NCBI RefSeq assembly: GCF_019795295.1
Contig: NZ_JAIMCG010000001.1
Location: 434,001 to 498,000, forward strand
Length of the DNA: 64,000 bases
From: Cupriavidus sp. AU9028
GTDB lineage: Bacteria; Pseudomonadota; Gammaproteobacteria; Burkholderiales; Burkholderiaceae
Direction of reading: 5' to 3'
Positions 1-64,000 of this stretch are shown here, one piece after another. The translations under genes were made by a program, and so were the position numbers. The notes beneath the pieces were generated by a model, which was not told where the DNA came from, searched no databases, and saw only the letters and a program-made list of their open reading frames with translations. Position 1 is the first letter of the stretch, and every line of letters starts with the position of its first letter.

Positions 1-1389
1 CAGCTGCGCCAGAAGTCCGCGCGCTCGCAGAAGCTGAAGGAAGCCTACGCCGCCGTCGAGGCGAAGATGGCCGAGGACGGCGCCGAATTCGACAAGGTCG
101 AGGTCGGCAACATCCTGTTCGACCTGGAAGCGAAGATCGTGCGCGGTCAGATCCTGGCCGGCGAGCCGCGTATCGACGGCCGCGACACGCGTACCGTGCG
201 CCCGATCGAGATCCGTTCGTCGGTGCTGCCGCGCGCCCACGGCTCGGCGCTGTTTACCCGTGGCGAAACGCAGGCGCTGGTGGTGGCCACGCTGGGTACC
301 AAGAGCGATGAGCAGATCATCGATGCGCTCGCCGGCGAATACCGCGACCGCTTCATGCTCCACTACAACATGCCCCCGTTCGCCACCGGCGAAACCGGGC
401 GCGTGGGCTCGCCCAAGCGTCGCGAGATCGGTCACGGCCGCCTGGCCAAGCGCGCGCTGATCCCGGTGCTGCCGGCCGACGACGAGTTCGGCTACACCAT
501 CCGCCTGGTCTCGGAAATCACCGAGTCGAACGGCTCGTCGTCGATGGCTTCGGTTTGCGGCGGCTGCCTGGCGCTGATGGATGCGGGCGTTCCGGTCAAG
601 GCGCACGTCGCTGGCGTGGCGATGGGCCTGATCCTGGAAGGCAACCGTTTTGCCGTGCTGACCGACATCCTGGGCGACGAGGATCACCTCGGCGACATGG
701 ACTTCAAGGTCGCGGGCACCGACAACGGCATCACCGCACTGCAGATGGACATCAAGGTGCAGGGCATCACCAAGGAAATCATGCAGGTCGCGCTGGCGCA
801 AGCCAAGGAAGGCCGTCTGCATATCCTGGCGAAGATGCAGGAAGCGATGGGCCACGCCCGTACCGAGCTGTCGGAGCATGCGCCGCGCATGATCACGATG
901 AAGATCCATCCGGACAAGATCCGCGAGGTGATCGGCAAGGGCGGCTCGACCATCCAGGCGCTGACCAAGGAAACCGGCACCACCATCGACATCCAGGAAG
1001 ACGGCACCATCACCATCGCGTCCACGTCGACGGAAGGCATGGCCGAGGCCAAGCGCCGCATCGAGGGCATCACCGCGGAAGCCGAAGTGGGCAAGATCTA
1101 CGCCGGTACCGTGCTGAAGCTGCTGGACTTCGGCGCCATCGTCAACATCCTGCCGGGCAAGGACGGTCTGCTGCATATCTCCGAGATCGTCAACGAGCGC
1201 GTCAAGGACATCAAGGACTGGCTGAAGGAAGGCCAGCAGGTCCGCGTCAAGCTGATCCAGGCCGACGAGAAGGGCCGCCTGCGTCTGTCGCTGAAGGCGG
1301 CGATGGCCGAGGAGGGTGGCACCATCACGCCGCTGAACAACGGCGAGGGCGCGGCGCCTGCCGCGACCCCGACGGGCGAGCAGCAGTAA
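1..1389 (+). CDS. pnp: Polyribonucleotide nucleotidyltransferase (PNPase), 5' end missing
   Basis: PNPase degrades RNA phosphorolytically from the 3' end and is part of the degradosome in many bacteria. The reading frame is open from the first base, so the gene begins upstream of the window; 462 C-terminal residues of roughly 720 are visible. Counting from the window edge, the second RNase PH-like core starts near residue 55 ([14 protein letters not shown]). A KH domain with the GKGG motif lies near residue 312 and an S1 RNA-binding domain occupies about residues 364-432 ([19 protein letters not shown]). The tail is Ala/Pro rich. A strong hairpin-T terminator follows. The family assignment is secure from the core-KH-S1 order; only the start is unknown. 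Confidence 0.97.
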
Positions 1390-1440
1390 TCGCAGCAAGC
1401 AGCAGTCGCGGAGCGCAGCGATGTGTTCCGCGTTGCAAGA

Positions 1441-1471
1441 GCGGCCGGCCATGCCCGGCCGCTTTTTTGTT
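1441..1471 (+). terminator. Rho-independent terminator after pnp
   Basis: An 8-bp perfect stem GCGGCCGG/CCGGCCGC with a 6-nt loop is followed directly by TTTTTT, about 50 nt after the pnp stop codon. It separates pnp from the quinone oxidoreductase. Confidence 0.9.
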
Positions 1472-1569
1472 TACACTGCCGCCTGAGCGCCGGCCAGGGC
1501 ACGTGACTGCCCGGCGACAGCCGATCAAACCTGCGCGCCCGCGAAGCAAGCGCGCCTGAGGGAGAAAGC

Positions 1570-2574
1570 ATGCGAGCCATCGAGATCCGCGAGTACGGCG
1601 GCCCAGACGTATTGCAGCCAACCGAGCGCCCCGATCCGGCGCCGGGCCCCGGTGAAATCCTGATCCGCGTGACCGCGGCCGGCATCAACCGTCCCGACGT
1701 GTTCCAGCGCACCGGCAACTACCCGGTGCCGCCGGGCGCGTCCGACCTGCCTGGCCTGGAGGTTGCGGGGGAAGTGGTTGGCGGCGACCTGACCCACCCC
1801 GACAACCGCTTCGGCCTGAAAGCGGGCGATCGCGTTTGCGCGCTGGTGCAGGGGGGCGGCTACGCCGAGCTGTGCGTGGCGCCGCTGGGCCAGTGCCTGC
1901 CAGTCCCCGAGGGCCTGAGCGACATCGAGGCCGCGGCGTTGCCCGAGACGTTCTTCACGGTATGGAGCAACGTCTTCGATCGCGGCAATCTTGGCGGCGG
2001 TCCGCGCGGCAAGGACGAGACGCTTTTGATCCAGGGCGGCTCCAGCGGCATCGGCACCACCGCGATCCAGATCGCCAGGGCGATGGGCTACAAGGTCTTC
2101 GTCACCGCCGGCAGCGACGAGAAGTGCCAGGCCTGCGTGGACCTGGGGGCCGATCGGGCGATCAACTACAAGACGCAGGATTTCGTCGAGGAGGTCAAGG
2201 CCTTGACGGAAGGACGCGGTGTCGACGTGATTCTCGACATGGTGGCCGGCCCCTATCTGGCCCGCGAACTGTCCTGCGTCGCCGACGACGGGCGTATCGT
2301 CATCATCGCGCTGCTGGGCGGCGCCAAGGCCGAGATTCCGCTCGGCGATATCCTGCGCCGGCGCATTACGGTGACCGGTTCGACGCTGCGGCCCCGTCCC
2401 GTGTCGTTCAAGGCGCAGATCGCCGGTGCGCTGCATCAGCACGTGTGGCCGCTGCTGGCGGACGGCCGCATCAAGCCGGTGATCCACAAGGTGTTTCCGG
2501 CCGCGCAGGCCGCGGACGCGCACCGTCTGATGGAGTCCAGCGAGCATATCGGGAAGATCGTGCTGACCTGGTAA
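1570..2574 (+). CDS. NAD(P)H:quinone oxidoreductase, zinc-independent MDR family (PIG3-like)
   Basis: This 334-residue protein belongs to the medium-chain dehydrogenase/reductase superfamily and probably reduces quinones or activated alkenes with NAD(P)H in the cytoplasm. The N-terminal GroES-like domain (residues 1-130) lacks the cysteine cluster of zinc alcohol dehydrogenases. The Rossmann domain starts near residue 150 with the nucleotide-binding motif GGSSGIG, followed by VTAGSDEKC and a conserved ADxxINY stretch. The closing region VIHKVFPAAQAADAHRLMES is typical of the PIG3/QOR branch. The ATG at the 5' end has a good ribosome binding site (GAGGGAGAAAGC). The gene follows the pnp terminator and precedes a palindromic repeat, so it may be its own unit. 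The substrate cannot be told from sequence. Confidence 0.9.
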   Translation: MRAIEIREYGGPDVLQPTERPDPAPGPGEILIRVTAAGINRPDVFQRTGNYPVPPGASDLPGLEVAGEVVGGDLTHPDNRFGLKAGDRVCALVQGGGYAELCVAPLGQCLPVPEGLSDIEAAALPETFFTVWSNVFDRGNLGGGPRGKDETLLIQGGSSGIGTTAIQIARAMGYKVFVTAGSDEKCQACVDLGADRAINYKTQDFVEEVKALTEGRGVDVILDMVAGPYLARELSCVADDGRIVIIALLGGAKAEIPLGDILRRRITVTGSTLRPRPVSFKAQIAGALHQHVWPLLADGRIKPVIHKVFPAAQAADAHRLMESSEHIGKIVLTW

Positions 2575-2593
2575 GGGTGGCAGGCGTCGTTTG

Positions 2594-2707
2594 CCCTCTC
2601 CCCCGGCCCCTCTCCCGCAAGCGGGCGAGGGGAGCAAACCGAGGGACTTTGGCAAGCTGGCGGGGTAGCTCCCCTCTCCCGCAGGGCGGGAGAGGGCCGG
2701 GGGAGGG
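2594..2707. repeat. GC-rich palindromic intergenic repeat, copy 1
   Basis: The element begins CCCTCTCCCCCGGCCCCTCT and ends with the reverse complement type GGGAGAGGGCCGGGGGAGGG. Each arm also contains its own short hairpin (CTCCCGC..GCGGG). The spacer carries the family signature GGGGAGCAAACCGAGGG. Six more copies lie in this window. This one sits between the quinone oxidoreductase and tpiA. Confidence 0.9.
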
Positions 2708-2781
2708 CTGCTGGCCTGTGCCAGCCCGGCGGCCGCCCCTTCTCCTCCTTCCAATCCATAGCGCAGGCCCCCCTGCCACGC

Positions 2782-2787
2782 TACAAT
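2782..2787 (+). promoter_or_regulatory. Possible -10 element for tpiA
   Basis: TACAAT lies 29 nt upstream of the chosen GTG start and just after the repeat element. No convincing -35 hexamer is visible, so this is a weak call. Confidence 0.35.
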
Positions 2788-2815
2788 AGCGGGTTTGATT
2801 CTGAGAGGCGCTCTC

Positions 2816-3550
2816 GTGAGACAAAAGCTCGTCATCGGTAACTGGAAGATGCACGGCAGCCTGGCTGCCAACGAAGCCCTGCTGAACGCCATCAAGGGCG
2901 GCGCGAGTGCCACCCTTGCCGTTTGTGCGCCGTTCCCCTACCTGGCGCAGTGCCAGGCGTTGCTGGCCGGCTCCGCGGTCGCCTGGGGTGCGCAGGATGT
3001 GTCTGCGGAAGCACGGGGCGCCTTTACCGGTGAAGTGGCGGCGTCGATGCTGGCCGAGTTCGGTGTCGGCTATGCGATCGTCGGCCACTCCGAGCGCCGC
3101 ACCTATCATCAGGAAGCGGATGGGACCGTTGCGGCCAAGGCCCTGCGGGCCCTGGAATTCGGCATTACGCCCGTGATCTGCGTCGGCGAGACGCTGGCCG
3201 AGCGCGAGGCCGGGCAGACCGAGGCCGTGGTGGCGCGGCAGCTGCAGGCAGTGCTCGATGCGCTGTCGGTCGAACAGCTGGGCCGCGTGGTGCTGGCCTA
3301 CGAGCCGGTCTGGGCCATCGGTACCGGCAAGACCGCCACCAAGGAGCAGGCGCAGGCCGTCCATGCGTTCCTGCGCGCCCGCGTGGCCGAGCGCGACGAC
3401 GGCGTGGCGGGGCGGATGGCGATCTTGTATGGCGGCAGCGTCAAGCCTGACAACGCGGCCGACCTGTTTTCGATGCCGGACATCGATGGCGGCCTGATTG
3501 GCGGTGCCTCGTTGAAGGCCGAGGATTTTCTCGCAATCGGCAACGCCTGA
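2816..3550 (+). CDS. tpiA: Triose-phosphate isomerase
   Basis: TpiA interconverts dihydroxyacetone phosphate and glyceraldehyde 3-phosphate in glycolysis and gluconeogenesis. The 244-residue protein shows the family landmarks: GNWKM with Asn9/Lys11, catalytic His91 in GHSERR, catalytic Glu163 in [12 protein letters not shown], and the phosphate loop YGGSVKPDN near the C-terminus. I chose the GTG start because it gives the canonical N-terminus [12 protein letters not shown] and is preceded by GAGAGG about 8 nt upstream. A TTG codon 21 nt earlier is in frame but would add seven unconserved residues. secG follows after 45 nt, as is common in beta-proteobacteria. Confidence 0.97.
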
Positions 3551-3595
3551 TGCCGGTCGCGTCGAGTCACTGATTCAGGCAAGCGAAACCTATTT

Positions 3596-3967
3596 ATGGC
3601 AATTTTCAAGACTCTGTTGATGGTCGTGCAGGTGCTGACGGCGCTGGGCGTGATCGGGCTGGTGCTGCTGCAGCATGGCAAGGGCGCCGACGTCGGTGCG
3701 GCCTTCGGTTCGGGTGCTTCCGGCAGCCTGTTCGGTGCGACTGGCTCGGCCAACTTCCTGTCGCGGACCACGGCGGTGCTGGCGACGCTGTTCTTCATCG
3801 CCACGCTGAGCCTGACGCTGCTGGGCAACTATCGCCCGGGCACCTCGCTCGGCGTAATGGGCGCCGCACCGCGGCCGGCACCCGCGGCTTCCGCTCCGGC
3901 GGTCGCACCGGCCTCCGACGTCCCCGCCCCGGCCTCAGCGCCGGCAGCGCCTGCTGTACCGAAATAA
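3596..3967 (+). CDS. secG: Preprotein translocase subunit SecG
   Basis: SecG is a small membrane subunit of the SecYEG translocon. The 123-residue protein has two predicted membrane helices (about residues 4-25 and 55-77). They flank the conserved glycine-rich cytoplasmic segment LLQHGKGADVGAAFGSGASGSLFG, split here as in the family. The C-terminal third is a low-complexity Ala/Pro tail (residues 84-123), which is longer than in Escherichia coli SecG but usual in this bacterial group. It lies 45 nt after tpiA and is probably cotranscribed with it. A promoter-like sequence and a tRNA-Leu gene follow. Confidence 0.93.
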   Translation: MAIFKTLLMVVQVLTALGVIGLVLLQHGKGADVGAAFGSGASGSLFGATGSANFLSRTTAVLATLFFIATLSLTLLGNYRPGTSLGVMGAAPRPAPAASAPAVAPASDVPAPASAPAAPAVPK

Positions 3968-4013
3968 TCTCTTGTTCGATCCCCGGATTCGTCGAAGTAT
4001 TTGCACTTGTGCA

Positions 4014-4043
4014 TTGAACAAAGCGGCGGATGTGGGGTAGAAT
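4014..4043 (+). promoter_or_regulatory. Sigma-70-like promoter upstream of tRNA-Leu and nuo
   Basis: TTGAAC and TAGAAT are separated by 18 nt. This is the only clear -35/-10 pair between secG and nuoA. It is placed to transcribe the tRNA-Leu gene and could read on into nuoA-N, since no terminator is seen after the tRNA. Confidence 0.6.
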
Positions 4044-4167
4044 GCAGGGCTTGAAACGATTCCCCAGCGACGGTTTCCAGGCTGCGTGGCCCAGTAACAA
4101 AAAGGCCGCAATGCACGGTTCCGAAGGGCTTTAAAACCCGGCGCCAGGCAATATTGTTTCTCCCCCA

Positions 4168-4252
4168 GCCGACGTGGTGAAATTGGTAGACACGCTATCT
4201 TGAGGGGGTAGTGGCGAAAGCTGTGCGAGTTCGAGTCTCGCCGTCGGCACCA
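4168..4252 (+). tRNA. tRNA-Leu, anticodon GAG
   Basis: An 85-nt class II tRNA. The 7-bp acceptor stem is GCCGACG/CGTCGGC, with A73 and an encoded CCA. The D-loop includes AAATTGGTAGAC. The anticodon stem CTATC/GGTAG holds the loop TTGAGGG, which gives anticodon GAG at 4202-4204 and decodes CUC/CUU. A long variable arm and the T-loop GTTCGAGTC confirm a leucine tRNA. It sits in the 454-nt secG-nuoA gap, in the same direction as the nuo operon. Confidence 0.97.
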
Positions 4253-4421
4253 AACAACTTGATCGGAGTCTGCTCCCGGGCCTTGCCCCGGGAGGGGCTC
4301 CGGCAGTCCGCAGGGCGGCGCCGTACTGTCTGCGCGAAAGGCGCAGGGCGCTTGGGGTGGGCAACAGGACGCCGCTAGAGCTGGTGCTGTTGACAACATT
4401 CCAGATAAGGCTGGCCGTACC

Positions 4422-4781
4422 TTGACTCTCGAAGCCTACCTCCCCGTTCTCATCTTCATCCTCTTTGGCGTTCTGCTTGGCGGGGCGCTGATGTCGATCG
4501 GCCGGATCCTTGGTCCGAACAAGCCCGATCCGGCGAAGCTCTCTCCGTACGAGTGCGGCTTCGAGGCGTTCGAGGACGCGCGCATGAAGTTCGATGTGCG
4601 CTACTACCTGATCGCAATTCTGTTCATCCTGTTCGATCTCGAGACCGCATTCCTTTTTCCGTGGGGCGTCGCCCTGCAGGACATCGGCTGGCCTGGCTTC
4701 ATCGCCATGGGCGTGTTTCTGTTGGAATTCATCGTGGGCTTCGTCTACATCTGGAAAAAGGGCGCGCTCGATTGGGAGTGA
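4422..4781 (+). CDS. nuoA: NADH-quinone oxidoreductase subunit A
   Basis: NuoA is a small membrane subunit of respiratory complex I at the junction of the peripheral and membrane arms. The 119-residue protein has three hydrophobic helices (roughly residues 6-29, 61-82, 88-110). It carries the conserved segment [20 protein letters not shown] with the loop cysteine, then the [10 protein letters not shown] motif. The start is TTG; it gives the family N-terminus [10 protein letters not shown], and no in-frame ATG lies before conserved sequence. It is the first gene of the complete nuoA-N run and ends six bases before nuoB. The family assignment is secure. Confidence 0.96.
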
Positions 4782-4787
4782 TGTGAT

Positions 4788-5270
4788 ATGGCAATCGAAG
4801 GCGTTCTGAACGAAGGCTTCGTCACGACGACCGCTGACAAGCTGATCAACTGGACCCGTACCGGGTCGCTGTGGCCGATGACGTTCGGTCTGGCCTGCTG
4901 TGCCGTCGAAATGATGCACGCCGGCGCCGCGCGTTACGACATGGACCGCTTCGGCGTGATTTTCCGCCCGTCGCCGCGCCAGTCGGACGTGATGATCGTG
5001 GCCGGTACGCTGTGCAACAAGATGGCACCGGCGCTGCGCAAGGTCTACGACCAGATGGCCGAGCCGCGCTGGGTGATCTCCATGGGCACCTGCGCCAATG
5101 GCGGCGGCTACTACCACTATTCGTACTCGGTGGTGCGCGGTTGCGACCGCATCGTGCCGGTCGATATTTACGTGCCGGGCTGCCCGCCGACGGCCGAAGC
5201 GCTGATCTACGGTGTGATCCAGCTGCAGAACAAGATCCGTCGTACCAACACCATCGCGCGCAAGGGTTGA
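4788..5270 (+). CDS. nuoB: NADH-quinone oxidoreductase subunit B
   Basis: NuoB carries cluster N2, the terminal [4Fe-4S] centre that passes electrons to quinone at the NuoB/NuoD interface. The 160-residue protein contains the four expected cysteines: the tandem pair Cys37-Cys38 (LACCAVEMM), Cys102 (GTCANGG) and Cys132 (PGCPPT). The length matches the short bacterial form. The gene is followed almost immediately by nuoC with one base between stop and start, which suggests translational coupling. Confidence 0.98.
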
Positions 5271-5271
5271 C

Positions 5272-5871
5272 ATGGCCAAACTCGATACCCTGAAGGCCGC
5301 GCTGGAGAAGGCGCTCGGTTCCCGCATCAAGTCGCTGACGCAGTCGTTCGACCAGCTGACGCTGATCGTCAAGCCGGACGACTACCTGGAGGTTGCGCGG
5401 ATTCTGCGCGACGATCCGACGCTGCGCTTCGAGCAGTTGCTGGATCTGGCCGGCGTCGATTATTCGACCTACGGCGATGGCGCCTGGGACGGTCCCCGCT
5501 ATGCGGTCGTGACGCACCTGCTGTCGCTGACCCACAACTGGCGCCTGCGCCTGCGCGTATTCGCGCCGGACGACGATCTGCCGGTGGTGCCGTCCCTGGT
5601 GGACGTGTGGAACTCGGTCAACTGGTACGAGCGCGAGGCGTTCGACTTCTTCGGCATCCTGTTCGAGGGCCACCCGGACCTGCGCCGCATCCTGACCGAC
5701 TACGGTTTCGTTGGCCACCCGTTCCGCAAGGACTTCCCGGTGTCCGGCTATGTCGAGATGCGGTACGACCCCGAGCAGAAGCGCGTGATTTACCAGCCGG
5801 TGACGATCGAGCCGCGCGAGCAGATGCCCCGAGTGATCCGCGAGGAAAACTACGGTGGCCTCAAGCACTGA
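5272..5871 (+). CDS. nuoC: NADH-quinone oxidoreductase subunit C
   Basis: NuoC is the 30-kDa subunit of the complex I hydrogenase-like module, on the hydrophilic arm beside NuoD. The 199-residue protein has the family signature [12 protein letters not shown] near residues 122-133, followed by [14 protein letters not shown] and [12 protein letters not shown]. It is a stand-alone NuoC, not the NuoCD fusion of enterobacteria, since nuoD is a separate frame 36 nt downstream. Confidence 0.97.
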
Positions 5872-5907
5872 TTGGACTGACTGGCACTAGCAGCACTGAG
5901 AAGCGCG

Positions 5908-7161
5908 ATGGCAGATATCAAGAATTACACCCTGAACTTCGGTCCGCAGCACCCGGCGGCACACGGCGTGCTGCGCCTGGTGCTGGAACTGGACGGCGAG
6001 GTGATCCAGCGCGCCGACCCGCATATCGGCCTGCTGCATCGCGCCACTGAGAAGCTGGCGGAAACCAAGACCTGGATCCAGAGCGTGCCGTACATGGACC
6101 GTCTCGACTATGTGTCGATGATGGTCAACGAGCACGCCTACGTGATGGCGATCGAGAAGCTGACCGGCATCGACGTGCCCATCCGTGCGCAGTACATCCG
6201 CGTGATGTTCGACGAAATCACGCGTCTGCTGAACCACCTGATGTGGATCGGCTCGCACGCGCTGGACGTCGGTGCGATGGCGGTGTTCCTGTACGCCTTC
6301 CGCGAACGCGAGGACATGTTCGACATGTACGAGGCGGTGTCGGGTGCGCGGATGCACGCGGCCTACTATCGTCCGGGCGGCGTCTATCGCGACCTGCCTG
6401 ACACGATGCCGCAGTACAAGGCGTCCAAGATCCATAACGAGCGCGCCATCAAGGCGATGAACGAAGCGCGCTCCGGCTCGCTGCTGGATTTCATCGAGGA
6501 CTTCACCAACCGTTTCCCGAAGTACGTCGACGAATACGAGACGCTGCTGACGGACAACCGGATCTGGAAGCAACGTCTGGTCGGTATCGGCGTGGTGACG
6601 CCGGAGCGCGCCATGCAGATGGGCTTTACCGGCCCGATGCTGCGGGGCTCGGGAATCGCGTGGGACCTGCGCAAGACGCAGCCGTACGAGGTCTACGACA
6701 AGATGGACTTCGACGTGCCGGTGGGCGAGGGCGGCGACTGCTACTCGCGTTACCTGGTGCGCGTCGAGGAGATGCGCCAGTCGAACCGGATTATCAAGCA
6801 GTGCATCGACTGGCTGCGCCGCAACCCCGGTCCGGTGATGAGCGACAACCACAAGGTGACGCCGCCGTCGCGGGGTGACATGAAGTCGAACATGGAAGAG
6901 CTGATTCACCACTTCAAGCTCTTCACCGAAGGCATCCGCGTTCCGGAAGGCGAGACCTATGCTGCCGTCGAGCACCCGAAGGGTGAGTTCGGCATCTATG
7001 CGATCTCGGACGGCGCCAACAAGCCGTACCGCCTGAAGATTCGTGCCCCGGGTTTCGCCCACCTGGCCGCGCTCGATGAAATGGCCAAGGGCCACATGAT
7101 CGCGGACGCGGTCACGATCATCGGCACGCAGGATATTGTGTTCGGCGAAATCGACCGTTAA
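5908..7161 (+). CDS. nuoD: NADH-quinone oxidoreductase subunit D
   Basis: NuoD is the 49-kDa subunit that forms the quinone-reducing cavity with NuoB. The 417-residue protein begins with the conserved [14 protein letters not shown] block (His15 and His19 region). It continues with [12 protein letters not shown], the DRLDYVSMM segment, and [14 protein letters not shown]. The C-terminal block is [27 protein letters not shown], the standard end of the family. The length is normal. A 217-nt gap with a ribosome-binding-site-preceded small frame separates it from nuoE, which is unusually wide for this operon. Confidence 0.98.
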
Positions 7162-7174
7162 CCAGAGGATTACG

Positions 7175-7339
7175 ATGCCGCTCCCGGACGACGATCCGGG
7201 GCGCGCGGTCCACGCGGGCCGCGGCGACATGCGGCGGGCCGGCGAGGCAACCCTGCAGCGGCTATGCAGGCCACGCCAGTGGCCGGAAATGACACGCAGC
7301 GACGGCTGTGCAACTGAAGCGAGGCTCGCCATTGGCTGA
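7175..7339 (+). CDS. Possible small ORF between nuoD and nuoE (54 residues)
   Basis: I do not recognise this protein. An ATG preceded by AGAGGA at a 5-6 nt spacing opens a 54-codon frame that fills most of the nuoD-nuoE gap. The product would be soluble, basic and Arg/Ala rich (starting MPLPDDDPGRAVHAG), with no membrane segment or known motif. The same stretch also contains inverted repeats (GCGGTCC..GGGCCGC). It may be non-coding, with the good ribosome binding site a relic of an earlier nuoE start. Listed because the translation signal is better than that of nuoE itself. Confidence 0.25.
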   Translation: MPLPDDDPGRAVHAGRGDMRRAGEATLQRLCRPRQWPEMTRSDGCATEARLAIG

Positions 7340-7378
7340 CGGGCCTCGCTTGTGAATCGGCGTATTACGGCAACGACC

Positions 7379-7882
7379 ATGCTATCAGCAGAAGCTCTCA
7401 AGGAAATCGATCGCGCGATCGCCAAGTATCCGGCCGACCAGAAGCAATCGGCCGTGATGGCCGCATTGGCCGTGGCGCAGGGCGAGGTGGGCTGGGTTTC
7501 TCCGGAAGTGATGGAATTCGTCGCCAACTACCTCGACATGCCGCCGGTATGGGTCGAGGAGGTCGCCACTTTCTACAACATGTACGACACCCGGCCGGTC
7601 GGCAAGTACAAGCTGGCCGTCTGCACCAACCTGCCTTGCGCGCTGTCGGGCGGCGAACGCGCCGGCGACTACCTGAAGCGCAAGCTGGGCATCGATTACA
7701 ACGAGACGACGCCGTGCGGCACCTTCACGCTGAAGGAAGGCGAGTGCATGGGCGCCTGTGGCGATGCGCCGGTGATGATCGTGAACAACACCCGCATGTG
7801 CAGCTTCATGAGCGACGACAAGCTCGACGCGCTGGTCGAGGAGCTCAAGGCCGAAGCCGGCGCTGCCAAGGGGGACAAGTAA
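7379..7882 (+). CDS. nuoE: NADH-quinone oxidoreductase subunit E
   Basis: NuoE is the 24-kDa thioredoxin-like subunit of the NADH dehydrogenase module and binds the [2Fe-2S] cluster N1a. The ligands are Cys82 and Cys87 (VCTNLPC) and Cys123 and Cys127 (GECMGACG). I chose the ATG that gives [13 protein letters not shown], the usual N-terminus in this group, yielding 167 residues. An in-frame GTG nine codons upstream is possible. The sequence before the chosen ATG has no strong Shine-Dalgarno. The stop is one base from the nuoF start. Confidence 0.95.
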
Positions 7883-7883
7883 C

Positions 7884-9179
7884 ATGACCTGTCTGCACGA
7901 CCGCCATATCAAGCCGCTGATCCTGGCCGGCCTGGATGGCAAGAACTGGCATCTGGAGGACTACGTCAAGCGTGGCGGCTACCAGCAGCTGCGCCGTATC
8001 CTGACCGAGAAGATCGCGCCCGAGCAGGTGATCGCGGACGTCAAGGCCTCGGGCCTGCGTGGCCGCGGCGGCGCGGGCTTCCCGACCGGCCTGAAGTGGA
8101 GCTTCATGCCGCGTCAGTTCCCGGGCCAGAAGTACCTCGTCTGCAATACCGACGAGGGCGAGCCGGGCACCTTCAAGGACCGCGACATCATCCGCTACAA
8201 CCCGCATGCGCTGATCGAGGGCATGGCCATCGGTGCGTATGCGATGGGCATCACCGTGGGTTACAACTACATCCACGGCGAGATCTGGAACGAGTACAAG
8301 ATCTTCGAGGAAGCCCTCGAAGAGGCGCGGGCGGCCGGCTTCCTGGGTGACAACATCCTGGGCTCGGGCTTCAACTTCCAGCTGCACGCGCACCACGGCT
8401 ACGGCGCCTATATCTGCGGCGAGGAAACCGCGCTGCTCGAATCGCTGGAAGGCAAGAAGGGCCAGCCGCGCTTCAAGCCGCCGTTCCCCGCCAGCTTCGG
8501 CCTGTACGGCAAGCCGACCACCATCAACAACACCGAGACCTTCGCCGCGGTGCCGTTCCTGCTGGCGGTGGGTCCGGAGAATTACCTGAAGATGGGCAAG
8601 CCGAACAACGGCGGCACCAAGATCTTCTCGGTCTCCGGCGACGTCGAGCGTCCGGGCAACTACGAGATTCCGCTGGGCACGCCGTTTGCGACCCTGCTGG
8701 AGCTCGCCGGCGGCATGCGCGGCGGCAAGAAGCTCAAGGCCGTGATTCCGGGCGGTTCGTCGGCGCCGGTGGTGCCGGCCGACCTGATGATGGCGTCCGA
8801 CATGGACTACGACTCGATCGCCAAGGCCGGCTCGATGCTGGGTTCGGGCGCGGTGATCGTGATGGACGAGACGCGCTGCATGGTTCGCTCGCTGCTGCGC
8901 CTGTCGTATTTCTATTTCGAAGAATCCTGCGGCCAGTGCACGCCGTGCCGTGAAGGCACCGGCTGGCTCTATCGCATGGTGAACCGTATCGAGCATGGGG
9001 AAGGGCGCCAGGAAGATCTGGACCTGCTCAACAGCGTTGCCGAAAACATCATGGGCCGCACCATCTGCGCGCTCGGCGATGCGGCTGCGATGCCGGTCCG
9101 CGGCATGCTCAAGCACTACTGGAAAGAGTTCGAGTATCACGTCGAACACAAGCAGTGCATGGTTCCCGCCTACTCTTAA
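7884..9179 (+). CDS. nuoF: NADH-quinone oxidoreductase subunit F
   Basis: NuoF oxidises NADH via FMN and carries cluster N3. The 431-residue protein has the glycine-rich FMN/NADH site [13 protein letters not shown] at about residues 57-70. It also has the [15 protein letters not shown] segment, the [18 protein letters not shown] block and the N3 ligands Cys349, Cys352 and Cys355 (SCGQCTPC) with Cys395 (TICALGD). Together with nuoE and nuoG it makes the electron-input module. The spacing to nuoG is 12 nt. Confidence 0.98.
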
Positions 9180-9191
9180 GCGTGGCAGAAC

Positions 9192-11567
9192 ATGGTTGAA
9201 CTCGAGATCGATGGCAAGAAGGTAGAGGTTGCGGAAGGCAGCCTGGTGATGGAGGCCGCCCGCAAGCTGGGCACCTACATCCCGCACTTTTGCTACCACC
9301 GCAAACTGTCCATCGCGGCCAACTGCCGCATGTGCCTGGTCGAGGTCGAAAAGGCGCCCAAGCCGCTGCCGGCCTGCGCGACCCCGGTCACCGCCGGTAT
9401 GAAGGTCTTCACCAACTCGGACAAGGCTGTCCGGGCGCAGAAGGCCGTGATGGAATTCCTGCTGATCAATCACCCGCTGGATTGCCCGATCTGCGATCAG
9501 GGCGGCGAGTGCCAGCTGCAGGATCTGGCCGTCGGCTATGGCGCCAGTGAATCGCGCTACAAGGAAGAAAAGCGCGTGGTGTTCCACAAGAGCGCCGGCC
9601 CGCTGATCTCGATGGAAGAGATGACGCGCTGCATTCACTGCACCCGCTGCGTGCGCTTTGGCCAGGAAGTGGCCGGCGTGATGGAGCTGGGCATGCTGAA
9701 CCGCGGCGAGCATTCGGAAATCACCACGTTCGTCGGCCGCACTGTCGATTCCGAACTGTCGGGCAACATGATCGACCTGTGCCCGGTCGGCGCGCTGACC
9801 AGCAAGCCGTTCCGCTATTCCGCGCGGAACTGGGAGCTGGCGCGCCGCAAGTCGGTGTCGCCGCACGATGGCGTGGGCGCGAACCTGATCGTGCAGACCA
9901 AGAACCACCGCGTGATGCGCGTCCTCCCGCTGGAGAACGAGGCCATCAACGAGTGCTGGCTGTCGGACCGGGACCGCTTCTCGTACGAAGGCCTGAACAG
10001 CGCCGACCGCCTGACCCGTCCGCTGATCAAGCAGGACAACCGCTGGATGGAGACCGACTGGCAGACGGCGCTGGAATACGTCGCCAACGGCCTGGCCGGC
10101 ATCAAGCGCGAGCATGGCGCCGATCAGATCGCGGCGCTGGCCAGCCCGACCTCGACGGTCGAGGAACTGTTCCTGCTGGGCAAGCTGATGCGCGGCCTGG
10201 GCAGCGACAACATCGACTTCCGCCTGCGCCAGAGCGACTTCTCGGCACCGGCTACCGGTACGCCGTGGCTCGGCATGCCGATCGCCGACGTGTCGACGCT
10301 GCAGGGCGCCCTGGTCATCGGCGCGTCGCTGCGCAAGGACCAGCCGCTGCTGTCGCTGCGCCTGCGTCACGCCGCCAAGAAGGGTGCGCGTGTCGCCGTG
10401 CTGGGTTCGAGCGCCGAAGATCTGCTGATGCCGCAGACCGCCCGCATCACGGTGGCGCCGTCGGCCTGGGCCGAGGCGCTGGCCGGTGTCGCCCGTGCGG
10501 TGGCGGCGGCCAAGGGGATCGCTGCGCCGGCCGGCACCGACGGCATCGACGGCGGTGAGCTGGCACAGGGCGCCGCGCAGGCGCTGCTCGAAGGCGAGCG
10601 CCTGGCAGTGTTCCTCGGCAACGAGGCCGTGCGTCATCCGGAATACGCCGCGCTGCACGCGCTGGCGCAGTGGATCGCCGACGCGACCGGCGCGAAGCTG
10701 GGCATCCTGACCGAAGCCGGCAATACCGTCGGCGCCCATCTGGTCGGTGCGCTGCCGCAGCAGGGCGGGGCCAATGCCCGCGCGATGCTGGAATCGCCGC
10801 GCAAGGCCTACGTGGTGCTGAACACTGAGCCGGAGTTCGACACCTTCGATCCGCAGCTGGCGCTGGCCGCGCTGAACCAGGCCAGCACCGTGGTGGTGCT
10901 GTCGCCGTTCCGCTCGGACGCCGCGCTGCAGTACGCCGACGTGATCCTGCCGATCGCGCCGTTCACGGAAACCGCCGGTACCTTCGTCAACGCCGAAGGC
11001 GTGCCGCAAAGCTTCAACGGCGTGGTCCGTTCGATGGGCGAGTCGCGTCCGGCCTGGAAGGTGCTGCGCGTGCTGGGCAACCTGCTGCAGGTGCCGGGCT
11101 TCGACTACGACACGGCCGAGGCGGTGCGCAACGACGCGCTGGCCAAGCCGATCGACGCACAGCTGGACAACCGTACCGGCGCTGCCATCCGCGTCAGCAC
11201 CCGTCGCGCCGCCGGCGCCGCGGGTCCGATCGAGCGCGTCGCCGATGTGCCGATCTACCATTCCGACGCCATCGTGCGCCGCGCCGAATCGCTGCAGCTG
11301 ACCGCGGCCGCTCGCCGGGCGATGCAGGTCGGGCTGTCGGCCGACGTGTTCGCCTCGCTGGGCGTGCAGGCCGGCGACCCGGTGCGCGTCAGCCAGGGGC
11401 AGGGCAGTGTGGTGCTGCCGGCCGTGCTGGAAGCCGGCCTGCCGGCGGGCACGGTGAGGGTGTCGGCGGCAACGCCGGCTGCGATCGGCCTCGGCGCGAT
11501 GTTCGGTACCGTGCAGGTGGAAAAAGCGGTCGAGCTGGCCCCCGCGGCCTCTGCCGCAGTGGCATAA
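9192..11567 (+). CDS. nuoG: NADH-quinone oxidoreductase subunit G
   Basis: NuoG is the 75-kDa iron-sulfur subunit of complex I. The 791-residue protein starts with a plant-ferredoxin-like [2Fe-2S] domain (Cys34, Cys45, Cys48, Cys62). It continues with the N5-type site His94-Cys98-Cys101-Cys107 and a [4Fe-4S] site beginning Cys147-Cys150-Cys153 (RCIHCTRC). From about residue 220 onward it has a molybdopterin-oxidoreductase-like fold that is thought not to bind cofactor in complex I. The C-terminal part from residue 440 is Ala rich and less conserved. The gene lies 18 nt before nuoH. Confidence 0.97.
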   Translation: MVELEIDGKKVEVAEGSLVMEAARKLGTYIPHFCYHRKLSIAANCRMCLVEVEKAPKPLPACATPVTAGMKVFTNSDKAVRAQKAVMEFLLINHPLDCPICDQGGECQLQDLAVGYGASESRYKEEKRVVFHKSAGPLISMEEMTRCIHCTRCVRFGQEVAGVMELGMLNRGEHSEITTFVGRTVDSELSGNMIDLCPVGALTSKPFRYSARNWELARRKSVSPHDGVGANLIVQTKNHRVMRVLPLENEAINECWLSDRDRFSYEGLNSADRLTRPLIKQDNRWMETDWQTALEYVANGLAGIKREHGADQIAALASPTSTVEELFLLGKLMRGLGSDNIDFRLRQSDFSAPATGTPWLGMPIADVSTLQGALVIGASLRKDQPLLSLRLRHAAKKGARVAVLGSSAEDLLMPQTARITVAPSAWAEALAGVARAVAAAKGIAAPAGTDGIDGGELAQGAAQALLEGERLAVFLGNEAVRHPEYAALHALAQWIADATGAKLGILTEAGNTVGAHLVGALPQQGGANARAMLESPRKAYVVLNTEPEFDTFDPQLALAALNQASTVVVLSPFRSDAALQYADVILPIAPFTETAGTFVNAEGVPQSFNGVVRSMGESRPAWKVLRVLGNLLQVPGFDYDTAEAVRNDALAKPIDAQLDNRTGAAIRVSTRRAAGAAGPIERVADVPIYHSDAIVRRAESLQLTAAARRAMQVGLSADVFASLGVQAGDPVRVSQGQGSVVLPAVLEAGLPAGTVRVSAATPAAIGLGAMFGTVQVEKAVELAPAASAAVA

Positions 11568-11585
11568 GCAAGGCGAGAAAATAAG

Positions 11586-12650
11586 ATGATCGATTGGATT
11601 ACCTCGCAAGGGCAGGAGATCTTCGGCGGTGCATGGACGCCGCTGTGGATCATCATTCGCGCCGTGGTGATCGTGGTGCCGCTGCTGCTGTGCGTGGCCT
11701 ACCTGATCCTGTGGGAGCGCAAGCTGATCGGCTGGATGCACGTGCGTATCGGCCCGAACCGGGTCGGTCCGCTGGGCCTGCTGCAGCCGATCGCCGACGT
11801 GCTGAAGCTGCTGCTCAAGGAGGTCATGACGCCGACCCAGGTCAGCCGCGGCATGTACCTGATCGCGCCGCTGATGGTGCTGATGCCGGCGGTGGCGGTG
11901 TGGGCGGTCATTCCGTTCCAGGCCGAGGCCGTGCTGGCCGACGTCAATGCCGGCCTGCTGTACGTGATCGCGATCAGCTCGGTGGGCGTGTACGGCGTGA
12001 TCCTGGCCGGTTGGGCCTCGAACTCCAAGTATGCATTCCTCGGCGCGATGCGCGCCGCGGCGCAGATGGTGTCGTACGAGATCTCGATGGGCTTCGCCCT
12101 GGTGACCGTGCTGATGGTGGCCGGCAGCCTGAACCTGTCGGACATCGTCAACGGGCAGAACACCGGCTACTTCGCCGACATGGGCATCAACATCCTGTCG
12201 TGGAACTGGCTGCCGCTGCTGCCGATGTTCGGCGTGTACTTCATCTCGGGCGTGGCGGAAACCAACCGCCATCCGTTCGACGTGGTGGAAGGCGAGTCGG
12301 AAATCGTCGCCGGCCACATGATCGAGTATTCGGGCATGGGCTTCGCGCTGTTCTTCCTGGCCGAGTACATCAACATGATCGTCATCTCGACGCTGACGGC
12401 ACTGTTGTTCCTCGGCGGTTGGGCACCCCCGTTCTCCAGCGTGGTCACCAATGCGATCCCGGGCTTCTTCTGGCTGGTGATCAAGGTGTTCCTGCTGCTG
12501 TCGGTGTTCATCTGGATCCGCGCCTCGTTCCCGCGCTATCGCTATGACCAGATCATGCGCCTGGGCTGGAAGGTCTTCATTCCGCTGACCGTGGCCTGGC
12601 TGATCATCGTGGCGATCTGGATCAAGTCGCCCTGGAATATCTGGCATTAA
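11586..12650 (+). CDS. nuoH: NADH-quinone oxidoreductase subunit H
   Basis: NuoH is the membrane subunit that closes the quinone chamber and links it to the proton-pumping arm. The 354-residue protein shows about eight hydrophobic helices. The conserved cytoplasmic loops are [19 protein letters not shown], then the [20 protein letters not shown] region (split across the loop), and [18 protein letters not shown] near the C-terminus. The length is typical. A 93-nt gap with a long imperfect inverted repeat follows before nuoI. Confidence 0.97.
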
Positions 12651-12658
12651 GAATGCCC

Positions 12659-12721
12659 CGGCCCGAATCCGGCATCGTCGCTCCCGCGCAGGCGGGGTGA
12701 CGGCGGCGGATTCGCCGGCCG
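12659..12721 (+). other. Inverted repeat between nuoH and nuoI
   Basis: The arms CGGCC-CGAATCCG (from 12659) and CGGATTCG-cc-GGCCG (to 12721) can pair over 13 bp with a 2-nt bulge. A second small stem, CCCGC/GCGGG, lies inside. There is no T-tract, so it is not a standard terminator. It could act as an RNA-stability or processing element inside the operon. Confidence 0.6.
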
Positions 12722-12743
12722 AATCATTAGGAAGCAAACAGTC

Positions 12744-13235
12744 ATGCTGCTCGCCATCAAGGACTTCTTCAACAGCCTGCTCCTGAAGGAACTCTTCAAG
12801 GGCATGGCTTTGACCGGCCGCTATCTCTTCGCCCGCAAGGTCACGGTCCAGTTCCCGGAAGAGAAGACGCCGCTGTCGCCGCGTTTCCGCGGCCTGCACG
12901 CGCTGCGCCGCTATCCGAACGGCGAGGAACGCTGCATCGCCTGCAAGCTGTGCGAAGCGGTTTGTCCGGCGCTGGCGATCTCGATCGAGTCCGATGTGCG
13001 CGCGGACGGCACCCGCCGGACCACCCGCTATGACATCGATCTGACCAAGTGCATCTTCTGCGGCTTCTGCGAGGAAGCCTGCCCGGTCGACGCCATCGTC
13101 GAAACGCACATCCTCGAGTACCACGGCGAGAAGCGCGGCGACCTGTACTTCACCAAGGAAATGCTGCTCGCCATTGGCGACCGGTACGAGCCGCAGATCG
13201 CGGCAGCCAAGGCCGCGGACGCCAAGTACCGCTGA
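12744..13235 (+). CDS. nuoI: NADH-quinone oxidoreductase subunit I
   Basis: NuoI carries clusters N6a and N6b, the two [4Fe-4S] centres that bridge the NADH module to N2. The 163-residue protein contains two ferredoxin motifs, [12 protein letters not shown] from Cys64 and [12 protein letters not shown] from Cys103. An N-terminal amphipathic stretch (residues 8-30) probably lies on the membrane. The family length and both motifs are intact. Confidence 0.98.
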
Positions 13236-13241
13236 TCGGCG

Positions 13242-13261
13242 GCGCGCCGGGACCGGCGCGC
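13242..13261 (+). other. Perfect GC hairpin between nuoI and nuoJ
   Basis: A 9-bp perfect stem GCGCGCCGG/CCGGCGCGC with a 2-nt spacer lies 7 nt after the nuoI stop. No T-tract follows, so readthrough into nuoJ is expected. A smaller CCCC/GGGG stem lies 20 nt further on. Confidence 0.6.
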
Positions 13262-13357
13262 GGCAACACACTGAATCGGCCCCGGAAGGGGCGAACTGAG
13301 AGACGCCCGACGACGGGCCGCCTGGGGCGGCTCGTGCCGTAGGGCTCGACGAGAACC

Positions 13358-14020
13358 ATGGAATTCACGACCACCATCTTCTACGTCTTTGCGCTGGTGC
13401 TGATGCTCTCCGCACTGAAAGTCATCACCGCAAGGAACCCGGTGCATTCGGCGCTGTACCTCGTGCTGGCCTTCTTCACGGCTGCCGCGCTGTGGCTGCT
13501 GCTGCAGGCTGAATTCCTTGCCATCCTGCTGGTGCTCGTCTATGTCGGCGCCGTGATGGTGCTGTTCCTGTTCGTGGTGATGATGATCGATATCGATATC
13601 GAGCACCTGCGCCGCGACTTCTGGACCTATGTGCCGCTGGCGTCGATCATCGGCGCGCTGATCATCGCCGAGATGGCGATCGTGCTGGTGCGCAACTTCA
13701 TCGGTACCACGCAGCCGCTGAACCCGGCGCCGCAGGATCCGGGCTACAGCAACACCGGTGCCCTGGGCCAGCTGATCTACACCGACTACATCTACGCCTT
13801 CGAAGTGGCCGGCATCATCCTGCTGGTCGCCATCATCGCCGCGGTCGCGCTGACGCTGCGCCGCCGCAAGGACAGCCGCTCCCAGGACGTGTCCGAGCAA
13901 TTGCGCACCCGCCGCGAGGACCGCGTGCGACTGGTGTCGATGCCCGCGCAGACCGCCCAGTCGGCGCAAGCCAATCCGGCCCAGGCCGGCCAGGCCGGCG
14001 AGACCGGCAACAAGAACTAA
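13358..14020 (+). CDS. nuoJ: NADH-quinone oxidoreductase subunit J
   Basis: NuoJ is a membrane subunit near the quinone site. The 220-residue protein has five predicted helices within residues 1-170, including the conserved [20 protein letters not shown] and [15 protein letters not shown] segments. The last 50 residues are a hydrophilic Arg/Gln/Ala-rich cytoplasmic tail (about residues 170-220) that is poorly conserved and ends in several QA(G) repeats. The ATG start lacks an obvious strong ribosome binding site. nuoK follows after 16 nt. Confidence 0.96.
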
Positions 14021-14036
14021 AGATTCGGGGAACGAC

Positions 14037-14342
14037 GTGCTCTCTCTCGCCCACTTCCTGGTCCTCGGTGCGATCCTGTTTGCGATCAGCATCGTCGGCA
14101 TCTTCCTGAACCGCAAGAACGTGATCGTGCTGCTGATGGCGCTGGAGCTGATGCTGCTGTCGGTCAACATGAACTTCGTTGCCTTCTCCCACTACCTGGG
14201 CGATCTGGCCGGACAAGTCTTCGTTTTCTTCATCCTGACGGTGGCCGCCGCCGAGTCGGCAATCGGTCTGGCAATCCTGGTCGTGCTGTTCCGTAACCTG
14301 GACACGATCAATGTCGACGAACTGGACACGCTGAAGGGCTAA
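14037..14342 (+). CDS. nuoK: NADH-quinone oxidoreductase subunit K
   Basis: NuoK is an antiporter-like small subunit (MrpC homologue) that takes part in proton translocation. The 101-residue protein has three hydrophobic helices. It has the conserved motif [17 protein letters not shown] with the membrane glutamate, and [18 protein letters not shown] with the second one. It starts with GTG, preceded by GGGGAA at good spacing. The length equals the family norm. Confidence 0.97.
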
Positions 14343-14408
14343 GCCCGGACGCCTCCGATCGTCGCCTTACACCGACCGCATACCGACCGCACACCACTCA
14401 AGCGTCCT

Positions 14409-16547
<2,139 letters not shown>

Positions 16548-16561
16548 GGAAAACAACGAAA

Positions 16562-18028
16562 ATGGTTCTCTCTTTCGCTATCTGGCTGCCCATCTTCTTC
16601 GGCCTGCTAATCCTTGCCTTCGGCTCGGATCGCAGCCCGGGCTTCGTGCGCTGGACCGCGCTGTTCGGCTCGGTCCTGAGTTTCCTGGTCACGCTGCCGC
16701 TGATCTCGCGCTTCGACCGCGGCACCGCCGACATGCAGTTCGTCGAGCAGCACAGCTGGATCGAGCGCTTCAATGTCCAGTACTACCTGGGCGTGGACGG
16801 CATCTCGATGTGGTTCGTGGTGCTGACCGCCTTCATCACGGTGATCGTGGTGATCGCCGCCTGGGAAGTGATCACCGAACGGGTCGCCGCCTACATGGCC
16901 TCGTTCCTGATGCTGTCGGGCATCATGGTCGGTGTCTTCTCGGCGCTTGACGGCATGCTGTTCTACGTGTTCTTCGAAGCGACGCTGATCCCGATGTACA
17001 TCATCATCGGCGTGTGGGGCGGCCCGAACCGCGTCTATGCGGCGTTCAAGTTCTTCCTGTACACGCTGCTGGGCTCGCTGCTGACGCTGGTTGCGCTGCT
17101 GTACCTGTACAACAAGACCGGCTCGTTCGAAATCCTCGACTGGCACCAGTTCCGCCTGTCGATGAAGGAGCAGATCCTGCTGTTCCTGGCGTTCTTCCTG
17201 GCCTTCGCCGTCAAGGTACCGATGTGGCCGGTGCACACCTGGCTGCCCGACGCGCACGTGGAAGCGCCGACCGGCGGTTCGGTGGTGCTGGCGGCGATCA
17301 TGCTGAAGCTGGGTGCCTACGGTTTCCTGCGCTTCTCGCTGCCGATCGCGCCGGATGCAAGCCATGAACTGGCCTCGTTCATCATCGCCATCTCGCTGAT
17401 CGCGGTGATCTACATCGGCCTGGTCGCGATGGTGCAGGCCGACATGAAGAAGCTGGTCGCGTACTCGTCGATCGCGCACATGGGCTTCGTCACGCTGGGT
17501 TTCTTCATCTTCAGCGACATCGGCGTGCAGGGCGGCATCGTGCAGATGATCTCGCACGGCTTCATCTCCGGCGCGATGTTCCTGTGCATCGGCGTGCTGT
17601 ACGACCGCGTGCACTCGCGCCAGATCGCCGACTACGGCGGCGTGGTCAACACGATGCCGAAGTTCGCCGCCTTCTCGGTGTTCTTCGCCATGGCCAACGC
17701 CGGCCTGCCGGCCACCTCCGGCTTCATCGGCGAGTGGATGGTGATCCTGGGCGCGGTGCAGTACGACTTCTGGATCGGCCTGCTGGCCGCCACCTCGCTG
17801 ATCCTCGGCGCAGCCTATTCGCTGTGGATGGTCAAGCGGGTGATCTTTGGTGACATCAAGCACCAGCACGTGCGCGAGCTGCTCGACCTGAACAAGCGCG
17901 AATTCGTGATGCTGGGCCTGCTGGCGGCGATGACCCTCTACATGGGCCTGTATCCGAAACCCTTCACCGATGTGATGCAGGCATCGGTGACCAACCTGCT
18001 GTCGCACGTGGCGCAGTCCAAGCTGTAA
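16562..18028 (+). CDS. nuoM: NADH-quinone oxidoreductase subunit M
   Basis: NuoM is an antiporter-like proton-pumping subunit of complex I. The 488-residue protein has the family blocks VDGISMWFVVLTAF, FYVFFEATLIPMYIIIGVWG with the conserved glutamate, KVPMWPVHTWLPDAHVEAPT with the lysine/histidine pair, and LVAYSSIAHMGFVTLG. The number of helices (about fourteen) and the length are normal. It is 14 nt after nuoL. Confidence 0.97.
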   Translation: MVLSFAIWLPIFFGLLILAFGSDRSPGFVRWTALFGSVLSFLVTLPLISRFDRGTADMQFVEQHSWIERFNVQYYLGVDGISMWFVVLTAFITVIVVIAAWEVITERVAAYMASFLMLSGIMVGVFSALDGMLFYVFFEATLIPMYIIIGVWGGPNRVYAAFKFFLYTLLGSLLTLVALLYLYNKTGSFEILDWHQFRLSMKEQILLFLAFFLAFAVKVPMWPVHTWLPDAHVEAPTGGSVVLAAIMLKLGAYGFLRFSLPIAPDASHELASFIIAISLIAVIYIGLVAMVQADMKKLVAYSSIAHMGFVTLGFFIFSDIGVQGGIVQMISHGFISGAMFLCIGVLYDRVHSRQIADYGGVVNTMPKFAAFSVFFAMANAGLPATSGFIGEWMVILGAVQYDFWIGLLAATSLILGAAYSLWMVKRVIFGDIKHQHVRELLDLNKREFVMLGLLAAMTLYMGLYPKPFTDVMQASVTNLLSHVAQSKL

Positions 18029-18047
18029 GCAGGGAGACACGAGAATC

Positions 18048-19523
18048 ATGCAATCGTCCACGACTTGGGCGCCCGTCGCCCCGATCATCTTCCTGGCGTT
18101 GGCCATCGCCGCGGTCAACTGGATCGACCTGGCCCGCGCCAAGGGCAAGCCGAGCGTCGCCTATCCGCTGTCGCTGCTGATCACGCTGGTGCTGACCGTG
18201 TGGTTCGGCCTGAACGCCGCCAATGGCGAGACGCACTACGCCTTCGCCAACCTGGTGGTGGTCGATCCGATGGCGAACCTGCTGTCGTCGTTCTCCGCGG
18301 CCGCGCTGTTCGTGACGCTGGTCTATACCCGCCAGTACCTCGCCGACCGCGACATGTATGCGGGCGAGTTCTACATGCTGGCGCTGTTCACGCTGGGCGG
18401 CCAGATCGTGATGATCACCGGCAACAACTTCCTGACCCTGTACCTGGGCCTCGAACTGCTGTCCCTGGCCTCGTATGCGCTGGTGGCGCTGCGCCGCGAC
18501 TCCCGCGTGACGTCGGAATCGGCGATGAAGTACTTCGTGCTGGGCGCGCTGTCGTCGGGCTTCCTGCTGTACGGCATGTCGATGCTGTACGGTGCGACCG
18601 GATCGCTGAACCTGGCGGAAGTCTTCCAGGCCGTGGCATCGGGCCGCATCAACACCTCGATGCTGGCCTTCGGCGTGGTGTTCCTGGTCGCCGGCGTGGC
18701 GTTCAAGCTCGGTGCAGCACCGTTCCACATGTGGATTCCGGACATCTACCAGGGCTCGCCGACCGCGGTGACGCTGCTGATCGCCGGCGCGCCGAAGCTG
18801 GCCGCCTTCGCGATGATGCTGCGCCTGCTGGTCGAAGGCCTGCTGCCGCTGGCGGTGGACTGGCAGATCATGCTGGCCGTGCTGGCAGTCGCGTCGCTGG
18901 CGATCGGCAACCTGACCGCCATCGTGCAGACGAACCTGAAGCGGATGCTGGCGTACTCGACCATCTCGCACATGGGCTTCCTGCTGCTGGGCATGCTGTC
19001 GGGCGTCGCGGGCACCAATACCGAAGGCGCCGCGGGCGCGTACAGCTCGGGCATGTTCTACGCGGTCACCTATGTGCTGACCACGCTGGGCACCTTCGGC
19101 ATCATCCTGCTGCGCACCAGCAAGGGCTTCGAGGCCGAAACGCTGGAAGACCTGAAGGGCATGTCGCGCAAGAACCCGTGGTTCGCGCTGCTGATGCTGG
19201 TGATGATGTTCTCGCTGGCCGGCATTCCGCCGACCGTCGGCTTCTACGCCAAGCTGGCCGTGCTGGAAGCCGCCGTGGCCGCCGGCATGACGTGGCTGGC
19301 CGTCGTCGGGGTGCTGTTCTCGCTGATTGGCGCCTTCTACTACCTGCGCATCGTCAAGCTGATGTACTTCGATGCGCCGGCGGGCGACGAGCCGCTGCAG
19401 GCCACCACCGGGCTGCGCTCGCTGCTGAGCCTGAACGGCCTGGTCATCGTGGTGCTGGGCATCTTCCCGGCGGCCCTGATGAACGCCTGCTACCAGGCGA
19501 TCCGCGCCACGCTCGCTTCGTAA
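18048..19523 (+). CDS. nuoN: NADH-quinone oxidoreductase subunit N
   Basis: NuoN is the third antiporter-like subunit and the last gene of the complex I operon. The 491-residue protein carries LYLGLELLSLASYALVAL with the membrane glutamate, KLGAAPFHMWIPDIYQGSPT with the lysine, and KRMLAYSTISHMGFLLLG. About fourteen hydrophobic helices are visible. No terminator follows: a DUF2818 gene starts 16 nt after the stop. Confidence 0.97.
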   Translation: MQSSTTWAPVAPIIFLALAIAAVNWIDLARAKGKPSVAYPLSLLITLVLTVWFGLNAANGETHYAFANLVVVDPMANLLSSFSAAALFVTLVYTRQYLADRDMYAGEFYMLALFTLGGQIVMITGNNFLTLYLGLELLSLASYALVALRRDSRVTSESAMKYFVLGALSSGFLLYGMSMLYGATGSLNLAEVFQAVASGRINTSMLAFGVVFLVAGVAFKLGAAPFHMWIPDIYQGSPTAVTLLIAGAPKLAAFAMMLRLLVEGLLPLAVDWQIMLAVLAVASLAIGNLTAIVQTNLKRMLAYSTISHMGFLLLGMLSGVAGTNTEGAAGAYSSGMFYAVTYVLTTLGTFGIILLRTSKGFEAETLEDLKGMSRKNPWFALLMLVMMFSLAGIPPTVGFYAKLAVLEAAVAAGMTWLAVVGVLFSLIGAFYYLRIVKLMYFDAPAGDEPLQATTGLRSLLSLNGLVIVVLGIFPAALMNACYQAIRATLAS

Positions 19524-19539
19524 GCGGGCAGCCCCACCC

Positions 19540-19848
19540 ATGAGCTCGAGCGCAGGGGGCTGGTTCATCATCCTGCTGGCATTGGCCTGTGCCAACCTGC
19601 CGTTCGTGAACCAGCGCCTGTTCGCCGTCATCCCCTTGCGGTGGGGCCGCAAGCCAGTCTGGATTCGCCTGGCCGAGCTGCTGGTTTACTATGTGGTGGT
19701 CGGCGCGGCCGGCTTCGCCGTAGAGGCCAGCCTGGGAGGCCGTTTCTCCCAGGGCTGGCAGTTCTATGCGATCACCGCCTGCCTGATGCTGGTGTTCGCC
19801 TTTCCTGGCTACACCTGGCAATACCTCGTCAAACATCGCGCGAGCTGA
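19540..19848 (+). CDS. DUF2818 family membrane protein
   Basis: A 102-residue protein of unknown function with three hydrophobic helices (about residues 7-25, 46-66, 75-95). It resembles the DUF2818 family found directly after nuoN in beta-proteobacteria; conserved-looking pieces are CANLPFVNQRLFAV and FPGYTWQYLVKH. The 16-nt spacing to nuoN suggests cotranscription with complex I, so a role in assembly or in the respiratory membrane is possible, but that is inference from position only. Confidence 0.8.
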   Translation: MSSSAGGWFIILLALACANLPFVNQRLFAVIPLRWGRKPVWIRLAELLVYYVVVGAAGFAVEASLGGRFSQGWQFYAITACLMLVFAFPGYTWQYLVKHRAS

Positions 19849-19899
19849 CGCCGGAATCCGACATGAGCTTCCCGCCGGCTCGCGTTTGCCGGAGCGTTC

Positions 19900-20532
19900 A
19901 TGTCGAAAACCCCGAGCGCCGGTTCCGCCGGTGATCCCCAGGTCGTCTTCCACGAAACCGACGACCATCTCAAGGAAGTCCCGCTCTCCTCGAAGACGCT
20001 GCACGACGGCAAGTTCCTGACGCTGCAGCAGGACATCGTGCGCCTGCCCGATGGCAAGGAGACCTTCCGCGAGTACGTGCAGCATCCGGGCGCGGTGATG
20101 ATGATCCCGCTGTTCGATGACGGCACCGTGCTGATCGAGCGCCAGTTCCGCTATGCGGTGCGCGACGTGATGATCGAATTTCCCGCCGGCAAGCTGGACC
20201 CGAACGAGGGCGGCCAGCGCTGCGGGGAGCGGGAGCTGCGCGAGGAAACCGGCTATCACGCCGCGCGCTGGGACTTCCTGACCCGTATCCATCCGGTCAT
20301 TTCCTATTCCACCGAATTCATCGACCTGTACCTGGCGCGCGACCTGACGGCCGGCGAGCCGGAACTGGATGACGGCGAGTTCATCGAGACCGCGATCGTG
20401 CCGGCTGGACAGGTGATCGACTGGGTCCGGCAGGGCCGCATCACCGACGTCAAGACCATCATCGGCGCATTCTGGCTGGAGAAGGTATTGTCTGGGACAT
20501 GGCAGCCGGGAGAACAGCCGGTACCCCTCTGA
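19900..20532 (+). CDS. Nudix hydrolase, ADP-ribose pyrophosphatase type
   Basis: The 210-residue protein probably cleaves ADP-ribose or a related ADP-sugar. The Nudix box fits GX5EX7REUXEEXGU exactly: Gly97, Glu103, then Arg111-Glu-Leu-Arg-Glu115-Glu116-Thr-Gly118. Upstream, IERQFRYAVRDVMIEFPAGK is the usual lead-in of the ADP-ribose pyrophosphatase branch. The first 25 residues are hydrophilic and variable. It follows the DUF2818 gene by 51 nt. A hairpin (CGACGGCC..GGCCGTCG) lies just after the stop, without a T-tract. Confidence 0.9.
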   Translation: MSKTPSAGSAGDPQVVFHETDDHLKEVPLSSKTLHDGKFLTLQQDIVRLPDGKETFREYVQHPGAVMMIPLFDDGTVLIERQFRYAVRDVMIEFPAGKLDPNEGGQRCGERELREETGYHAARWDFLTRIHPVISYSTEFIDLYLARDLTAGEPELDDGEFIETAIVPAGQVIDWVRQGRITDVKTIIGAFWLEKVLSGTWQPGEQPVPL

Positions 20533-20598
20533 ACCGCGCGACGGCCTTCGGGTTTTCCCTCGGCCGTCGTCCAGTGCGGCAAAAAATTAGAACGACCG

Positions 20599-20627
20599 TT
20601 CACAAAATTCCGATTCACAGCTAATAT
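20599..20627 (+). promoter_or_regulatory. Candidate sigma-70 promoter for the DUF1178 gene
   Basis: TTCACA and TAATAT are separated by 17 nt, within a short AT-rich patch that contrasts with the GC-rich surroundings. The pair lies 25 nt upstream of the next start codon. Confidence 0.5.
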
Positions 20628-20651
20628 TGCTTTCGACGGGCTGGAAACATC

Positions 20652-21113
20652 ATGAAGGTGCTCGATCTGCGCTGCGCGCAGGACCATCGCTTCGAGGGCT
20701 GGTTCGCGTCGGAGGACGACGCCCAATCGCAGATTTCACGCGGCCTCGTGCAGTGCCCTGTGTGTGCCGACCAGGCGGTCACGCGGCTGCCGAGTGCGCC
20801 GCGGCTGAATCTGTCCGGCGCGACTGCGCCAGCGGCGCCGGTAGCCGGCAAGCCGGCCGAGGCGGATCCGCAACGGCAGGCGCAGGCGGCGCTGCAGGCG
20901 CTCTACCTGAAGGCGGTACGTCAGGTGCTGGCGCAGACCGAGGACGTGGGCGACCGTTTCGCCGAAGAGGCGAGACGGATGCACTACGACGAGGCGCCTG
21001 AGCGTGGCATCCGCGGCAAGGCGTCGCCGGAGGAAGTGCGGGCGCTGGCCGAGGAGGGCATCGAGACGTTTCCGCTCGTGGTGCCGGATGCATTGAAGCA
21101 GACGGCCCACTGA
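20652..21113 (+). CDS. DUF1178 family protein
   Basis: A 153-residue protein of unknown function that matches the DUF1178 pattern. The N-terminus MKVLDLRCAQDHRFEGWF is followed by a CPVC pair around residue 37, which could make a small zinc-ribbon-like fold with Cys8 and His12. The middle (residues 50-80) is Ala/Pro rich. The C-terminal part is helical and contains VGDRFAEEARRMHY and RGIRGKASPEEVRALAEEGIE (in pieces), ending in FPLVVPD. No membrane segment. It has its own candidate promoter and precedes two acyl-CoA dehydrogenase genes by about 100 nt. Confidence 0.85.
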   Translation: MKVLDLRCAQDHRFEGWFASEDDAQSQISRGLVQCPVCADQAVTRLPSAPRLNLSGATAPAAPVAGKPAEADPQRQAQAALQALYLKAVRQVLAQTEDVGDRFAEEARRMHYDEAPERGIRGKASPEEVRALAEEGIETFPLVVPDALKQTAH

Positions 21114-21210
21114 ATTGCGTCCTGTGCCCGCCCTCCGGCCGGCGCTCGGCGCTGCGTGGCAACACAGCCAGAACAAACTGCCGGGCAAGCCGGCACCAAT
21201 GGAGACGGGC

Positions 21211-22413
21211 ATGGACCTCAACTACACGGCGGCCGACAACGCCTTCCGCGAGGAAGTGCGCAGCTGGCTCGAAGCCAATCTGCCGGCGGACATCCGCGAG
21301 AAGATCCTGAATCATCGCCGGCCGAACCGCGACGATCTGGTGCGCTGGCACAAGATCCTCGCGGGCAAGGGCTGGTCCGCACCGCACTGGCCGGTCGAAT
21401 ACGGCGGCACCGGCTGGGATGCCACCCAGCGCCATATCTGGGATGAAGAAAACGCCCGCATCGGCGCGCCGGGCGTGCTGCCCTTCGGCGTGGCGATGGT
21501 CGCGCCGGTAATCATGAAGTACGGCAACGAGGCGCAGAAGCAGTACTACCTGCCGCGCATTCTCGATTGCACGGACTGGTGGTGCCAGGGCTATTCCGAG
21601 CCCGGTTCGGGTTCCGACCTGGCGTCGGTGAAGACCCGCGCCGAACTGACCCCGGACGGCAAGCACTACATCGTCAATGGACAGAAGACCTGGACCACGC
21701 TCGGCCAGCACGCCGACATGATCTTCTGCCTGGTCCGCACCGATCCCGAAGCGAAGAAGCAGGAGGGCATCTCCTTCCTGCTGATCGACATGAAGACGCC
21801 GGGCATCACCGTGCGCCCGATCATCATGCTCGACGAGGACCACGAGGTGAACGAGGTCTTCTTCGACAACGTCAAGGTGCCGGTGGAGAACCGCGTCGGC
21901 GACGAGAACAAGGGCTGGACCTACGCCAAGTACCTGCTGGGCCATGAGCGCACCGGCATCGCCCGCGTGGGCGCGTCCAAGCGCGAGCTGGCGTTCCTGA
22001 AGCGGCTGGCGCGCCAGCAGCAGAAGAACGGCAAGCCGCTGCTCGAAGACCCGGTCTTCGCCAACAAGGTCGCCGCGCTGGAAATCGAGCTGATGGCGCT
22101 GGAAATCACCGTGCTGCGGGTGGTGTCGAGCGAGAGCGCCGGCAAGGGCCCTGGTCCGGAGGCGTCGCTGCTCAAGATCAAGGGCACCGAGATCCAGCAA
22201 CTGCTGACCGAGCTGATGGTCGAGGCGGTGGGCCCCTATGCCCAGCCGTTCGATCGCGACTATCTGGAGTGCGAGACCGAGCATGCGGTGACCGGCTACG
22301 ACGACGCCGCGCCGCTGTCGGCGTACTACTTCAACTACCGCAAGACCTCCATCTACGGCGGGTCCAACGAAATCCAGAAGAACATCATCAGCCAGATGAT
22401 CCTCGGGCTGTGA
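21211..22413 (+). CDS. Acyl-CoA dehydrogenase family protein
   Basis: A 400-residue FAD-dependent acyl-CoA dehydrogenase. It has the N-terminal helical domain, the middle beta domain with WCQGYSEPGSGSDLASVKTRA around residues 129-149 and GQKTWTT, and a C-terminal domain ending SIYGGSNEIQKNIISQMILGL (split over the catalytic-loop side). I chose the ATG preceded by GGAGACGGGC, giving MDLNYTAADNAFREEV. An ATG four codons earlier is possible. A second acyl-CoA dehydrogenase gene starts 14 nt downstream, so the two probably form a heteromeric enzyme, as paired ACADs do in steroid and aromatic-acid side-chain pathways. The substrate is unknown. Confidence 0.92.
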   Translation: MDLNYTAADNAFREEVRSWLEANLPADIREKILNHRRPNRDDLVRWHKILAGKGWSAPHWPVEYGGTGWDATQRHIWDEENARIGAPGVLPFGVAMVAPVIMKYGNEAQKQYYLPRILDCTDWWCQGYSEPGSGSDLASVKTRAELTPDGKHYIVNGQKTWTTLGQHADMIFCLVRTDPEAKKQEGISFLLIDMKTPGITVRPIIMLDEDHEVNEVFFDNVKVPVENRVGDENKGWTYAKYLLGHERTGIARVGASKRELAFLKRLARQQQKNGKPLLEDPVFANKVAALEIELMALEITVLRVVSSESAGKGPGPEASLLKIKGTEIQQLLTELMVEAVGPYAQPFDRDYLECETEHAVTGYDDAAPLSAYYFNYRKTSIYGGSNEIQKNIISQMILGL

Positions 22414-22426
22414 GGAGACGGGAACC

Positions 22427-23545
22427 ATGAACTTCAATCTGAGCGATGAGCAGAAGCAGCTGGCCGATGCGGTGCGGCGCTTCGTCGAGAAGAGCTACGA
22501 CTTCGAGTCGCGCAAGAAGGCATACCGCAGCGAAGCCGGCTACAGCGAATCCGCCTGGGGCTCGCTGGTCGAGATCGGCCTGACGGCGCTGCCGGTGCCC
22601 GAGGAGCAGGGCGGTTTCAATGGCACCGCCGTCGACATGATGGTGGTGATGCAGGAGCTGGGCCGCGGCCTGGTGGTGGAGCCGTATCTGGCCAGCGTGG
22701 TCGGCGCCTATGCGCTGCGCGTGGCAGGCGGCCAGGGCGAGCTGCTGGAGCAGGTCGCTGGCGGCGAGGCTCGCGTGGTGACGGCGTTCAACGAGCGCGA
22801 GTCGCGCCATGCGCTGAACGAGGTGCGCGTGCGCGCCAGCGGCGGCAAGCTGAACGGCACCAAGGTGGTGGCGGTCCATGCCGGCCAGGCCGACAAGCTG
22901 GTGGTGTCGGCGCGCAGCAGCGGCGGCGATGCCGACGAGGCGGGCATCTCGCTGTACCTGGTCGATGCGAAGGGTCCGGGCGTCACCGTGCGCGACTACC
23001 GCACCATCGACAACCTGCGCGCCGCGGATATCGAATTCAAGGATGCGCAAGGCGTGCTGCTGGGTAGCGAAGGGCAGGGCTGGGCGCTGCTGGAGCAGGT
23101 AGCCGACTTCGCGGCCGTGCTGCTGTGCGCGGAAGCGGTGGGCGTGATGGACGCGCTGACCTCGGCGACCATCGAATACGCCAAGACGCGCCAGCAGTTC
23201 GGCGTGCCGATCGCGCGCTTCCAGGCGCTGCAGCACCGGATGGTGGAGATGTTCATCCACGTCGAGCAGTCGCGCTCGATCACGCTGCTGGCCGCTGGCC
23301 GCTTCGACGAGGCCAGCGCCGAGGAGCGCCGTCGCTTCGTCTCGGCCGCCAAGGCCCGGGTGGGGCTCGCCGCGCGCAGCGTGGGCCAGGAAGCGGTGCA
23401 GATCCATGGCGGCATGGGCGTTACCGACGAACTGCCGGCCGCGCACATGTTCAAGCGCCTGACCATGATCAATACCACCTTCGGCGACGTGGACCATCAC
23501 CTGGGCCGCTTCGCCAGCCAGCCGGGCTTCCAGCAGGCAGCCTGA
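22427..23545 (+). CDS. Acyl-CoA dehydrogenase family protein (partner subunit)
   Basis: A 372-residue acyl-CoA dehydrogenase homologue shorter and more divergent than its upstream neighbour. The N-terminus FNLSDEQKQLADAVRRFVEK is typical. The middle domain lacks the strong GSGSDL motif, having instead NERESRHALNEVRVRA, which suggests altered FAD or substrate contact. The C-terminal helices keep YAKTRQQFGVPIARFQALQHRMVEM and the QIHGGMGVTDELPAAHMFKRL block. Pairing with a full-length ACAD 14 nt upstream fits a two-subunit enzyme. A strong terminator follows. Confidence 0.9.
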   Translation: MNFNLSDEQKQLADAVRRFVEKSYDFESRKKAYRSEAGYSESAWGSLVEIGLTALPVPEEQGGFNGTAVDMMVVMQELGRGLVVEPYLASVVGAYALRVAGGQGELLEQVAGGEARVVTAFNERESRHALNEVRVRASGGKLNGTKVVAVHAGQADKLVVSARSSGGDADEAGISLYLVDAKGPGVTVRDYRTIDNLRAADIEFKDAQGVLLGSEGQGWALLEQVADFAAVLLCAEAVGVMDALTSATIEYAKTRQQFGVPIARFQALQHRMVEMFIHVEQSRSITLLAAGRFDEASAEERRRFVSAAKARVGLAARSVGQEAVQIHGGMGVTDELPAAHMFKRLTMINTTFGDVDHHLGRFASQPGFQQAA

Positions 23546-23568
23546 TGGCAGTGCCGCAAGGCATGAAG

Positions 23569-23609
23569 AACCGCGCACCGGGCTGAGGGTCCGGGCGCGG
23601 TTTTTTTTT
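23569..23609 (+). terminator. Rho-independent terminator after the paired acyl-CoA dehydrogenases
   Basis: AACCGCGC pairs with GCGCGGTT, with an inner CCGG pairing, and is followed by nine T residues. It lies 23 nt after the stop codon. Confidence 0.9.
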
Positions 23610-23633
23610 GTCGGGGTTGCGCAGGGCGGAGTG

Positions 23634-23749
23634 CCCTCTCCCCCGGCCCCTCTCCCGCCGGGCGGGAGAGGGGAGCACACCGGCGCGGTTTCAGATGCTG
23701 CCGGTTGTCTCCCCTCGCCCGCTTGCGGGAGAGGGGCCGGGGGAGAGGG
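23634..23749. repeat. GC-rich palindromic intergenic repeat, copy 2
   Basis: Same element as copy 1: CCCTCTCCCCCGGCCCCTCT at the left, GAGAGGGGCCGGGGGAGAGG at the right, internal hairpins and the signature GGGGAGCACACCGGC. It lies between the terminator and the first MaoC gene. Confidence 0.9.
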
Positions 23750-23791
23750 AATCGGGCGCATCCACACCACCAATTACGGAGACACCACACC

Positions 23792-24244
23792 ATGTCCGAC
23801 ACGCTCTACTTCGAAGACTTCACCGTCGGCAGCCGCCGCGAGCTTGGCTCGAAGCAGATCACCGAAGAGGAGATCATCGCCTTCGCCCGCCAGTACGATC
23901 CGCAGCCCTTCCATATCGACAAGGAAGCCGCGAAGCAGAGTATCTACGGTGGGCTGATCTCCAGCGGCTGGATGACGTGCTCGGTGATGATGCGGATGCT
24001 GGTGGACAATATGACTTCGCGGGCCGCGAGCATGGGGTCGCCCGGCGTGGACGAGATCCGCTGGCTCAAGCCGGTCTATGCAGGCGATACGCTGACCGTG
24101 ACGCTGGTGGTGCTCGACGCGCGGCCGTCGAACTCGAAGCCCGACCGCGGCGTGGTGCACACGCAGTGGGAAGCGGTGAACCAGCGTGGCGAGCTGGTTT
24201 GCACCGTCAAGGGCATGGGCATGTACGGCCGGCGGCCCGCCTGA
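23792..24244 (+). CDS. MaoC family dehydratase
   Basis: A 150-residue single hot-dog-fold protein of the MaoC/R-hydratase family, which hydrates enoyl-CoA esters. The motif [29 protein letters not shown] (residues 31-60, in pieces) holds the catalytic Asp/His pair (YDPQPFH). The C-terminal half has the [18 protein letters not shown] strand pattern. I chose the ATG that gives [18 protein letters not shown]. Earlier in-frame starts run through the palindromic repeat. A second MaoC gene follows after 43 nt. Confidence 0.9.
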
Positions 24245-24287
24245 ACGCAGCAGCCAACCATCAATCGCAAGACAACAGGGAGACAGG

Positions 24288-24767
24288 ATGCGCACCATCG
24301 CTTCGCTGGAAGAGCTCGAAAGCCTGCAGGGCCAGGAGGTCGCCGTCAGCGACTGGATCGAGATCACGCAGCAGCAGGTCAATCAGTTTGCCGATGCCAC
24401 CGGCGATCATCAATGGATCCACGTCGATCCCGAGCGCGCGCGCCGGGAGTCGCCGTTTGGCGCGCCGGTCGCGCACGGGTTCCTGACGCTGTCGCTGCTG
24501 CCTGCGCTGATGCAGAGCGCGATCGCCATGTCCGGGGTCAAGATCGGGGTCAACTATGGATTGAACCGCGTGCGTTTCACCGCGCCGGTGCCGGTCGGCA
24601 GCCGGCTGCGCGGCCGCATCAAGCTGTTGAAGGTGGAACGCATCGCGCCGCCGCCCAATGCGCCGGAGCTGGTCGGGGCGCAATCGACCTGGGAGGTGAC
24701 CATCGAGCGGGAAGGCAGCGATCGCCCGGTCTGCGTCGCCGAATCGATCAGCCGCCGCTACAGCTGA
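24288..24767 (+). CDS. MaoC family dehydratase (second copy)
   Basis: A 159-residue hot-dog-fold MaoC protein. The active-site segment is FADATGDHQWIHVDPERAR (about residues 34-52), with Asp and His in the expected positions, followed by GAPVAHGFLTLSLLP. The later strands contain NYGLNRVRFTAPVPVGSRLRG. It has a strong ribosome binding site (AGGGAGACAGG). With the first MaoC and the two acyl-CoA dehydrogenases it would make a small beta-oxidation-like set. The two MaoC proteins differ enough that a heterodimer or separate substrates are both possible. Confidence 0.9.
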   Translation: MRTIASLEELESLQGQEVAVSDWIEITQQQVNQFADATGDHQWIHVDPERARRESPFGAPVAHGFLTLSLLPALMQSAIAMSGVKIGVNYGLNRVRFTAPVPVGSRLRGRIKLLKVERIAPPPNAPELVGAQSTWEVTIEREGSDRPVCVAESISRRYS

Positions 24768-24796
24768 GCATCGGCGCAACGGCCATCATGCTCCAT

Positions 24797-24867
24797 CGCG
24801 CGGCGCAATGCCGCGCGCCGCACGCCTGATCGGCGTGCAACACGCATCCCGCTGAAACGCGGGATGC
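24797..24867 (+). other. Three consecutive hairpins upstream of the urt-ure cluster
   Basis: Three perfect stems stand in a row: CGCGCGGC/GCCGCGCG (from 24797), GCACGCC/GGCGTGC (24820-24838) and GCATCCCGC/GCGGGATGC (24844-24867). None has a T-tract. They may end transcription of the MaoC unit or insulate the urt promoter. The last arm overlaps the first NtrC-like site by three bases. Confidence 0.6.
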
Positions 24868-24881
24868 ACCGGCGCGGCGCA
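24865..24881. promoter_or_regulatory. NtrC-like binding site 1
   Basis: TGCACC-GGCGC-GGCGCA matches the NtrC dyad TGCACY-N5-GGTGCA at 11 of 12 positions. It lies exactly 40 nt upstream of a second site, so both would be on the same helix face. Confidence 0.6.
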
Positions 24882-24904
24882 ATGCCCGCCAGGTGCGGTT
24901 CCTG

Positions 24905-24921
24905 TGCACCATCCTGTGGCA
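24905..24921. promoter_or_regulatory. NtrC-like binding site 2
   Basis: TGCACC-ATCCT-GTGGCA matches the NtrC dyad at 10 of 12 positions. Its left half is perfect. Its centre is about 75 nt upstream of the start expected from the first -24/-12 match. Confidence 0.5.
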
Positions 24922-24962
24922 CTCACATCGGTTCTTCGCGCACTTCAACGGTGCCATCCGCA

Positions 24963-24978
24963 TGGCAATGACCTTGCA
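24963..24978 (+). promoter_or_regulatory. Candidate sigma-54 promoter 1 for urt-ure
   Basis: TGGCAATGACCTTGCA has GG and GC of the -24/-12 consensus (TGGCACG-N4-TTGCW) at the exact 12-nt phase. It lies about 40 nt downstream of NtrC-like site 2. Confidence 0.5.
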
Positions 24979-25004
24979 ACGGCGGCATGGTCATTCCGCG
25001 GCGA

Positions 25005-25020
25005 TGGCATGCTAGTTGCA
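25005..25020 (+). promoter_or_regulatory. Candidate sigma-54 promoter 2 for urt-ure
   Basis: TGGCATGCTAGTTGCA matches the -24/-12 consensus TGGCACG-N4-TTGCW with one mismatch and correct spacing. Transcription would start about 45 nt upstream of urtA. Confidence 0.65.
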
Positions 25021-25076
25021 GAAGTGGTTCCCGGGGGTGCGTAGGCCCTATTCCAACGACAAATCTGGGAGCTGCA

Positions 25077-26333
25077 ATGAAACGACGCGATGTCTTCAAG
25101 CTGTCCGCAGTGGCCGCGGCGGCCATGATCGGGGTGAGCCCGCTGGCGATGGCGCAATCGAAGGAGCCCATCAAGGTGGGCGTGCTGCATTCGCTGTCGG
25201 GCACGATGGCGATTTCGGAGACGTCGCTGAAGGACGTCGCGTTGATGACCATCGACGAGATCAACCGCAACGGCGGCGTGCTGGGCCGCAAGCTGGTGCC
25301 GGTGGTGGTCGATCCCGCATCGAACTGGCCGCTGTTCGCCGAGAAGGCGCGCCAGCTGGTGGCCAACGACAAGGTCGCGGTGACCTTCGGCTGCTGGACC
25401 TCGGTGTCGCGCAAGTCGGTGCTGCCAGTCTACGAGGAACTGAACGCGCTGCTGTTCTATCCGGTGCAGTACGAAGGCGAGGAAATGTCGAAGAACGTCT
25501 TCTACACCGGCGCTGCGCCGAACCAGCAAGCGATCCCGGCGGTCGAGTACCTGATGAGCAAGGAAGGCGGCGGCGCGAAGCGCTTCTTCCTGCTGGGTAC
25601 CGACTACGTCTATCCGCGTACCACCAACAAGATCCTGCGCGCCTTCCTGAAGAGCAAGGGCGTCGCCGACAAGGATATCGAGGAGGTCTACACCCCGTTC
25701 GGTCATAGCGACTACCAGACCATCGTCGCCAACATCAAGAAGTTCTCGCAGGGCGGCAAGACCGCCGTGATCTCGACGATCAATGGCGATTCCAACGTGC
25801 CCTTCTACAAGGAGCTGGGCAACGCCGGGCTGAAGGCCAAGGATGTGCCGGTGGTGGCCTTCTCCGTTGGCGAGGAAGAGCTGCGCGGCATCGACACCAG
25901 GCCGCTGGTCGGCCATCTGGCGGCGTGGAACTACTTCATGTCGGTCAAGAATGCGGAAAACGAAGGCTTCAGGAAGCAATGGGCGGCATGGGTGAAGTCG
26001 AACAACCTGCCCGGCGGCGACAAGCGCGTGACCAACGACCCGATGGAGGCGACCTATGTCGGCATCCATATGTGGGCGCAGGCGGTGAAGAAGGCCGGCA
26101 CGACCGATCCCGACAAGGTGCGTGCCGCGATGTACGGCCAGACCTTCAAGTCGCCGAGCGGCTTCACGCTGACGATGGGCGACAACCACCATCTGTACAA
26201 GCCGGTGATGATCGGCGAAGTGCGTGGCGACGGTCAGTTCTCGGTGGTGTGGAAGACGCCGAAGCCGGTGCGCGCACAGCCGTGGAGCCCGTTCATCGCA
26301 GGCAATGAAGGGAAGCCGGACAAGGCGATGTAA
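25077..26333 (+). CDS. urtA: Urea ABC transporter, substrate-binding protein
   Basis: UrtA captures urea in the periplasm for the UrtBCDE importer. The 418-residue protein begins with a Tat-like signal (KRRDVFKLSA, then a hydrophobic stretch and AMAQ as likely cleavage site near residue 27). The mature part begins EPIKVGVLHSLSGTMAISE, the standard UrtA/leucine-binding-fold opening. It has VFGCWTSVSRKSVLPV and LLFYPVQYEGEEMSKNVFYTG, which are diagnostic of UrtA compared with amide- or amino-acid-binding relatives. I chose the ATG at MKRRDV. It is the first gene downstream of two sigma-54-like promoters and NtrC-like sites, so nitrogen limitation probably controls it. Confidence 0.95.
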   Translation: MKRRDVFKLSAVAAAAMIGVSPLAMAQSKEPIKVGVLHSLSGTMAISETSLKDVALMTIDEINRNGGVLGRKLVPVVVDPASNWPLFAEKARQLVANDKVAVTFGCWTSVSRKSVLPVYEELNALLFYPVQYEGEEMSKNVFYTGAAPNQQAIPAVEYLMSKEGGGAKRFFLLGTDYVYPRTTNKILRAFLKSKGVADKDIEEVYTPFGHSDYQTIVANIKKFSQGGKTAVISTINGDSNVPFYKELGNAGLKAKDVPVVAFSVGEEELRGIDTRPLVGHLAAWNYFMSVKNAENEGFRKQWAAWVKSNNLPGGDKRVTNDPMEATYVGIHMWAQAVKKAGTTDPDKVRAAMYGQTFKSPSGFTLTMGDNHHLYKPVMIGEVRGDGQFSVVWKTPKPVRAQPWSPFIAGNEGKPDKAM

Positions 26334-26400
26334 GGCGGCTGTCTGATTGGCTCTGCTCCGGTCTGTCGTGATGATGGCGTTAGCGGCCTGACAGACCAAC

Positions 26401-26513
26401 CCCTCTCCCCGGCCCTCTCCCCTTGAAGGGGAGAGGGGGAACACCGCCGGCTTATCGAGACAAGTCGGTTCGCTCCCCTCTCCCGCTTGCGGGAGGGGGG
26501 CCGGGGGAGAGGG
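26401..26513. repeat. GC-rich palindromic intergenic repeat, copy 3
   Basis: Both outer arms (CCCTCTCCCCGGCCCTCTCC; GGGGGGCCGGGGGAGAGGG) and the inner hairpins are present, with the signature GGGGGAACACCG. It lies between urtA and urtB, where an RNA hairpin could lower expression of the membrane genes relative to the abundant binding protein. That role is inference. Confidence 0.9.
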
Positions 26514-26568
26514 CCGCACTGCGTGACCCAGCAGCACACTCCACCACAACGAAACCATCCAGCACTCC

Positions 26569-28206
26569 ATGTCCCGACCCAAGCCGCCCTGCGCGCCCTG
26601 GCTGCGCATGACGCTCGCCATGCTGCTTTGCCTGGCGGCGCCAGCGCTATGGGCCGCCACCGAGCTGACCCAGGCCACGCTGAAACCCCTGGCCGAAGAC
26701 GATTTCGATGCCAGGCGCGGCGCCATTGCCGCGCTGGCGCAGGCCAACCCCGAGCAAGCGGCGCCGATCCTGCAGGCCTTGCAGGACGACACGCTGCAAT
26801 ACGCGCCCTCGCATGGCATGGTGCGCGTCGAGGGCGAAACCGCGCTCGATGCGATCACTGGCAAGCCCGTCACCGTCGATCCCGCCGAGCTGGAATCGCT
26901 GACGCTGAACAACAGCCTGCGCGCGCAGGTGGACAGTGTCGCCAGCGCACTGCGCCTGAATTCGCCAGACCGCGACGTGCGTGCGCGGGCCATCGACACG
27001 TTGCTGGAGCAGCCGGAAGACGCGCCGCGCGAAGCGGTGGCCGCCGCCCGCAAGGGCGAGGCCGACAGCGTCCTGCGCGACAAGCTCGACATCCTGTGGG
27101 CCAATACCGTGCTGGCCGATGGCAACCGGGAGGAGCGCGTGGAGGCGGTGCGGATTCTCGCGCGCGACAGCAATCCGGCCACCCGGCAGAAGCTGATGCC
27201 GCTGATCGAGCGCGATGGCGGGGGCGCGTTCCGCGAAGCCGATCCCGAGCTGCGCGCGGCAGCCACCATGGCGCTCGATCAACTCGAATCGCAGCAGCGG
27301 CGCGCGGAGATCCTCGGCAATCTGTTCGCGGGCCTGAGCCTTGGCAGTGTGCTGCTGCTGGCCGCGCTCGGCCTTGCCATTACTTACGGCCTGATCGGCG
27401 TCATCAATATGGCGCACGGCGAATTCCTGATGATCGGCGCCTATGCGACCTGGCTGGTGCAGGCGGCGTTCCGCGACTATCTGCCGGCCGCGTTCGACTG
27501 GTACCTGCTGGCGGCGCTGCCCGCGGCGTTCCTGGCTTCGGCCATCGTCGGCTTCGTGCTCGAACGGCTGGTGCTGCGGCATCTGTATGGCCGCCCGCTG
27601 GAGACGCTGCTGGCGACCTTCGGTATCAGCCTGCTGCTGATGCAGTCGGTACGGATGCTGTTCGGCGCGCAGAACGTGGAGGTGGCCAACCCCGGCTGGA
27701 TGAGCGGCGGCATGCAGTGGCTGCCCGGCCTGGTGATTCCGTACAACCGCATTGTCATCGTCGCCTTCGCGCTGGTCGTGGTGGCGATTGCGTGGGCGGT
27801 GCTCAACCGCACGCGGCTTGGGCTGTTCGTCCGCGCCACCACGCAGAACCGCACCATGGCCGCATGCGTGGGCGTTCGCACCTGGCAGGTCGACAGCTAC
27901 GCGTTCGCCTTCGGCGCCGGCATTGCCGGCCTGGGCGGCTGCGCCCTGTCGCAGATCGGCAATGTCGGTCCCGATCTTGGTCAGGCCTACATCATCGACT
28001 CGTTCATGGTGGTGGTGCTGGGCGGCGTCGGGCAGCTGGCCGGCACCATTGTCGGCGCATTCGGCCTGGGCATTCTCAACAAGTTCATCGAGCCGTTCTA
28101 TGGCGCGGTGCTGGCCAAGATCCTCGTCCTGGTGCTGATCGTGCTGTTCATCCAGAAGCGGCCGCAGGGACTGTTCGCGCTCAAGGGGCGCAGCGCGGAG
28201 GCATGA
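26569..28206 (+). CDS. urtB: Urea ABC transporter, permease UrtB (long form)
   Basis: UrtB is one of two membrane subunits of the urea importer (LivH-like). The 545-residue protein is the long form. It has a signal-like hydrophobic segment (residues 14-26), a periplasmic Ala/Glu-rich helical domain (about residues 27-245), then a LivH-type permease core of about 290 residues. The core starts GSVLLLAALGLAITYGLIGVINMAHGEF (in pieces) and ends GLFALKGRSAEA. The permease signature GQAYIIDSFMVVVLGGVGQLAG is intact. An internal ATG 13 codons in is an alternative start; neither has a clear ribosome binding site. The stop overlaps the urtC start. Confidence 0.94.
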   Translation: MSRPKPPCAPWLRMTLAMLLCLAAPALWAATELTQATLKPLAEDDFDARRGAIAALAQANPEQAAPILQALQDDTLQYAPSHGMVRVEGETALDAITGKPVTVDPAELESLTLNNSLRAQVDSVASALRLNSPDRDVRARAIDTLLEQPEDAPREAVAAARKGEADSVLRDKLDILWANTVLADGNREERVEAVRILARDSNPATRQKLMPLIERDGGGAFREADPELRAAATMALDQLESQQRRAEILGNLFAGLSLGSVLLLAALGLAITYGLIGVINMAHGEFLMIGAYATWLVQAAFRDYLPAAFDWYLLAALPAAFLASAIVGFVLERLVLRHLYGRPLETLLATFGISLLLMQSVRMLFGAQNVEVANPGWMSGGMQWLPGLVIPYNRIVIVAFALVVVAIAWAVLNRTRLGLFVRATTQNRTMAACVGVRTWQVDSYAFAFGAGIAGLGGCALSQIGNVGPDLGQAYIIDSFMVVVLGGVGQLAGTIVGAFGLGILNKFIEPFYGAVLAKILVLVLIVLFIQKRPQGLFALKGRSAEA

Positions 28207-29429
28207 TGCAAGATCCGAAATTCGTCTCCACCGGCACGCCGGGCGGCTTTGCGCTGGCCGTGCCCGAGCGCCAGCCGCTGTTTTCCCGGCGCGGCTGGCT
28301 GATCCTCGCGGCGCTGGCGCTGGCCGCCGTGGTGCTGGTACCGGTCTGCGCGCTGGCGCTGCCGCCGGAACACCCCCTGCATCTGTCGGCCTATGCGCTG
28401 ACGCTGATCGGCAAGATCATCTGCTTCGCGCTGGCGGCCATCGCGCTGGATCTGGTGTGGGGCTACTGCGGCATCCTGAGCCTCGGTCATGGTCTGTTCT
28501 TCGCGCTGGGGGGCTATGCGATGGGCATGTACCTGATGCGCTCGATCGGCCGCGAGGGCGTCTACAAGAGCGACCTGCCCGACTTCATGGTGTTCCTCGA
28601 CTGGAAGGAGCTGCCGTGGTTCTGGCACGGCTCCGAGCATCTGTGGGTAGCGCTGCTGCTGGTGGTGCTGGTGCCCGGCGTGCTGGCGTGGCTGTTCGGC
28701 TACTTCGCCTTCCGTTCGCGTATCAAGGGCGTCTATCTGTCGATCATCACGCAGGCGCTGACGTATGCCGCGATGCTGCTGTTCTTTCGCAACGAGACCG
28801 GCTTCGGCGGCAACAACGGCTTTACCGACTTCAAGCGCATCGCCGGCTTCGCGATCGCGGCGCCGGAAACGCGTACCGTGCTGTTCGTGCTGACCGCGCT
28901 CGCGCTGCTCGGTGCTCTGGTGGCCTGCCGCTATATCGTGACCTCGAAGCTGGGCCGTGTCGTCACCGCGGTGCGCGACGCGGAGACGCGCGTGATGTTC
29001 TCCGGCTACAACCCGCTTGGCTACAAGCTCTTCGTCTGGACGTTCTCCGCGGTGCTGTGCGGTATCGCCGGCGCGCTCTATGTGCCGCAGGTGGGCATCA
29101 TCAATCCCGGCGAGATGTCGCCGGGCAATTCGATCGAGATGGCGGTGTGGGTCGCAGTGGGCGGCCGCGGCACGCTGGTCGGTCCCGTGATCGGCGCCTT
29201 CCTCGTCAACGGTGCAAAGACCATGTTCACCGCCTACTTTGCCGAGTACTGGCTGTTCCTGCTGGGGGCGATGTTCGTGCTGGTCACGCTGTACCTGCCC
29301 AATGGCGTGGTGGGCCTGGCGGCGAGCCTGCGCGAGAAGCGGCGTGCGCGGCTTGCCATGAGGGCGGCCGAAGGGGAGGCCGGGTCGGCGCTGCCGACAA
29401 GCGCCACCGCCAATGGAGGCAAGGCATGA
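28203..29429 (+). CDS. urtC: Urea ABC transporter, permease UrtC
   Basis: UrtC is the second membrane subunit (LivM-like). The 408-residue protein has about ten hydrophobic helices. Landmarks are DLVWGYCGILSLGHGLFFALGGY, FFRNETGFGGNNGFTDF and the LivM-type segment YNPLGYKLFVWTFSAVLCGIAGALYVPQVGIINP (in pieces). Two adjacent ATGs are possible: the first overlaps the urtB stop as ATGA, the second is better spaced from GGAGG. The C-terminus is a short basic cytoplasmic tail. The stop overlaps the urtD start (ATGA), which is consistent with coupled translation. Confidence 0.95.
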   Translation: MMQDPKFVSTGTPGGFALAVPERQPLFSRRGWLILAALALAAVVLVPVCALALPPEHPLHLSAYALTLIGKIICFALAAIALDLVWGYCGILSLGHGLFFALGGYAMGMYLMRSIGREGVYKSDLPDFMVFLDWKELPWFWHGSEHLWVALLLVVLVPGVLAWLFGYFAFRSRIKGVYLSIITQALTYAAMLLFFRNETGFGGNNGFTDFKRIAGFAIAAPETRTVLFVLTALALLGALVACRYIVTSKLGRVVTAVRDAETRVMFSGYNPLGYKLFVWTFSAVLCGIAGALYVPQVGIINPGEMSPGNSIEMAVWVAVGGRGTLVGPVIGAFLVNGAKTMFTAYFAEYWLFLLGAMFVLVTLYLPNGVVGLAASLREKRRARLAMRAAEGEAGSALPTSATANGGKA

Positions 29430-30292
29430 GCACGGCGACGCAATCGCGGCAGGGCAAGCTCGGCATGGACGCCGAGAGCGGCGAAACCACCGGTCTGGGG
29501 CGGGTGCTGCGTCCCGGCACCATCGACGTCTCGCACGGGCCGATCCTGTACCTGGAGGATGTCACCGTCCAGTTCGACGGCTTTCGCGCGCTGAACCGGC
29601 TCAGCCTGTCGATCGATCATGGCGAGCTGCGCTGCGTGATCGGCCCGAATGGCGCGGGCAAGACCACGATGATGGACGTGATCACCGGCAAGACCGGTCC
29701 GCGCAATGCGAACGTCAGCGGGCGGGTGTTTCTCGGCCAGACCATCGACCTGATGCGGATGAACGAGCCCGCCATCGCCCAGGCCGGTATCGGCCGCAAG
29801 TTCCAGAAGCCCACCGTGTTCGAACAGCACGCGGTCTGGGAGAACCTGGAACTGGCGATGAAGGCCGACAAGCACTGGTGGCCGGTGCTGCCCGCCCGCC
29901 TCGATGCTGCCGGCCGCGCGCGCATCGAAGAGACGCTGGCATTGACCGGGCTGGAAGGCGAGGCCTACCGGCCGGCCGGGCTGCTCTCGCACGGGCAGAA
30001 GCAGCGGCTGGAGATCGGCATGCTGCTGATGCAGCAGCCGCAACTGCTGCTGCTGGACGAGCCCGTGGCCGGCATGACCGATGAGGAAACCATGCAGCTG
30101 GCAAGCCTGCTCAATGGCCTGCGCGGCAGCTGCTCGATGATGGTGGTCGAGCACGACATGGAGTTCGTCGCGGCGCTGGCCGGCGAGAGCGGCAAGGTCA
30201 CCGTGCTGGCCGAGGGCAGCGTGCTCGCCGAGGGTACGCTGGAAGCGGTCAAGCGCGACGAGCGCGTCATCGAATCCTATCTGGGGCGCTGA
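29426..30292 (+). CDS. urtD: Urea ABC transporter, ATP-binding protein UrtD
   Basis: UrtD is one of the two ATPases driving urea import. The 288-residue protein has an N-terminal extension of about 45 residues before the ABC core. It then has Walker A GPNGAGKTT (about residues 73-81), the signature LSHGQKQRLEIGM, and Walker B LLLLDEPVAGMT. The switch histidine lies in VVEHDMEFV. The LSHGQ variant of the LSGGQ motif is normal in UrtD. The ATG overlaps the urtC stop. Confidence 0.95.
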   Translation: MSTATQSRQGKLGMDAESGETTGLGRVLRPGTIDVSHGPILYLEDVTVQFDGFRALNRLSLSIDHGELRCVIGPNGAGKTTMMDVITGKTGPRNANVSGRVFLGQTIDLMRMNEPAIAQAGIGRKFQKPTVFEQHAVWENLELAMKADKHWWPVLPARLDAAGRARIEETLALTGLEGEAYRPAGLLSHGQKQRLEIGMLLMQQPQLLLLDEPVAGMTDEETMQLASLLNGLRGSCSMMVVEHDMEFVAALAGESGKVTVLAEGSVLAEGTLEAVKRDERVIESYLGR

Positions 30293-30322
30293 ACGCGCAT
30301 TGGCAAGAGCACAAGGACAACC

Positions 30323-31015
30323 ATGCTGCAGGTCAGCGCATTGAATCAGTTCTATGGCGGCAGCCATATTCTTCGCAATGTCAGCTTCGATGTGCCCGAA
30401 GGACGTCTGACCACCTTGCTCGGGCGCAACGGCGTGGGCAAGACCACCTTGCTCAAATGCCTGATGGGCGTGGTGGCGGCACGCAGCGGAACCATCCGCT
30501 GGGATGGCAAGCCGCTGGAGCGCAAGGCGCCCTATGAACGTGTCGCCGCGGGCCTGGCCTATGTGCCGCAGGGGCGGGAGATCTTCCCGCGCCTGACCGT
30601 CGAGGAAAACCTGCTGATCGGCGCGGCCAGCCGCCGCAAGCCCGCCGGCGTGCCCGACCGCATTTACCAACTGTTCCCGGTGCTGCGCACGATGCGCCAG
30701 CGCCGCGGCGGCGACCTCTCCGGCGGCCAGCAGCAACAGCTGGCGATCGGCCGGGCGCTGATGAGCGAGCCGAAGCTGCTGATCCTGGACGAGCCCACCG
30801 AGGGCATCCAGCCATCCATCATCCAGGATATCGGCCGGGCACTGCGCATGCTGGTCGACGAGTTCGGCATGACCGTGCTGCTGGTCGAGCAGTACTACGA
30901 TTTCGCGCGCGAGCTGGCAGACCACTATGTCGTGATGAGCCGCGGCGAAGTCGTGGCGCATGGCGAGGGCGCGCGCATGGAGCAGGACGGCGTGCGCGAG
31001 CTGATCGCGGTATGA
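30323..31015 (+). CDS. urtE: Urea ABC transporter, ATP-binding protein UrtE
   Basis: UrtE is the second ATPase (LivF-like). The 230-residue protein has Walker A GRNGVGKTTLLK (about residues 34-45), signature LSGGQQQQLAIGRAL, and Walker B LLILDEPTEGIQ with PSIIQDIG. The length and order match UrtE. The TGA stop overlaps the ureD ATG in ATGA, so transport and urease genes are coupled in one run. Confidence 0.95.
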   Translation: MLQVSALNQFYGGSHILRNVSFDVPEGRLTTLLGRNGVGKTTLLKCLMGVVAARSGTIRWDGKPLERKAPYERVAAGLAYVPQGREIFPRLTVEENLLIGAASRRKPAGVPDRIYQLFPVLRTMRQRRGGDLSGGQQQQLAIGRALMSEPKLLILDEPTEGIQPSIIQDIGRALRMLVDEFGMTVLLVEQYYDFARELADHYVVMSRGEVVAHGEGARMEQDGVRELIAV

Positions 31016-31869
31016 GCGCAGGTGCAGCAGGCTGTCCCGCAGGCTGGCACGCCAGCCTGCAATTGCGCTTTGCCGAGCGCGCCGGGCGTACCGTCCTTGC
31101 CGGGCGGCGCCATCTCGGCCCGCTGGTCGTGCAGAAGCCGCTGTACCCGGAGGGCGGCATCTGCCACGCCGTGGTCATCCACCCGCCGGCGGGGATTGCC
31201 GGGGGCGATACCCTGCAGATCGATGTCGAGGTTGGCGCCGGGGCGCATGCGGTGCTGGCCACGCCCGGTGCGACCAAATGGTACAAGTCGCTGGGCAGGG
31301 CCGCGCGGCAGAGCGTACGGCTGTCGGTCGAAGCAGGCGGCCGCCTGGACTGGTTGCCGCAGGAGAATATCGTCTTCGACGACGCCCGCGCGCAGCTCGA
31401 TACCACCGTCGAGCTGGCGCCGGGCGCGAGTGCCATCGGCTGGGATGCCGTGGTGCTGGGACGGCAGGCGTCCGGCGAGCGCTGGGCGCGCGGCGAGCTG
31501 GATATCGTCACCCGCATCGGCTCGGCACAGCGCACTGTCTGGCTGGAGCAGGGACGCTTCGATGCGGCATCGCCGCTGCGGCAATCCCGTGCGGGGCTGG
31601 ATGGCATGCCGGTGTTTGGCTCCCTGTGGGCCGCAGGGCCGGGCGCCACGCGCGATCTGGCCGAGACGGTCGCGGCGAGCCTGCCTTATACCGGCGCGCT
31701 GCGTGCCGGCATCAGCTGTCTGGAGGACCGCGAGCACCCGGTCTTGCTGCTGCGCGTGCTCGGCGCCCATATCGAGCCGGTACGCCGGCTGCTGATCGGC
31801 GCGTGGTGCGCATTGCGCGAACCCATACATGGTGTTGCCTCAAGGCCGCTGCGCCTGTGGGCGACCTGA
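31012..31869 (+). CDS. ureD: Urease accessory protein UreD (UreH)
   Basis: UreD forms the UreD-UreF-UreG complex that delivers nickel to apo-urease. The 285-residue protein has the family segments [18 protein letters not shown], the glycine-rich [26 protein letters not shown] and [12 protein letters not shown]. The C-terminal end carries [14 protein letters not shown]. The ATG overlaps the urtE stop. It is separated from ureA by 70 nt that hold a 9-bp tandem repeat. Confidence 0.94.
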
Positions 31870-31886
31870 TCGAGACGACTATCGTG

Positions 31887-31939
31887 GAACCACGAGGACC
31901 ACGAGGACCACGAGAACCACGAGGACGACGAGGAAGGCG

Positions 31940-31940
<1 letters not shown>
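31887..31940 (+). repeat. 9-bp tandem repeat in the ureD-ureA spacer
   Basis: Six units of the type GAACCACGA / GGACCACGA / GGACGACGA / GGAAGGCGA run head to tail and end on the first base of the ureA ATG. The last unit supplies the ribosome binding site (AGGAAGG). Copy number could vary by slipped-strand replication and change upstream Shine-Dalgarno-like content. Confidence 0.85.
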
Positions 31941-32242
<302 letters not shown>

Positions 32243-32311
32243 ACGCGCGCATCGCAAGCAGTGCGCATTCGGCAGTCCCGCACCATTACCCGAACAAGAA
32301 CGAGGTCATCG

Positions 32312-32947
32312 ATGAATCGTATCCAAGCCGCTGTCAATGCCGCCCGCCGCACCCTCGTGCGGGCCGCTCCCCTGGCCGCCATCTGCGTCTTTTCCGCCTC
32401 CGCGCTGGCGCACCCGGGGCACGAAGCAGCCGACGTGGGCGCGAGCCTGTGGGCCGGCCTGCTGCACCCGCTGACCGGCGCGGACCACCTGCTGGCGATG
32501 GTGGCGGTCGGCGTCTGGAGTGCCCTTGCGATGCGCGACGGCGGTGTGCTGCGCTTGCCGGCCGCCTTCGTCACGCTGATGCTCGTCGGTGCGGGGCTGG
32601 GCATGGCGGGCATGACGCTGCCCCTGGTCGAGCCGATGATCGCCGCCTCGCTGCTCGTGCTCGGCCTGCTGATCGCGCTGCGCGCCCAGCTGCCGGCGGG
32701 AGCGGGACTGCTGCTGGTCGGCGGCTTCGCGCTGTTCCACGGTCATGCGCACGGCGCCGAGCTGCCGTCGGAGGCGGCGGCAATGCGCGCCGTGCTCGCC
32801 TACGTCGGCGGCTTCGCGGCGTCCACCGCCGCGCTGCATCTGGCCGGCATCGGCGCGGGTTCGCTGCTGCGCCGCCACGCGCCGTGGATCGCGCGCGCCG
32901 CGGGTGCCGGCGTGGCCGCCTACGGGGTCGGACTGATGCTCGCCTGA
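32312..32947 (+). CDS. ureJ: HupE/UreJ family membrane protein, probable nickel transport accessory
   Basis: A 211-residue membrane protein of the HupE/UreJ family, which is thought to import nickel for urease or hydrogenase. It begins with a signal-like segment ending [11 protein letters not shown]. It then has the family motif [16 protein letters not shown] (about residues 49-64) and the histidine motif [16 protein letters not shown] (near residue 147), with about six membrane helices. I chose the ATG preceded by CGAGG; the frame is open 17 codons further upstream. The position between ureA and ureB supports a role in nickel supply. Confidence 0.9.
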
Positions 32948-32979
32948 GCGGCAGCGCTGGATTGGACAGGGAGATTGCG

Positions 32980-33284
32980 ATGATTCCAGGCGAGCTGATG
33001 CCGGCCGACGGCGAGATCGAGTTGAATGTGGGCCGTGCCACCCTCACGCTGAGCGTGGCCAATACCGGCGACCGGCCGATCCAGGTGGGCTCGCATTTCC
33101 ATTTCCACGAAACCAACGCCGCGCTCGACTTCGACCGCGAGGCGGCGCGCGGCTATCGCCTGAACATCGCCGCCGGCACCGCCGTGCGGTTCGAGCCGGG
33201 GCAGTCGCGCACCGTCGAGCTGGTGGCGCTCGATGGCGACCGTATCGTCTACGGGTTCAACGGCAAGATCATGGGAGCGTTGTG

Positions 33285-33285
<1 letters not shown>
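32980..33285 (+). CDS. ureB: Urease subunit beta
   Basis: UreB is the beta subunit of urease. The 101-residue protein has the family opening [16 protein letters not shown], the [18 protein letters not shown] segment that lines the active-site entrance, and the end [17 protein letters not shown]. The stop TGA shares its last base with the ATG of ureC, which suggests coupled synthesis. Confidence 0.98.
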
Positions 33286-35003
<1,718 letters not shown>

Positions 35004-35038
35004 GCGGGCGGTTCTGTTGCCGCTCGCCATCGCCCACC

Positions 35039-35647
35039 ATGCTGAAGATCGACAAACATCTGCCTGCGCCGCACGGCATCGCCGCCGTGCTGGTGCGCCG
35101 TGCGCCCAAACTCGAACTGCCCTTCGGCGAACGCAGCAAGAGCCGCCTGCGCGCGCGGCTGAGCGATGGCGAAGAGGCCGCGCTGCTGCTGCCGCGCGGC
35201 ACGGTGCTGCGCGGCGGCGACCTGCTCGTTGCCGACAATGGCAGCTTGATCGAAGTCGTCGCGGCCCCCGAGACGGTGCTGGAGGTACGCGCCGATGACG
35301 GCCATGCGCTGATGCGCGCCGCCTACCATCTCGGCAACCGGCATACGCCGGTGGAGGTCGGGCGCGACTATCTGCGGCTCGAATACGATCCGGTGCTTGC
35401 CGACATGCTGGCGCGGCTGGGCGTGCGTGCCGAACAGGCACAGCTGCCGTTCGAGCCGGAAGCGGGCGCCTACGGCGGCGGGCACCGGCATGGCCACGAT
35501 GCGACCTTCGCGGAAGACTATGCGCTGGCGCAGAAGGTGTTCGACGAGCATCACGGACATGCGCATGGGCACTCGCACTCCCATTCTCATCCGCACGATC
35601 ATGGGCACAGGCACCATGCGGGTTGCGGGCACGATCACGAACATTGA
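35039..35647 (+). CDS. ureE: Urease accessory protein UreE (nickel metallochaperone)
   Basis: UreE hands nickel to the UreDFG complex. The 202-residue protein has the N-terminal peptide-binding domain ([24 protein letters not shown], in pieces) and the metal-binding domain with [12 protein letters not shown], including the conserved interface histidine. After residue 140 there is a long histidine-rich tail with at least fifteen His (for example [19 protein letters not shown]), as in Klebsiella-type UreE, likely for nickel storage. The stop is followed within 7 nt by a DUF559 gene rather than ureF. Confidence 0.96.
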
Positions 35648-35654
35648 GGCGGCC

Positions 35655-36233
35655 ATGGCTTCGGTCAGTACCCGAACGTATGCAAGGGAGTTGCGCGGGC
35701 AGCTGACCGATGCGGAGCAACGTCTGTGGTACTACTTGAGGGCACATCGGTTGTTCAGCGAGAAGTTCAAGCGGCAGGTTCCGGTCGGGCCGTATATCGC
35801 TGACTTCGCGTGTATGCGTTTGCGTCTGATTGTCGAGGCGGATGGCGCACAGCATGCGGACGGGGCGGATGCCGAACGTGATGCGTGGTTCAGACGCCAG
35901 GGCTATACGGTGCTTCGCTTCTGGAACAATGAAGTCCTTGGTCAGACGGGCGCGGTCCTTGAACGGATTCGGATGGAAGTGGACACGCTCGCTGCCCTCT
36001 CCCCCAACCCCTCTCCCGCAGGCGGGAGAGGGGAGCGTCGCAGCGCCAGTCGTGTCGCTGCCATAAACGGCGTCGGCGGCGCGGCCGGTTCGCTCCCCAC
36101 GCCCGCTCAGGGTAGGAGAGACGGCGGTTTGCTCCCCTCGCCCGCTTGCGGGAGAGGGGCCGGGGGAGAGGGCAGCGGCGCGCGCAGACCGACGTCATCT
36201 CCACCGGACGACACCAGTCCAACCCGAGCATGA
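35655..36233 (+). CDS. DUF559 (endonuclease-fold) protein inserted between ureE and ureF
   Basis: A 192-residue protein. Residues 1-115 form a DUF559 domain related to the Vsr-like PD-(D/E)XK nucleases: [20 protein letters not shown], then [20 protein letters not shown], and VEADGAQH as likely catalytic region (Asp and Glu), closing with [13 protein letters not shown]. From about residue 115 onward the frame runs through copy 4 of the palindromic repeat, which encodes a Pro/Gly/Arg-rich tail (pieces such as [12 protein letters not shown] and [14 protein letters not shown]). The TGA stop overlaps the ureF ATG as ATGA. Its function and any link to urease are unknown; lateral insertion is likely. 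Confidence 0.85.
35995..36172. repeat. GC-rich palindromic intergenic repeat, copy 4 (extended)
   Basis: This longer copy has CCCTCTCCCCCAACCCCTCT at the left and GAGAGGGGCCGGGGGAGAGG at the right. A 65-nt insert between the half-elements includes a degenerate third arm (CTCCCCACGCCCGCTCAGGG). It lies wholly inside the DUF559 frame and just upstream of ureF. Confidence 0.9.
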
Positions 36234-36931
36234 CCAACCCCCAGCAACTCCTCTCGCTGCTGCACCTGGCCTCGCCCGCGCTTCCCATCGGCGGGTTCAG
36301 CTATTCGCAAGGGCTGGAATCGGCAATTGACAGTGGCATCGTCGTCGATGCCGACACCGCCCGCGACTGGATTCGCGAGAACCTGCTGCACGTGCAGGCC
36401 CACGCCGAGCTTCCGCTCTGGCTGCTCTTGCATCGCGCCTGGCGCAAGCGCGACGTCGAAGCGTTGCGCCGCTGGAATCACTGGTTCCTCACCAGCCGGG
36501 AGAGCGCGGAACTGCGGCTGGAGACCGAGCAGATGGGCTGGTCGCTGGCGAAGCTGATCGGGCAGATGCAGTGGGGCGACGACGCGCTGCAGGAAGCGCT
36601 GTCGGCGTTGTCCGCGCTGTCTCCGGTCTGCCTGCCGACGGCGTTTGCCGCGGCCTGCGTGGCGCTGGACGTGGAAGAGAAGGACGGCCTTGCCGCCTAC
36701 TGCTTCACGTGGGCGGAGAATCAGGTCGCCGCAGCCATCAAGGCGGTGCCGCTGGGGCAAGTGGCCGGCCAGCGGATCCTGGGCGACATGCATCGCTGCG
36801 TGCTGGAAGCCGTGGAGGAGGCGACGCGGCGTGCCGATGCCGATCCGCCCGAGCTATCGACCTTCTCGCCCATGCTGGGACTGCTGTCGGCGCGTCACGA
36901 GACGCAGTACTCGCGGCTGTTCCGCTCCTGA
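36230..36931 (+). CDS. ureF: Urease accessory protein UreF
   Basis: UreF bridges UreD and UreG and gates nickel insertion. The 233-residue all-helical protein has [23 protein letters not shown] (in pieces) at its N-terminus, QMGWSLAKL in the middle and [14 protein letters not shown] near the C-terminus. I chose the ATG at [10 protein letters not shown], which overlaps the DUF559 stop. Upstream in-frame codons fall in the repeat. Translation of ureF is therefore likely to be coupled to the DUF559 frame, as no independent good ribosome binding site is seen. Confidence 0.95.
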
Positions 36932-36964
36932 ACCGAATCAAACGAACCGAGACACACCATCATC

Positions 36965-37591
36965 ATGACCCGCACCAAGAAGCTTCCCCCGCTGCGCGTC
37001 GGTGTCGGCGGCCCGGTGGGCTCCGGCAAGACCACGCTGCTGGAAATGCTGTGCAAGGCGATGCGCGAGCGTTACGACCTCGTCGCCATCACCAACGACA
37101 TCTACACCAAGGAAGACCAGCGCCTGCTGACGATCTCGGGAGCACTGCCTGCCGAGCGCATCATGGGCGTGGAAACCGGTGGCTGTCCGCACACCGCGAT
37201 CCGCGAGGACGCCTCGATCAACCTGGAGGCAGTCGACCGGATGCTGGCCCGCTTTCCCCATGCGGATATCGTCTTCATCGAATCCGGCGGCGACAATCTG
37301 GCCGCCACCTTCAGCCCGGAACTGTCGGATCTGACCATCTACGTGATCGATGTCGCCGGCGGCGAGAAGATTCCGCGCAAGGGTGGGCCGGGCATTACCA
37401 AGTCGGATCTGCTGGTGATCAACAAGACCGACCTCGCGCCCTATGTCGGCGCGAACCTGGAGGTGATGGAAAGCGACGCGCGCAAGATGCGCGGCGAGCG
37501 GCCGTTCGTGATGGGAAGCGTGAAGTCGGGCGAGGGACTGGACGCGGTGATCCGCTTCATCGAGCGGCAGGGGCTGTTCTCGGCGGAATGA
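36965..37591 (+). CDS. ureG: Urease accessory GTPase UreG
   Basis: UreG is the SIMIBI-class GTPase that powers nickel delivery to urease. The 208-residue protein has the P-loop GGPVGSGKT (residues 15-23), the metal-binding CPH motif in [31 protein letters not shown], and the base-specificity motif NKTD. It is the last gene of the urea cluster. The 3' end overlaps the end of a convergent AraC-type gene by 35 nt. Confidence 0.98.
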
Positions 37592-38369
37592 CCGGCCACG
37601 CGCCGGGCGGCTGCAGGAAGGCCGAGGGCGGCGTGCCCAGCGCCTTGCGGAACATGCTGGAGAACGCGCTGGGGCTGTCGTAGCCCAATTCCAGCGCCAC
37701 CTCCGTCACCGGTGCGCCGGCCGACAGCCGCGACAGCGCGGACATCAGGATGGCCTGTTGCCGCCATGCCGCGAACGACATGCCGGTCTGTTGCCGGAAC
37801 CATCGCGCGAAGGTGCGGGGACTCTTGTTCAGCCGCCGCGCACAGTCTTCCGGCGAGACGCCAACGTCCGGCTGGGCCAGCAGCGAGACACACAGCGCCG
37901 CCAGCTGCGCATCCGGCGGGATCGGCGCGAACAGCGGCAAGGTGGGAGCGCGGCCCAGCTCGTGCAGGATCAGCGTCATCAGGGCACCGTCGCGGCTGTC
38001 GGGCGCATAGTCGGCCGGCACGTCCGCCGAAGCAAGCAGCAGTTGATGCAGCAGCTGGCTGACCAGCAGCACTTCGCAAGCCGCGGACTTGCGCGGCACT
38101 GCCTCGGGCAGCACGAACACGCTGCGCGTGCTGACGCCGTTCATGCGCACGCCATGCGGCTTGCCGGCGGGAATCCACACACCGGTGTAGGGCGGCACCA
38201 CCCACGCGCCTTCCTCGGTGGTGACCTCCATCAATCCCGTGGTGCCGTACAGGAACTGTGCGCGCCGATGGCTATGCGTCTCCAGCAGCGTGCCATACGG
38301 ATAGTCGGTGCGGATCGGCAGGGCCACGCTGCGGCTGGCATCGACGGTCTCCAACAGAACGTTCAGCAT
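37557..38369 (-). CDS. AraC family transcriptional regulator with cupin-like N-terminal domain
   Basis: A 270-residue regulator. Residues 10-110 form an AraC-type cupin sensing domain ([20 protein letters not shown]). The C-terminal 100 residues carry two helix-turn-helix motifs ([21 protein letters not shown] and [25 protein letters not shown]). The gene starts 20 nt after the stop of the MFS transporter gene, so the two are probably one operon and the regulator may control the transporter. Its ligand is unknown. Confidence 0.9.
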
Positions 38370-38389
38370 GGCGGTGCCAGTGGGCGGGT

Positions 38390-39631
38390 TCAGTGTGCGC
38401 GCGGCTTCCTGGTGTCCGGCAGGAACGCCGTCGCCAGCCCAAGCAGCGGCAGGAACGACGTCAGGTGGAAGACCCAGACGATGCCGCGGGCGTCGGCCAG
38501 CTGCCCCAGGCCCGCCGCGCCGATCCCGCCGATACCGAACATCAGGCCGAACATCATGCCCGACACCATGCCGACCCGGCCCGGCACCGCTTCCTGCGCG
38601 TAGACCACCAGCGCGGCGAAGGCGGAGGACATTACCAGCCCGATCGGAATCGCCAGCGCCGCGGTCCAGAAGAGATTGGCATACGGCAGCGCGAGCGCGA
38701 ACGGCGCCACGCCCAGGAACGAAATCCAGATCACCGCCTTGCGGCCGATACGGTCGCCCACCGGTCCGCCGGCAAAGGTGCCCGCGGCAACGGCTGCCAG
38801 GAAGATGAAGAGGTAGAGCTGGCTGTCCTGCACGCTCAGGTGGAAGCGCTGGATCAGGTAGAAGGTGAAGTAGTTGGTGATCGCCGCGATGTAGACGAAC
38901 TTGGCGAACATCAGCACGCAGATCACCGCGACCGCCTGGATCATGCCGGCGCGGGTCAGCCCTTCGCCCGCCTTGCGGGCCACGCCCTTCATCTGCGCGT
39001 GGCCATGCTGCAGGGTCCAGTTGGTGATCCGGAACAGCACGAAGATGGCGGCGATGGCGGCGACGATGAACCAGGCGATGGCCGGCTGGCCATGCGGGAT
39101 CACGATCAGCGCGGTCAGCAGCGGGCCGATTGCCGAGCCGGTGTTACCGCCCACCTGGAAGGTCGATTGCGCGGTGCCGAACCTGCCGCCGGACGCCATG
39201 CGGGCCACGCGCGACGCTTCCGGGTGAAAGGTCGCGGAGCCGACCCCGACCACGGCGGATGCCAGCAGCAGCATCGGATAACTGCCGGCTGTGGCAAGCA
39301 GCGCGATCCCCACCAGCGTGATGGCCATGCCGCAGGGCAGCAGGTAGGGCTTCGGATGCTTGTCGGTGTAGAGCCCGACCCACGGCTGCAGCAGCGACGC
39401 GGTGGCTTGATAGGTCAGGGCGATCATGCCGATCTGCGCGAAGCTGAGCGCGAACTGCGTCTTCAGCATCGGGAAGACCGCGGGCAGCATCGCCTGGATC
39501 AGGTCGTTGAGCAGATGGGCGAAGGCGGCCGCGCCGACGATGCGCAGGACGAAGCCCTGGGTCTTCTGTGTGCCGGGGGTGTCGCTGGAGGGCGCCGTTG
39601 CGGGCTCCAGGGTGGAAGCGTCGGTAGTCAT
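38390..39631 (-). CDS. MFS transporter, fosmidomycin-resistance (Fsr)-like
   Basis: A 413-residue major facilitator with twelve predicted helices. The first part FALSFAQIGMIALTYQATASLLQPWVGLYTDKHPKPY (in pieces) and GSATFHPEASRVARMASGGRFG resemble Fsr-type exporters. A longer cytoplasmic loop lies between helices 6 and 7. The start is uncertain: the chosen ATG gives MTTDASTLEPATAP; a GTG 16 codons earlier is also open, and neither has a clear ribosome binding site. It probably exports a small toxic compound. The substrate cannot be predicted safely. Confidence 0.85.
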   Translation of the reverse strand: MTTDASTLEPATAPSSDTPGTQKTQGFVLRIVGAAAFAHLLNDLIQAMLPAVFPMLKTQFALSFAQIGMIALTYQATASLLQPWVGLYTDKHPKPYLLPCGMAITLVGIALLATAGSYPMLLLASAVVGVGSATFHPEASRVARMASGGRFGTAQSTFQVGGNTGSAIGPLLTALIVIPHGQPAIAWFIVAAIAAIFVLFRITNWTLQHGHAQMKGVARKAGEGLTRAGMIQAVAVICVLMFAKFVYIAAITNYFTFYLIQRFHLSVQDSQLYLFIFLAAVAAGTFAGGPVGDRIGRKAVIWISFLGVAPFALALPYANLFWTAALAIPIGLVMSSAFAALVVYAQEAVPGRVGMVSGMMFGLMFGIGGIGAAGLGQLADARGIVWVFHLTSFLPLLGLATAFLPDTRKPRAH

Positions 39632-39857
39632 GGGGCGGTGCGAAGCTGACTCGGAAATTGCCGGTCGAAGCATCGTCACCGGCAGGGCAAGTCGTAGAGG
39701 TTACGAGGATACCGGACTGCGGACTCTCGCTGATTCGCCAATGATCGTCGAATTTCTGCCACGACGCACGTGCGGCGCTATCCTCTCGGAGAGGCGAGCA
39801 AAAGGAAAAAGCCCTCGGCTTGCGCCAGAGGGCTTTTTCTGCGGTTTCCCGCGAATC
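39632..39857. other. Spacer between the MFS gene and tRNA-Val
   Basis: No gene is supported here. Apart from the bidirectional hairpin at 39806-39838 I see only unstructured sequence; the MFS promoter must lie within it but no clear hexamer pair was found. Confidence 0.6.
39806..39838. terminator. Bidirectional terminator next to tRNA-Val
   Basis: AAAAAGCCCTC pairs perfectly with GAGGGCTTTTT across an 11-nt loop. Read on the minus strand it terminates the tRNA-Val transcript. Confidence 0.9.
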
Positions 39858-39932
39858 TGGTGGGTGGTACAGGGATTGAACCTGTGACCCCTGCCGTGTG
39901 AAGGCAGTGCTCTACCGCTGAGCTAACCACCC
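39858..39932 (-). tRNA. tRNA-Val, anticodon CAC
   Basis: A 75-nt tRNA with encoded CCA. The acceptor stem is GGGTGGT/ACCACCC and the D-arm GCTC/GAGC. The anticodon stem CTGCC/GGCAG holds loop TTCACAC, so the anticodon is CAC (decodes GUG). The T-arm is ACAGG/CCTGT with TTCAATC. Reading the loop as TTC (Glu) would break the invariant U33 position. Confidence 0.96.
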
Positions 39933-40020
39933 CTGTCGTTGCAGCGATTTGCTGTGCAACAGAGAAGCCGAGATTATGTCAGCGAGGCTGTATCTTGTAA
40001 AGCCCTTTGCGCGACTTTTT

Positions 40021-40962
40021 TCAGGAAGCGGCGGAGGCCTTCGCTTCCATGCCGGTGCCCAGTTGCCCGATCACGTCCATCAGCTGCTCGCGCAGCCAGC
40101 GGTTGGCGCCGTCGTTTTCGCCGCCGGCATGCCAGTACAGATGCAATTCGAGCGACGGCACCTTGAACGGCAGCGTCAGCAGCCGGTTGCCGTAGGCCTC
40201 GTTGGCGATGCGGGCATAGCGCAGCGGCAGGGTGGCCAGCAGGTCCGTGCAGCTCACCACGCGGCAGGCGGCGGCGTAGTGCTGGCAGCGCAGCCGCACC
40301 CGCCGGGTCAGGCCCATGCGATGCAGCGCCTGGTCTTCCAGGCCGGCCCCGCGCCGGCGGGACGAGACGTGCACGTGCTCGGCGGCCAGATACCGGTCCA
40401 GCGTCAGCTCCCGGCTGACCAGCGGATGATCGCGCCGGGCGAGCACCACCATCGGGTCGGAGAGGAAGGGCGCATGATGGATGGCGGGCGACACTGGCAG
40501 CAGGATGTCGATGGCGGTGTCCAGCGTGCCGGCCAGCAGTTCGGACTCCATCTCGCGGCGGTCGAAACGCACCGCGGCGAGGTCGACCTGCGGGGCGACC
40601 GAGGCGATGCGCGACATCAGTGGCGGCAGCAGGGTCGATTCCAGCGCGTCGCGCATGCCGATGGTGAAGCGCCGCACGGTGGCGGTGGGATCGAAATGCG
40701 GGGTGTCCTGCAGCGTGCGGGCAAACGATTGCAGCGCGTTGCGCACCTCGCCGGCCAGTGACCGCGCCAGCGGCGTGGGCGCCATGCCCTGGCCGCGCCG
40801 CTCGAACAGCGGGTCGTCGAACAGGTTACGCAGCCGGCCGAGGGCGTGGCTGACGGCCGGCTGCGTCAGGTTCAGCTGGCGCGCCGCGGCGGTGATGCTG
40901 CCTTCGGTGTAGATGGCATCAAACACCACGAACAGGTTCAGGTCGATGCGGGAAAGTTGCAT
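40021..40962 (-). CDS. LysR family transcriptional regulator
   Basis: A 313-residue LysR-type regulator. The N-terminal helix-turn-helix is clear: LNLFVVFDAIYTEGSITAAARQLNLTQPAVSHALGRLRNLF (in pieces), with PAVSHAL in the recognition helix. The effector domain follows from about residue 90 with FTIGMRDALES and DHPLVSREL. I chose the ATG at MQLSRIDLNLF, since longer frames run through the palindromic repeat. It is divergent from an acyl-CoA dehydrogenase gene starting 326 nt away, a usual LysR target arrangement. Confidence 0.93.
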   Translation of the reverse strand: MQLSRIDLNLFVVFDAIYTEGSITAAARQLNLTQPAVSHALGRLRNLFDDPLFERRGQGMAPTPLARSLAGEVRNALQSFARTLQDTPHFDPTATVRRFTIGMRDALESTLLPPLMSRIASVAPQVDLAAVRFDRREMESELLAGTLDTAIDILLPVSPAIHHAPFLSDPMVVLARRDHPLVSRELTLDRYLAAEHVHVSSRRRGAGLEDQALHRMGLTRRVRLRCQHYAAACRVVSCTDLLATLPLRYARIANEAYGNRLLTLPFKVPSLELHLYWHAGGENDGANRWLREQLMDVIGQLGTGMEAKASAAS

Positions 40963-41288
40963 GGCGCATGCGATGGTGACGGGTGTTCCTTCTGTCCGGC
41001 TTCCCGGAGAGGGGCGGGGAGGAGGGAAGGCGCGGTAGAGGCAAGGCCAGCCGCCCGGTGCCCTCTCCCCCGGCCCTCTCCCCCTGGCGGGAGAGGGGAG
41101 CAACGCCGACGCGTGCGAGTCTTCAAGCGTCTTTGTCTTCCCACCCTCGGTGCTGCTTCATTCTGTCACGGAATGCAGAAGATTGATATCGGCGAATCCA
41201 GAAAATTCATTTTTCATATTCAGCCCGATGGGCTACAGTGGTTGCATTCAGTGGATCGCCATATTCCGACAGGTTGCAAGGAGACACC
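40963..41288. other. Divergent intergenic region between LysR and acyl-CoA dehydrogenase
   Basis: The region holds palindromic repeat copy 5 and then an AT-rich patch (41160-41260, for example AATTCATTTTTCATATTC) that probably carries the dehydrogenase promoter and LysR sites. TACAGT at 41233-41238 is a possible -10. No gene is supported. Confidence 0.5.
41061..41100. repeat. GC-rich palindromic intergenic repeat, copy 5 (half element)
   Basis: Only one half is present: CCCTCTCCCCCGGCCCTCTC, then CCTGGCGGGAGAGGGGAGCA. It would form a single hairpin. Confidence 0.85.
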
Positions 41289-42551
41289 ATGGACTTCGAG
41301 TACTCGCCCAAGGTCAAGGAGATGCGTGAGCGCCTGCTCGCCTTTTTCGACCAGCATATCTACCCCAATGAAAAGCGCTTCCATCAGGAGCTGCAGGCCA
41401 ACCGGGAGGCCGGCAATGTCTGGGTGCCGGTCAAGCTGATCGAGGAGCTCAAGCCGCTGGCGCGCGAGGCGGGTCTGTGGAACCTGTTTCTTCCCCGTTC
41501 GAAGCGTGCGCCGGAGGGGCTGTCGAACCTGGAATACGCGCCGCTTTGCGAGATCATGGGGCGCGTGCCCTGGTCGCCCGAGGTGTTCAATTGCTCGGCC
41601 CCGGACACCGGCAATATGGAGACGCTGGAGCGCTATGCGTCGGAAGCGCTGAAGGACCAGTGGCTGGAGCCGCTGCTGCGCGGCGAGATCCGCTCGGCGT
41701 TCCTGATGACCGAGCCCGGCGTTGCGTCGTCGGATGCAACCAATATTGCGTGCCGCATCGAGCGCGATGGCGACCACTATGTGATCAACGGCACCAAGTG
41801 GTGGTCGTCGGGCGCCGGCGATCCGCGCTGCAAGATCTATATCGTGATGGGCAAGACCAATCCGGATGCCGGCCGTCACGAGCAGCAATCGATGATCCTG
41901 GTGCCGGCCGACACGCCGGGGATTACCGTCAAGCGCCATCTGACCGTGTTCGGCTATGACGACGCCCCGCACGGCCATATGGAGATCGAGCTGAAGGACG
42001 TGCGCGTGCCGGCCGAGAACATGCTGCTGGGCGAGGGCCGCGGTTTCGAGATCGCGCAGGGCCGCCTCGGGCCGGGCCGCATCCACCATTGCATGCGCAG
42101 CATCGGCGTGGCCGAGCGCGCGCTGGAACTGATGTGCAAGCGCAGCCTGTCGCGGGTGGCGTTCGGCAAGCCAGTCGCCCGTCAGGGCGTGACGCAGGAG
42201 CGCATCGCGGAAGCGCGCTGCGAGATCGAGATGGCGCGGCTGCTGACGCTGAAGGCCGCGTACATGATGGACACCGTCGGCAACAAGGTGGCCAAGGCGG
42301 AAATCGCGATGATCAAGGTGGTCGCCCCGAACGTGGCGCTGAAGGTCATCGATTGGGCCATGCAGGTACACGGCGCCGCCGGTGTCTCCAGCGACTTCCC
42401 GCTGGCCAACTGGTGGGCGCATCAGCGCACGCTGCGCTTTGCCGACGGTCCGGACGAGGTGCACCGCAATGCGATCGCCAAGCTGGAGCTGGCCAAGCAT
42501 ATGCAGGTCAGCGCGGACGAGATCAGCATGCCGGTGACCCGCGGTTCCTGA
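41289..42551 (+). CDS. Acyl-CoA dehydrogenase family protein (ACAD10/11-like)
   Basis: A 420-residue FAD-dependent acyl-CoA dehydrogenase. Features are [23 protein letters not shown] around residues 139-161, [14 protein letters not shown], and the C-terminal [57 protein letters not shown] (in pieces). The ASSDATN motif and the WWSSGA element are typical of the ACAD10/11 branch, whose members in mammals and bacteria act on 4-phospho-hydroxyacyl-CoA. The start is chosen on AAGGAGACACC. A strong terminator follows. A kinase of the matching type is encoded 2.3 kb away on the other strand. Confidence 0.93.
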
Positions 42552-42609
42552 TCGCCGGGGGGGCAGCGCCACCGCAGGCGCCTCGTTCCCGGCAATTGCC
42601 GCGGCAAGA

Positions 42610-42638
42610 ACGCGCAGACCTCGTCTGCGCGTTTTTTT
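42610..42638 (+). terminator. Rho-independent terminator after the acyl-CoA dehydrogenase
   Basis: A 10-bp stem ACGCGCAGAC/GTCTGCGCGT with a 3-nt loop is followed by seven T residues. Confidence 0.93.
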
Positions 42639-42722
42639 CTTCTGTGCTTAAATTCCCCGGTTTTCCCGTCCCGTCGTGCCGCGCAAGGCGCGCGGCGCCC
42701 TCAGCAAACCAGGAGCGAATCG

Positions 42723-43415
42723 ATGATTGACGTGTATAGCTGGCCGACGCCCAACGGCCACAAGGTCCATATCATGCTGGAGGAGTGCGGCCTGGAGTAC
42801 CGGGTCCATCCGATCAACATTGGCGCCGGCGACCAGTTCGGCGAGGACTTCCTGAAGATCAGCCCGAACAACAAGATTCCCGCCATCGTCGACAGCGACG
42901 GGCCGGACGGCGAGCCGATCTCGCTGTTCGAGTCGGGCGCCATCCTGGTGTATCTGGCGGGCAAGACCGGCCTGTTCCTGCCCGAGGATGTGCGCGGCAA
43001 GTACGAGGCGCTGCAGTGGCTGATGTTCCAGATGGGCGGCGTCGGGCCGATGCTGGGCCAGGCGCACCACTTCCGCATCTACGCGCCGGAGAAGATCGAC
43101 TACGCCATCAACCGCTATACCAACGAAGCGCGCCGCCTGTACGGCGTGATCGACAAGCGGCTGTCGCAGCAGCGCTGGCTGGCGGGCGACCAGTACACCA
43201 TCGCCGATATCGCCACCTTCCCGTGGCTGCGCAGCTGGCAGAACCAGGGCGTGGAGCTGGACGACTACCCGGCGCTCAAGCGCTGGTTCGACAATATCGC
43301 GACGCGGCCGGCGGTGCAGCGGGCCGTCGAGGTCCTGGCGGACCGCCGCAAGCCGCTGCAGGGCGACAAGGAACGCGAGGTGCTGTTCGGCGCCACCCAG
43401 TACGCGCGGCGTTGA
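42723..43415 (+). CDS. Glutathione S-transferase, Nu class (YfcG/YghU-like)
   Basis: A 230-residue glutathione-dependent enzyme with disulfide-bond reductase or transferase activity. The thioredoxin-like N-terminal domain begins MIDVYSWPTPNGHKVHIMLEE. The TPNG motif at residues 9-12 is typical of the Nu class, where Thr/Asn take the catalytic place. It continues with NNKIPAIVD and SLFESGAILVYLA. The all-helical C-terminal domain has QRWLAGDQYTIADIATFPWL. The physiological role is unknown. Confidence 0.92.
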   Translation: MIDVYSWPTPNGHKVHIMLEECGLEYRVHPINIGAGDQFGEDFLKISPNNKIPAIVDSDGPDGEPISLFESGAILVYLAGKTGLFLPEDVRGKYEALQWLMFQMGGVGPMLGQAHHFRIYAPEKIDYAINRYTNEARRLYGVIDKRLSQQRWLAGDQYTIADIATFPWLRSWQNQGVELDDYPALKRWFDNIATRPAVQRAVEVLADRRKPLQGDKEREVLFGATQYARR

Positions 43416-43430
43416 CTGCAACCGGAATGC

Positions 43431-43470
43431 AAAAGAGCCGGCGGGGGCGATCCCCCGCCGGCTCTTTTTT
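43431..43470. terminator. Bidirectional terminator between GST and Bug receptor
   Basis: AAAAGAGCCGGCGGGGG pairs with CCCCCGCCGGCTCTTTT around a 4-nt loop. Both strands have a T-tract, so it serves the two convergent genes. Confidence 0.95.
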
Positions 43471-43487
43471 AATGCCAGGCAGCGCCC

Positions 43488-44474
43488 TTAGTCGAGCTTG
43501 ATGCCGGCCTTCTGCACCACGGTCGCCCAGCGGGCCTGCTCGGTCTTGAAGAACTTGTTGGTCTCGGCCGGGGTCATGGTCACCACTTCCGCGCCCTGAC
43601 CGGCCAGCTGCGCGCGCACTTCCGGCGAGCGGATGATGCGGATCAGCTCGGTGCTCAGCTTCTGCACGGCAGCATCGGGCATCTTCGACGGTGCCATCAC
43701 GCCTTGCCAGGTGCCCGACTCGAAGTTGGCGACGCCCTGCTCGGCAATGGTCGGCAGCTGGCCCACCAGCGGCATGCGGGTGGCCTTGGACACCGCGATG
43801 GCCTTCAGCTTGCCCGACTGCACGTGCGGCAGCGTGGCCAGCATGCCGTTCATCAGCACCTGCGCGGTACCGCCGACCGTGTCGGCGATCGCCTGCGCGC
43901 CGCCCTTGTACGGCACGTATTGCCATTGCGCGCCGGTGGCCTGCTGGACCGCCACGCCGGCCAGATGCGGCGCGCTGCCGATGGCCGTCACGGCGAAGTT
44001 CACCTGCTCGCGCTTGGACATCTCGACCAGTTCCTTCAGCGTGGTGGCCTTGACCGAGGGATGGACCACCAGCATGTGCGGCGAATAGGCCAGCATGGCG
44101 ACGCCCTTCAGGTCCTTGGCCGGATCGAAGGTCAGCTTGGTGTACACCGACGGGCTGATCGCCAGCGCGCCGACGTCGCACAGCAGCAGGGTGTGGTTGT
44201 CGTTGGCGGACTGGGCGACGAAGCCCGCGCCGACGTTGCCGTTTGCGCCCGGGCGGTTGTCCACCACCACGGGCTGGCCGAGCGCTTCGCCCAGCGGCTT
44301 GCTGATCAGGCGCGCGATGATGTCCGACGAGCCGCCGGCGGGGTAGGGCACCACCAGCCTGATGGGCCGGGTGGGCCAGGCATCCGCGGCAAAGGCCGGT
44401 GCGGTCACGGCTGCGCCGACGGCGGCCAGGGCGGTGGCGGAAAGCAGTTGAACGAATTGGCGGCGGCTTGCCAT
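43488..44474 (-). CDS. Bug-family tripartite tricarboxylate transporter receptor (TctC-like)
   Basis: A 328-residue periplasmic solute-binding protein. The signal peptide looks Tat-type (SRRQFVQLLSA at residues 3-13, cleavage after AFAA near residue 30). The mature part starts WPTRPIRLVVPYPAGGSSDIIARL, the Bug signature, with DNRPGANGNVGAGFV and the ligand loop VPYKGGAQA. No TctA/TctB membrane genes are nearby, so it may be a solitary receptor as is common in Cupriavidus and Bordetella. The ligand (probably a carboxylate) is unknown. A strong ribosome binding site (GAGGAG) precedes the ATG. Confidence 0.92.
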   Translation of the reverse strand: MASRRQFVQLLSATALAAVGAAVTAPAFAADAWPTRPIRLVVPYPAGGSSDIIARLISKPLGEALGQPVVVDNRPGANGNVGAGFVAQSANDNHTLLLCDVGALAISPSVYTKLTFDPAKDLKGVAMLAYSPHMLVVHPSVKATTLKELVEMSKREQVNFAVTAIGSAPHLAGVAVQQATGAQWQYVPYKGGAQAIADTVGGTAQVLMNGMLATLPHVQSGKLKAIAVSKATRMPLVGQLPTIAEQGVANFESGTWQGVMAPSKMPDAAVQKLSTELIRIIRSPEVRAQLAGQGAEVVTMTPAETNKFFKTEQARWATVVQKAGIKLD

Positions 44475-44885
44475 GACATCTCCTCAGTGTTATCAGTCGT
44501 CATACAACGTAGGGCGGATCATATGGCGGCGCTGGCATGGCGTCCAGATGGAAACGGCGGTTTTCGGAGCAAATTAGGGAAACTCCGGGGGAGGACCGGT
44601 GGGGCTGCGCCGCCCCTTGTCATATGTCGTACGATCTCTTCGCTTGTCGGGATGCGCGCGGATCACGTGTTACCCATGTCTCCGAACACCCGTTATCCAT
44701 GTGTCCGGTCTGAACACCGCGCGCGGGAGAGGGGAGAACACCGGCAGGAGGGGGCTGTGGCAGCGGATGTTCTCCCTCTCCCCTTCAAGGGGAGAGGGTT
44801 GGTCTTCACGGCGCAGGGTTGGCCATCGCCTCGCGCTTCCTTCCCGGCCTCTATCCCGCTGGCGGCCGAGCCAGGCGCAGCCCGT
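44475..44885. other. Gene-free stretch upstream of the Bug receptor
   Basis: No gene is supported in these 411 bases. They hold two possible GntR-type operators (44497-44507 and 44617-44635), a pair of similar GTTAYCCATGT segments (44667-44718) that look like an insertion-sequence end, and palindromic repeat copy 6. Confidence 0.6.
44723..44809. repeat. GC-rich palindromic intergenic repeat, copy 6
   Basis: Contains GCGGGAGAGGGGAGAACACC, a 30-nt spacer, and CCCTCTCCCCTTCAAGGGGA. The left outer arm is missing, so this copy is degenerate. Confidence 0.8.
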
Positions 44886-45971
44886 TCAGGAAATCCGCTG
44901 GCGCGCCTGCTGCGCGTACTTCCAGCCCATTTCGGCCATCGGACGCGCGCGCTTGCCGGCATCGACCGCCTGGGCCGACGACGCGGTGCCGTCTACCACG
45001 CGCTTGGCGATGCCCTGCAGGATGCCGGCGATGCGGAACATGCTGAACGCGAGATAGAAATTCCAGTCGCCGGTGATGGCGCGCCCGGTGCGCTGCTCGT
45101 ACATGCGCCGGTAGGTCGCCTCGTCGGGGATCCCGAGCTCGGCGAAGTCCACCCCCGCGATGCCTCGGAACTGGCCCGGCGCGATATGCCAGCTCATGCA
45201 GTGGTAGCTGAAGTCGGCCATCGGGTGGCCCAGCGTGGACAGTTCCCAGTCCAGCACGGCCAGCACGCGCGGCTCGGTGGGGTGGAACATCAGGTTGTCC
45301 AGCCGGTAGTCGCCATGGACGATGCTGGTCAGGTCCTGGTCTTCCTCGGGGATATGGTTGGGCAGCCAGTCCATCAGCGCGTTCATCGCCTCGATCGGCT
45401 CGGTTTCCGACAGCTTGTACTGCCGCGTCCACCGCTCGATCTGGCGCGCGAAATAGTTGCCCGGCTTGCCATAGTCGGCCAGTCCGATGGCCTGGTAGTC
45501 GACCGTGTGCAGCGCGGCGATGACTCGGTTCATCTCGTCGTAGATGGCCGCGCGCTCGCTCGGCGACATGCCGGGCAGCGACTGGTCCCACAGGACGCGG
45601 CCGTTAACGAACTCCATGATGTAGAACGCGCGCCCGATCACCGCCTCGTCCTCGCACAGCGCGTACATGCGCGCGACCGGGACGTCGGTATTGGCCAGCG
45701 CCGCCATCACACGGTACTCGCGCTCGATGGCGTGCGCCGAGGGCAGCAGCTTCGACTTCGGGCCGGGCTTGGCGCGCATCACATAGGTTTGCCCGGGGGT
45801 GATCAGCTTGAAGGTCGGGTTGGACTGTCCGCCCTTGAATTGCTCGACGGTCAGCGGACCGGCAAAGCCTTCGACGTGTTCGTCCATCCAGGCGGTGAGC
45901 GCGTCGATGTCGAAGCGCTGCTGGTCGGCGACGGGGCGCGTGCCCTCGAAGTGCGATACGTTGCTGCTCAT
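44886..45971 (-). CDS. APH-family phosphotransferase (ACAD10/11 kinase-domain-like)
   Basis: A 361-residue aminoglycoside-phosphotransferase-fold protein of the kind fused to ACAD10/11 in animals and free-standing in bacteria (LvaA of the levulinate pathway is a relative). It has the P-loop-like QFKGGQSNPTFKLITPG, the MRAKP lysine, the catalytic loop VHGDYRLDNLMFH (about residues 208-220), and metal Asp in VLDWELSTLGHPMADFSYH. These fit a small-molecule kinase, probably of 4-hydroxyacyl-CoA, not an antibiotic kinase. It is the last gene of an operon with enoyl-CoA hydratase and 3-hydroxyacyl-CoA dehydrogenase. The ATG follows GGAGACAACAG. Confidence 0.9.
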   Translation of the reverse strand: MSSNVSHFEGTRPVADQQRFDIDALTAWMDEHVEGFAGPLTVEQFKGGQSNPTFKLITPGQTYVMRAKPGPKSKLLPSAHAIEREYRVMAALANTDVPVARMYALCEDEAVIGRAFYIMEFVNGRVLWDQSLPGMSPSERAAIYDEMNRVIAALHTVDYQAIGLADYGKPGNYFARQIERWTRQYKLSETEPIEAMNALMDWLPNHIPEEDQDLTSIVHGDYRLDNLMFHPTEPRVLAVLDWELSTLGHPMADFSYHCMSWHIAPGQFRGIAGVDFAELGIPDEATYRRMYEQRTGRAITGDWNFYLAFSMFRIAGILQGIAKRVVDGTASSAQAVDAGKRARPMAEMGWKYAQQARQRIS

Positions 45972-46044
45972 CTGTTGTCTCCGTTGTTGTCGGTGCGGGC
46001 CGGTACGTCGCCGGCCGCGCTGGTCGCCGCTCGCGGTTGCGCTG

Positions 46045-46824
46045 CTATTTGAACACGGGTTTGCGCTTCTCGAGGAAGGCGCGGATGCCTTCTCCACCGT
46101 CGTGATGATGCAGGGCGGCGACGAAGTTCTCGCGCTCCTGGTCCAGATGCTCGGCCAGCGACGCGGTGCCGGCATGGTTGATCAGCGCCTTGATCCGCCC
46201 CATCGCATGGGTCGATTGTCCGGCCAGCGATTGCGCCAGCTGCAGCGCTTCGGTCAGCGCTGCGCCGGGTGCGGTGACGCGGTTGATCAGGCCGAACGGC
46301 GCGAGACGGCTCGCCTCGACCGTGCGGCCTTCGATCAGCAGTTCCGAGGCGAGCTGGCGCGGCAGCGCGCGGGCGAGCTCGTAGGAGCCGCCGCCGTCCG
46401 GCGTCAGCCCGACCTTGACGTAGGCCATCACGAATTTGGCGTTGCTTGCCGCGACGACGAAGTCGCAAGCCAGCACCACGGAAAACCCGGCGCCGGCGGC
46501 CGCACCCTCGACCGCGGCGATGATCGGCTTGGGAAAGGCGTGCAGCAGCGCGATCCAGCGATGCAGCAGGTTGATGCTGTCGGCCTGCACCTGCGGCGGC
46601 TGGTCGCGGTTGCCCAGCAGCCGGTTCAGGTTGCCGCCGGCGCAGAACATGCCGTCCGCCCCGGTCAGCACGACCGCGCGGATGCCGTCGTCCTCGGCGG
46701 CCGCGCTCAGGGCCTGTTCGCAGGCGGCGTAGATATCGGGATGCAGCGCGTTGCGCGCTTCCGGGTTGGAAATGGTGAGCACCAGCGTCGCATCGACGCG
46801 CTCGGACAGCAACTGCGCTGGCAT
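46045..46824 (-). CDS. Enoyl-CoA hydratase/isomerase family protein
   Basis: A 259-residue crotonase-fold protein. The family core is intact: NPEARNALHPDIY, the oxyanion-hole segment GMFCAGGNLNRLL, PKPIIAAVEGAAAGAGFSVVLACD, and VKVGLTPDGGGSYELARALP. The usual second catalytic Glu position after GLTPDGG holds a Gly, so it may be an isomerase or hydrolase-like member, not a typical hydratase. GGAGG lies 5 nt before the ATG. It is 73 nt from each operon neighbour. Confidence 0.9.
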   Translation of the reverse strand: MPAQLLSERVDATLVLTISNPEARNALHPDIYAACEQALSAAAEDDGIRAVVLTGADGMFCAGGNLNRLLGNRDQPPQVQADSINLLHRWIALLHAFPKPIIAAVEGAAAGAGFSVVLACDFVVAASNAKFVMAYVKVGLTPDGGGSYELARALPRQLASELLIEGRTVEASRLAPFGLINRVTAPGAALTEALQLAQSLAGQSTHAMGRIKALINHAGTASLAEHLDQERENFVAALHHHDGGEGIRAFLEKRKPVFK

Positions 46825-46897
46825 GATGGCCTCCGGGCCCGACGGCCCCGATGATCGATGAAATGACGCCGCCCCGTGAAGGGGGCGGCGGGCAGGA

Positions 46898-48421
46898 TCA
46901 GGCTTCTTCGGTCAGCAGCGACAGACCGAGGCTGGCGCGGCGCCACAGCCAGGGGCTGGGACGGTAGCGCATGTCGCCGGTCAGGCGTTCCATGTTGCGC
47001 AGCACTTCCAGCAGCAGCTGCGGCCCGATGGCGTCGCCCAGGGCCAGCGGACCCTTCGGATAACCCAGGCCGAGGTTGACCGCCAGGTCGATGTCGGTCG
47101 GCGTCGCAATGCGCTGCTGGGCGATGTCCGAAGCGATATTGACGATGCAGCCGACGATGCGCTGGGCGATGAAGCCGGCGGAATCGCGGATCACGGTGAC
47201 GGGCACGCCGTCGCTGGCAAACAGCGCGTGGGCGGCGTCGCGGATATCGGCGCGGGTGGCCGGCGTGGTCATCAGCGTGCGGCGCCTGGTCGCCTCGAAC
47301 GGCAGCAGCGTGTCGATGGCGACCACGCGCGACGGATCCAGCCCCAGCTGCACCGCGGTGGCGGTGGCATCCAGGCCCAGCGGCGTGACGACGATCAGCG
47401 CGTCGGCCGACGGCGTATTGCCCGCTTCGGGCGTCACGCCCATCGCGGTCAGCAGCTTGAGCACCATGCCGTGGCCGCGCTCGTTGTCACGGCTGACCCA
47501 GACGCTGGCCGGGCGTGCCTGCGGCACCGGCTTGGCCGCCGGCAGCTGCTTCTGGCCATCGGCATAGCGGTAGAAGCCAGCGCCGGTCTTGCGGCCGAGC
47601 AGGCCGCCGACCGCGCGCACCGCCGTGATCGGCGACGGGCGGTAGCGCGGCTCCTGGTAGAACTGGTTGTAGATCGACTCCATCACCGGATGCGACACGT
47701 CCAGGCCGGTCAGGTCCATCAGTTCGAACGGTCCCATGCGGAAACCCGCCTGCTCGCGCATGATGGCATCGATGTCGGCGAATTCGGCCACGCCTTCCTG
47801 CGCCGCCTTCAGGCCTTCGATATTCATGCCACGGCCGGCATGGTTGACGATGAAGCCGGGCATGTCCTTGCAGCGCACCGGTGTGTGTCCCATGCGGCGG
47901 GACAGTTCCATCAAGGCATCGCCGATGGCCGGATCGCCGGACAGGCCGTCGATGACCTCGACCACCTTCATCAGCGGCACCGGGTTGAAGAAGTGGTAGC
48001 CGACCACGCGGCCCGGGTGCTTGGCCCCCACGGCGATCGCGGTGATCGACAGCGACGAGGTGTTGGAGGCGATCACCGCATCCGGGCGCACGATGGCCTC
48101 GAGCCTGGCCACCAGGTCGCGCTTGACTTCCAGGCGCTCGACAATGGCTTCCAGCACCATGTCGCAGTCGGCCAGGTCTTCCAGTGCCGAGCAGGGCAGG
48201 ACGCGCTCGAGCGCGGCCTTGCCGTCTTCTGCGCTCATCTTGCCTTTCTCGGCAAGCTTGGCGAAGGTATCCTGCAGGTACTTTCGGGCGGCCGCGACGG
48301 CGTCCGGATTGACGTCGAACAGGCGAACCGTCAGGCCGGCCTGGGCGGCGATCTGTGCGATGCCGCGGCCCATGGCGCCGGTGCCCACGATGCCGAGAGT
48401 TTGGATGGTCAGAGTGCTCAT
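46898..48421 (-). CDS. 3-hydroxyacyl-CoA dehydrogenase (PaaH-like, two dehydrogenase C-terminal domains)
   Basis: A 507-residue NAD-dependent enzyme that oxidises 3-hydroxyacyl-CoA. The Rossmann motif GIVGTGAMGRGIAQIAAQAG lies at residues 10-29, followed by VLEAIVERLEVKRDLVARL and ASNTSSLSIT. The catalytic His is in GYHFFNPVPLMKVVEVI, and GFIVNHAGRGMNIEGLK starts the helical domain. A second 3HCDH-type helical domain with GFIAQRIVGCIVNIASD near residue 420 makes this the long PaaH-like form. It is the first gene of the operon with enoyl-CoA hydratase and APH kinase. A palindrome lies 30 nt upstream of its start. Confidence 0.93.
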   Translation of the reverse strand: MSTLTIQTLGIVGTGAMGRGIAQIAAQAGLTVRLFDVNPDAVAAARKYLQDTFAKLAEKGKMSAEDGKAALERVLPCSALEDLADCDMVLEAIVERLEVKRDLVARLEAIVRPDAVIASNTSSLSITAIAVGAKHPGRVVGYHFFNPVPLMKVVEVIDGLSGDPAIGDALMELSRRMGHTPVRCKDMPGFIVNHAGRGMNIEGLKAAQEGVAEFADIDAIMREQAGFRMGPFELMDLTGLDVSHPVMESIYNQFYQEPRYRPSPITAVRAVGGLLGRKTGAGFYRYADGQKQLPAAKPVPQARPASVWVSRDNERGHGMVLKLLTAMGVTPEAGNTPSADALIVVTPLGLDATATAVQLGLDPSRVVAIDTLLPFEATRRRTLMTTPATRADIRDAAHALFASDGVPVTVIRDSAGFIAQRIVGCIVNIASDIAQQRIATPTDIDLAVNLGLGYPKGPLALGDAIGPQLLLEVLRNMERLTGDMRYRPSPWLWRRASLGLSLLTEEA

Positions 48422-48446
48422 AGTGCGTCCACAAAGTTGTGGTTAA

Positions 48447-48465
48447 ATTAGCACGCTCGTGCGGT
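48447..48465. promoter_or_regulatory. Candidate operator palindrome upstream of the 3-hydroxyacyl-CoA dehydrogenase
   Basis: ATTAGCACG-CT-CGTGCGGTT has a perfect GCACG/CGTGC core. On the minus strand it falls between a TGCAAA and a TAATTT hexamer pair 16 nt apart, the position of a repressor operator for the operon. Confidence 0.45.
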
Positions 48466-48623
48466 TTTTGCACTCGTTCCGTGCCGGCTGCCGGTCAGGC
48501 CGTGTTCGGTGATCGGCCATCCGGTGGATCGCCAGCGGAAGGGGCGTGGCGCGATGATGCGGCATTCCAATCATGCAGTTGGCGTCAGCGCCCTGCCGCC
48601 GGCGCCGCTACCAAGGAGACAAT

Positions 48624-49265
48624 ATGCTGAAGCTCTGCGGCTTTGCAGCCAGCAACTACTACAACAAGGCCAAGCTGGCGTTGCTCGAGAAGAATATCCC
48701 TTTCGAGGAGGAACTGGCGTGGCTCGGCGAGACCGATACCACGGCCAGCCCGCTGGGCAAGGTGCCGTATCTGCGCACCGACGAGGGCAGCCTCAGCGAG
48801 TCGCAGGTCATCGTCGAGTATCTGGAAGCCCGCTATCCGCAGACGCCGCTGGTGCCGGCGGACCCGTTCGCCGCGGCCAAGGTGCGCGAAGTGGTGACGT
48901 ATCTGGAACTCTACCTGGAACTGACCGCGCGCGAGCTGTACGCCGAAGCCTTCTTCGGCGGCAAGGTCAGCGATGCGGTGAAGGAGCGCCAGCACAAGCT
49001 GCTGTCGCGCTATATCCCGGCATTCGCGCAGGTGGCGACGTTCTCGCCTTTCATCGCCGGCGACACCTTCACGATGGCCGACTGCGCGGCGGTCGTGCAT
49101 CTGCCGTTGGTGTCGTCGTGCACCAAGATCATCTACGGCAACGACATGCTGGCCGAGCTGCCGGTCAAGGATTACCTGAAGCGCATGGGCGAGCGGCCGC
49201 ACGTGCAGAAGGTCAATGCGGACCGCAAGGCGAATGTGGAATTGATGATGAGCCGGCGGAAGTAG
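48624..49265 (+). CDS. Glutathione S-transferase family protein
   Basis: A 213-residue two-domain GST. The N-terminal thioredoxin-like half starts MLKLCGFAASNYYNKAKLAL, with NYYNK at the usual catalytic Ser/Cys site and GKVPYLRTDEGSLSESQVIVEYL completing the glutathione site. The C-terminal half is helical with FIAGDTFTMADCAAVVHLPL. It starts after AAGGAGACA. It diverges from the 3-hydroxyacyl-CoA dehydrogenase operon and may share its operator. The role is unknown. Confidence 0.9.
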   Translation: MLKLCGFAASNYYNKAKLALLEKNIPFEEELAWLGETDTTASPLGKVPYLRTDEGSLSESQVIVEYLEARYPQTPLVPADPFAAAKVREVVTYLELYLELTARELYAEAFFGGKVSDAVKERQHKLLSRYIPAFAQVATFSPFIAGDTFTMADCAAVVHLPLVSSCTKIIYGNDMLAELPVKDYLKRMGERPHVQKVNADRKANVELMMSRRK

Positions 49266-49293
49266 TCGGGGTTGGGGCGGCTGTGGTCTGCTG

Positions 49294-49442
49294 CCCTCTC
49301 CCCCGGCCCCTCTCCCGCAAGCGGGCGAGGGGAGAACACCGAGGGCACTTCAGACGGGAGAGGGGAGAACACCGAGGGCACCTCAGACGGGGGGAGGTTT
49401 GCTCCCCTCTCCCGCGAGCGGGAGAGGGGCGGGGGAGAGGGC
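49294..49442. repeat. GC-rich palindromic intergenic repeat, copy 7, with internal duplication
   Basis: Full outer arms (CCCTCTCCCCCGGCCCCTCT; GGAGAGGGGCGGGGGAGAGG) flank a spacer in which a 33-nt unit (GGGGAGAACACCGAGGGCAC plus 13 nt) is repeated twice in tandem with one or two changes (units at 49329 and 49362). It sits between two convergent genes and may replace a terminator. Confidence 0.9.
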
Positions 49443-49462
49443 CCTGCGGCGCCAGCCAGTGC

Positions 49463-50647
49463 CTACAGCCGCCGCAACCGCTCCAGCGCCAGAGCCAGCG
49501 TCTCGTCCCGCTTGGCGAAGCAGAACCGCACCAGCCCCGATTCCCGCCCGCCGGTGTAGAACGCGGACACCGGAATCGCCGCCACGCCGATCTCGCTGGT
49601 CAGCCACATGGCGAAGTCCGCTTCCTTCATGTCCGAGATCGCCGTGTAGTCGACGCACTGGAAATAGGTGCCGTCCGCCGGCAGCAGCTGGAAGCGGGTG
49701 TCCGACAGTCCCGCGCGGAACGCGTCCCGCTTGGCCTGGTAGAAGCCGGCCAGTTGCACATAGGGCTGCGGATCGGCCATGTAGTCGGCCAGCCCGTGCT
49801 GCATCGGCGTGTTGACGGTGAACACGTTGAACTGATGCACCTTGCGGAACTCGGCCATCAGCGCCGCGGGCGCCGCCACATAGCCGACCTTCCAGCCCGT
49901 GACGTGATAGGTCTTGCCGAAGCTGGACACCACGAAGCTGCGCCGCGCCAGTTCGGGATGGCGCGACACCGACTGGTGCAGCTGGCCGTCGTAGACCATG
50001 TGCTCGTACACCTCGTCGGACAGCAGCAGGATGTCGGTGCCGGCCAGCAGCTCGGCCAGCTGGCGCATGTCGTCCTCGCGCCAGATCGTGCCGGTGGGGT
50101 TGTGCGGCGTGTTGATCAGCAGCAGGCGGGTGCGCGGCGTGATGGCCGCGGCGAGACGGTCGAACGGGATGCGGAAGTCCGGCGCTTCGAGCGCGACCGG
50201 CACGGCCTTGCCGCCAGCCAGTTCGATCGCGGGCAGGTAGCTGTCGTAGCAGGGCTCCAGCACGATCACCTCGTCGCCCGGATGCACGGCGCACAGGATC
50301 GCGGTCAGCAGCGCCTGGGTGGCGCCGGCGGTGACGGTGATCTCGCTGTCGGCGTCGTAGTCGCGGCCGTACAGCGCGGCGATCTTGGCAGCGATCGCCT
50401 GGCGCAGCTTCGGCACGCCTGCCATCGGCGGATACTGGTTCCAGCCCTCGCGCATCGCGTGCGAGACCGCCTCGACGATGCGCGGGTCGCAGTCGAAGTC
50501 CGGAAAGCCCTGGCCCAGGTTGACCGCGTTCTTCTCGGCGGCCAGCGCCGACATCACGGTGAAGATGGTCGTGCCCACATTGGGCAGGCGCGAGGGCAGG
50601 GTGCCGGGATGGGCCGGCGGGGCCGGCAGCGAAGCATCGGGATTCAT
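49463..50647 (-). CDS. PLP-dependent aminotransferase, methionine aminotransferase (YbdL)-like
   Basis: A 394-residue class I/II aminotransferase. The N-terminal part has NVGTTIFTVMSALAAEKNAVNLGQGFPDFD (in pieces), typical of YbdL and kynurenine aminotransferases. The PLP contacts are GATQALLTAI, LEPCYDSYLPAI, NTPHNPTGTIW and LLSDEVYEHMVYDG. The Schiff-base lysine is in SSFGKTYHVTGWKVGY. It probably transaminates methionine or aromatic amino acids. It lies 50 nt after a PIN-domain gene on the same strand. Confidence 0.93.
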   Translation of the reverse strand: MNPDASLPAPPAHPGTLPSRLPNVGTTIFTVMSALAAEKNAVNLGQGFPDFDCDPRIVEAVSHAMREGWNQYPPMAGVPKLRQAIAAKIAALYGRDYDADSEITVTAGATQALLTAILCAVHPGDEVIVLEPCYDSYLPAIELAGGKAVPVALEAPDFRIPFDRLAAAITPRTRLLLINTPHNPTGTIWREDDMRQLAELLAGTDILLLSDEVYEHMVYDGQLHQSVSRHPELARRSFVVSSFGKTYHVTGWKVGYVAAPAALMAEFRKVHQFNVFTVNTPMQHGLADYMADPQPYVQLAGFYQAKRDAFRAGLSDTRFQLLPADGTYFQCVDYTAISDMKEADFAMWLTSEIGVAAIPVSAFYTGGRESGLVRFCFAKRDETLALALERLRRL

Positions 50648-50697
50648 GATCGGGTAGGCGTGGGATCGATTGAGTTTGCCGTTGCCGGCACGAGGGA

Positions 50698-51249
50698 TCA
50701 GGCGGCCTCGGCCTGCAGCCCGCGTGCGGCGAGCCAGGGCGCGAAGCGCTGGGGCGTCAGCACTTCGACGCCGCTGCTGCGGCGCAGCCGGCTGGCCAGC
50801 TTCAGTACGGCCTTGTCCTTGGACACCAGGCAGGCGGCGCCAGCGAAATGCGCGAGCTCGATGAACTTCTGGTCGTCGGTGTCCCGGCAGCGCGGCAGCC
50901 GGATCGTCTCGGCGTCCTCGGACGGCGGGGGCTCGACCGCCGTCACCAGGGCGTCGACGATGGACAGCGCACCGGCGATATCCACGTTGAACCGCTCGAA
51001 CTGCGGATAGGCCAGCACCCGGCGCAGCTCTTCGCGGCAGTCGGCGCGCATCAGCGGCGCGATCGTGCCGGCGTCCAGCGCGGCGCGGATCGGTTCGGCA
51101 TGCGGGTCGCGAAACACCAGCAGATCGATCCAGATGTTGGAGTCGAGCACGACCGGCGTGGCGCTGCCCTGCGGGCGCTGCGCTGCCGGGGTCGCGCCCG
51201 GCGCGCGGCCGGGTGCCGGCGCGGTGCCGGCGGTGGAATCAGTTGCCAT
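50698..51249 (-). CDS. PIN-domain protein (TIGR00305-type putative toxin)
   Basis: A 183-residue protein with a PIN nuclease domain. The first acidic residue is in [12 protein letters not shown] (near residue 34), a second in [12 protein letters not shown], and the last in [23 protein letters not shown] is a typical PIN element. The first 30 residues are Ala/Pro/Gly rich and variable. I chose the ATG at MATDSTAG. No antitoxin gene lies next to it, so a toxin role is doubtful; it may process RNA. It diverges from yaaA with starts 38 nt apart. Confidence 0.8.
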
Positions 51250-51286
51250 TCGATACAATCGAGCCTTTGTTTTCCGCCATTTTGCC

Positions 51287-52084
51287 ATGCTCATCGTTTT
51301 GTCCCCGGCCAAGTCCCTCGACTACGAAACGCCGCCGCGCGTCCGCCCGCCCATCGGTCCGGATTCGCTGCCGCGTTTCGTGTCGCGCTCTGCCGAACTG
51401 ATCGAGCGGCTGCGCAAGCTTGCCCCGCAGCAGATCGGCTCGCTGATGGACATCTCCGACAAGCTGGCGGTGCTCAACGCCGCCCGCTATGCGGACTGGT
51501 CGACCACCTTCACGCCGGCCAACAGCAAGCCGGCGGTGCTGGCCTTCAACGGTGACGTCTACGACGGCCTGGATGCCACCCGCCTGAGCGACGACGACCT
51601 TGCCTTCGCCCAGCGCCATCTGCGCATCCTGTCCGGCCTGTACGGCCTGCTGCGTCCGCTGGACTGGATGCAGCCCTACCGGCTGGAGATGGGCACGCGG
51701 CTCGATACCGCCGCCGGCAAGGACCTGTACGCCTTCTGGGGCGACGACATCACCAGCCTGCTGAACCGCGACATGGCGGCGCTCAAGGACGAGGCGCCGG
51801 CGACGCTGGTCAATCTGGCGTCGGAGGAGTACTTCAAGGCCGTGCGGCCGAAGACCTTGCAGGCCCGCGTGGTGACGCCGGTGTTCGAGGACTGGAAGGG
51901 CGGCCGCTACAAGATCATCTCCTTCCATGCCAAGCGCGCCCGTGGCACGATGGCGCGTTATGCGATCACGCACCGCGTGACCGACGCGCAGAAGCTCAAG
52001 CGCTTTGCCGAGGACGGCTACGCTTATGACGCCGAGGCGTCCGACGCGTCGCGCTGGGTGTTTCGCCGGCGTCTGGCCGACTGA
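51287..52084 (+). CDS. yaaA: Peroxide stress protein YaaA (DUF328/UPF0246)
   Basis: YaaA lowers free iron during hydrogen peroxide stress in Escherichia coli. The 265-residue protein begins [13 protein letters not shown], the conserved opening. It continues with [23 protein letters not shown] (in pieces), [38 protein letters not shown] and the end [21 protein letters not shown]. The ATG is the first one that gives the conserved start. A TACAAT hexamer lies 28 nt upstream. The family is well conserved and the match is strong. Confidence 0.95.
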
Positions 52085-52149
52085 GGCGGCGCCTGGCCGC
52101 CCCGCCGCGAGCGCGGCGACCGCCCCGATCTCCACGCAGAGGCCCCGAC

Positions 52150-53295
52150 ATGAAGACCACCGCCTTGCATATCTCCAGCCGGTTCGATTCCGGCGCGATC
52201 GACGTGGAATCGCTGGCGAGCGCCGACGACATCCGCCTGCGCATCCGCGCCGATTCGCACGCCGAATTCCGGCAGTGGTTCCATTTCCGGCTGCAGGGCG
52301 CCGCGGGGCAGGCCTGCCGGTTGCGCTTCCTCAACGCAGGAGAGTGCACCTATCCCGATGGCTGGGTCGACTATCGGGCGGTGGCCTCGTACGACCGGAT
52401 GCACTGGTTCCGCGTGCCGACCCGCTATGACGGCCACGAGATGACGGTCGAGTTCACTCCCGAGCATGACAGCATCTGGTTCGCCTATTTCGAACCCTAT
52501 CCCGAAGAGCGGCATCTGGCGCTGCTGGCCTCGTGCCAGCGCTCGCCGCGGGCGCGGCTGGCACATCTTGGCAGCACCGTGCAGGGCCGCGACATGACCG
52601 TGGTGACCGTGGGCGAGCCGGCGCCCGCCCGCAGGACGGTCTGGATGATCGCGCGCCAGCATCCCGGCGAGTCGATGGCCGAGTGGTTCGTGGAAGGGGT
52701 GCTGCAGCGCCTGACCGGTACTGGCATCTGGGCGGGCGATGGCGTGGCCGCGCGCCTGCTCGACAAGGCGGTCTTCCACCTCGTGCCGAACATGAACCCG
52801 GACGGTGCGGCGCTGGGCAACCTGCGCACCAATGCCGCCGGGGCCAACCTGAACCGGGAATGGATGGACCCGAACCCGGACACCAGCCCGGAGGTCTGGC
52901 ATGTCCGCCGCGCGATCGAATCGACCGGCTGCGACATGTTCTTCGACATCCACGGCGACGAGGGCCTGCCGTACAACTTCGTCGCCGGCAGCGAGATGCT
53001 GCCGAGCTTTACCGAGACGCAGCGGCAGGCGCAGCAGCGCTTCATCGAGGACTTCAAGCGCGCCACGCCGGATTTCCAGGACGTGTACGGCTACGCGGCG
53101 TCCAGGTACAGCAGCGATGCGCTGAAGCTCGCCTCGAAGTACATCGGGCACACCTTCGGCTGCCTGTCGCTGACGCTGGAGATGCCGTTCAAGGACAACG
53201 CCGACCTGCCGCAGCCCGAGGTGGGCTGGAACGGCAACCGCAGCGCGCTGCTGGGCGCGGCGATGCTGCAGGCGGTGCTGGCGCAGCTCGACTGA
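52150..53295 (+). CDS. M14-family zinc carboxypeptidase
   Basis: A 381-residue cytosolic-type carboxypeptidase related to the AGBL/CCP branch. Residues 1-130 form the N-terminal beta domain of this subgroup (FRQWFHFRLQGAAGQACRLR, in pieces). The zinc ligands are in ARQHPGESMAEWF (HxxE near residue 174) and DIHGDEGLPYNFV (His near residue 274). The general-base Glu is likely in TLEMPFKDN near residue 345. VPNMNPDGAALGNLRTNAAGANLNREW is the substrate-binding segment. No signal peptide. The substrate is not known. A 13-bp tandem repeat follows the stop. Confidence 0.92.
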   Translation: MKTTALHISSRFDSGAIDVESLASADDIRLRIRADSHAEFRQWFHFRLQGAAGQACRLRFLNAGECTYPDGWVDYRAVASYDRMHWFRVPTRYDGHEMTVEFTPEHDSIWFAYFEPYPEERHLALLASCQRSPRARLAHLGSTVQGRDMTVVTVGEPAPARRTVWMIARQHPGESMAEWFVEGVLQRLTGTGIWAGDGVAARLLDKAVFHLVPNMNPDGAALGNLRTNAAGANLNREWMDPNPDTSPEVWHVRRAIESTGCDMFFDIHGDEGLPYNFVAGSEMLPSFTETQRQAQQRFIEDFKRATPDFQDVYGYAASRYSSDALKLASKYIGHTFGCLSLTLEMPFKDNADLPQPEVGWNGNRSALLGAAMLQAVLAQLD

Positions 53296-53316
53296 CGCCG
53301 AGCCGCGGCCGCCGCT

Positions 53317-53402
53317 GTGCACCTCCAGCGTGCACCTCCGGCGTGCACCTCCGGCGTGCACCTCCGGCGTGCACCTCCGGCGTGCACCTCCGCTGTGCAC
53401 CC
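53317..53402. repeat. 13-bp tandem repeat, seven units
   Basis: Units GTGCACCTCCGGC start at 53317, 53330, 53343, 53356, 53369, 53382 and 53395 with few changes. Each contains the palindrome GTGCAC. The array fills the gap between the M14 peptidase and a convergent lipoprotein gene. Contiguous units with no spacers rule out CRISPR. Confidence 0.95.
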
Positions 53403-53412
53403 AGCTCAGCGC

Positions 53413-54243
53413 TCAGCGGGAGGACTTCGCCTTGGTCTTGGTCTTGGTCCTGGCGCCCGACTTTGCGCTGGCGCTGGACGTGGTCGACTTGCCCTTCGCC
53501 TTGCTCGAGGTGGCCTTGGCGCCGGAACGCGTGCCCTTGCCCCTGGCCTTGGTCTTCTGGCTGGCCGGGCTCGCCGCGGGCCGCACCGCCGAGCGCGCGG
53601 CCGGCTCCACGATCACGCTGCCGTCGTCATCGAGCAGCTCGTAGGCGAGCATCATGCCCTCGTCGTAGCCGCATCGCACCTGCACCGGATCCCAGCGCGA
53701 CTCGCCCGCCCGGCGGTGGGCGGCGGCGGAGAAGGTCACCACCGAGCTGACCGGCACCGCCTGCTTGTGCGAGGAAAACCGGCCTTGCCACGGCTCGACC
53801 CGGGCCTGATCGGCGCCCAGCGCGCCAGTGGGAATGCGCAGCGCATCGTAGGTGGCCGAGCGCGGCACCACCCAGCTGGCATGCGCCGCGCAATCCGCCA
53901 CGTCGGCGCTGGCGTTCTCGCTGCGCATCAGCTGCTCGCGCATCTGCGCGCGGTATTCGGACAGGCTGACCCGTCCCTGCGCCGGCAGCGTGACGGTGCG
54001 GGTAGGGGTCGTGTCGGAAGGCGAGGGCCGGATGGTCTGCTGGTCGGTGTAGGCGGTGGCGGGTTTGCGCGCGCCATTCTGCGCCGGCGTGTCGGCGGGC
54101 GGGGCGCCGGCCGCGGTGGCGTCCGCCGGGGCGTCGCCGGGCTCGGCCGGAACACCCGCGCAGCCAGCCAGCGCGACGGCGGCGGCTGCCATGGCCAGGG
54201 CGCGAAGCCGCCCGCCGAGCAGGGAGGAAATTCGTCGAATCAC
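53413..54243 (-). CDS. Putative lipoprotein with a basic Lys/Ser/Thr-rich tail
   Basis: I do not recognise the family. With the GTG start the protein has 276 residues. It starts with a signal peptide ending in a lipobox (VALAGC at about residues 21-26) and a Pro/Ala-rich linker to residue 60. A globular part follows that contains SLSEYRAQMREQLM, a Cys pair (VADCAAHASWVVP and VQVRCGYDEGM) and AYELLDDDGSVIVEP. The last 48 residues are almost all Lys, Ser, Thr, Ala, Gly and Arg (such as KTKTKAKSSR), like a histone-H1-like tail. A basic tail on a lipoprotein could bind peptidoglycan, LPS or nucleic acid; that is inference. The frame stays open further upstream without a good start. Confidence 0.7.
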   Translation of the reverse strand: MIRRISSLLGGRLRALAMAAAAVALAGCAGVPAEPGDAPADATAAGAPPADTPAQNGARKPATAYTDQQTIRPSPSDTTPTRTVTLPAQGRVSLSEYRAQMREQLMRSENASADVADCAAHASWVVPRSATYDALRIPTGALGADQARVEPWQGRFSSHKQAVPVSSVVTFSAAAHRRAGESRWDPVQVRCGYDEGMMLAYELLDDDGSVIVEPAARSAVRPAASPASQKTKARGKGTRSGAKATSSKAKGKSTTSSASAKSGARTKTKTKAKSSR

Positions 54244-54444
54244 GGGATCGTCTTGCTTCGGAGGCGAAGGGGTTGGCGGAAGATTGCCATGATAGAGGAA
54301 AGGGACTGCATTAAGTTCCGTTGCCGGAATGCATGCGGTCCTGCCGTGTACCGGGCACAGGTGAAAACCCTGGCCGGCAACATGAAGAACGGCAATCGGC
54401 CGCCACAGTTTAGGGCCGATACCGGTCGCGCATTGGCGATGCGC

Positions 54445-54472
54445 AAAAAAAACGGCCGGCGGGAGCCGGCCG
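54445..54472 (-). terminator. Rho-independent terminator after the N-formylglutamate amidohydrolase
   Basis: Read on the minus strand, CGGCCGGC/GCCGGCCG with a short loop is followed by eight T residues. Confidence 0.92.
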
Positions 54473-54484
54473 AGGGGGCGTCGA

Positions 54485-55366
54485 TCAGCGCGGGGATGCC
54501 GATCGGGCAAAGCGATCCAGGACCTCAAGCAGCGCGTTCAGGTTCGACTTCAGCTTGTCGAAGCCCGCGTTGCGGGTCAGACCGATCTCGTCCATATACA
54601 GCTTGCGATTGATCTCCAGTTGCAGGCTGTGGCGGTTGGCGTCCGGCTTGCCCACCACCCGGACGATTTCCACGCCCTTGTACGGATGGTTGCGCCAGAC
54701 CTCGTAGCCCATCTCCTTCAGCGTGCCTTCGACCAGGTCGGTGAAGCGCTTGTCGCAGGTGGAGCCATCGCGATCGCCGACCACGAAGTCCGGATGCTGC
54801 AGGCCCGGGTGCTCGGTCGCATACTGCGCGGCCTCGCTCGGCATCGAGTGGCAGTTGATATGCCATGCGCTGCCATGGTCTGCCAGGGCCTGATCCGCGA
54901 GCCGCTGCAGCTGCGCGTAGTAGGGCAGGTAGTACCGCTGGATGCGGCCCTGCACTTCCGCCACGCTCAGCTTGCGGTCGTAGATCGCCTCGCCGGTATC
55001 CAGCACGCGCCAGACCAGGCCCTTGCCGAGCCGGGTCTTGGGCGTTTCCTGCATCGGGCCCGGCCACGGTGCGTCCAGCAGCGCCTGGTCGATCTCCTCG
55101 ACGCCGCGGTTGGCGTCCAGGTAGCTGCGCGGAAAGCCGGCACACAGCAGCGGAATGCCGCGCGCGGGGGCGTCCGCGTACAGCTCGTCGACGAAGGTGT
55201 CCTCGGCCTGGCGCAGCAGGTTCAAGGGCAGTCCGGCGGCGAAACGGAAATCTTCCGGGTAGGTCGTCGCGCTGTGCGGGGAGTCGAGAAAGAGCGGACC
55301 GCTCTGTCCTTCCGGCAGCTGCAGGAAGTACGGGCGTTCCGCTGTCTTTCGGTCTGCTTCAGTCAT
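54485..55366 (-). CDS. N-formylglutamate amidohydrolase family protein
   Basis: A 293-residue enzyme of the FGase family that hydrolyses N-formyl-L-glutamate, or a similar N-acyl amino acid, in the cytoplasm. The family blocks are LDSPHSATTYPEDF, GFPRSYLDANRGVEEIDQALL, the central DRKLSVAEVQGRIQRYYLPYY, HINCHSMPSEAA with the metal-binding His, and the C-terminal LQLEINRKLYMDE. It is not near hut genes here; a Bug receptor lies 14 nt upstream in the same operon, which suggests that the receptor's ligand may be its substrate or a related acyl amino acid. Confidence 0.9.
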   Translation of the reverse strand: MTEADRKTAERPYFLQLPEGQSGPLFLDSPHSATTYPEDFRFAAGLPLNLLRQAEDTFVDELYADAPARGIPLLCAGFPRSYLDANRGVEEIDQALLDAPWPGPMQETPKTRLGKGLVWRVLDTGEAIYDRKLSVAEVQGRIQRYYLPYYAQLQRLADQALADHGSAWHINCHSMPSEAAQYATEHPGLQHPDFVVGDRDGSTCDKRFTDLVEGTLKEMGYEVWRNHPYKGVEIVRVVGKPDANRHSLQLEINRKLYMDEIGLTRNAGFDKLKSNLNALLEVLDRFARSASPR

Positions 55367-55380
55367 GGTCAGTGTGTGGC

Positions 55381-56364
55381 TCAGTCCAGCGAGATCTTGG
55401 CGGCGGCAGCGATGCGCTTGTTCTTGGCCACTTCGTTCTTGATCTGGGTGGCGAACTGCGCCGGCGTGTCGCCGACCGGGGTGGCGCCGAGCTTGGCGAA
55501 CTTCTCCTTCACGTCCGGCATGGCCAGCACCTTGACGGCCGCGTCATGCAGCCGGGTCTGGATGTCGGCCGGCAGCTTGGCCGGTGCGATCAGGCCGAAC
55601 CACGACGAATCGTTGACTTCGCCCAGGCCCAGCTCGGCAAAGGTCGGCACGTTCGGCAGCGCGGCAACGCGCTTGGGCGCGGCCACGGCCAGGGCGCGCA
55701 GCTTGCCGCCCTGGATGAACGGCAGCGACGACGGCAGGTTGTCGAACAGCACCTGCACCTGGTTGGCCAGGGTGTCGTTCAGCGCCGGGCCCACGCCCTT
55801 GTACGGCACGTGCAGCAGTTCGGTCTTGCTGCTGATCTTGAACAGCTCGCCCATCATGTGCGAGACGCTGCCGTTGCCGGCCGAGCCGTAGGCCAGCTTG
55901 TTCGGCTGCGATTGCGCCAGCGCGATGAAGGCCTTCATGTCGTTGGCCTTGACCGACGGGTGGATGCTCATCACGTTCGGCACCGAAGCCAGGTTGGTGA
56001 TGGTGGTGAAGTCCTTGGTGGCATCGTACTGCAGGCGCGGATAGATCGCCGGGTTGATGCCGTGGGTCGAGGCGGTGGCGATGCCGATGGTGTAGCCGTC
56101 CGGAGTGGCCTTGGCCAGGAACGACGTGCCGATGCTGCCGCCCGCGCCGCCACGATTGTCCACGACCACCGCCTGGCCCAGTTCCTGGCCGAGCTTGTCC
56201 GCGACGATGCGTGCCACGATGTCGGTGGTGCCGCCCGCGGGGAAGGGCACGACCAGCGAGATCGGCTTGGTCGGGTAGCCCTCGGCAGCGGCGGAGAACG
56301 ACAGGCCGGCGGCCAGGACAGCCGAGCTGGCGGCGATAAGGCGAAGCATGTTGCGGCGTTGCAT
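55381..56364 (-). CDS. Bug-family tripartite tricarboxylate transporter receptor (TctC-like)
   Basis: A 327-residue periplasmic binding protein. The signal peptide runs to SAAAEG near residue 27 and has a twin-Arg-like QRRNMLRL start. The mature part begins YPTKPISLVVPFPAGGTTDIVARIV and has DNRGGAGGSIGTSF, HVPYKGVGPALNDTL and GDTPAQFATQIKNEV, all Bug-family elements. No TctA or TctB genes are near. It is the first gene of an operon with N-formylglutamate amidohydrolase and diverges from a LysR gene 200 nt away, which may regulate it. Confidence 0.92.
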   Translation of the reverse strand: MQRRNMLRLIAASSAVLAAGLSFSAAAEGYPTKPISLVVPFPAGGTTDIVARIVADKLGQELGQAVVVDNRGGAGGSIGTSFLAKATPDGYTIGIATASTHGINPAIYPRLQYDATKDFTTITNLASVPNVMSIHPSVKANDMKAFIALAQSQPNKLAYGSAGNGSVSHMMGELFKISSKTELLHVPYKGVGPALNDTLANQVQVLFDNLPSSLPFIQGGKLRALAVAAPKRVAALPNVPTFAELGLGEVNDSSWFGLIAPAKLPADIQTRLHDAAVKVLAMPDVKEKFAKLGATPVGDTPAQFATQIKNEVAKNKRIAAAAKISLD

Positions 56365-56564
56365 GTTGATTCCTGTTGTCAATCGGGTTTTGTGAGGAGA
56401 CACCGGCGTATTGTCGGCTCGAAGGCGATGAAACCTGAGCCCCGCGGCGGCCTCGCCAAAAGCAAGAACTGCGCTCGCTGCGATTTTGCGCAATCCAGCA
56501 GAGGCGGTGCAAACGAATTAAAATCGCAGGATCATTCCATTTGGTCGTGAACTGAAGGGGTCGC

Positions 56565-57467
56565 ATGCGACGACTGTCTCCGTCGCTGACCGGACTGCAG
56601 GCATTCGAAGCGGCGGCCCGGCATTCCAGCTTTACCGTTGCCGCGCGGGAGCTGCACGTCACGCAGGGCGCCGTCAGCAAGCAGGTTCGCCAGCTTGAAA
56701 CGTCACTGGGCGTGGATCTGTTCGAGCGGGTGCGCCAGCGGCTGGTGCTGACCGACGCGGGGCGCCGCTACCTGGAGCGGATCGCCCCGAGCCTGCGCGA
56801 GATCGAGGCGGCCACCATCGAGCTGGTCGCCAGCCAGGGGCAGGGGGGGACCCTGCATATCGCCAGCATGCCCACGCTTGGTGCAAAGTGGCTGATTCCG
56901 CGGCTTCCGCAGTTTTTCGAGCGCCATCCCGAGGTGCGGCTGGAGTTCGTGCCGCACGCGCAGGGCTACGACTTCTCGCAGCCCGATCTGGACGCGGCGA
57001 TACGCTTTGGCGACGGCGTCTGGCCGGGGAGCCTGGCCGACTACATGACTGGCCGGGAAGTGCTGCCGGTGTGCAAGCCCGGGCTGCTGGTCAACCAGCC
57101 GGGCGGCATCGCCGCTTCGCCGCAGGACTTGCTGGACTATCCGCTGCTGCATCACACGACCGTGCCCGAAGCCTGGTCCGACTGGCTTGGCGCGCTCGGC
57201 GTGACGACGCGCGGAGCCTGGGGCGGGCCGCGCTTCGACCAGTTCTCGCTGCTGACCCAGGCCGCCCTGTCGGGCCTGGGCATCGCGCTGATTCCGCGCT
57301 GCCTGATCGAGCAGGAACTGGCGACGGGCGCGCTGGTGGTCGCGCACCCGGCCCGGGTGCTCAGCAGCAAGGGCTATTACCTGTGCTATCCCGAGCAGAA
57401 GAAGCACCTGCCAGCGCTGCAGATCTTTCGCCAGTGGGTGATGGAAGGGGTCGACGTGGTGGCCTGA
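56565..57467 (+). CDS. LysR family transcriptional regulator, GcvA-like
   Basis: A 300-residue LysR-type regulator. The helix-turn-helix is GLQAFEAAARHSSFTVAARELHVTQGAVSKQVRQLE (in pieces, recognition helix GAVSKQV). The effector domain has LHIASMPTLGAKWLIPRLPQF, typical of the GcvA/AmpR subgroup, and DAAIRFGDGVWPGS. It is divergent from the Bug receptor/amidohydrolase operon and is the natural candidate regulator. The gene ends 33 nt from the stop of the convergent VWA gene. Confidence 0.93.
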   Translation: MRRLSPSLTGLQAFEAAARHSSFTVAARELHVTQGAVSKQVRQLETSLGVDLFERVRQRLVLTDAGRRYLERIAPSLREIEAATIELVASQGQGGTLHIASMPTLGAKWLIPRLPQFFERHPEVRLEFVPHAQGYDFSQPDLDAAIRFGDGVWPGSLADYMTGREVLPVCKPGLLVNQPGGIAASPQDLLDYPLLHHTTVPEAWSDWLGALGVTTRGAWGGPRFDQFSLLTQAALSGLGIALIPRCLIEQELATGALVVAHPARVLSSKGYYLCYPEQKKHLPALQIFRQWVMEGVDVVA

Positions 57468-57500
57468 CGGGCCGCTGCGCGCCGCGCGTTGCCCGTAGCG

Positions 57501-58676
57501 CTACTTCGACAACACCCGCATCGCCTGCTCCAGCCCGGCGATGGTCACCGGATACATCCGCGTCTTCATGATCTGGTGAATCAGCGTCACCGACTGGCGG
57601 TATTGCCACAGGCCCTCTGGCTCCGGATTGAGCCAGACGAAGCGGGGGAACTGCTCGATCAGCCGGTTCAGCCAGACCGCGCCCGCTTCCTCGTTGTTGT
57701 ACTCCACCGAGCCGCCGGGCTGCAGGATTTCGTACGGACTCATGGTCGCGTCGCCGACGAAGATCACCTTGTAGTCCGGCGTGTACTTGTGGATCAGGTC
57801 CCAGGTCGCGATCTTCTCGGCGTGGCGGCGCCGGTTGTTCTTCCATACATGGTCGTAGACGCAGTTGTGGAAGTAGTAATACTCCAGGTGCTTGAACTCG
57901 GTCTTGGCGGCGGAGAACAGCTCCTCGATGCGCTGGATGTGGTCGTCCATCGAGCCGCCCACATCCATCAGCATCAGCACCTTGACCTTGTTGTGCCGCT
58001 CGGGCCGCAGCCGGATATCGAGCAGGCCGGCATTGGCCGCGGTGGACTGGATGGTGTCGTCCAGATCCAGCTCGGTGTCCGCCCCTTCGCGGGCGAAACG
58101 GCGCAGCCGCCGCAGCGCGACCTTGATATTGCGCGTGCCCAGTTCGACCTGGTCGTCGTAGTCCTTGTAGGCGCGCGCTTCCCACACCTTGATCGCGGTG
58201 CGGTTGCCCGCCGACGGCCCGCCGATGCGGATGCCTTCGGGGTTGTAGCCGCCGTGGCCGAACGGCGAGGTGCCGCCGGTGCCAATCCACTTGTTGCCGC
58301 CTTCGTGCTTTTCCTTCTGCTCGTCCAGGAGCTGGCGCAGCCGCTCCATCAGCTTGTCGAGCCCGCCCATCGCCTCGACCTTGGCCTTCTCCTCCGGCGT
58401 CAATTCGCGCTGCAGCGTCTTTTGCAGCCACTCCAGCGGAATGTCCGACTTCCAGTCGATGAGGCTCTCGACGCCCTTGAAGTACGCGGCGAACGTTTGA
58501 TCGAACTTGTCGAAGTGCTTCTCGTCCTTGACGAGGGTCATGCGCGCCAGGTAATAGAACTCGTCGATCGACGGCGCGATGACCTGGGCCTTCAGCGCTT
58601 CCAGCATCGTCAGGTATTCCTTGACCGAAACGGGGAGCCTGGCGTGTCGCAGAGAGAAGAAGAAATCGATCAGCAT
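57501..58676 (-). CDS. VWA-domain protein (CoxE-like, COG3552)
   Basis: A 391-residue protein. The first 125 residues are helical (LRHARLPVSVKEYLTMLEAL; acidic KVEAMGGLDKLMERLRQLLDEQKEKH in pieces). A Gly-rich linker follows, then a von Willebrand A domain from about residue 230 whose metal site DVGGSMD (Asp238, Ser242) is intact. Such proteins pair with MoxR AAA ATPases to remodel or load cofactors (CoxD/CoxE, CbbQ/CbbO). The partner ATPase is encoded upstream in the same operon. The client is not visible in this window. Confidence 0.9.
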   Translation of the reverse strand: MLIDFFFSLRHARLPVSVKEYLTMLEALKAQVIAPSIDEFYYLARMTLVKDEKHFDKFDQTFAAYFKGVESLIDWKSDIPLEWLQKTLQRELTPEEKAKVEAMGGLDKLMERLRQLLDEQKEKHEGGNKWIGTGGTSPFGHGGYNPEGIRIGGPSAGNRTAIKVWEARAYKDYDDQVELGTRNIKVALRRLRRFAREGADTELDLDDTIQSTAANAGLLDIRLRPERHNKVKVLMLMDVGGSMDDHIQRIEELFSAAKTEFKHLEYYYFHNCVYDHVWKNNRRRHAEKIATWDLIHKYTPDYKVIFVGDATMSPYEILQPGGSVEYNNEEAGAVWLNRLIEQFPRFVWLNPEPEGLWQYRQSVTLIHQIMKTRMYPVTIAGLEQAMRVLSK

Positions 58677-58708
58677 GGCGGGACTCGTTGGCAGCGGTGG
58701 CGCGCGCG

Positions 58709-59314
58709 TCAGCGCGGCAGTTCCAGCCGATAGTGCAAATGGCGCCTTACCGTCGGCCATTCGCTGGCGATGATGGAGAACACCACGGTATCGCGCAGCG
58801 AGCCGTCGGGCATCGCCATGTGGTTGCGCAACACCCCATCCTGCTTGGCGCCCAGGCGCGCGATGGCCGCGCGGCTCTGGTGGTTCATCCAGTGGGTGCG
58901 GAACTCCACCGCGATGCAGCGCAGTTGCTCGAAGGCATGCGCGAGCAGCAGCAGCTTGCACTCGGTATTGACTGCGGTGCGCTGCGCGCTGCGGGCATAC
59001 CAGGTATGGCCGATCTCCAGCCGGCGATGCACCGCATCGACGTTGAACATCCGCGTGGTGCCCACCACCGGACCCGGCAGCCCGTTGTCGACCCGGCGCA
59101 CGACGAACGGCATGGCGCCCGCCTGCTCCCGCTGATCGAGCGCCGCCCGGATCCAGTCATGCAGCGTGTCGGGCGAGGGCACCGAGGTGTACCACAGGTT
59201 CCAGAGTTCGCCGTCGCTCGCCGCGGCGCGCAGTTCGGCTTCGTGCGCCAGGTCCAGCGGCTCCAGCATGGCGTGGCGCCCCTCCAGCACGATCGGCTCG
59301 ATCAGTCGTGTCAT
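58709..59314 (-). CDS. GNAT family N-acetyltransferase (RimJ/RimL-like)
   Basis: A 201-residue acetyltransferase. The N-terminal part has ALMLEPLDLAHEAELRA-type sequence (here HAMLEPLDLAHEAELRAAA) and GTTRMFNVDAVHRRLEIGHTWY. The acetyl-CoA site is around NTECKLLLLAHAFEQL. RAAIARLGAKQDGVLRNH and DTVVFSIIASEWP finish the GNAT fold in the RimJ/RimL manner. It lies between the MoxR and VWA genes with 22-nt and 32-nt gaps, an unusual intruder in that pair. Confidence 0.88.
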   Translation of the reverse strand: MTRLIEPIVLEGRHAMLEPLDLAHEAELRAAASDGELWNLWYTSVPSPDTLHDWIRAALDQREQAGAMPFVVRRVDNGLPGPVVGTTRMFNVDAVHRRLEIGHTWYARSAQRTAVNTECKLLLLAHAFEQLRCIAVEFRTHWMNHQSRAAIARLGAKQDGVLRNHMAMPDGSLRDTVVFSIIASEWPTVRRHLHYRLELPR

Positions 59315-59336
59315 CGTCGCTCCCGCTTGCGCCGGC

Positions 59337-60218
59337 TCAGCGATTGGCGCGGTTCATGAACACCAGCCGCTCGAACAGATGCACGTCCTGCTCGTTCTTC
59401 AGCAGCGCGCCGTGCAGCGGTGGAATGGCCGCCTTCTTGTCCGGGCTGCGCAGCGCCTCGGGCGGAATGTCCTCGGCCATCAGCAGCTTCAGCCAGTCGA
59501 TCAGTTCGGAGGTCGACGGCTTCTTCTTCAGCCCCGGCAGGTTGCGCATCGCATAGAACGATTCCAGCGCCGCCGTCACCAGTTCGCGCTTGATGCCGGG
59601 ATAGTGCACGTCGACGATGCGCTGCATGGTCTCCGCGTCGGGGAACTTGATGTAGTGGAAGAAGCAGCGGCGCAGGAACGCGTCTGGCAGTTCCTTCTCG
59701 TTGTTCGAGGTGATGATCACCAGCGGACGATGACGCGCCTTCACCAGTTCGCGCGTCTCGTAGACGTAGAACTCCATCCGGTCCAGTTCGCGCAGCAGGT
59801 CGTTGGGGAACTCGATGTCCGCCTTGTCGATTTCGTCGATCAGCAGCACCACCGGCTCGTCGGCCTCGAACGCCTGCCACAGTACGCCCTTGACGATGTA
59901 GTTGCGGATATCGTGGACGCGGTCGTCCCCCAGCTGCGAGTCGCGCAGCCGCGAGACCGCGTCGTACTCGTACAGGCCCTGCTGCGCCTTGGTGGTCGAC
60001 TTGATATGCCATTGCAGCAGCGGCATGCCCAGCGCCGCGGCGACTTCCTCTGCAAGCATGGTCTTGCCGGTGCCCGGCTCGCCCTTGATCAGCAGCGGAC
60101 GCTGCAGCGTGCGAGCGGCGTTCACCGCGAGCTTCAGGTCGTCGGTGGCGACGTAGTGCTCGCTGCCTTCGAAGCGGGTGGAGGAGGCCGCGGTCGCGGC
60201 GGATCGGGTGTCGTTCAT
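59337..60218 (-). CDS. MoxR-family AAA+ ATPase
   Basis: A 293-residue AAA+ protein. Walker A GEPGTGKT is at residues 46-53, Walker B LLIDE at 125-129, the sensor ITSNNEKELPDAFLRRCF follows, and the lid is in the C-terminal third (SELIDWLKLLMAEDIPPEAL). MoxR ATPases act with VWA partners as chaperones for metallo-enzymes or complexes. I chose the ATG that gives MNDTRSAATAASS. The gene heads an operon with GNAT and VWA genes. The target enzyme is unknown. Confidence 0.92.
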   Translation of the reverse strand: MNDTRSAATAASSTRFEGSEHYVATDDLKLAVNAARTLQRPLLIKGEPGTGKTMLAEEVAAALGMPLLQWHIKSTTKAQQGLYEYDAVSRLRDSQLGDDRVHDIRNYIVKGVLWQAFEADEPVVLLIDEIDKADIEFPNDLLRELDRMEFYVYETRELVKARHRPLVIITSNNEKELPDAFLRRCFFHYIKFPDAETMQRIVDVHYPGIKRELVTAALESFYAMRNLPGLKKKPSTSELIDWLKLLMAEDIPPEALRSPDKKAAIPPLHGALLKNEQDVHLFERLVFMNRANR

Positions 60219-60819
60219 GTCGCGGTGTGGGAACTGGAAATGGGTCGGAGCAGGGTCGAAGCCAATGCCAAGGATCGTTCGGGAGAGCCGTGCCGCGCAA
60301 GCGCCGATGGCACCGATCGCCGCGCTGTCGCCGCGGCATTGGTGGAAACCCCGAGGGCGGCTTTGCGACACTGCGGGCCGTTGCCCTTGCCCCGGCGATG
60401 CCGCACGGCACGCCCCTTTTCGGCCCGGCCATCGGCGCGGTGCAATTCGGCAAAACAGGCAAAAAATCCGGGAAAAACCCGCTGAAACGCGCCTTGTGCC
60501 ATTCCTCGGCACGGGTCGGAAAACGGGCCGGAATGGGCCAGTATAAAAGACCTTTTCACCCCGTGCGCATCGGGGGAGGCCGTCTGGACAGTCGCGTGCC
60601 GCCTGCTGTACACTGCGCCGGTTTGACGCGCCCCACGTCCGATCCCTCCTCGCGCCGCCGCGCGCGTTCCCCACCTGTGCGGCAGCACCGGAGCCGCGAT
60701 CACGATTACGGGTCAGCATCAGGCAGATGCCCGGCCCCGGTCTTGCCTCTGCCTGGAAGTTCATGGCTTGCTCGACGGCAAGGCCATGCGGGGTTTTCCA
60801 CTTCCAAACAGCGACGACA
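60219..60819. other. 601-nt gene-free region between the MoxR operon and cytochrome c genes
   Basis: No coding frame here looks real: the open frames are antisense or have no ribosome binding site. The stretch is expected to hold promoters for both divergent units. A candidate for the cytochromes is TGGACA - 18 nt - TACACT at 60585-60614. Nothing else recognisable was found. Confidence 0.5.
60585..60614 (+). promoter_or_regulatory. Candidate sigma-70 promoter for the cytochrome c genes
   Basis: TGGACA and TACACT with 18-nt spacing, about 205 nt upstream of the first cytochrome start. Confidence 0.35.
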
Positions 60820-61164
60820 ATGAAAAAGCTCCTCGGAATGGTGCTGGTCGCGGCCGCAACGGCCGCGCAGGCGCAGGAAGTCAAGGGCAATGTGGAGGCA
60901 GCCAGAGACAAGGTCGCGATGTGCATCGGGTGTCATGGGATTCCCGGTTACCGCGCCTCGTTTCCGGAAGTGTATGACGTACCGTTGATCGGCGGCCAGA
61001 ACGCCAGGTACATCGAGAACGCGCTGAAGGACTATCAGAAGGGCGTGCGCAAGCACCCCACGATGCGAGGCATCGCCGCGACCCTGACCGACCAGGATAT
61101 CGCCGATGTGGCGGCCTACTACGCCCAGCAGAAGCCGGGCTCCGCCAACAATCCGCAGAAGTGA
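60820..61164 (+). CDS. Small c-type cytochrome (class I), first of two
   Basis: A 114-residue secreted cytochrome. A short signal peptide ends AAQAQ near residue 17. The heme site is CIGCH (Cys35, Cys38, His39), followed by the cytochrome-c4/c553-like text YRASFPEVYDVPLIGGQNARYI and a C-terminal ALTDQDIADVAAYYAQQ-type helix (TLTDQDIADVAAYYAQQ). The axial methionine is probably in HPTMRGIAA. It likely shuttles electrons in the periplasm. A second cytochrome gene follows after 11 nt. Confidence 0.92.
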   Translation: MKKLLGMVLVAAATAAQAQEVKGNVEAARDKVAMCIGCHGIPGYRASFPEVYDVPLIGGQNARYIENALKDYQKGVRKHPTMRGIAATLTDQDIADVAAYYAQQKPGSANNPQK

Positions 61165-61175
61165 GGGACAGGGAC

Positions 61176-61589
61176 ATGACGACGCTGAACACGCTCTGCC
61201 GCGCGCCCCGCGCCTTCGTGCTCGCCGCCGCGGTGCTGGCCGCACCGGTGACCGGCGCGCAGGCTGCCGATATCGCCGCCGGCAAGGCGCTGGTGGAAAA
61301 GGCCAACTGCGCCGCCTGCCATGGCGCGGACATGAAGACGCCGATCGCACCGGAATACCCCAAGCTCGCCGGACAGCACGAGAGCTACCTGTACCACGCG
61401 CTGGTGGCCTACCAGATCAGCGGCAATCCGCAGGTGGGTCGCGCGAACGCGATCATGCAGGGCCAGGTCAACGCCAATCCGGGTATCGTCGGCAAGGACG
61501 GCAAGCCGCGACCGTTTACACGGCAGGAACTGCGCGACATGGCGGCTTATATCAGCTCGCTGCGCGGGGACCTGGTGTTGAAGAAGTAG
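61176..61589 (+). CDS. Small c-type cytochrome (class I), second of two
   Basis: A 137-residue secreted cytochrome. The signal peptide ends TGAQAAD near residue 31. The heme site is CAACH (Cys45, Cys48, His49). LAGQHESYLYHALVAYQISGNPQVGRANAIM carries the distal region with Met candidates, and LRDMAAYISSLRGDL is the closing helix. It resembles cytochrome c4/c553 halves; together the two small proteins mimic the two-domain c4. The ribosome binding site is GAGGGACAGGGAC. The gene converges on a truncated toxin gene nine bases away. Confidence 0.92.
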   Translation: MTTLNTLCRAPRAFVLAAAVLAAPVTGAQAADIAAGKALVEKANCAACHGADMKTPIAPEYPKLAGQHESYLYHALVAYQISGNPQVGRANAIMQGQVNANPGIVGKDGKPRPFTRQELRDMAAYISSLRGDLVLKK

Positions 61590-61598
61590 AGCAGCATG

Positions 61599-61808
61599 CT
61601 ACGGGTGGTCTCTCCTCTTTCGAGTGCAGTGGGCGGCCAGCTCGAATAGATCGTCGACACCTTCGTAGTATTGAGCCGTCTGCACTCGATTCAGGGCTCC
61701 CTCGAGGTAGCCGGCATGCTCTCCGGCCAGCCCGATCTCGGTTTCCAGGATCAGGTCGTGGATCTCACGGACCTGATCGGCGGGAATCGAGATGAACTGC
61801 GCGATCAT
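61599..61808 (-). pseudogene. Doc/Fic-type toxin fragment, C-terminus lost
   Basis: The 69-residue frame matches the N-terminal half of death-on-curing toxins: IPADQVREIHDLILETEIG, then AGYLEGALNRVQTAQYYEG and VDDLFELAAH. After that the frame runs into unrelated CTRKRRDHP and a stop. The Fic active-site motif HxFxDGNKR that should follow is absent, because the space is taken by the convergent cytochrome gene. It starts in ATGA overlap with its antitoxin-like neighbour. The fragment cannot have AMPylation or kinase activity; binding to the antitoxin is still possible. Confidence 0.75.
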
Positions 61809-62026
61809 CGCTTCGCGAGCCGCTTGATGACTTCGTTGTGCTTGGCGATGACCAGGCGCGCCTTGTCGGAAACCGTGGCGGATGGGGCTCGCACTACCTC
61901 GAGAACCCGGCCCTCGCTTTCCTTGACAGTCACCACGCTCGCCTGAGCCACCTCCCAAGTGCTGGTGGCGGGAACCCGCACGCGCGTCTTCAGCGGAACG
62001 TTGTACTTCTCGAGGGCCTTGCTCAT
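61805..62026 (-). CDS. Small antitoxin-like protein paired with the Doc fragment
   Basis: A 73-residue protein, starting MSKALEKYNVPLKTRVRVP. The family is not certain. The size, the position upstream of a doc-like frame with an ATGA overlap, and the basic C-terminal helix VIAKHNEVIKRLAKR suggest an antitoxin. The N-terminal half could be a beta-type DNA-binding fold (AbrB/MazE-like) more than a Phd one. A TATACT hexamer and the ribosome binding site CAGGAGTC lie before the ATG. It may persist because it still represses its own promoter or has been left without a toxin. Confidence 0.65.
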   Translation of the reverse strand: MSKALEKYNVPLKTRVRVPATSTWEVAQASVVTVKESEGRVLEVVRAPSATVSDKARLVIAKHNEVIKRLAKR

Positions 62027-62116
62027 GTCGACTCCTGGTGTTGTCCAAGTATACCGCTGCACAGACAGGGCCGGCCGGGATCTTGCATGGGCCAACCGCT
62101 GGGCCTTCCCTTCCGC

Positions 62117-63196
62117 CTAGTTGCCCGACCCGCGCGCCAGCCGGCGGTCGCGAACCGCCTGGGCCAGCGTTTCCAGCACCTGCACGGAATCATCCCAGCC
62201 GAGGCAGGCGTCGGTGACCGACTGGCCGTAGGTCAGCGTTTCCACCGGTGCGCCCTGCACGTGGTCCTGCCGCCCGGCGATCAGATGCGATTCCACCATG
62301 ACGCCGATGATCCGTTCCTCGCCCGCGGCAAGCTGGCGGGCAATGTCCTGGCACACCGGGATCTGGTTCTCGTGCTTCTTGCTGCTGTTCGCGTGCGACG
62401 CATCGATCATCAGGCGCGCGGCCAGTCCCGCCTTGGCGATCGCGTCACAGGCGGCGCCAACGCTTTCCGCATCGTAGTTGGGCGCCTTGCCACCGCGCAG
62501 GATGATGTGGCAGTCCTCGTTGCCGGCGGTCGAGACGATGGCGGAGTGGCCGCCCTTGGTCACCGACAGGAAATGGTGCGGCTGCGAGGCCGCCTTGATC
62601 GCGTCGACCGCGATCTTCACGTTGCCGTCGGTGCCGTTCTTGAAGCCGACCGGGCAGGACAGTCCGGAGGCCAGTTCGCGGTGGACCTGAGATTCGGTGG
62701 TGCGCGCGCCGATCGCGCCCCAGCTGACCAGGTCCGCGATGTATTGCGGGCTGATCATGTCAAGGTACTCGGTGCCGGCAGGCAGCCCCATCTCGCTGAT
62801 GTTCAGCAGCAGCTCGCGCGCGGTGCGCAGGCCGTCGTTGATCTTGAAGCTGCCGTCCATATGCGGATCGTTGATCAGACCCTTCCACCCCACCGTCGTG
62901 CGGGGCTTTTCGAAGTAGACCCGCATCACCACTTCCAGCTCGTTGCTGAAGCGGTCGCGCTGCACCTTGAGCAGCTTGGCATATTCCAGCGCGGCGCGCG
63001 TGTCGTGGATCGAGCAGGGCCCGATGATGACGATCAGCCGGTCGTCCATGCCGTGCAGGATCCGGTGCATGGCCTGACGGGCGCCATAGATGACGTCCGA
63101 CGCCTTTTCCGACAGCGAAAACTCGCGGATCAGGTGCGCCGGCGGCAGCAGTTCCTTGAGTTCGCGGATGCGAAGGTCGTCGGTGTTCTTCAACAT
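62117..63196 (-). CDS. aroG: 3-deoxy-7-phosphoheptulonate synthase (class I DAHP synthase)
   Basis: AroG condenses phosphoenolpyruvate and erythrose 4-phosphate, the first step of the shikimate pathway. The 359-residue protein has the class I layout of AroF/G/H: LPPAHLIREFSLSEKA at the N-terminus, VIIGPCSIHDTRAALEYA with the metal Cys (near residue 61), MRVYFEKPRTTVGWKGLINDP (in pieces), GARTTESQVHRELASGLSCPVGFKNGTDG, HIILRGGKAPNYD, DASHANSSKKHENQ and VMVESHLIAGRQ. The N-terminal region responsible for feedback control in this class is present. Upstream are a leader peptide rich in Phe/Tyr, antiterminator pairing and a terminator, so transcription attenuation by Phe and/or Tyr is very likely. 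Confidence 0.97.
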   Translation of the reverse strand: MLKNTDDLRIRELKELLPPAHLIREFSLSEKASDVIYGARQAMHRILHGMDDRLIVIIGPCSIHDTRAALEYAKLLKVQRDRFSNELEVVMRVYFEKPRTTVGWKGLINDPHMDGSFKINDGLRTARELLLNISEMGLPAGTEYLDMISPQYIADLVSWGAIGARTTESQVHRELASGLSCPVGFKNGTDGNVKIAVDAIKAASQPHHFLSVTKGGHSAIVSTAGNEDCHIILRGGKAPNYDAESVGAACDAIAKAGLAARLMIDASHANSSKKHENQIPVCQDIARQLAAGEERIIGVMVESHLIAGRQDHVQGAPVETLTYGQSVTDACLGWDDSVQVLETLAQAVRDRRLARGSGN

Positions 63197-63249
63197 GATG
63201 GCTCCAGTACTTTCAGTCTTGACAGGGTGGGGTGGCGCAGCGGCGGGCG

Positions 63250-63278
63250 AAAAAAAACCGCCAGGCTGGGCTGGCGGT
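63250..63278 (-). terminator. Attenuator terminator in the aroG leader
   Basis: On the minus strand ACCGCCAG pairs with CTGGCGGT (8 bp, 6-nt loop) and is followed by eight T residues, 54 nt before the aroG start. It is the 3:4 hairpin of the attenuator. The 5' arm can alternatively pair with CTGGCGG inside the leader-peptide frame. Confidence 0.9.
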
Positions 63279-63300
63279 CTTTTGCAATCTTGGAAGGTGC

Positions 63301-63372
63301 TTACGACTGTCCCTCTCCATCCGCCAGCGGTGCGAGATCGCCAAAAAAGTAAAAGTAAAACTTGGCGGACAT
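63301..63372 (-). CDS. aroG leader peptide (Phe/Tyr-rich, 23 residues)
   Basis: A short frame with ATG start and TAA stop whose codons 5-10 are TTT TAC TTT TAC TTT TTT, giving FYFYFF, then an acidic C-terminus. It lies between a sigma-70-like promoter and the attenuator hairpin. Codons 2-4 (TCCGCCA) can pair with TGGCGGA in codons 16-18, making the 1:2 hairpin that brackets the Phe/Tyr run. The Shine-Dalgarno before the ATG is weak (ACTACCCTC), which is the main doubt about translation level. The design matches pheA/pheST-type leaders. Confidence 0.85.
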   Translation of the reverse strand: MSAKFYFYFFGDLAPLADGEGQS

Positions 63373-63477
63373 GAGGGTAGTGAGGCAGTAAGTCAGTGGC
63401 TTGAATCGATGCGCTGGAAATGCGCGCGATGCAGCGATGCTGTGAAGCGGTGTCGTGCCGCTGTTCGGCGAAGGCAA

Positions 63478-63506
63478 TTTATAGCCTGATTCCGGGGGCT
63501 TGGCAA
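63478..63506 (-). promoter_or_regulatory. Sigma-70-like promoter of aroG and its leader
   Basis: TTGCCA and TATAAA with exactly 17 nt between. Transcription would begin near 63471, about 100 nt before the leader-peptide ATG. Confidence 0.7.
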
Positions 63507-63574
63507 GCGCCTTGCACGCCACGCTGTTGCGCGATGACCGCAAGGCACCTGTGTTTTCCCCCAGATTCGCTCGC

Positions 63575-64000
63575 TCAGGCGGTGCCGCCGACCGTCATGT
63601 TCTCGATCCGCAGCGTCGGCTGGCCGACCCCCACCGGCACGCTCTGGCCTTCCTTGCCGCACACGCCGATGCCGGAGTCCAGCCGCATGTCGTTGCCGAT
63701 CATGGTGACGTCCTTCAGCGATTCCGGGCCGTTGCCCACCAGCGTCGCGCCCTTCACCGGGGCGGTGATCTTGCCGTCCTCGATCAGATAGGCTTCGCTG
63801 GCGGAGAAGACGAACTTGCCGTTGGTGATGTCCACCTGGCCGCCGCCGAAGTTGACGGCATAGAGTCCGCGCTTGACGCTGGCGATGATCTCCTGCGGGT
63901 CGCGGTCGCCGTTCAGCATGTAGGTGTTGGTCATGCGTGGCATCGGCAGCGCGGCGAAGCTCTCGCGCCGGGCGTTGCCGGTGACCGGCATCTTCATCAG
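63575..64000 (-). CDS. tldD: Metalloprotease TldD, C-terminal part (gene continues beyond the window)
   Basis: TldD with TldE (PmbA) forms a zinc-dependent peptidase that degrades unfolded peptides and matures microcins and CcdA. The 141 visible C-terminal residues include [18 protein letters not shown], the metal-site Cys/His region [37 protein letters not shown] and [21 protein letters not shown]. The frame is open to the window edge. It is upstream of the aroG leader on the same strand, 69 nt before the aroG promoter. Confidence 0.95.

Follow-up and report, generated by a model that had tools for sequence, protein, structure and literature searches.

The tldD-aroG interval

The window, as the whole 64,000-nucleotide stretch analysed is called here, carries on its minus strand a short open reading frame between tldD and aroG, followed by an intrinsic terminator whose T run ends 53 nt 5' of aroG (Table 1). 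Read on that strand, the leader, the overlapping complementary stretches, the terminator and aroG all lie where a sequence-only reading of the same DNA had placed them. That reading had also given region 4 and eight T at 63264-63250; the coordinates stand, but the T count does not, the sequence being CTGGCGGT and then seven further T.

Table 1. Features of the leader region of aroG and its neighbours, in window coordinates
Feature	Position	Strand	Remarks
-35 box TTGCCA	63501-63506	(-)	predicted; best-scoring promoter within 150 nt upstream of the leader
-10 box TATAAA	63478-63483	(-)	predicted; 17 nt from TTGCCA (63506-63501); transcription start predicted near 63471
Leader ORF MSAKFYFYFFGDLAPLADGEGQS	63301-63372	(-)	ATG at 63372, 23 codons, stop TAA 63303-63301; no Shine-Dalgarno
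Six consecutive Phe/Tyr codons	63343-63360	(-)	leader codons 5-10; proposed sensor
Region 1 TCCGCCA	63363-63369	(-)	complement of 63326-63320; lineage-specific
Region 2 CTGGCGG	63321-63327	(-)	within the leader ORF
Region 3 CCGCCAG	63271-63277	(-)	forms the antiterminator with region 2, the terminator with region 4
Region 4 CTGGCGG	63258-63264	(-)	terminator half
Eight-T run	63250-63257	(-)	completes the intrinsic terminator; read from the sequence
aroG, DAHP synthase	62117-63196	(-)	profile match
tldD, 3' end	63575-64000	(-)	profile match; upstream neighbour, outside the switch

On folding, the terminator hairpin of the window reached -18.5 kcal/mol (z -5.4), which none of 200 shuffles equalled, while the 2:3 and 1:2 stretches, folded separately, were of ordinary energy (z -1.0 and -1.1, respectively). 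A consensus scan of 63180-63580 reported neither a promoter nor a terminator; by the scanner's stated rules, both misses would follow from a TATAAA box that has no T at position 6 and from a long stem that absorbs the T run. No leader family was among the five Rfam 15 matches to 62500-64000 at E ≤ 10, nor among the three matches that reached gathering score over the whole window. Elsewhere in the window, 33439-33721 (-) matched 5_ureB_sRNA (RF02514) strongly (134 bits against a gathering score of 40), which may be mere similarity of ureB coding sequence, and two overlapping ORFs at 60727-61164 and 61161-61589 (+) have translations with CxxCH motifs that look like c-type cytochromes.

The gene behind the terminator was matched best, in a profile search, by the AroG equivalog of NCBIfam (NF006723), whose cut-off it exceeded. 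Its scores against the general aroFGH model and against two subfamily models, of which one is named for a Trp-sensitive AroH, were lower but likewise over the cut-off. Some entries among its top solved relatives are named Phe-sensitive or phenylalanine-regulated, and the closest named locus among the matches listed was AroG of Cupriavidus gilardii, with 94% identity, which marks the genome as Cupriavidus-like. TrpR and TyrR-type helix-turn-helix domains were not found in the window's own genome (94.56% complete) by a search in which the E. coli control matched, a result that fits a switch taking the place of a repressor. According to the accessible part of a comparative paper, gammaproteobacteria have retained TyrR and TrpR, which other classes lack (PMC5343134).

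Distribution and content of the leader

Six consecutive TWY codons occurred at a single site of the 4.68-Mb genome (94.56% complete), the aroG leader, and the same pattern read backwards, as a control, likewise gave one site. Five consecutive TWY codons gave nine matches, two of them within the leader run, and the backwards control gave eight. For comparison between genomes, a leader was scored when at least four of seven codons encoded F, Y or W, at least three of these being F or Y, and a terminator followed 12-115 nt on. This rule was written after the first leaders had been seen, and shuffled sequences were put through the identical rule. An aromatic-cluster leader with a terminator preceded aroG in 145 of 198 upstream regions (four paralog rows counted), compared with 4 of 594 dinucleotide shuffles; nine pairs of upstreams were identical over their last 200 nt, and after deduplication the count was 137/189. 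The rule misses some leaders, as in locus L138, which shows a plausible leader and terminator that were not scored.

Within the genus, all 30 loci had the leader, counting the window's own and drawn from 36 genus genomes searched, own included, as did 79 of the 80 named loci that formed the best 80 of a longer match list and are thus a sample of near relatives. The four paralogous DAHP synthase genes of the same genus, at about 64% identity, had none. Beyond the closest relatives, the upstreams were chosen as best matches per family and are a non-random sample. At least one leader was scored in 12 family codes (f1, f3, f4, f8, f10, f12, f13, f20, f23, f30, f43 and f49), and none in 17 others with one to four upstreams each (f5, f6, f11, f14, f15, f18, f21, f22, f25, f26, f28, f32, f38, f42, f44, f46 and f51); two small-genome members of f1, of another genus, also had none by the rule. 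The upstream set excludes f2, f9, f16, f17, f19, f24, f36, f39 and f41, although matches to the enzyme existed there, and 52 of the 250 genomes searched gave no enzyme match whatever. The leader type shared with Oxalobacteraceae suggests that f8 is that family, and the recurrence of identical leaders in named Achromobacter loci suggests that f4 is Alcaligenaceae. Two loci of the Oxalobacteraceae type with identical upstreams (L103, L118) lack the leader and terminator, and their aroG lies closely 3' of tldD.

Two families were sampled again. Among the best 30 loci of f49, 30 had the leader (one, from G280, was in the earlier sample), and among those of f4 it was present in 25 of 27 new locus ids, three of the best 30 having had earlier ids and two genomes (G088, G227) having been in the earlier sample. 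Alignment across Burkholderiales had been named beforehand as a check on the attenuator, and the conservation looked for was found, both in the main upstream set and in these later samples. Outside the order, 2 of the 40 best-scoring genomes had a leader, both of family f60, where one leader start is uncertain; one of the 40 upstreams was only 299 nt long. The f60 loci L209 (FYFWYYFPKPLAEEG) and L213 (RWYYFPKPPAEEG) show a similar leader and a CCGCC/GGCGG terminator before aroG in another order, and either horizontal transfer or a deeper origin could account for them.

The position of tldD raises a simpler account, in which the hairpin does no more than terminate tldD transcription and the F/Y frame is there by chance. 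The gene lies directly upstream in the window and was detected in 93 of the 145 leader-bearing loci, as that account would have it. In the other 52 loci, however, the leader comes with no detectable tldD (many were covered over only about 650 nt upstream), 16 have tldD and no leader, and the F/Y cluster tracks the hairpin over 12 family codes. On these 52 and 16 discordant loci, with the reservation as to upstream coverage, the leader is not tied to tldD, and the tldD-terminator account was rejected as scarcely credible.

Leaders from different families have little in common beyond the aromatic cluster (e.g., MRSQKSFFFAYFWFSHRPADGEASA, MYSRASSYFWYYFSKPQAVKG and MKFASPAFYFYFYGFLKPLAEEGTRSI). 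The longest run of F, Y and W had a median length of six among the 90 distinct leaders, 88 of which start with ATG, and W was present in 44. Codons for W had an F or Y no more than two codons away in 44 of 48 cases, against 524 of 1471 for all non-F/Y residues; His codons, at 49 of 55, stand beside the F/Y run about as often. Since His is much like Trp in this respect, proximity alone cannot single out Trp, and Trp as a proven third signal is not claimed.

Within the attenuator reading, it is possible, though rather unlikely, that Phe is chiefly sensed and that the Tyr codons are secondary. This would agree with the gene product's best fit to the AroG model, with the three of 90 distinct leaders that have Phe without Tyr, and with the aroR leader of Corynebacterium, where, in the portion of a review that was available, limitation of Phe acts and availability of Tyr does not (PMC11802643). 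Against it, 87 of the 90 distinct leaders contain both residues, and the Tyr codons in second and fourth place of the run vary at the wobble base alone. The latter was seen in 32 distinct Burkholderiaceae sequences filtered for FYFYF, in which all of the first five run codons vary in this way; the filter itself fixes the residues, which leaves the free wobble as the sole informative part. In region 2, by comparison, the wobble positions of CTG GCG were invariant in all 30 distinct PLA-containing sequences of the same set, which points to a constraint on the RNA there.

Other features of the leaders were noted in passing. In L073 (Caballeronia) and L075 (Candidatus Burkholderia) the frame differs at or just past the end of the F/Y run and regions 2-4 are preserved, which might mean that the tail of the peptide is unimportant. 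The sequence GAGAGGG after region 2 (63315-63311 (-) in the window) is almost invariant across the Burkholderiaceae alignment and, in the fold of the window, can pair with CCCTC just 5' of the leader AUG. A Shine-Dalgarno-like GGAGAGGG past region 2 was considered as a pausing site and dropped, given its varying distance to the stop codon.

Pairings and stall geometry

The sequence-only reading had proposed three alternative pairings, 1:2, 2:3 and 3:4, and covariation among 70 Burkholderiaceae sequences (alignment A1) upheld the last of these. The 3:4 stem was paired in 99.8% of cells, and 19 cells were double-changed compared with 2.7 in shuffles, none of 500 of which was as high; the pairs showing double changes numbered two, no more than in shuffles, and the excess lies in the cell count. 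The 2:3 helix, also paired in 99.8% of cells, was nearly invariant within this family and showed no compensatory change, and 1:2, paired in 95.5% of cells, the same as shuffled columns, showed no covariation.

Dinucleotide shuffles of the segment, with p values uncorrected for multiple tests, gave 2:3 at p ≤ 0.05 in 72 of the 90 distinct leaders; the 18 misses include L077, which was scored on the wrong hairpin. The 1:2 pairing reached p ≤ 0.05 in eight of the 90, all from Burkholderiaceae and the window among them (p 0.025). As first proposed, 1:2 therefore keeps shuffle support in Burkholderiaceae and has none elsewhere. Being supported in that family alone, without covariation, it is best regarded as an optional part; as a general part of the switch it finds no support in the shuffle tests or in the covariation. 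Leaders of the Oxalobacteraceae type (f8) have a displaced 2:3 helix, in which a U after GGCGG pairs with an A before CCGCC, and a U-A pair flanking GGCGG/CCGCC was found in 20 of the 86 leaders tabulated (four dropped).

Folds were then predicted with a stalled ribosome masking the RNA from the first base of its A site, assuming a leading edge of 12 nt and leaving out L075 and L077. Region 3 was free to pair back, allowing an antiterminator, when the A site held an aromatic codon in 612 of 636 cases, compared with 645 of 1371 for non-aromatic sense codons and 3 of 88 for stops. A median of 11 nt (quartiles 11-17) separates the last F/Y codon from the GGCGG core of region 2. For the window itself, all 7 bp of the 2:3 helix were predicted with codons 7-12 in the A site; the helix was lost beyond codon 12, codons 16-17 also being flagged under a looser rule. 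With codons 2-6 in the A site, Phe5 and Tyr6 included, the full helix was not the predicted fold; at codon 5, region 3 paired instead with UGGCG where the run ends, an antiterminator other than the one first proposed. When region 4 was included, the folds of the window contained the terminator at all four stall positions shown, and antitermination must for this reason be kinetic.

Ribosome-mediated transcription attenuation is the best explanation of the aroG element, with a probability of about 90%. The original reading of a Phe/Tyr attenuator is supported by the conservation of the leader and by masked folds that agree with stalling at aromatic codons. RNA polymerase would start about 98 nt 5' of the leader AUG, as predicted, and be followed by a ribosome translating the leader. 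A shortage of charged tRNA-Phe or tRNA-Tyr would hold the ribosome at codons 5-10, leaving region 2 just past its leading edge to pair with the emerging region 3; with 2:3 formed, the terminator would not form in time and aroG would be transcribed. A ribosome that has moved on to region 2 or to the stop codon would cover region 2, so that 3:4 could form and transcription end at the T run. In Burkholderiaceae, the 1:2 helix probably adds a default 'off' state when no ribosome is bound.

Leader start and relation to known attenuators

The weak Shine-Dalgarno named at the outset as the main uncertainty is better described as none in the window, where the duplex energy with the anti-Shine-Dalgarno was +1.3 kcal/mol, and the lack is widely shared, 83 of 90 distinct leaders being weaker than -4 kcal/mol. 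The median energy was -0.25 kcal/mol for leaders against -6.05 for the aroG genes (with the aroG start set by alignment), and seven of 90 leaders were at or below -4 compared with 67 of 90 aroG genes. In the later samples, 3 of 30 leaders of f49 and 11 of 25 of f4 were at or below this value, the energies in f4 seeming to come from TAGGAT, which is the proposed -10 box itself. Since there is no Shine-Dalgarno, we infer translation of the leader from its codons alone. A leader that reported ribosome initiation or translation in general, rather than aromatic amino acids, would suit both this lack and a 1:2 helix able to shut the switch on an untranslated leader, but it would leave the retention of F/Y amid a diverging peptide unexplained, and is improbable.

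The promoter predicted for the window, with its 5' UTR of about 98 nt, was also recovered in the near relatives L003 and L004; it was not the best site in most other loci of the genus, where the best-scoring site was weaker and different. The majority of the Paraburkholderia, Burkholderia and Caballeronia leaders listed are preceded by TTGTCA or TTGCCA, 17-18 nt and TATAAA, and a 5' UTR of about 30 nt is predicted for most leaders of the Burkholderia group. In ten other family codes, 18 of 29 loci had a best promoter whose -10 box ended 5-9 nt 5' of the start codon, against a mean of 1.8 and a highest value of 4 in shuffles, and the same spacing was found in 20 of 30 loci of f49 and 19 of 25 of f4 in the later samples (shuffled rates 4.8% and 4.0%). 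An extended -10 pattern, TGnTAnnnT, chosen after looking, stood 6-9 nt 5' of the start codon in 25/30 f49, 24/25 f4 and 12/29 loci of the ten other codes, and in none of 76 f1 or 21 f8 loci, with shuffled rates of 0.1-0.8%.

A start codon this close to the extended -10 predicts leader RNAs that are leaderless or nearly so in f4, f49 and the codes bearing the element; the prediction does not extend to the window's own leader. A wider proposal, which we consider somewhat more likely than not, is that one attenuator family guards the aromatic entry enzyme through much of Burkholderiales, and that its leader is for the most part translated with no Shine-Dalgarno. For several families, f4 (with Achromobacter/Bordetella-type leaders) and f49 at the least, a leaderless or nearly leaderless transcript would start at the leader AUG, with the ribosome loading at the 5' end; region 1 would then be dispensable, leaving a three-region switch. 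It would read Phe and Tyr, and possibly Trp where the cluster has Trp codons.

If this is true, the committed aromatic flux of an order that includes plant symbionts, degraders and industrial Cupriavidus is set by an RNA switch and not by TyrR/TrpR repressors of the E. coli type. The diverged leaders would provide a naturally occurring collection for testing the requirements of an attenuator, namely a terminator and an aromatic cluster that stops roughly one ribosome front short of region 2, and the predicted leaderless versions would make the reading of leaderless RNAs during transcription directly testable. For the engineering of aromatic products in Cupriavidus, removal of the terminator or the leader would be an obvious handle.

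Among the titles and abstract openings listed by a literature search, with most subscription papers outside its scope, there was no report of the aroG element in Burkholderiales. Attenuation of this gene by a mixed Phe/Tyr sensor had been considered unusual; for attenuation of a DAHP synthase gene there are precedents in Corynebacterium aroR-aroF and in the predictions for Acholeplasma uORFC-13-1 and Vibrio aroA(I-alpha-Y)-tyrA, as far as the accounts of these go. The aroR leader before aroF of C. glutamicum was reportedly the work of Neshat et al. in 2014. As that leader is established, this kind of switch was already known. What could be consulted of two papers reports a Phe-Tyr-Phe leader before this DAHP synthase gene, with ribosome stalling (PMC11802643, PMC4046766), and a title cited in the second states that the C. 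glutamicum ilvBNC leader is made without a ribosome binding site. A leader peptide containing Phe and Tyr before a DAHP synthase gene is therefore what aroR, so described, shares with the Burkholderiales leader; it belongs to another phylum, the likeness is functional and set by description, and the aromatic clusters are longer in Burkholderiales. Two further cases are predictions.

In Vibrio, aroA(I-alpha-Y), which we take to be a DAHP synthase gene, is followed by tyrA. Putative attenuators before this DAHP-synthase-led operon were taken from a database of predictions in a paper of 2005, and Table 7 and the other accessible parts of that paper do not describe the leader (PMC1173090); the same parts give a predicted attenuator for the gyrA-serC-pheA-tyrA cluster of Bordetella parapertussis, a different locus from aroG (PMC1173090). 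The uORFC-13-1 motif before aroF of Acholeplasma combines, in the excerpt available, a predicted upstream ORF with at least one Phe codon and a terminator, and the hypothesis of aroF attenuation in E. coli is mentioned there too (PMC8632094). The motif thus shares with the aroG leader a predicted upstream ORF with one or more Phe codons, a terminator and a DAHP synthase gene behind them, but it is from another phylum, has no mixed cluster and is a prediction only. For the predicted leaderless families, the nearest parallel in the accessible text is trpL of Sinorhizobium meliloti, a leaderless attenuator RNA that starts at its AUG (PMC7298713). An AUG-start transcript of this kind is predicted for several Burkholderiales families and not for the leader of the window, and, unlike the aroG leader, trpL is a Trp sensor for trpE(G) in alphaproteobacteria.

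The overall design is that of the textbook attenuators. Those of E. coli, pheL-pheA and trpL-trpE, are classically drawn as regions 1-4, and, going by partial accounts of them, the Burkholderiales leader shares their ORF with codons for the regulated amino acid, their alternative 2:3 and 3:4 pairings and their T-run terminator. It differs from them in its target, the first enzyme of the common pathway, in its mixed Phe/Tyr codons, in being mostly without a Shine-Dalgarno, and in a region 1 that is supported in one family only.
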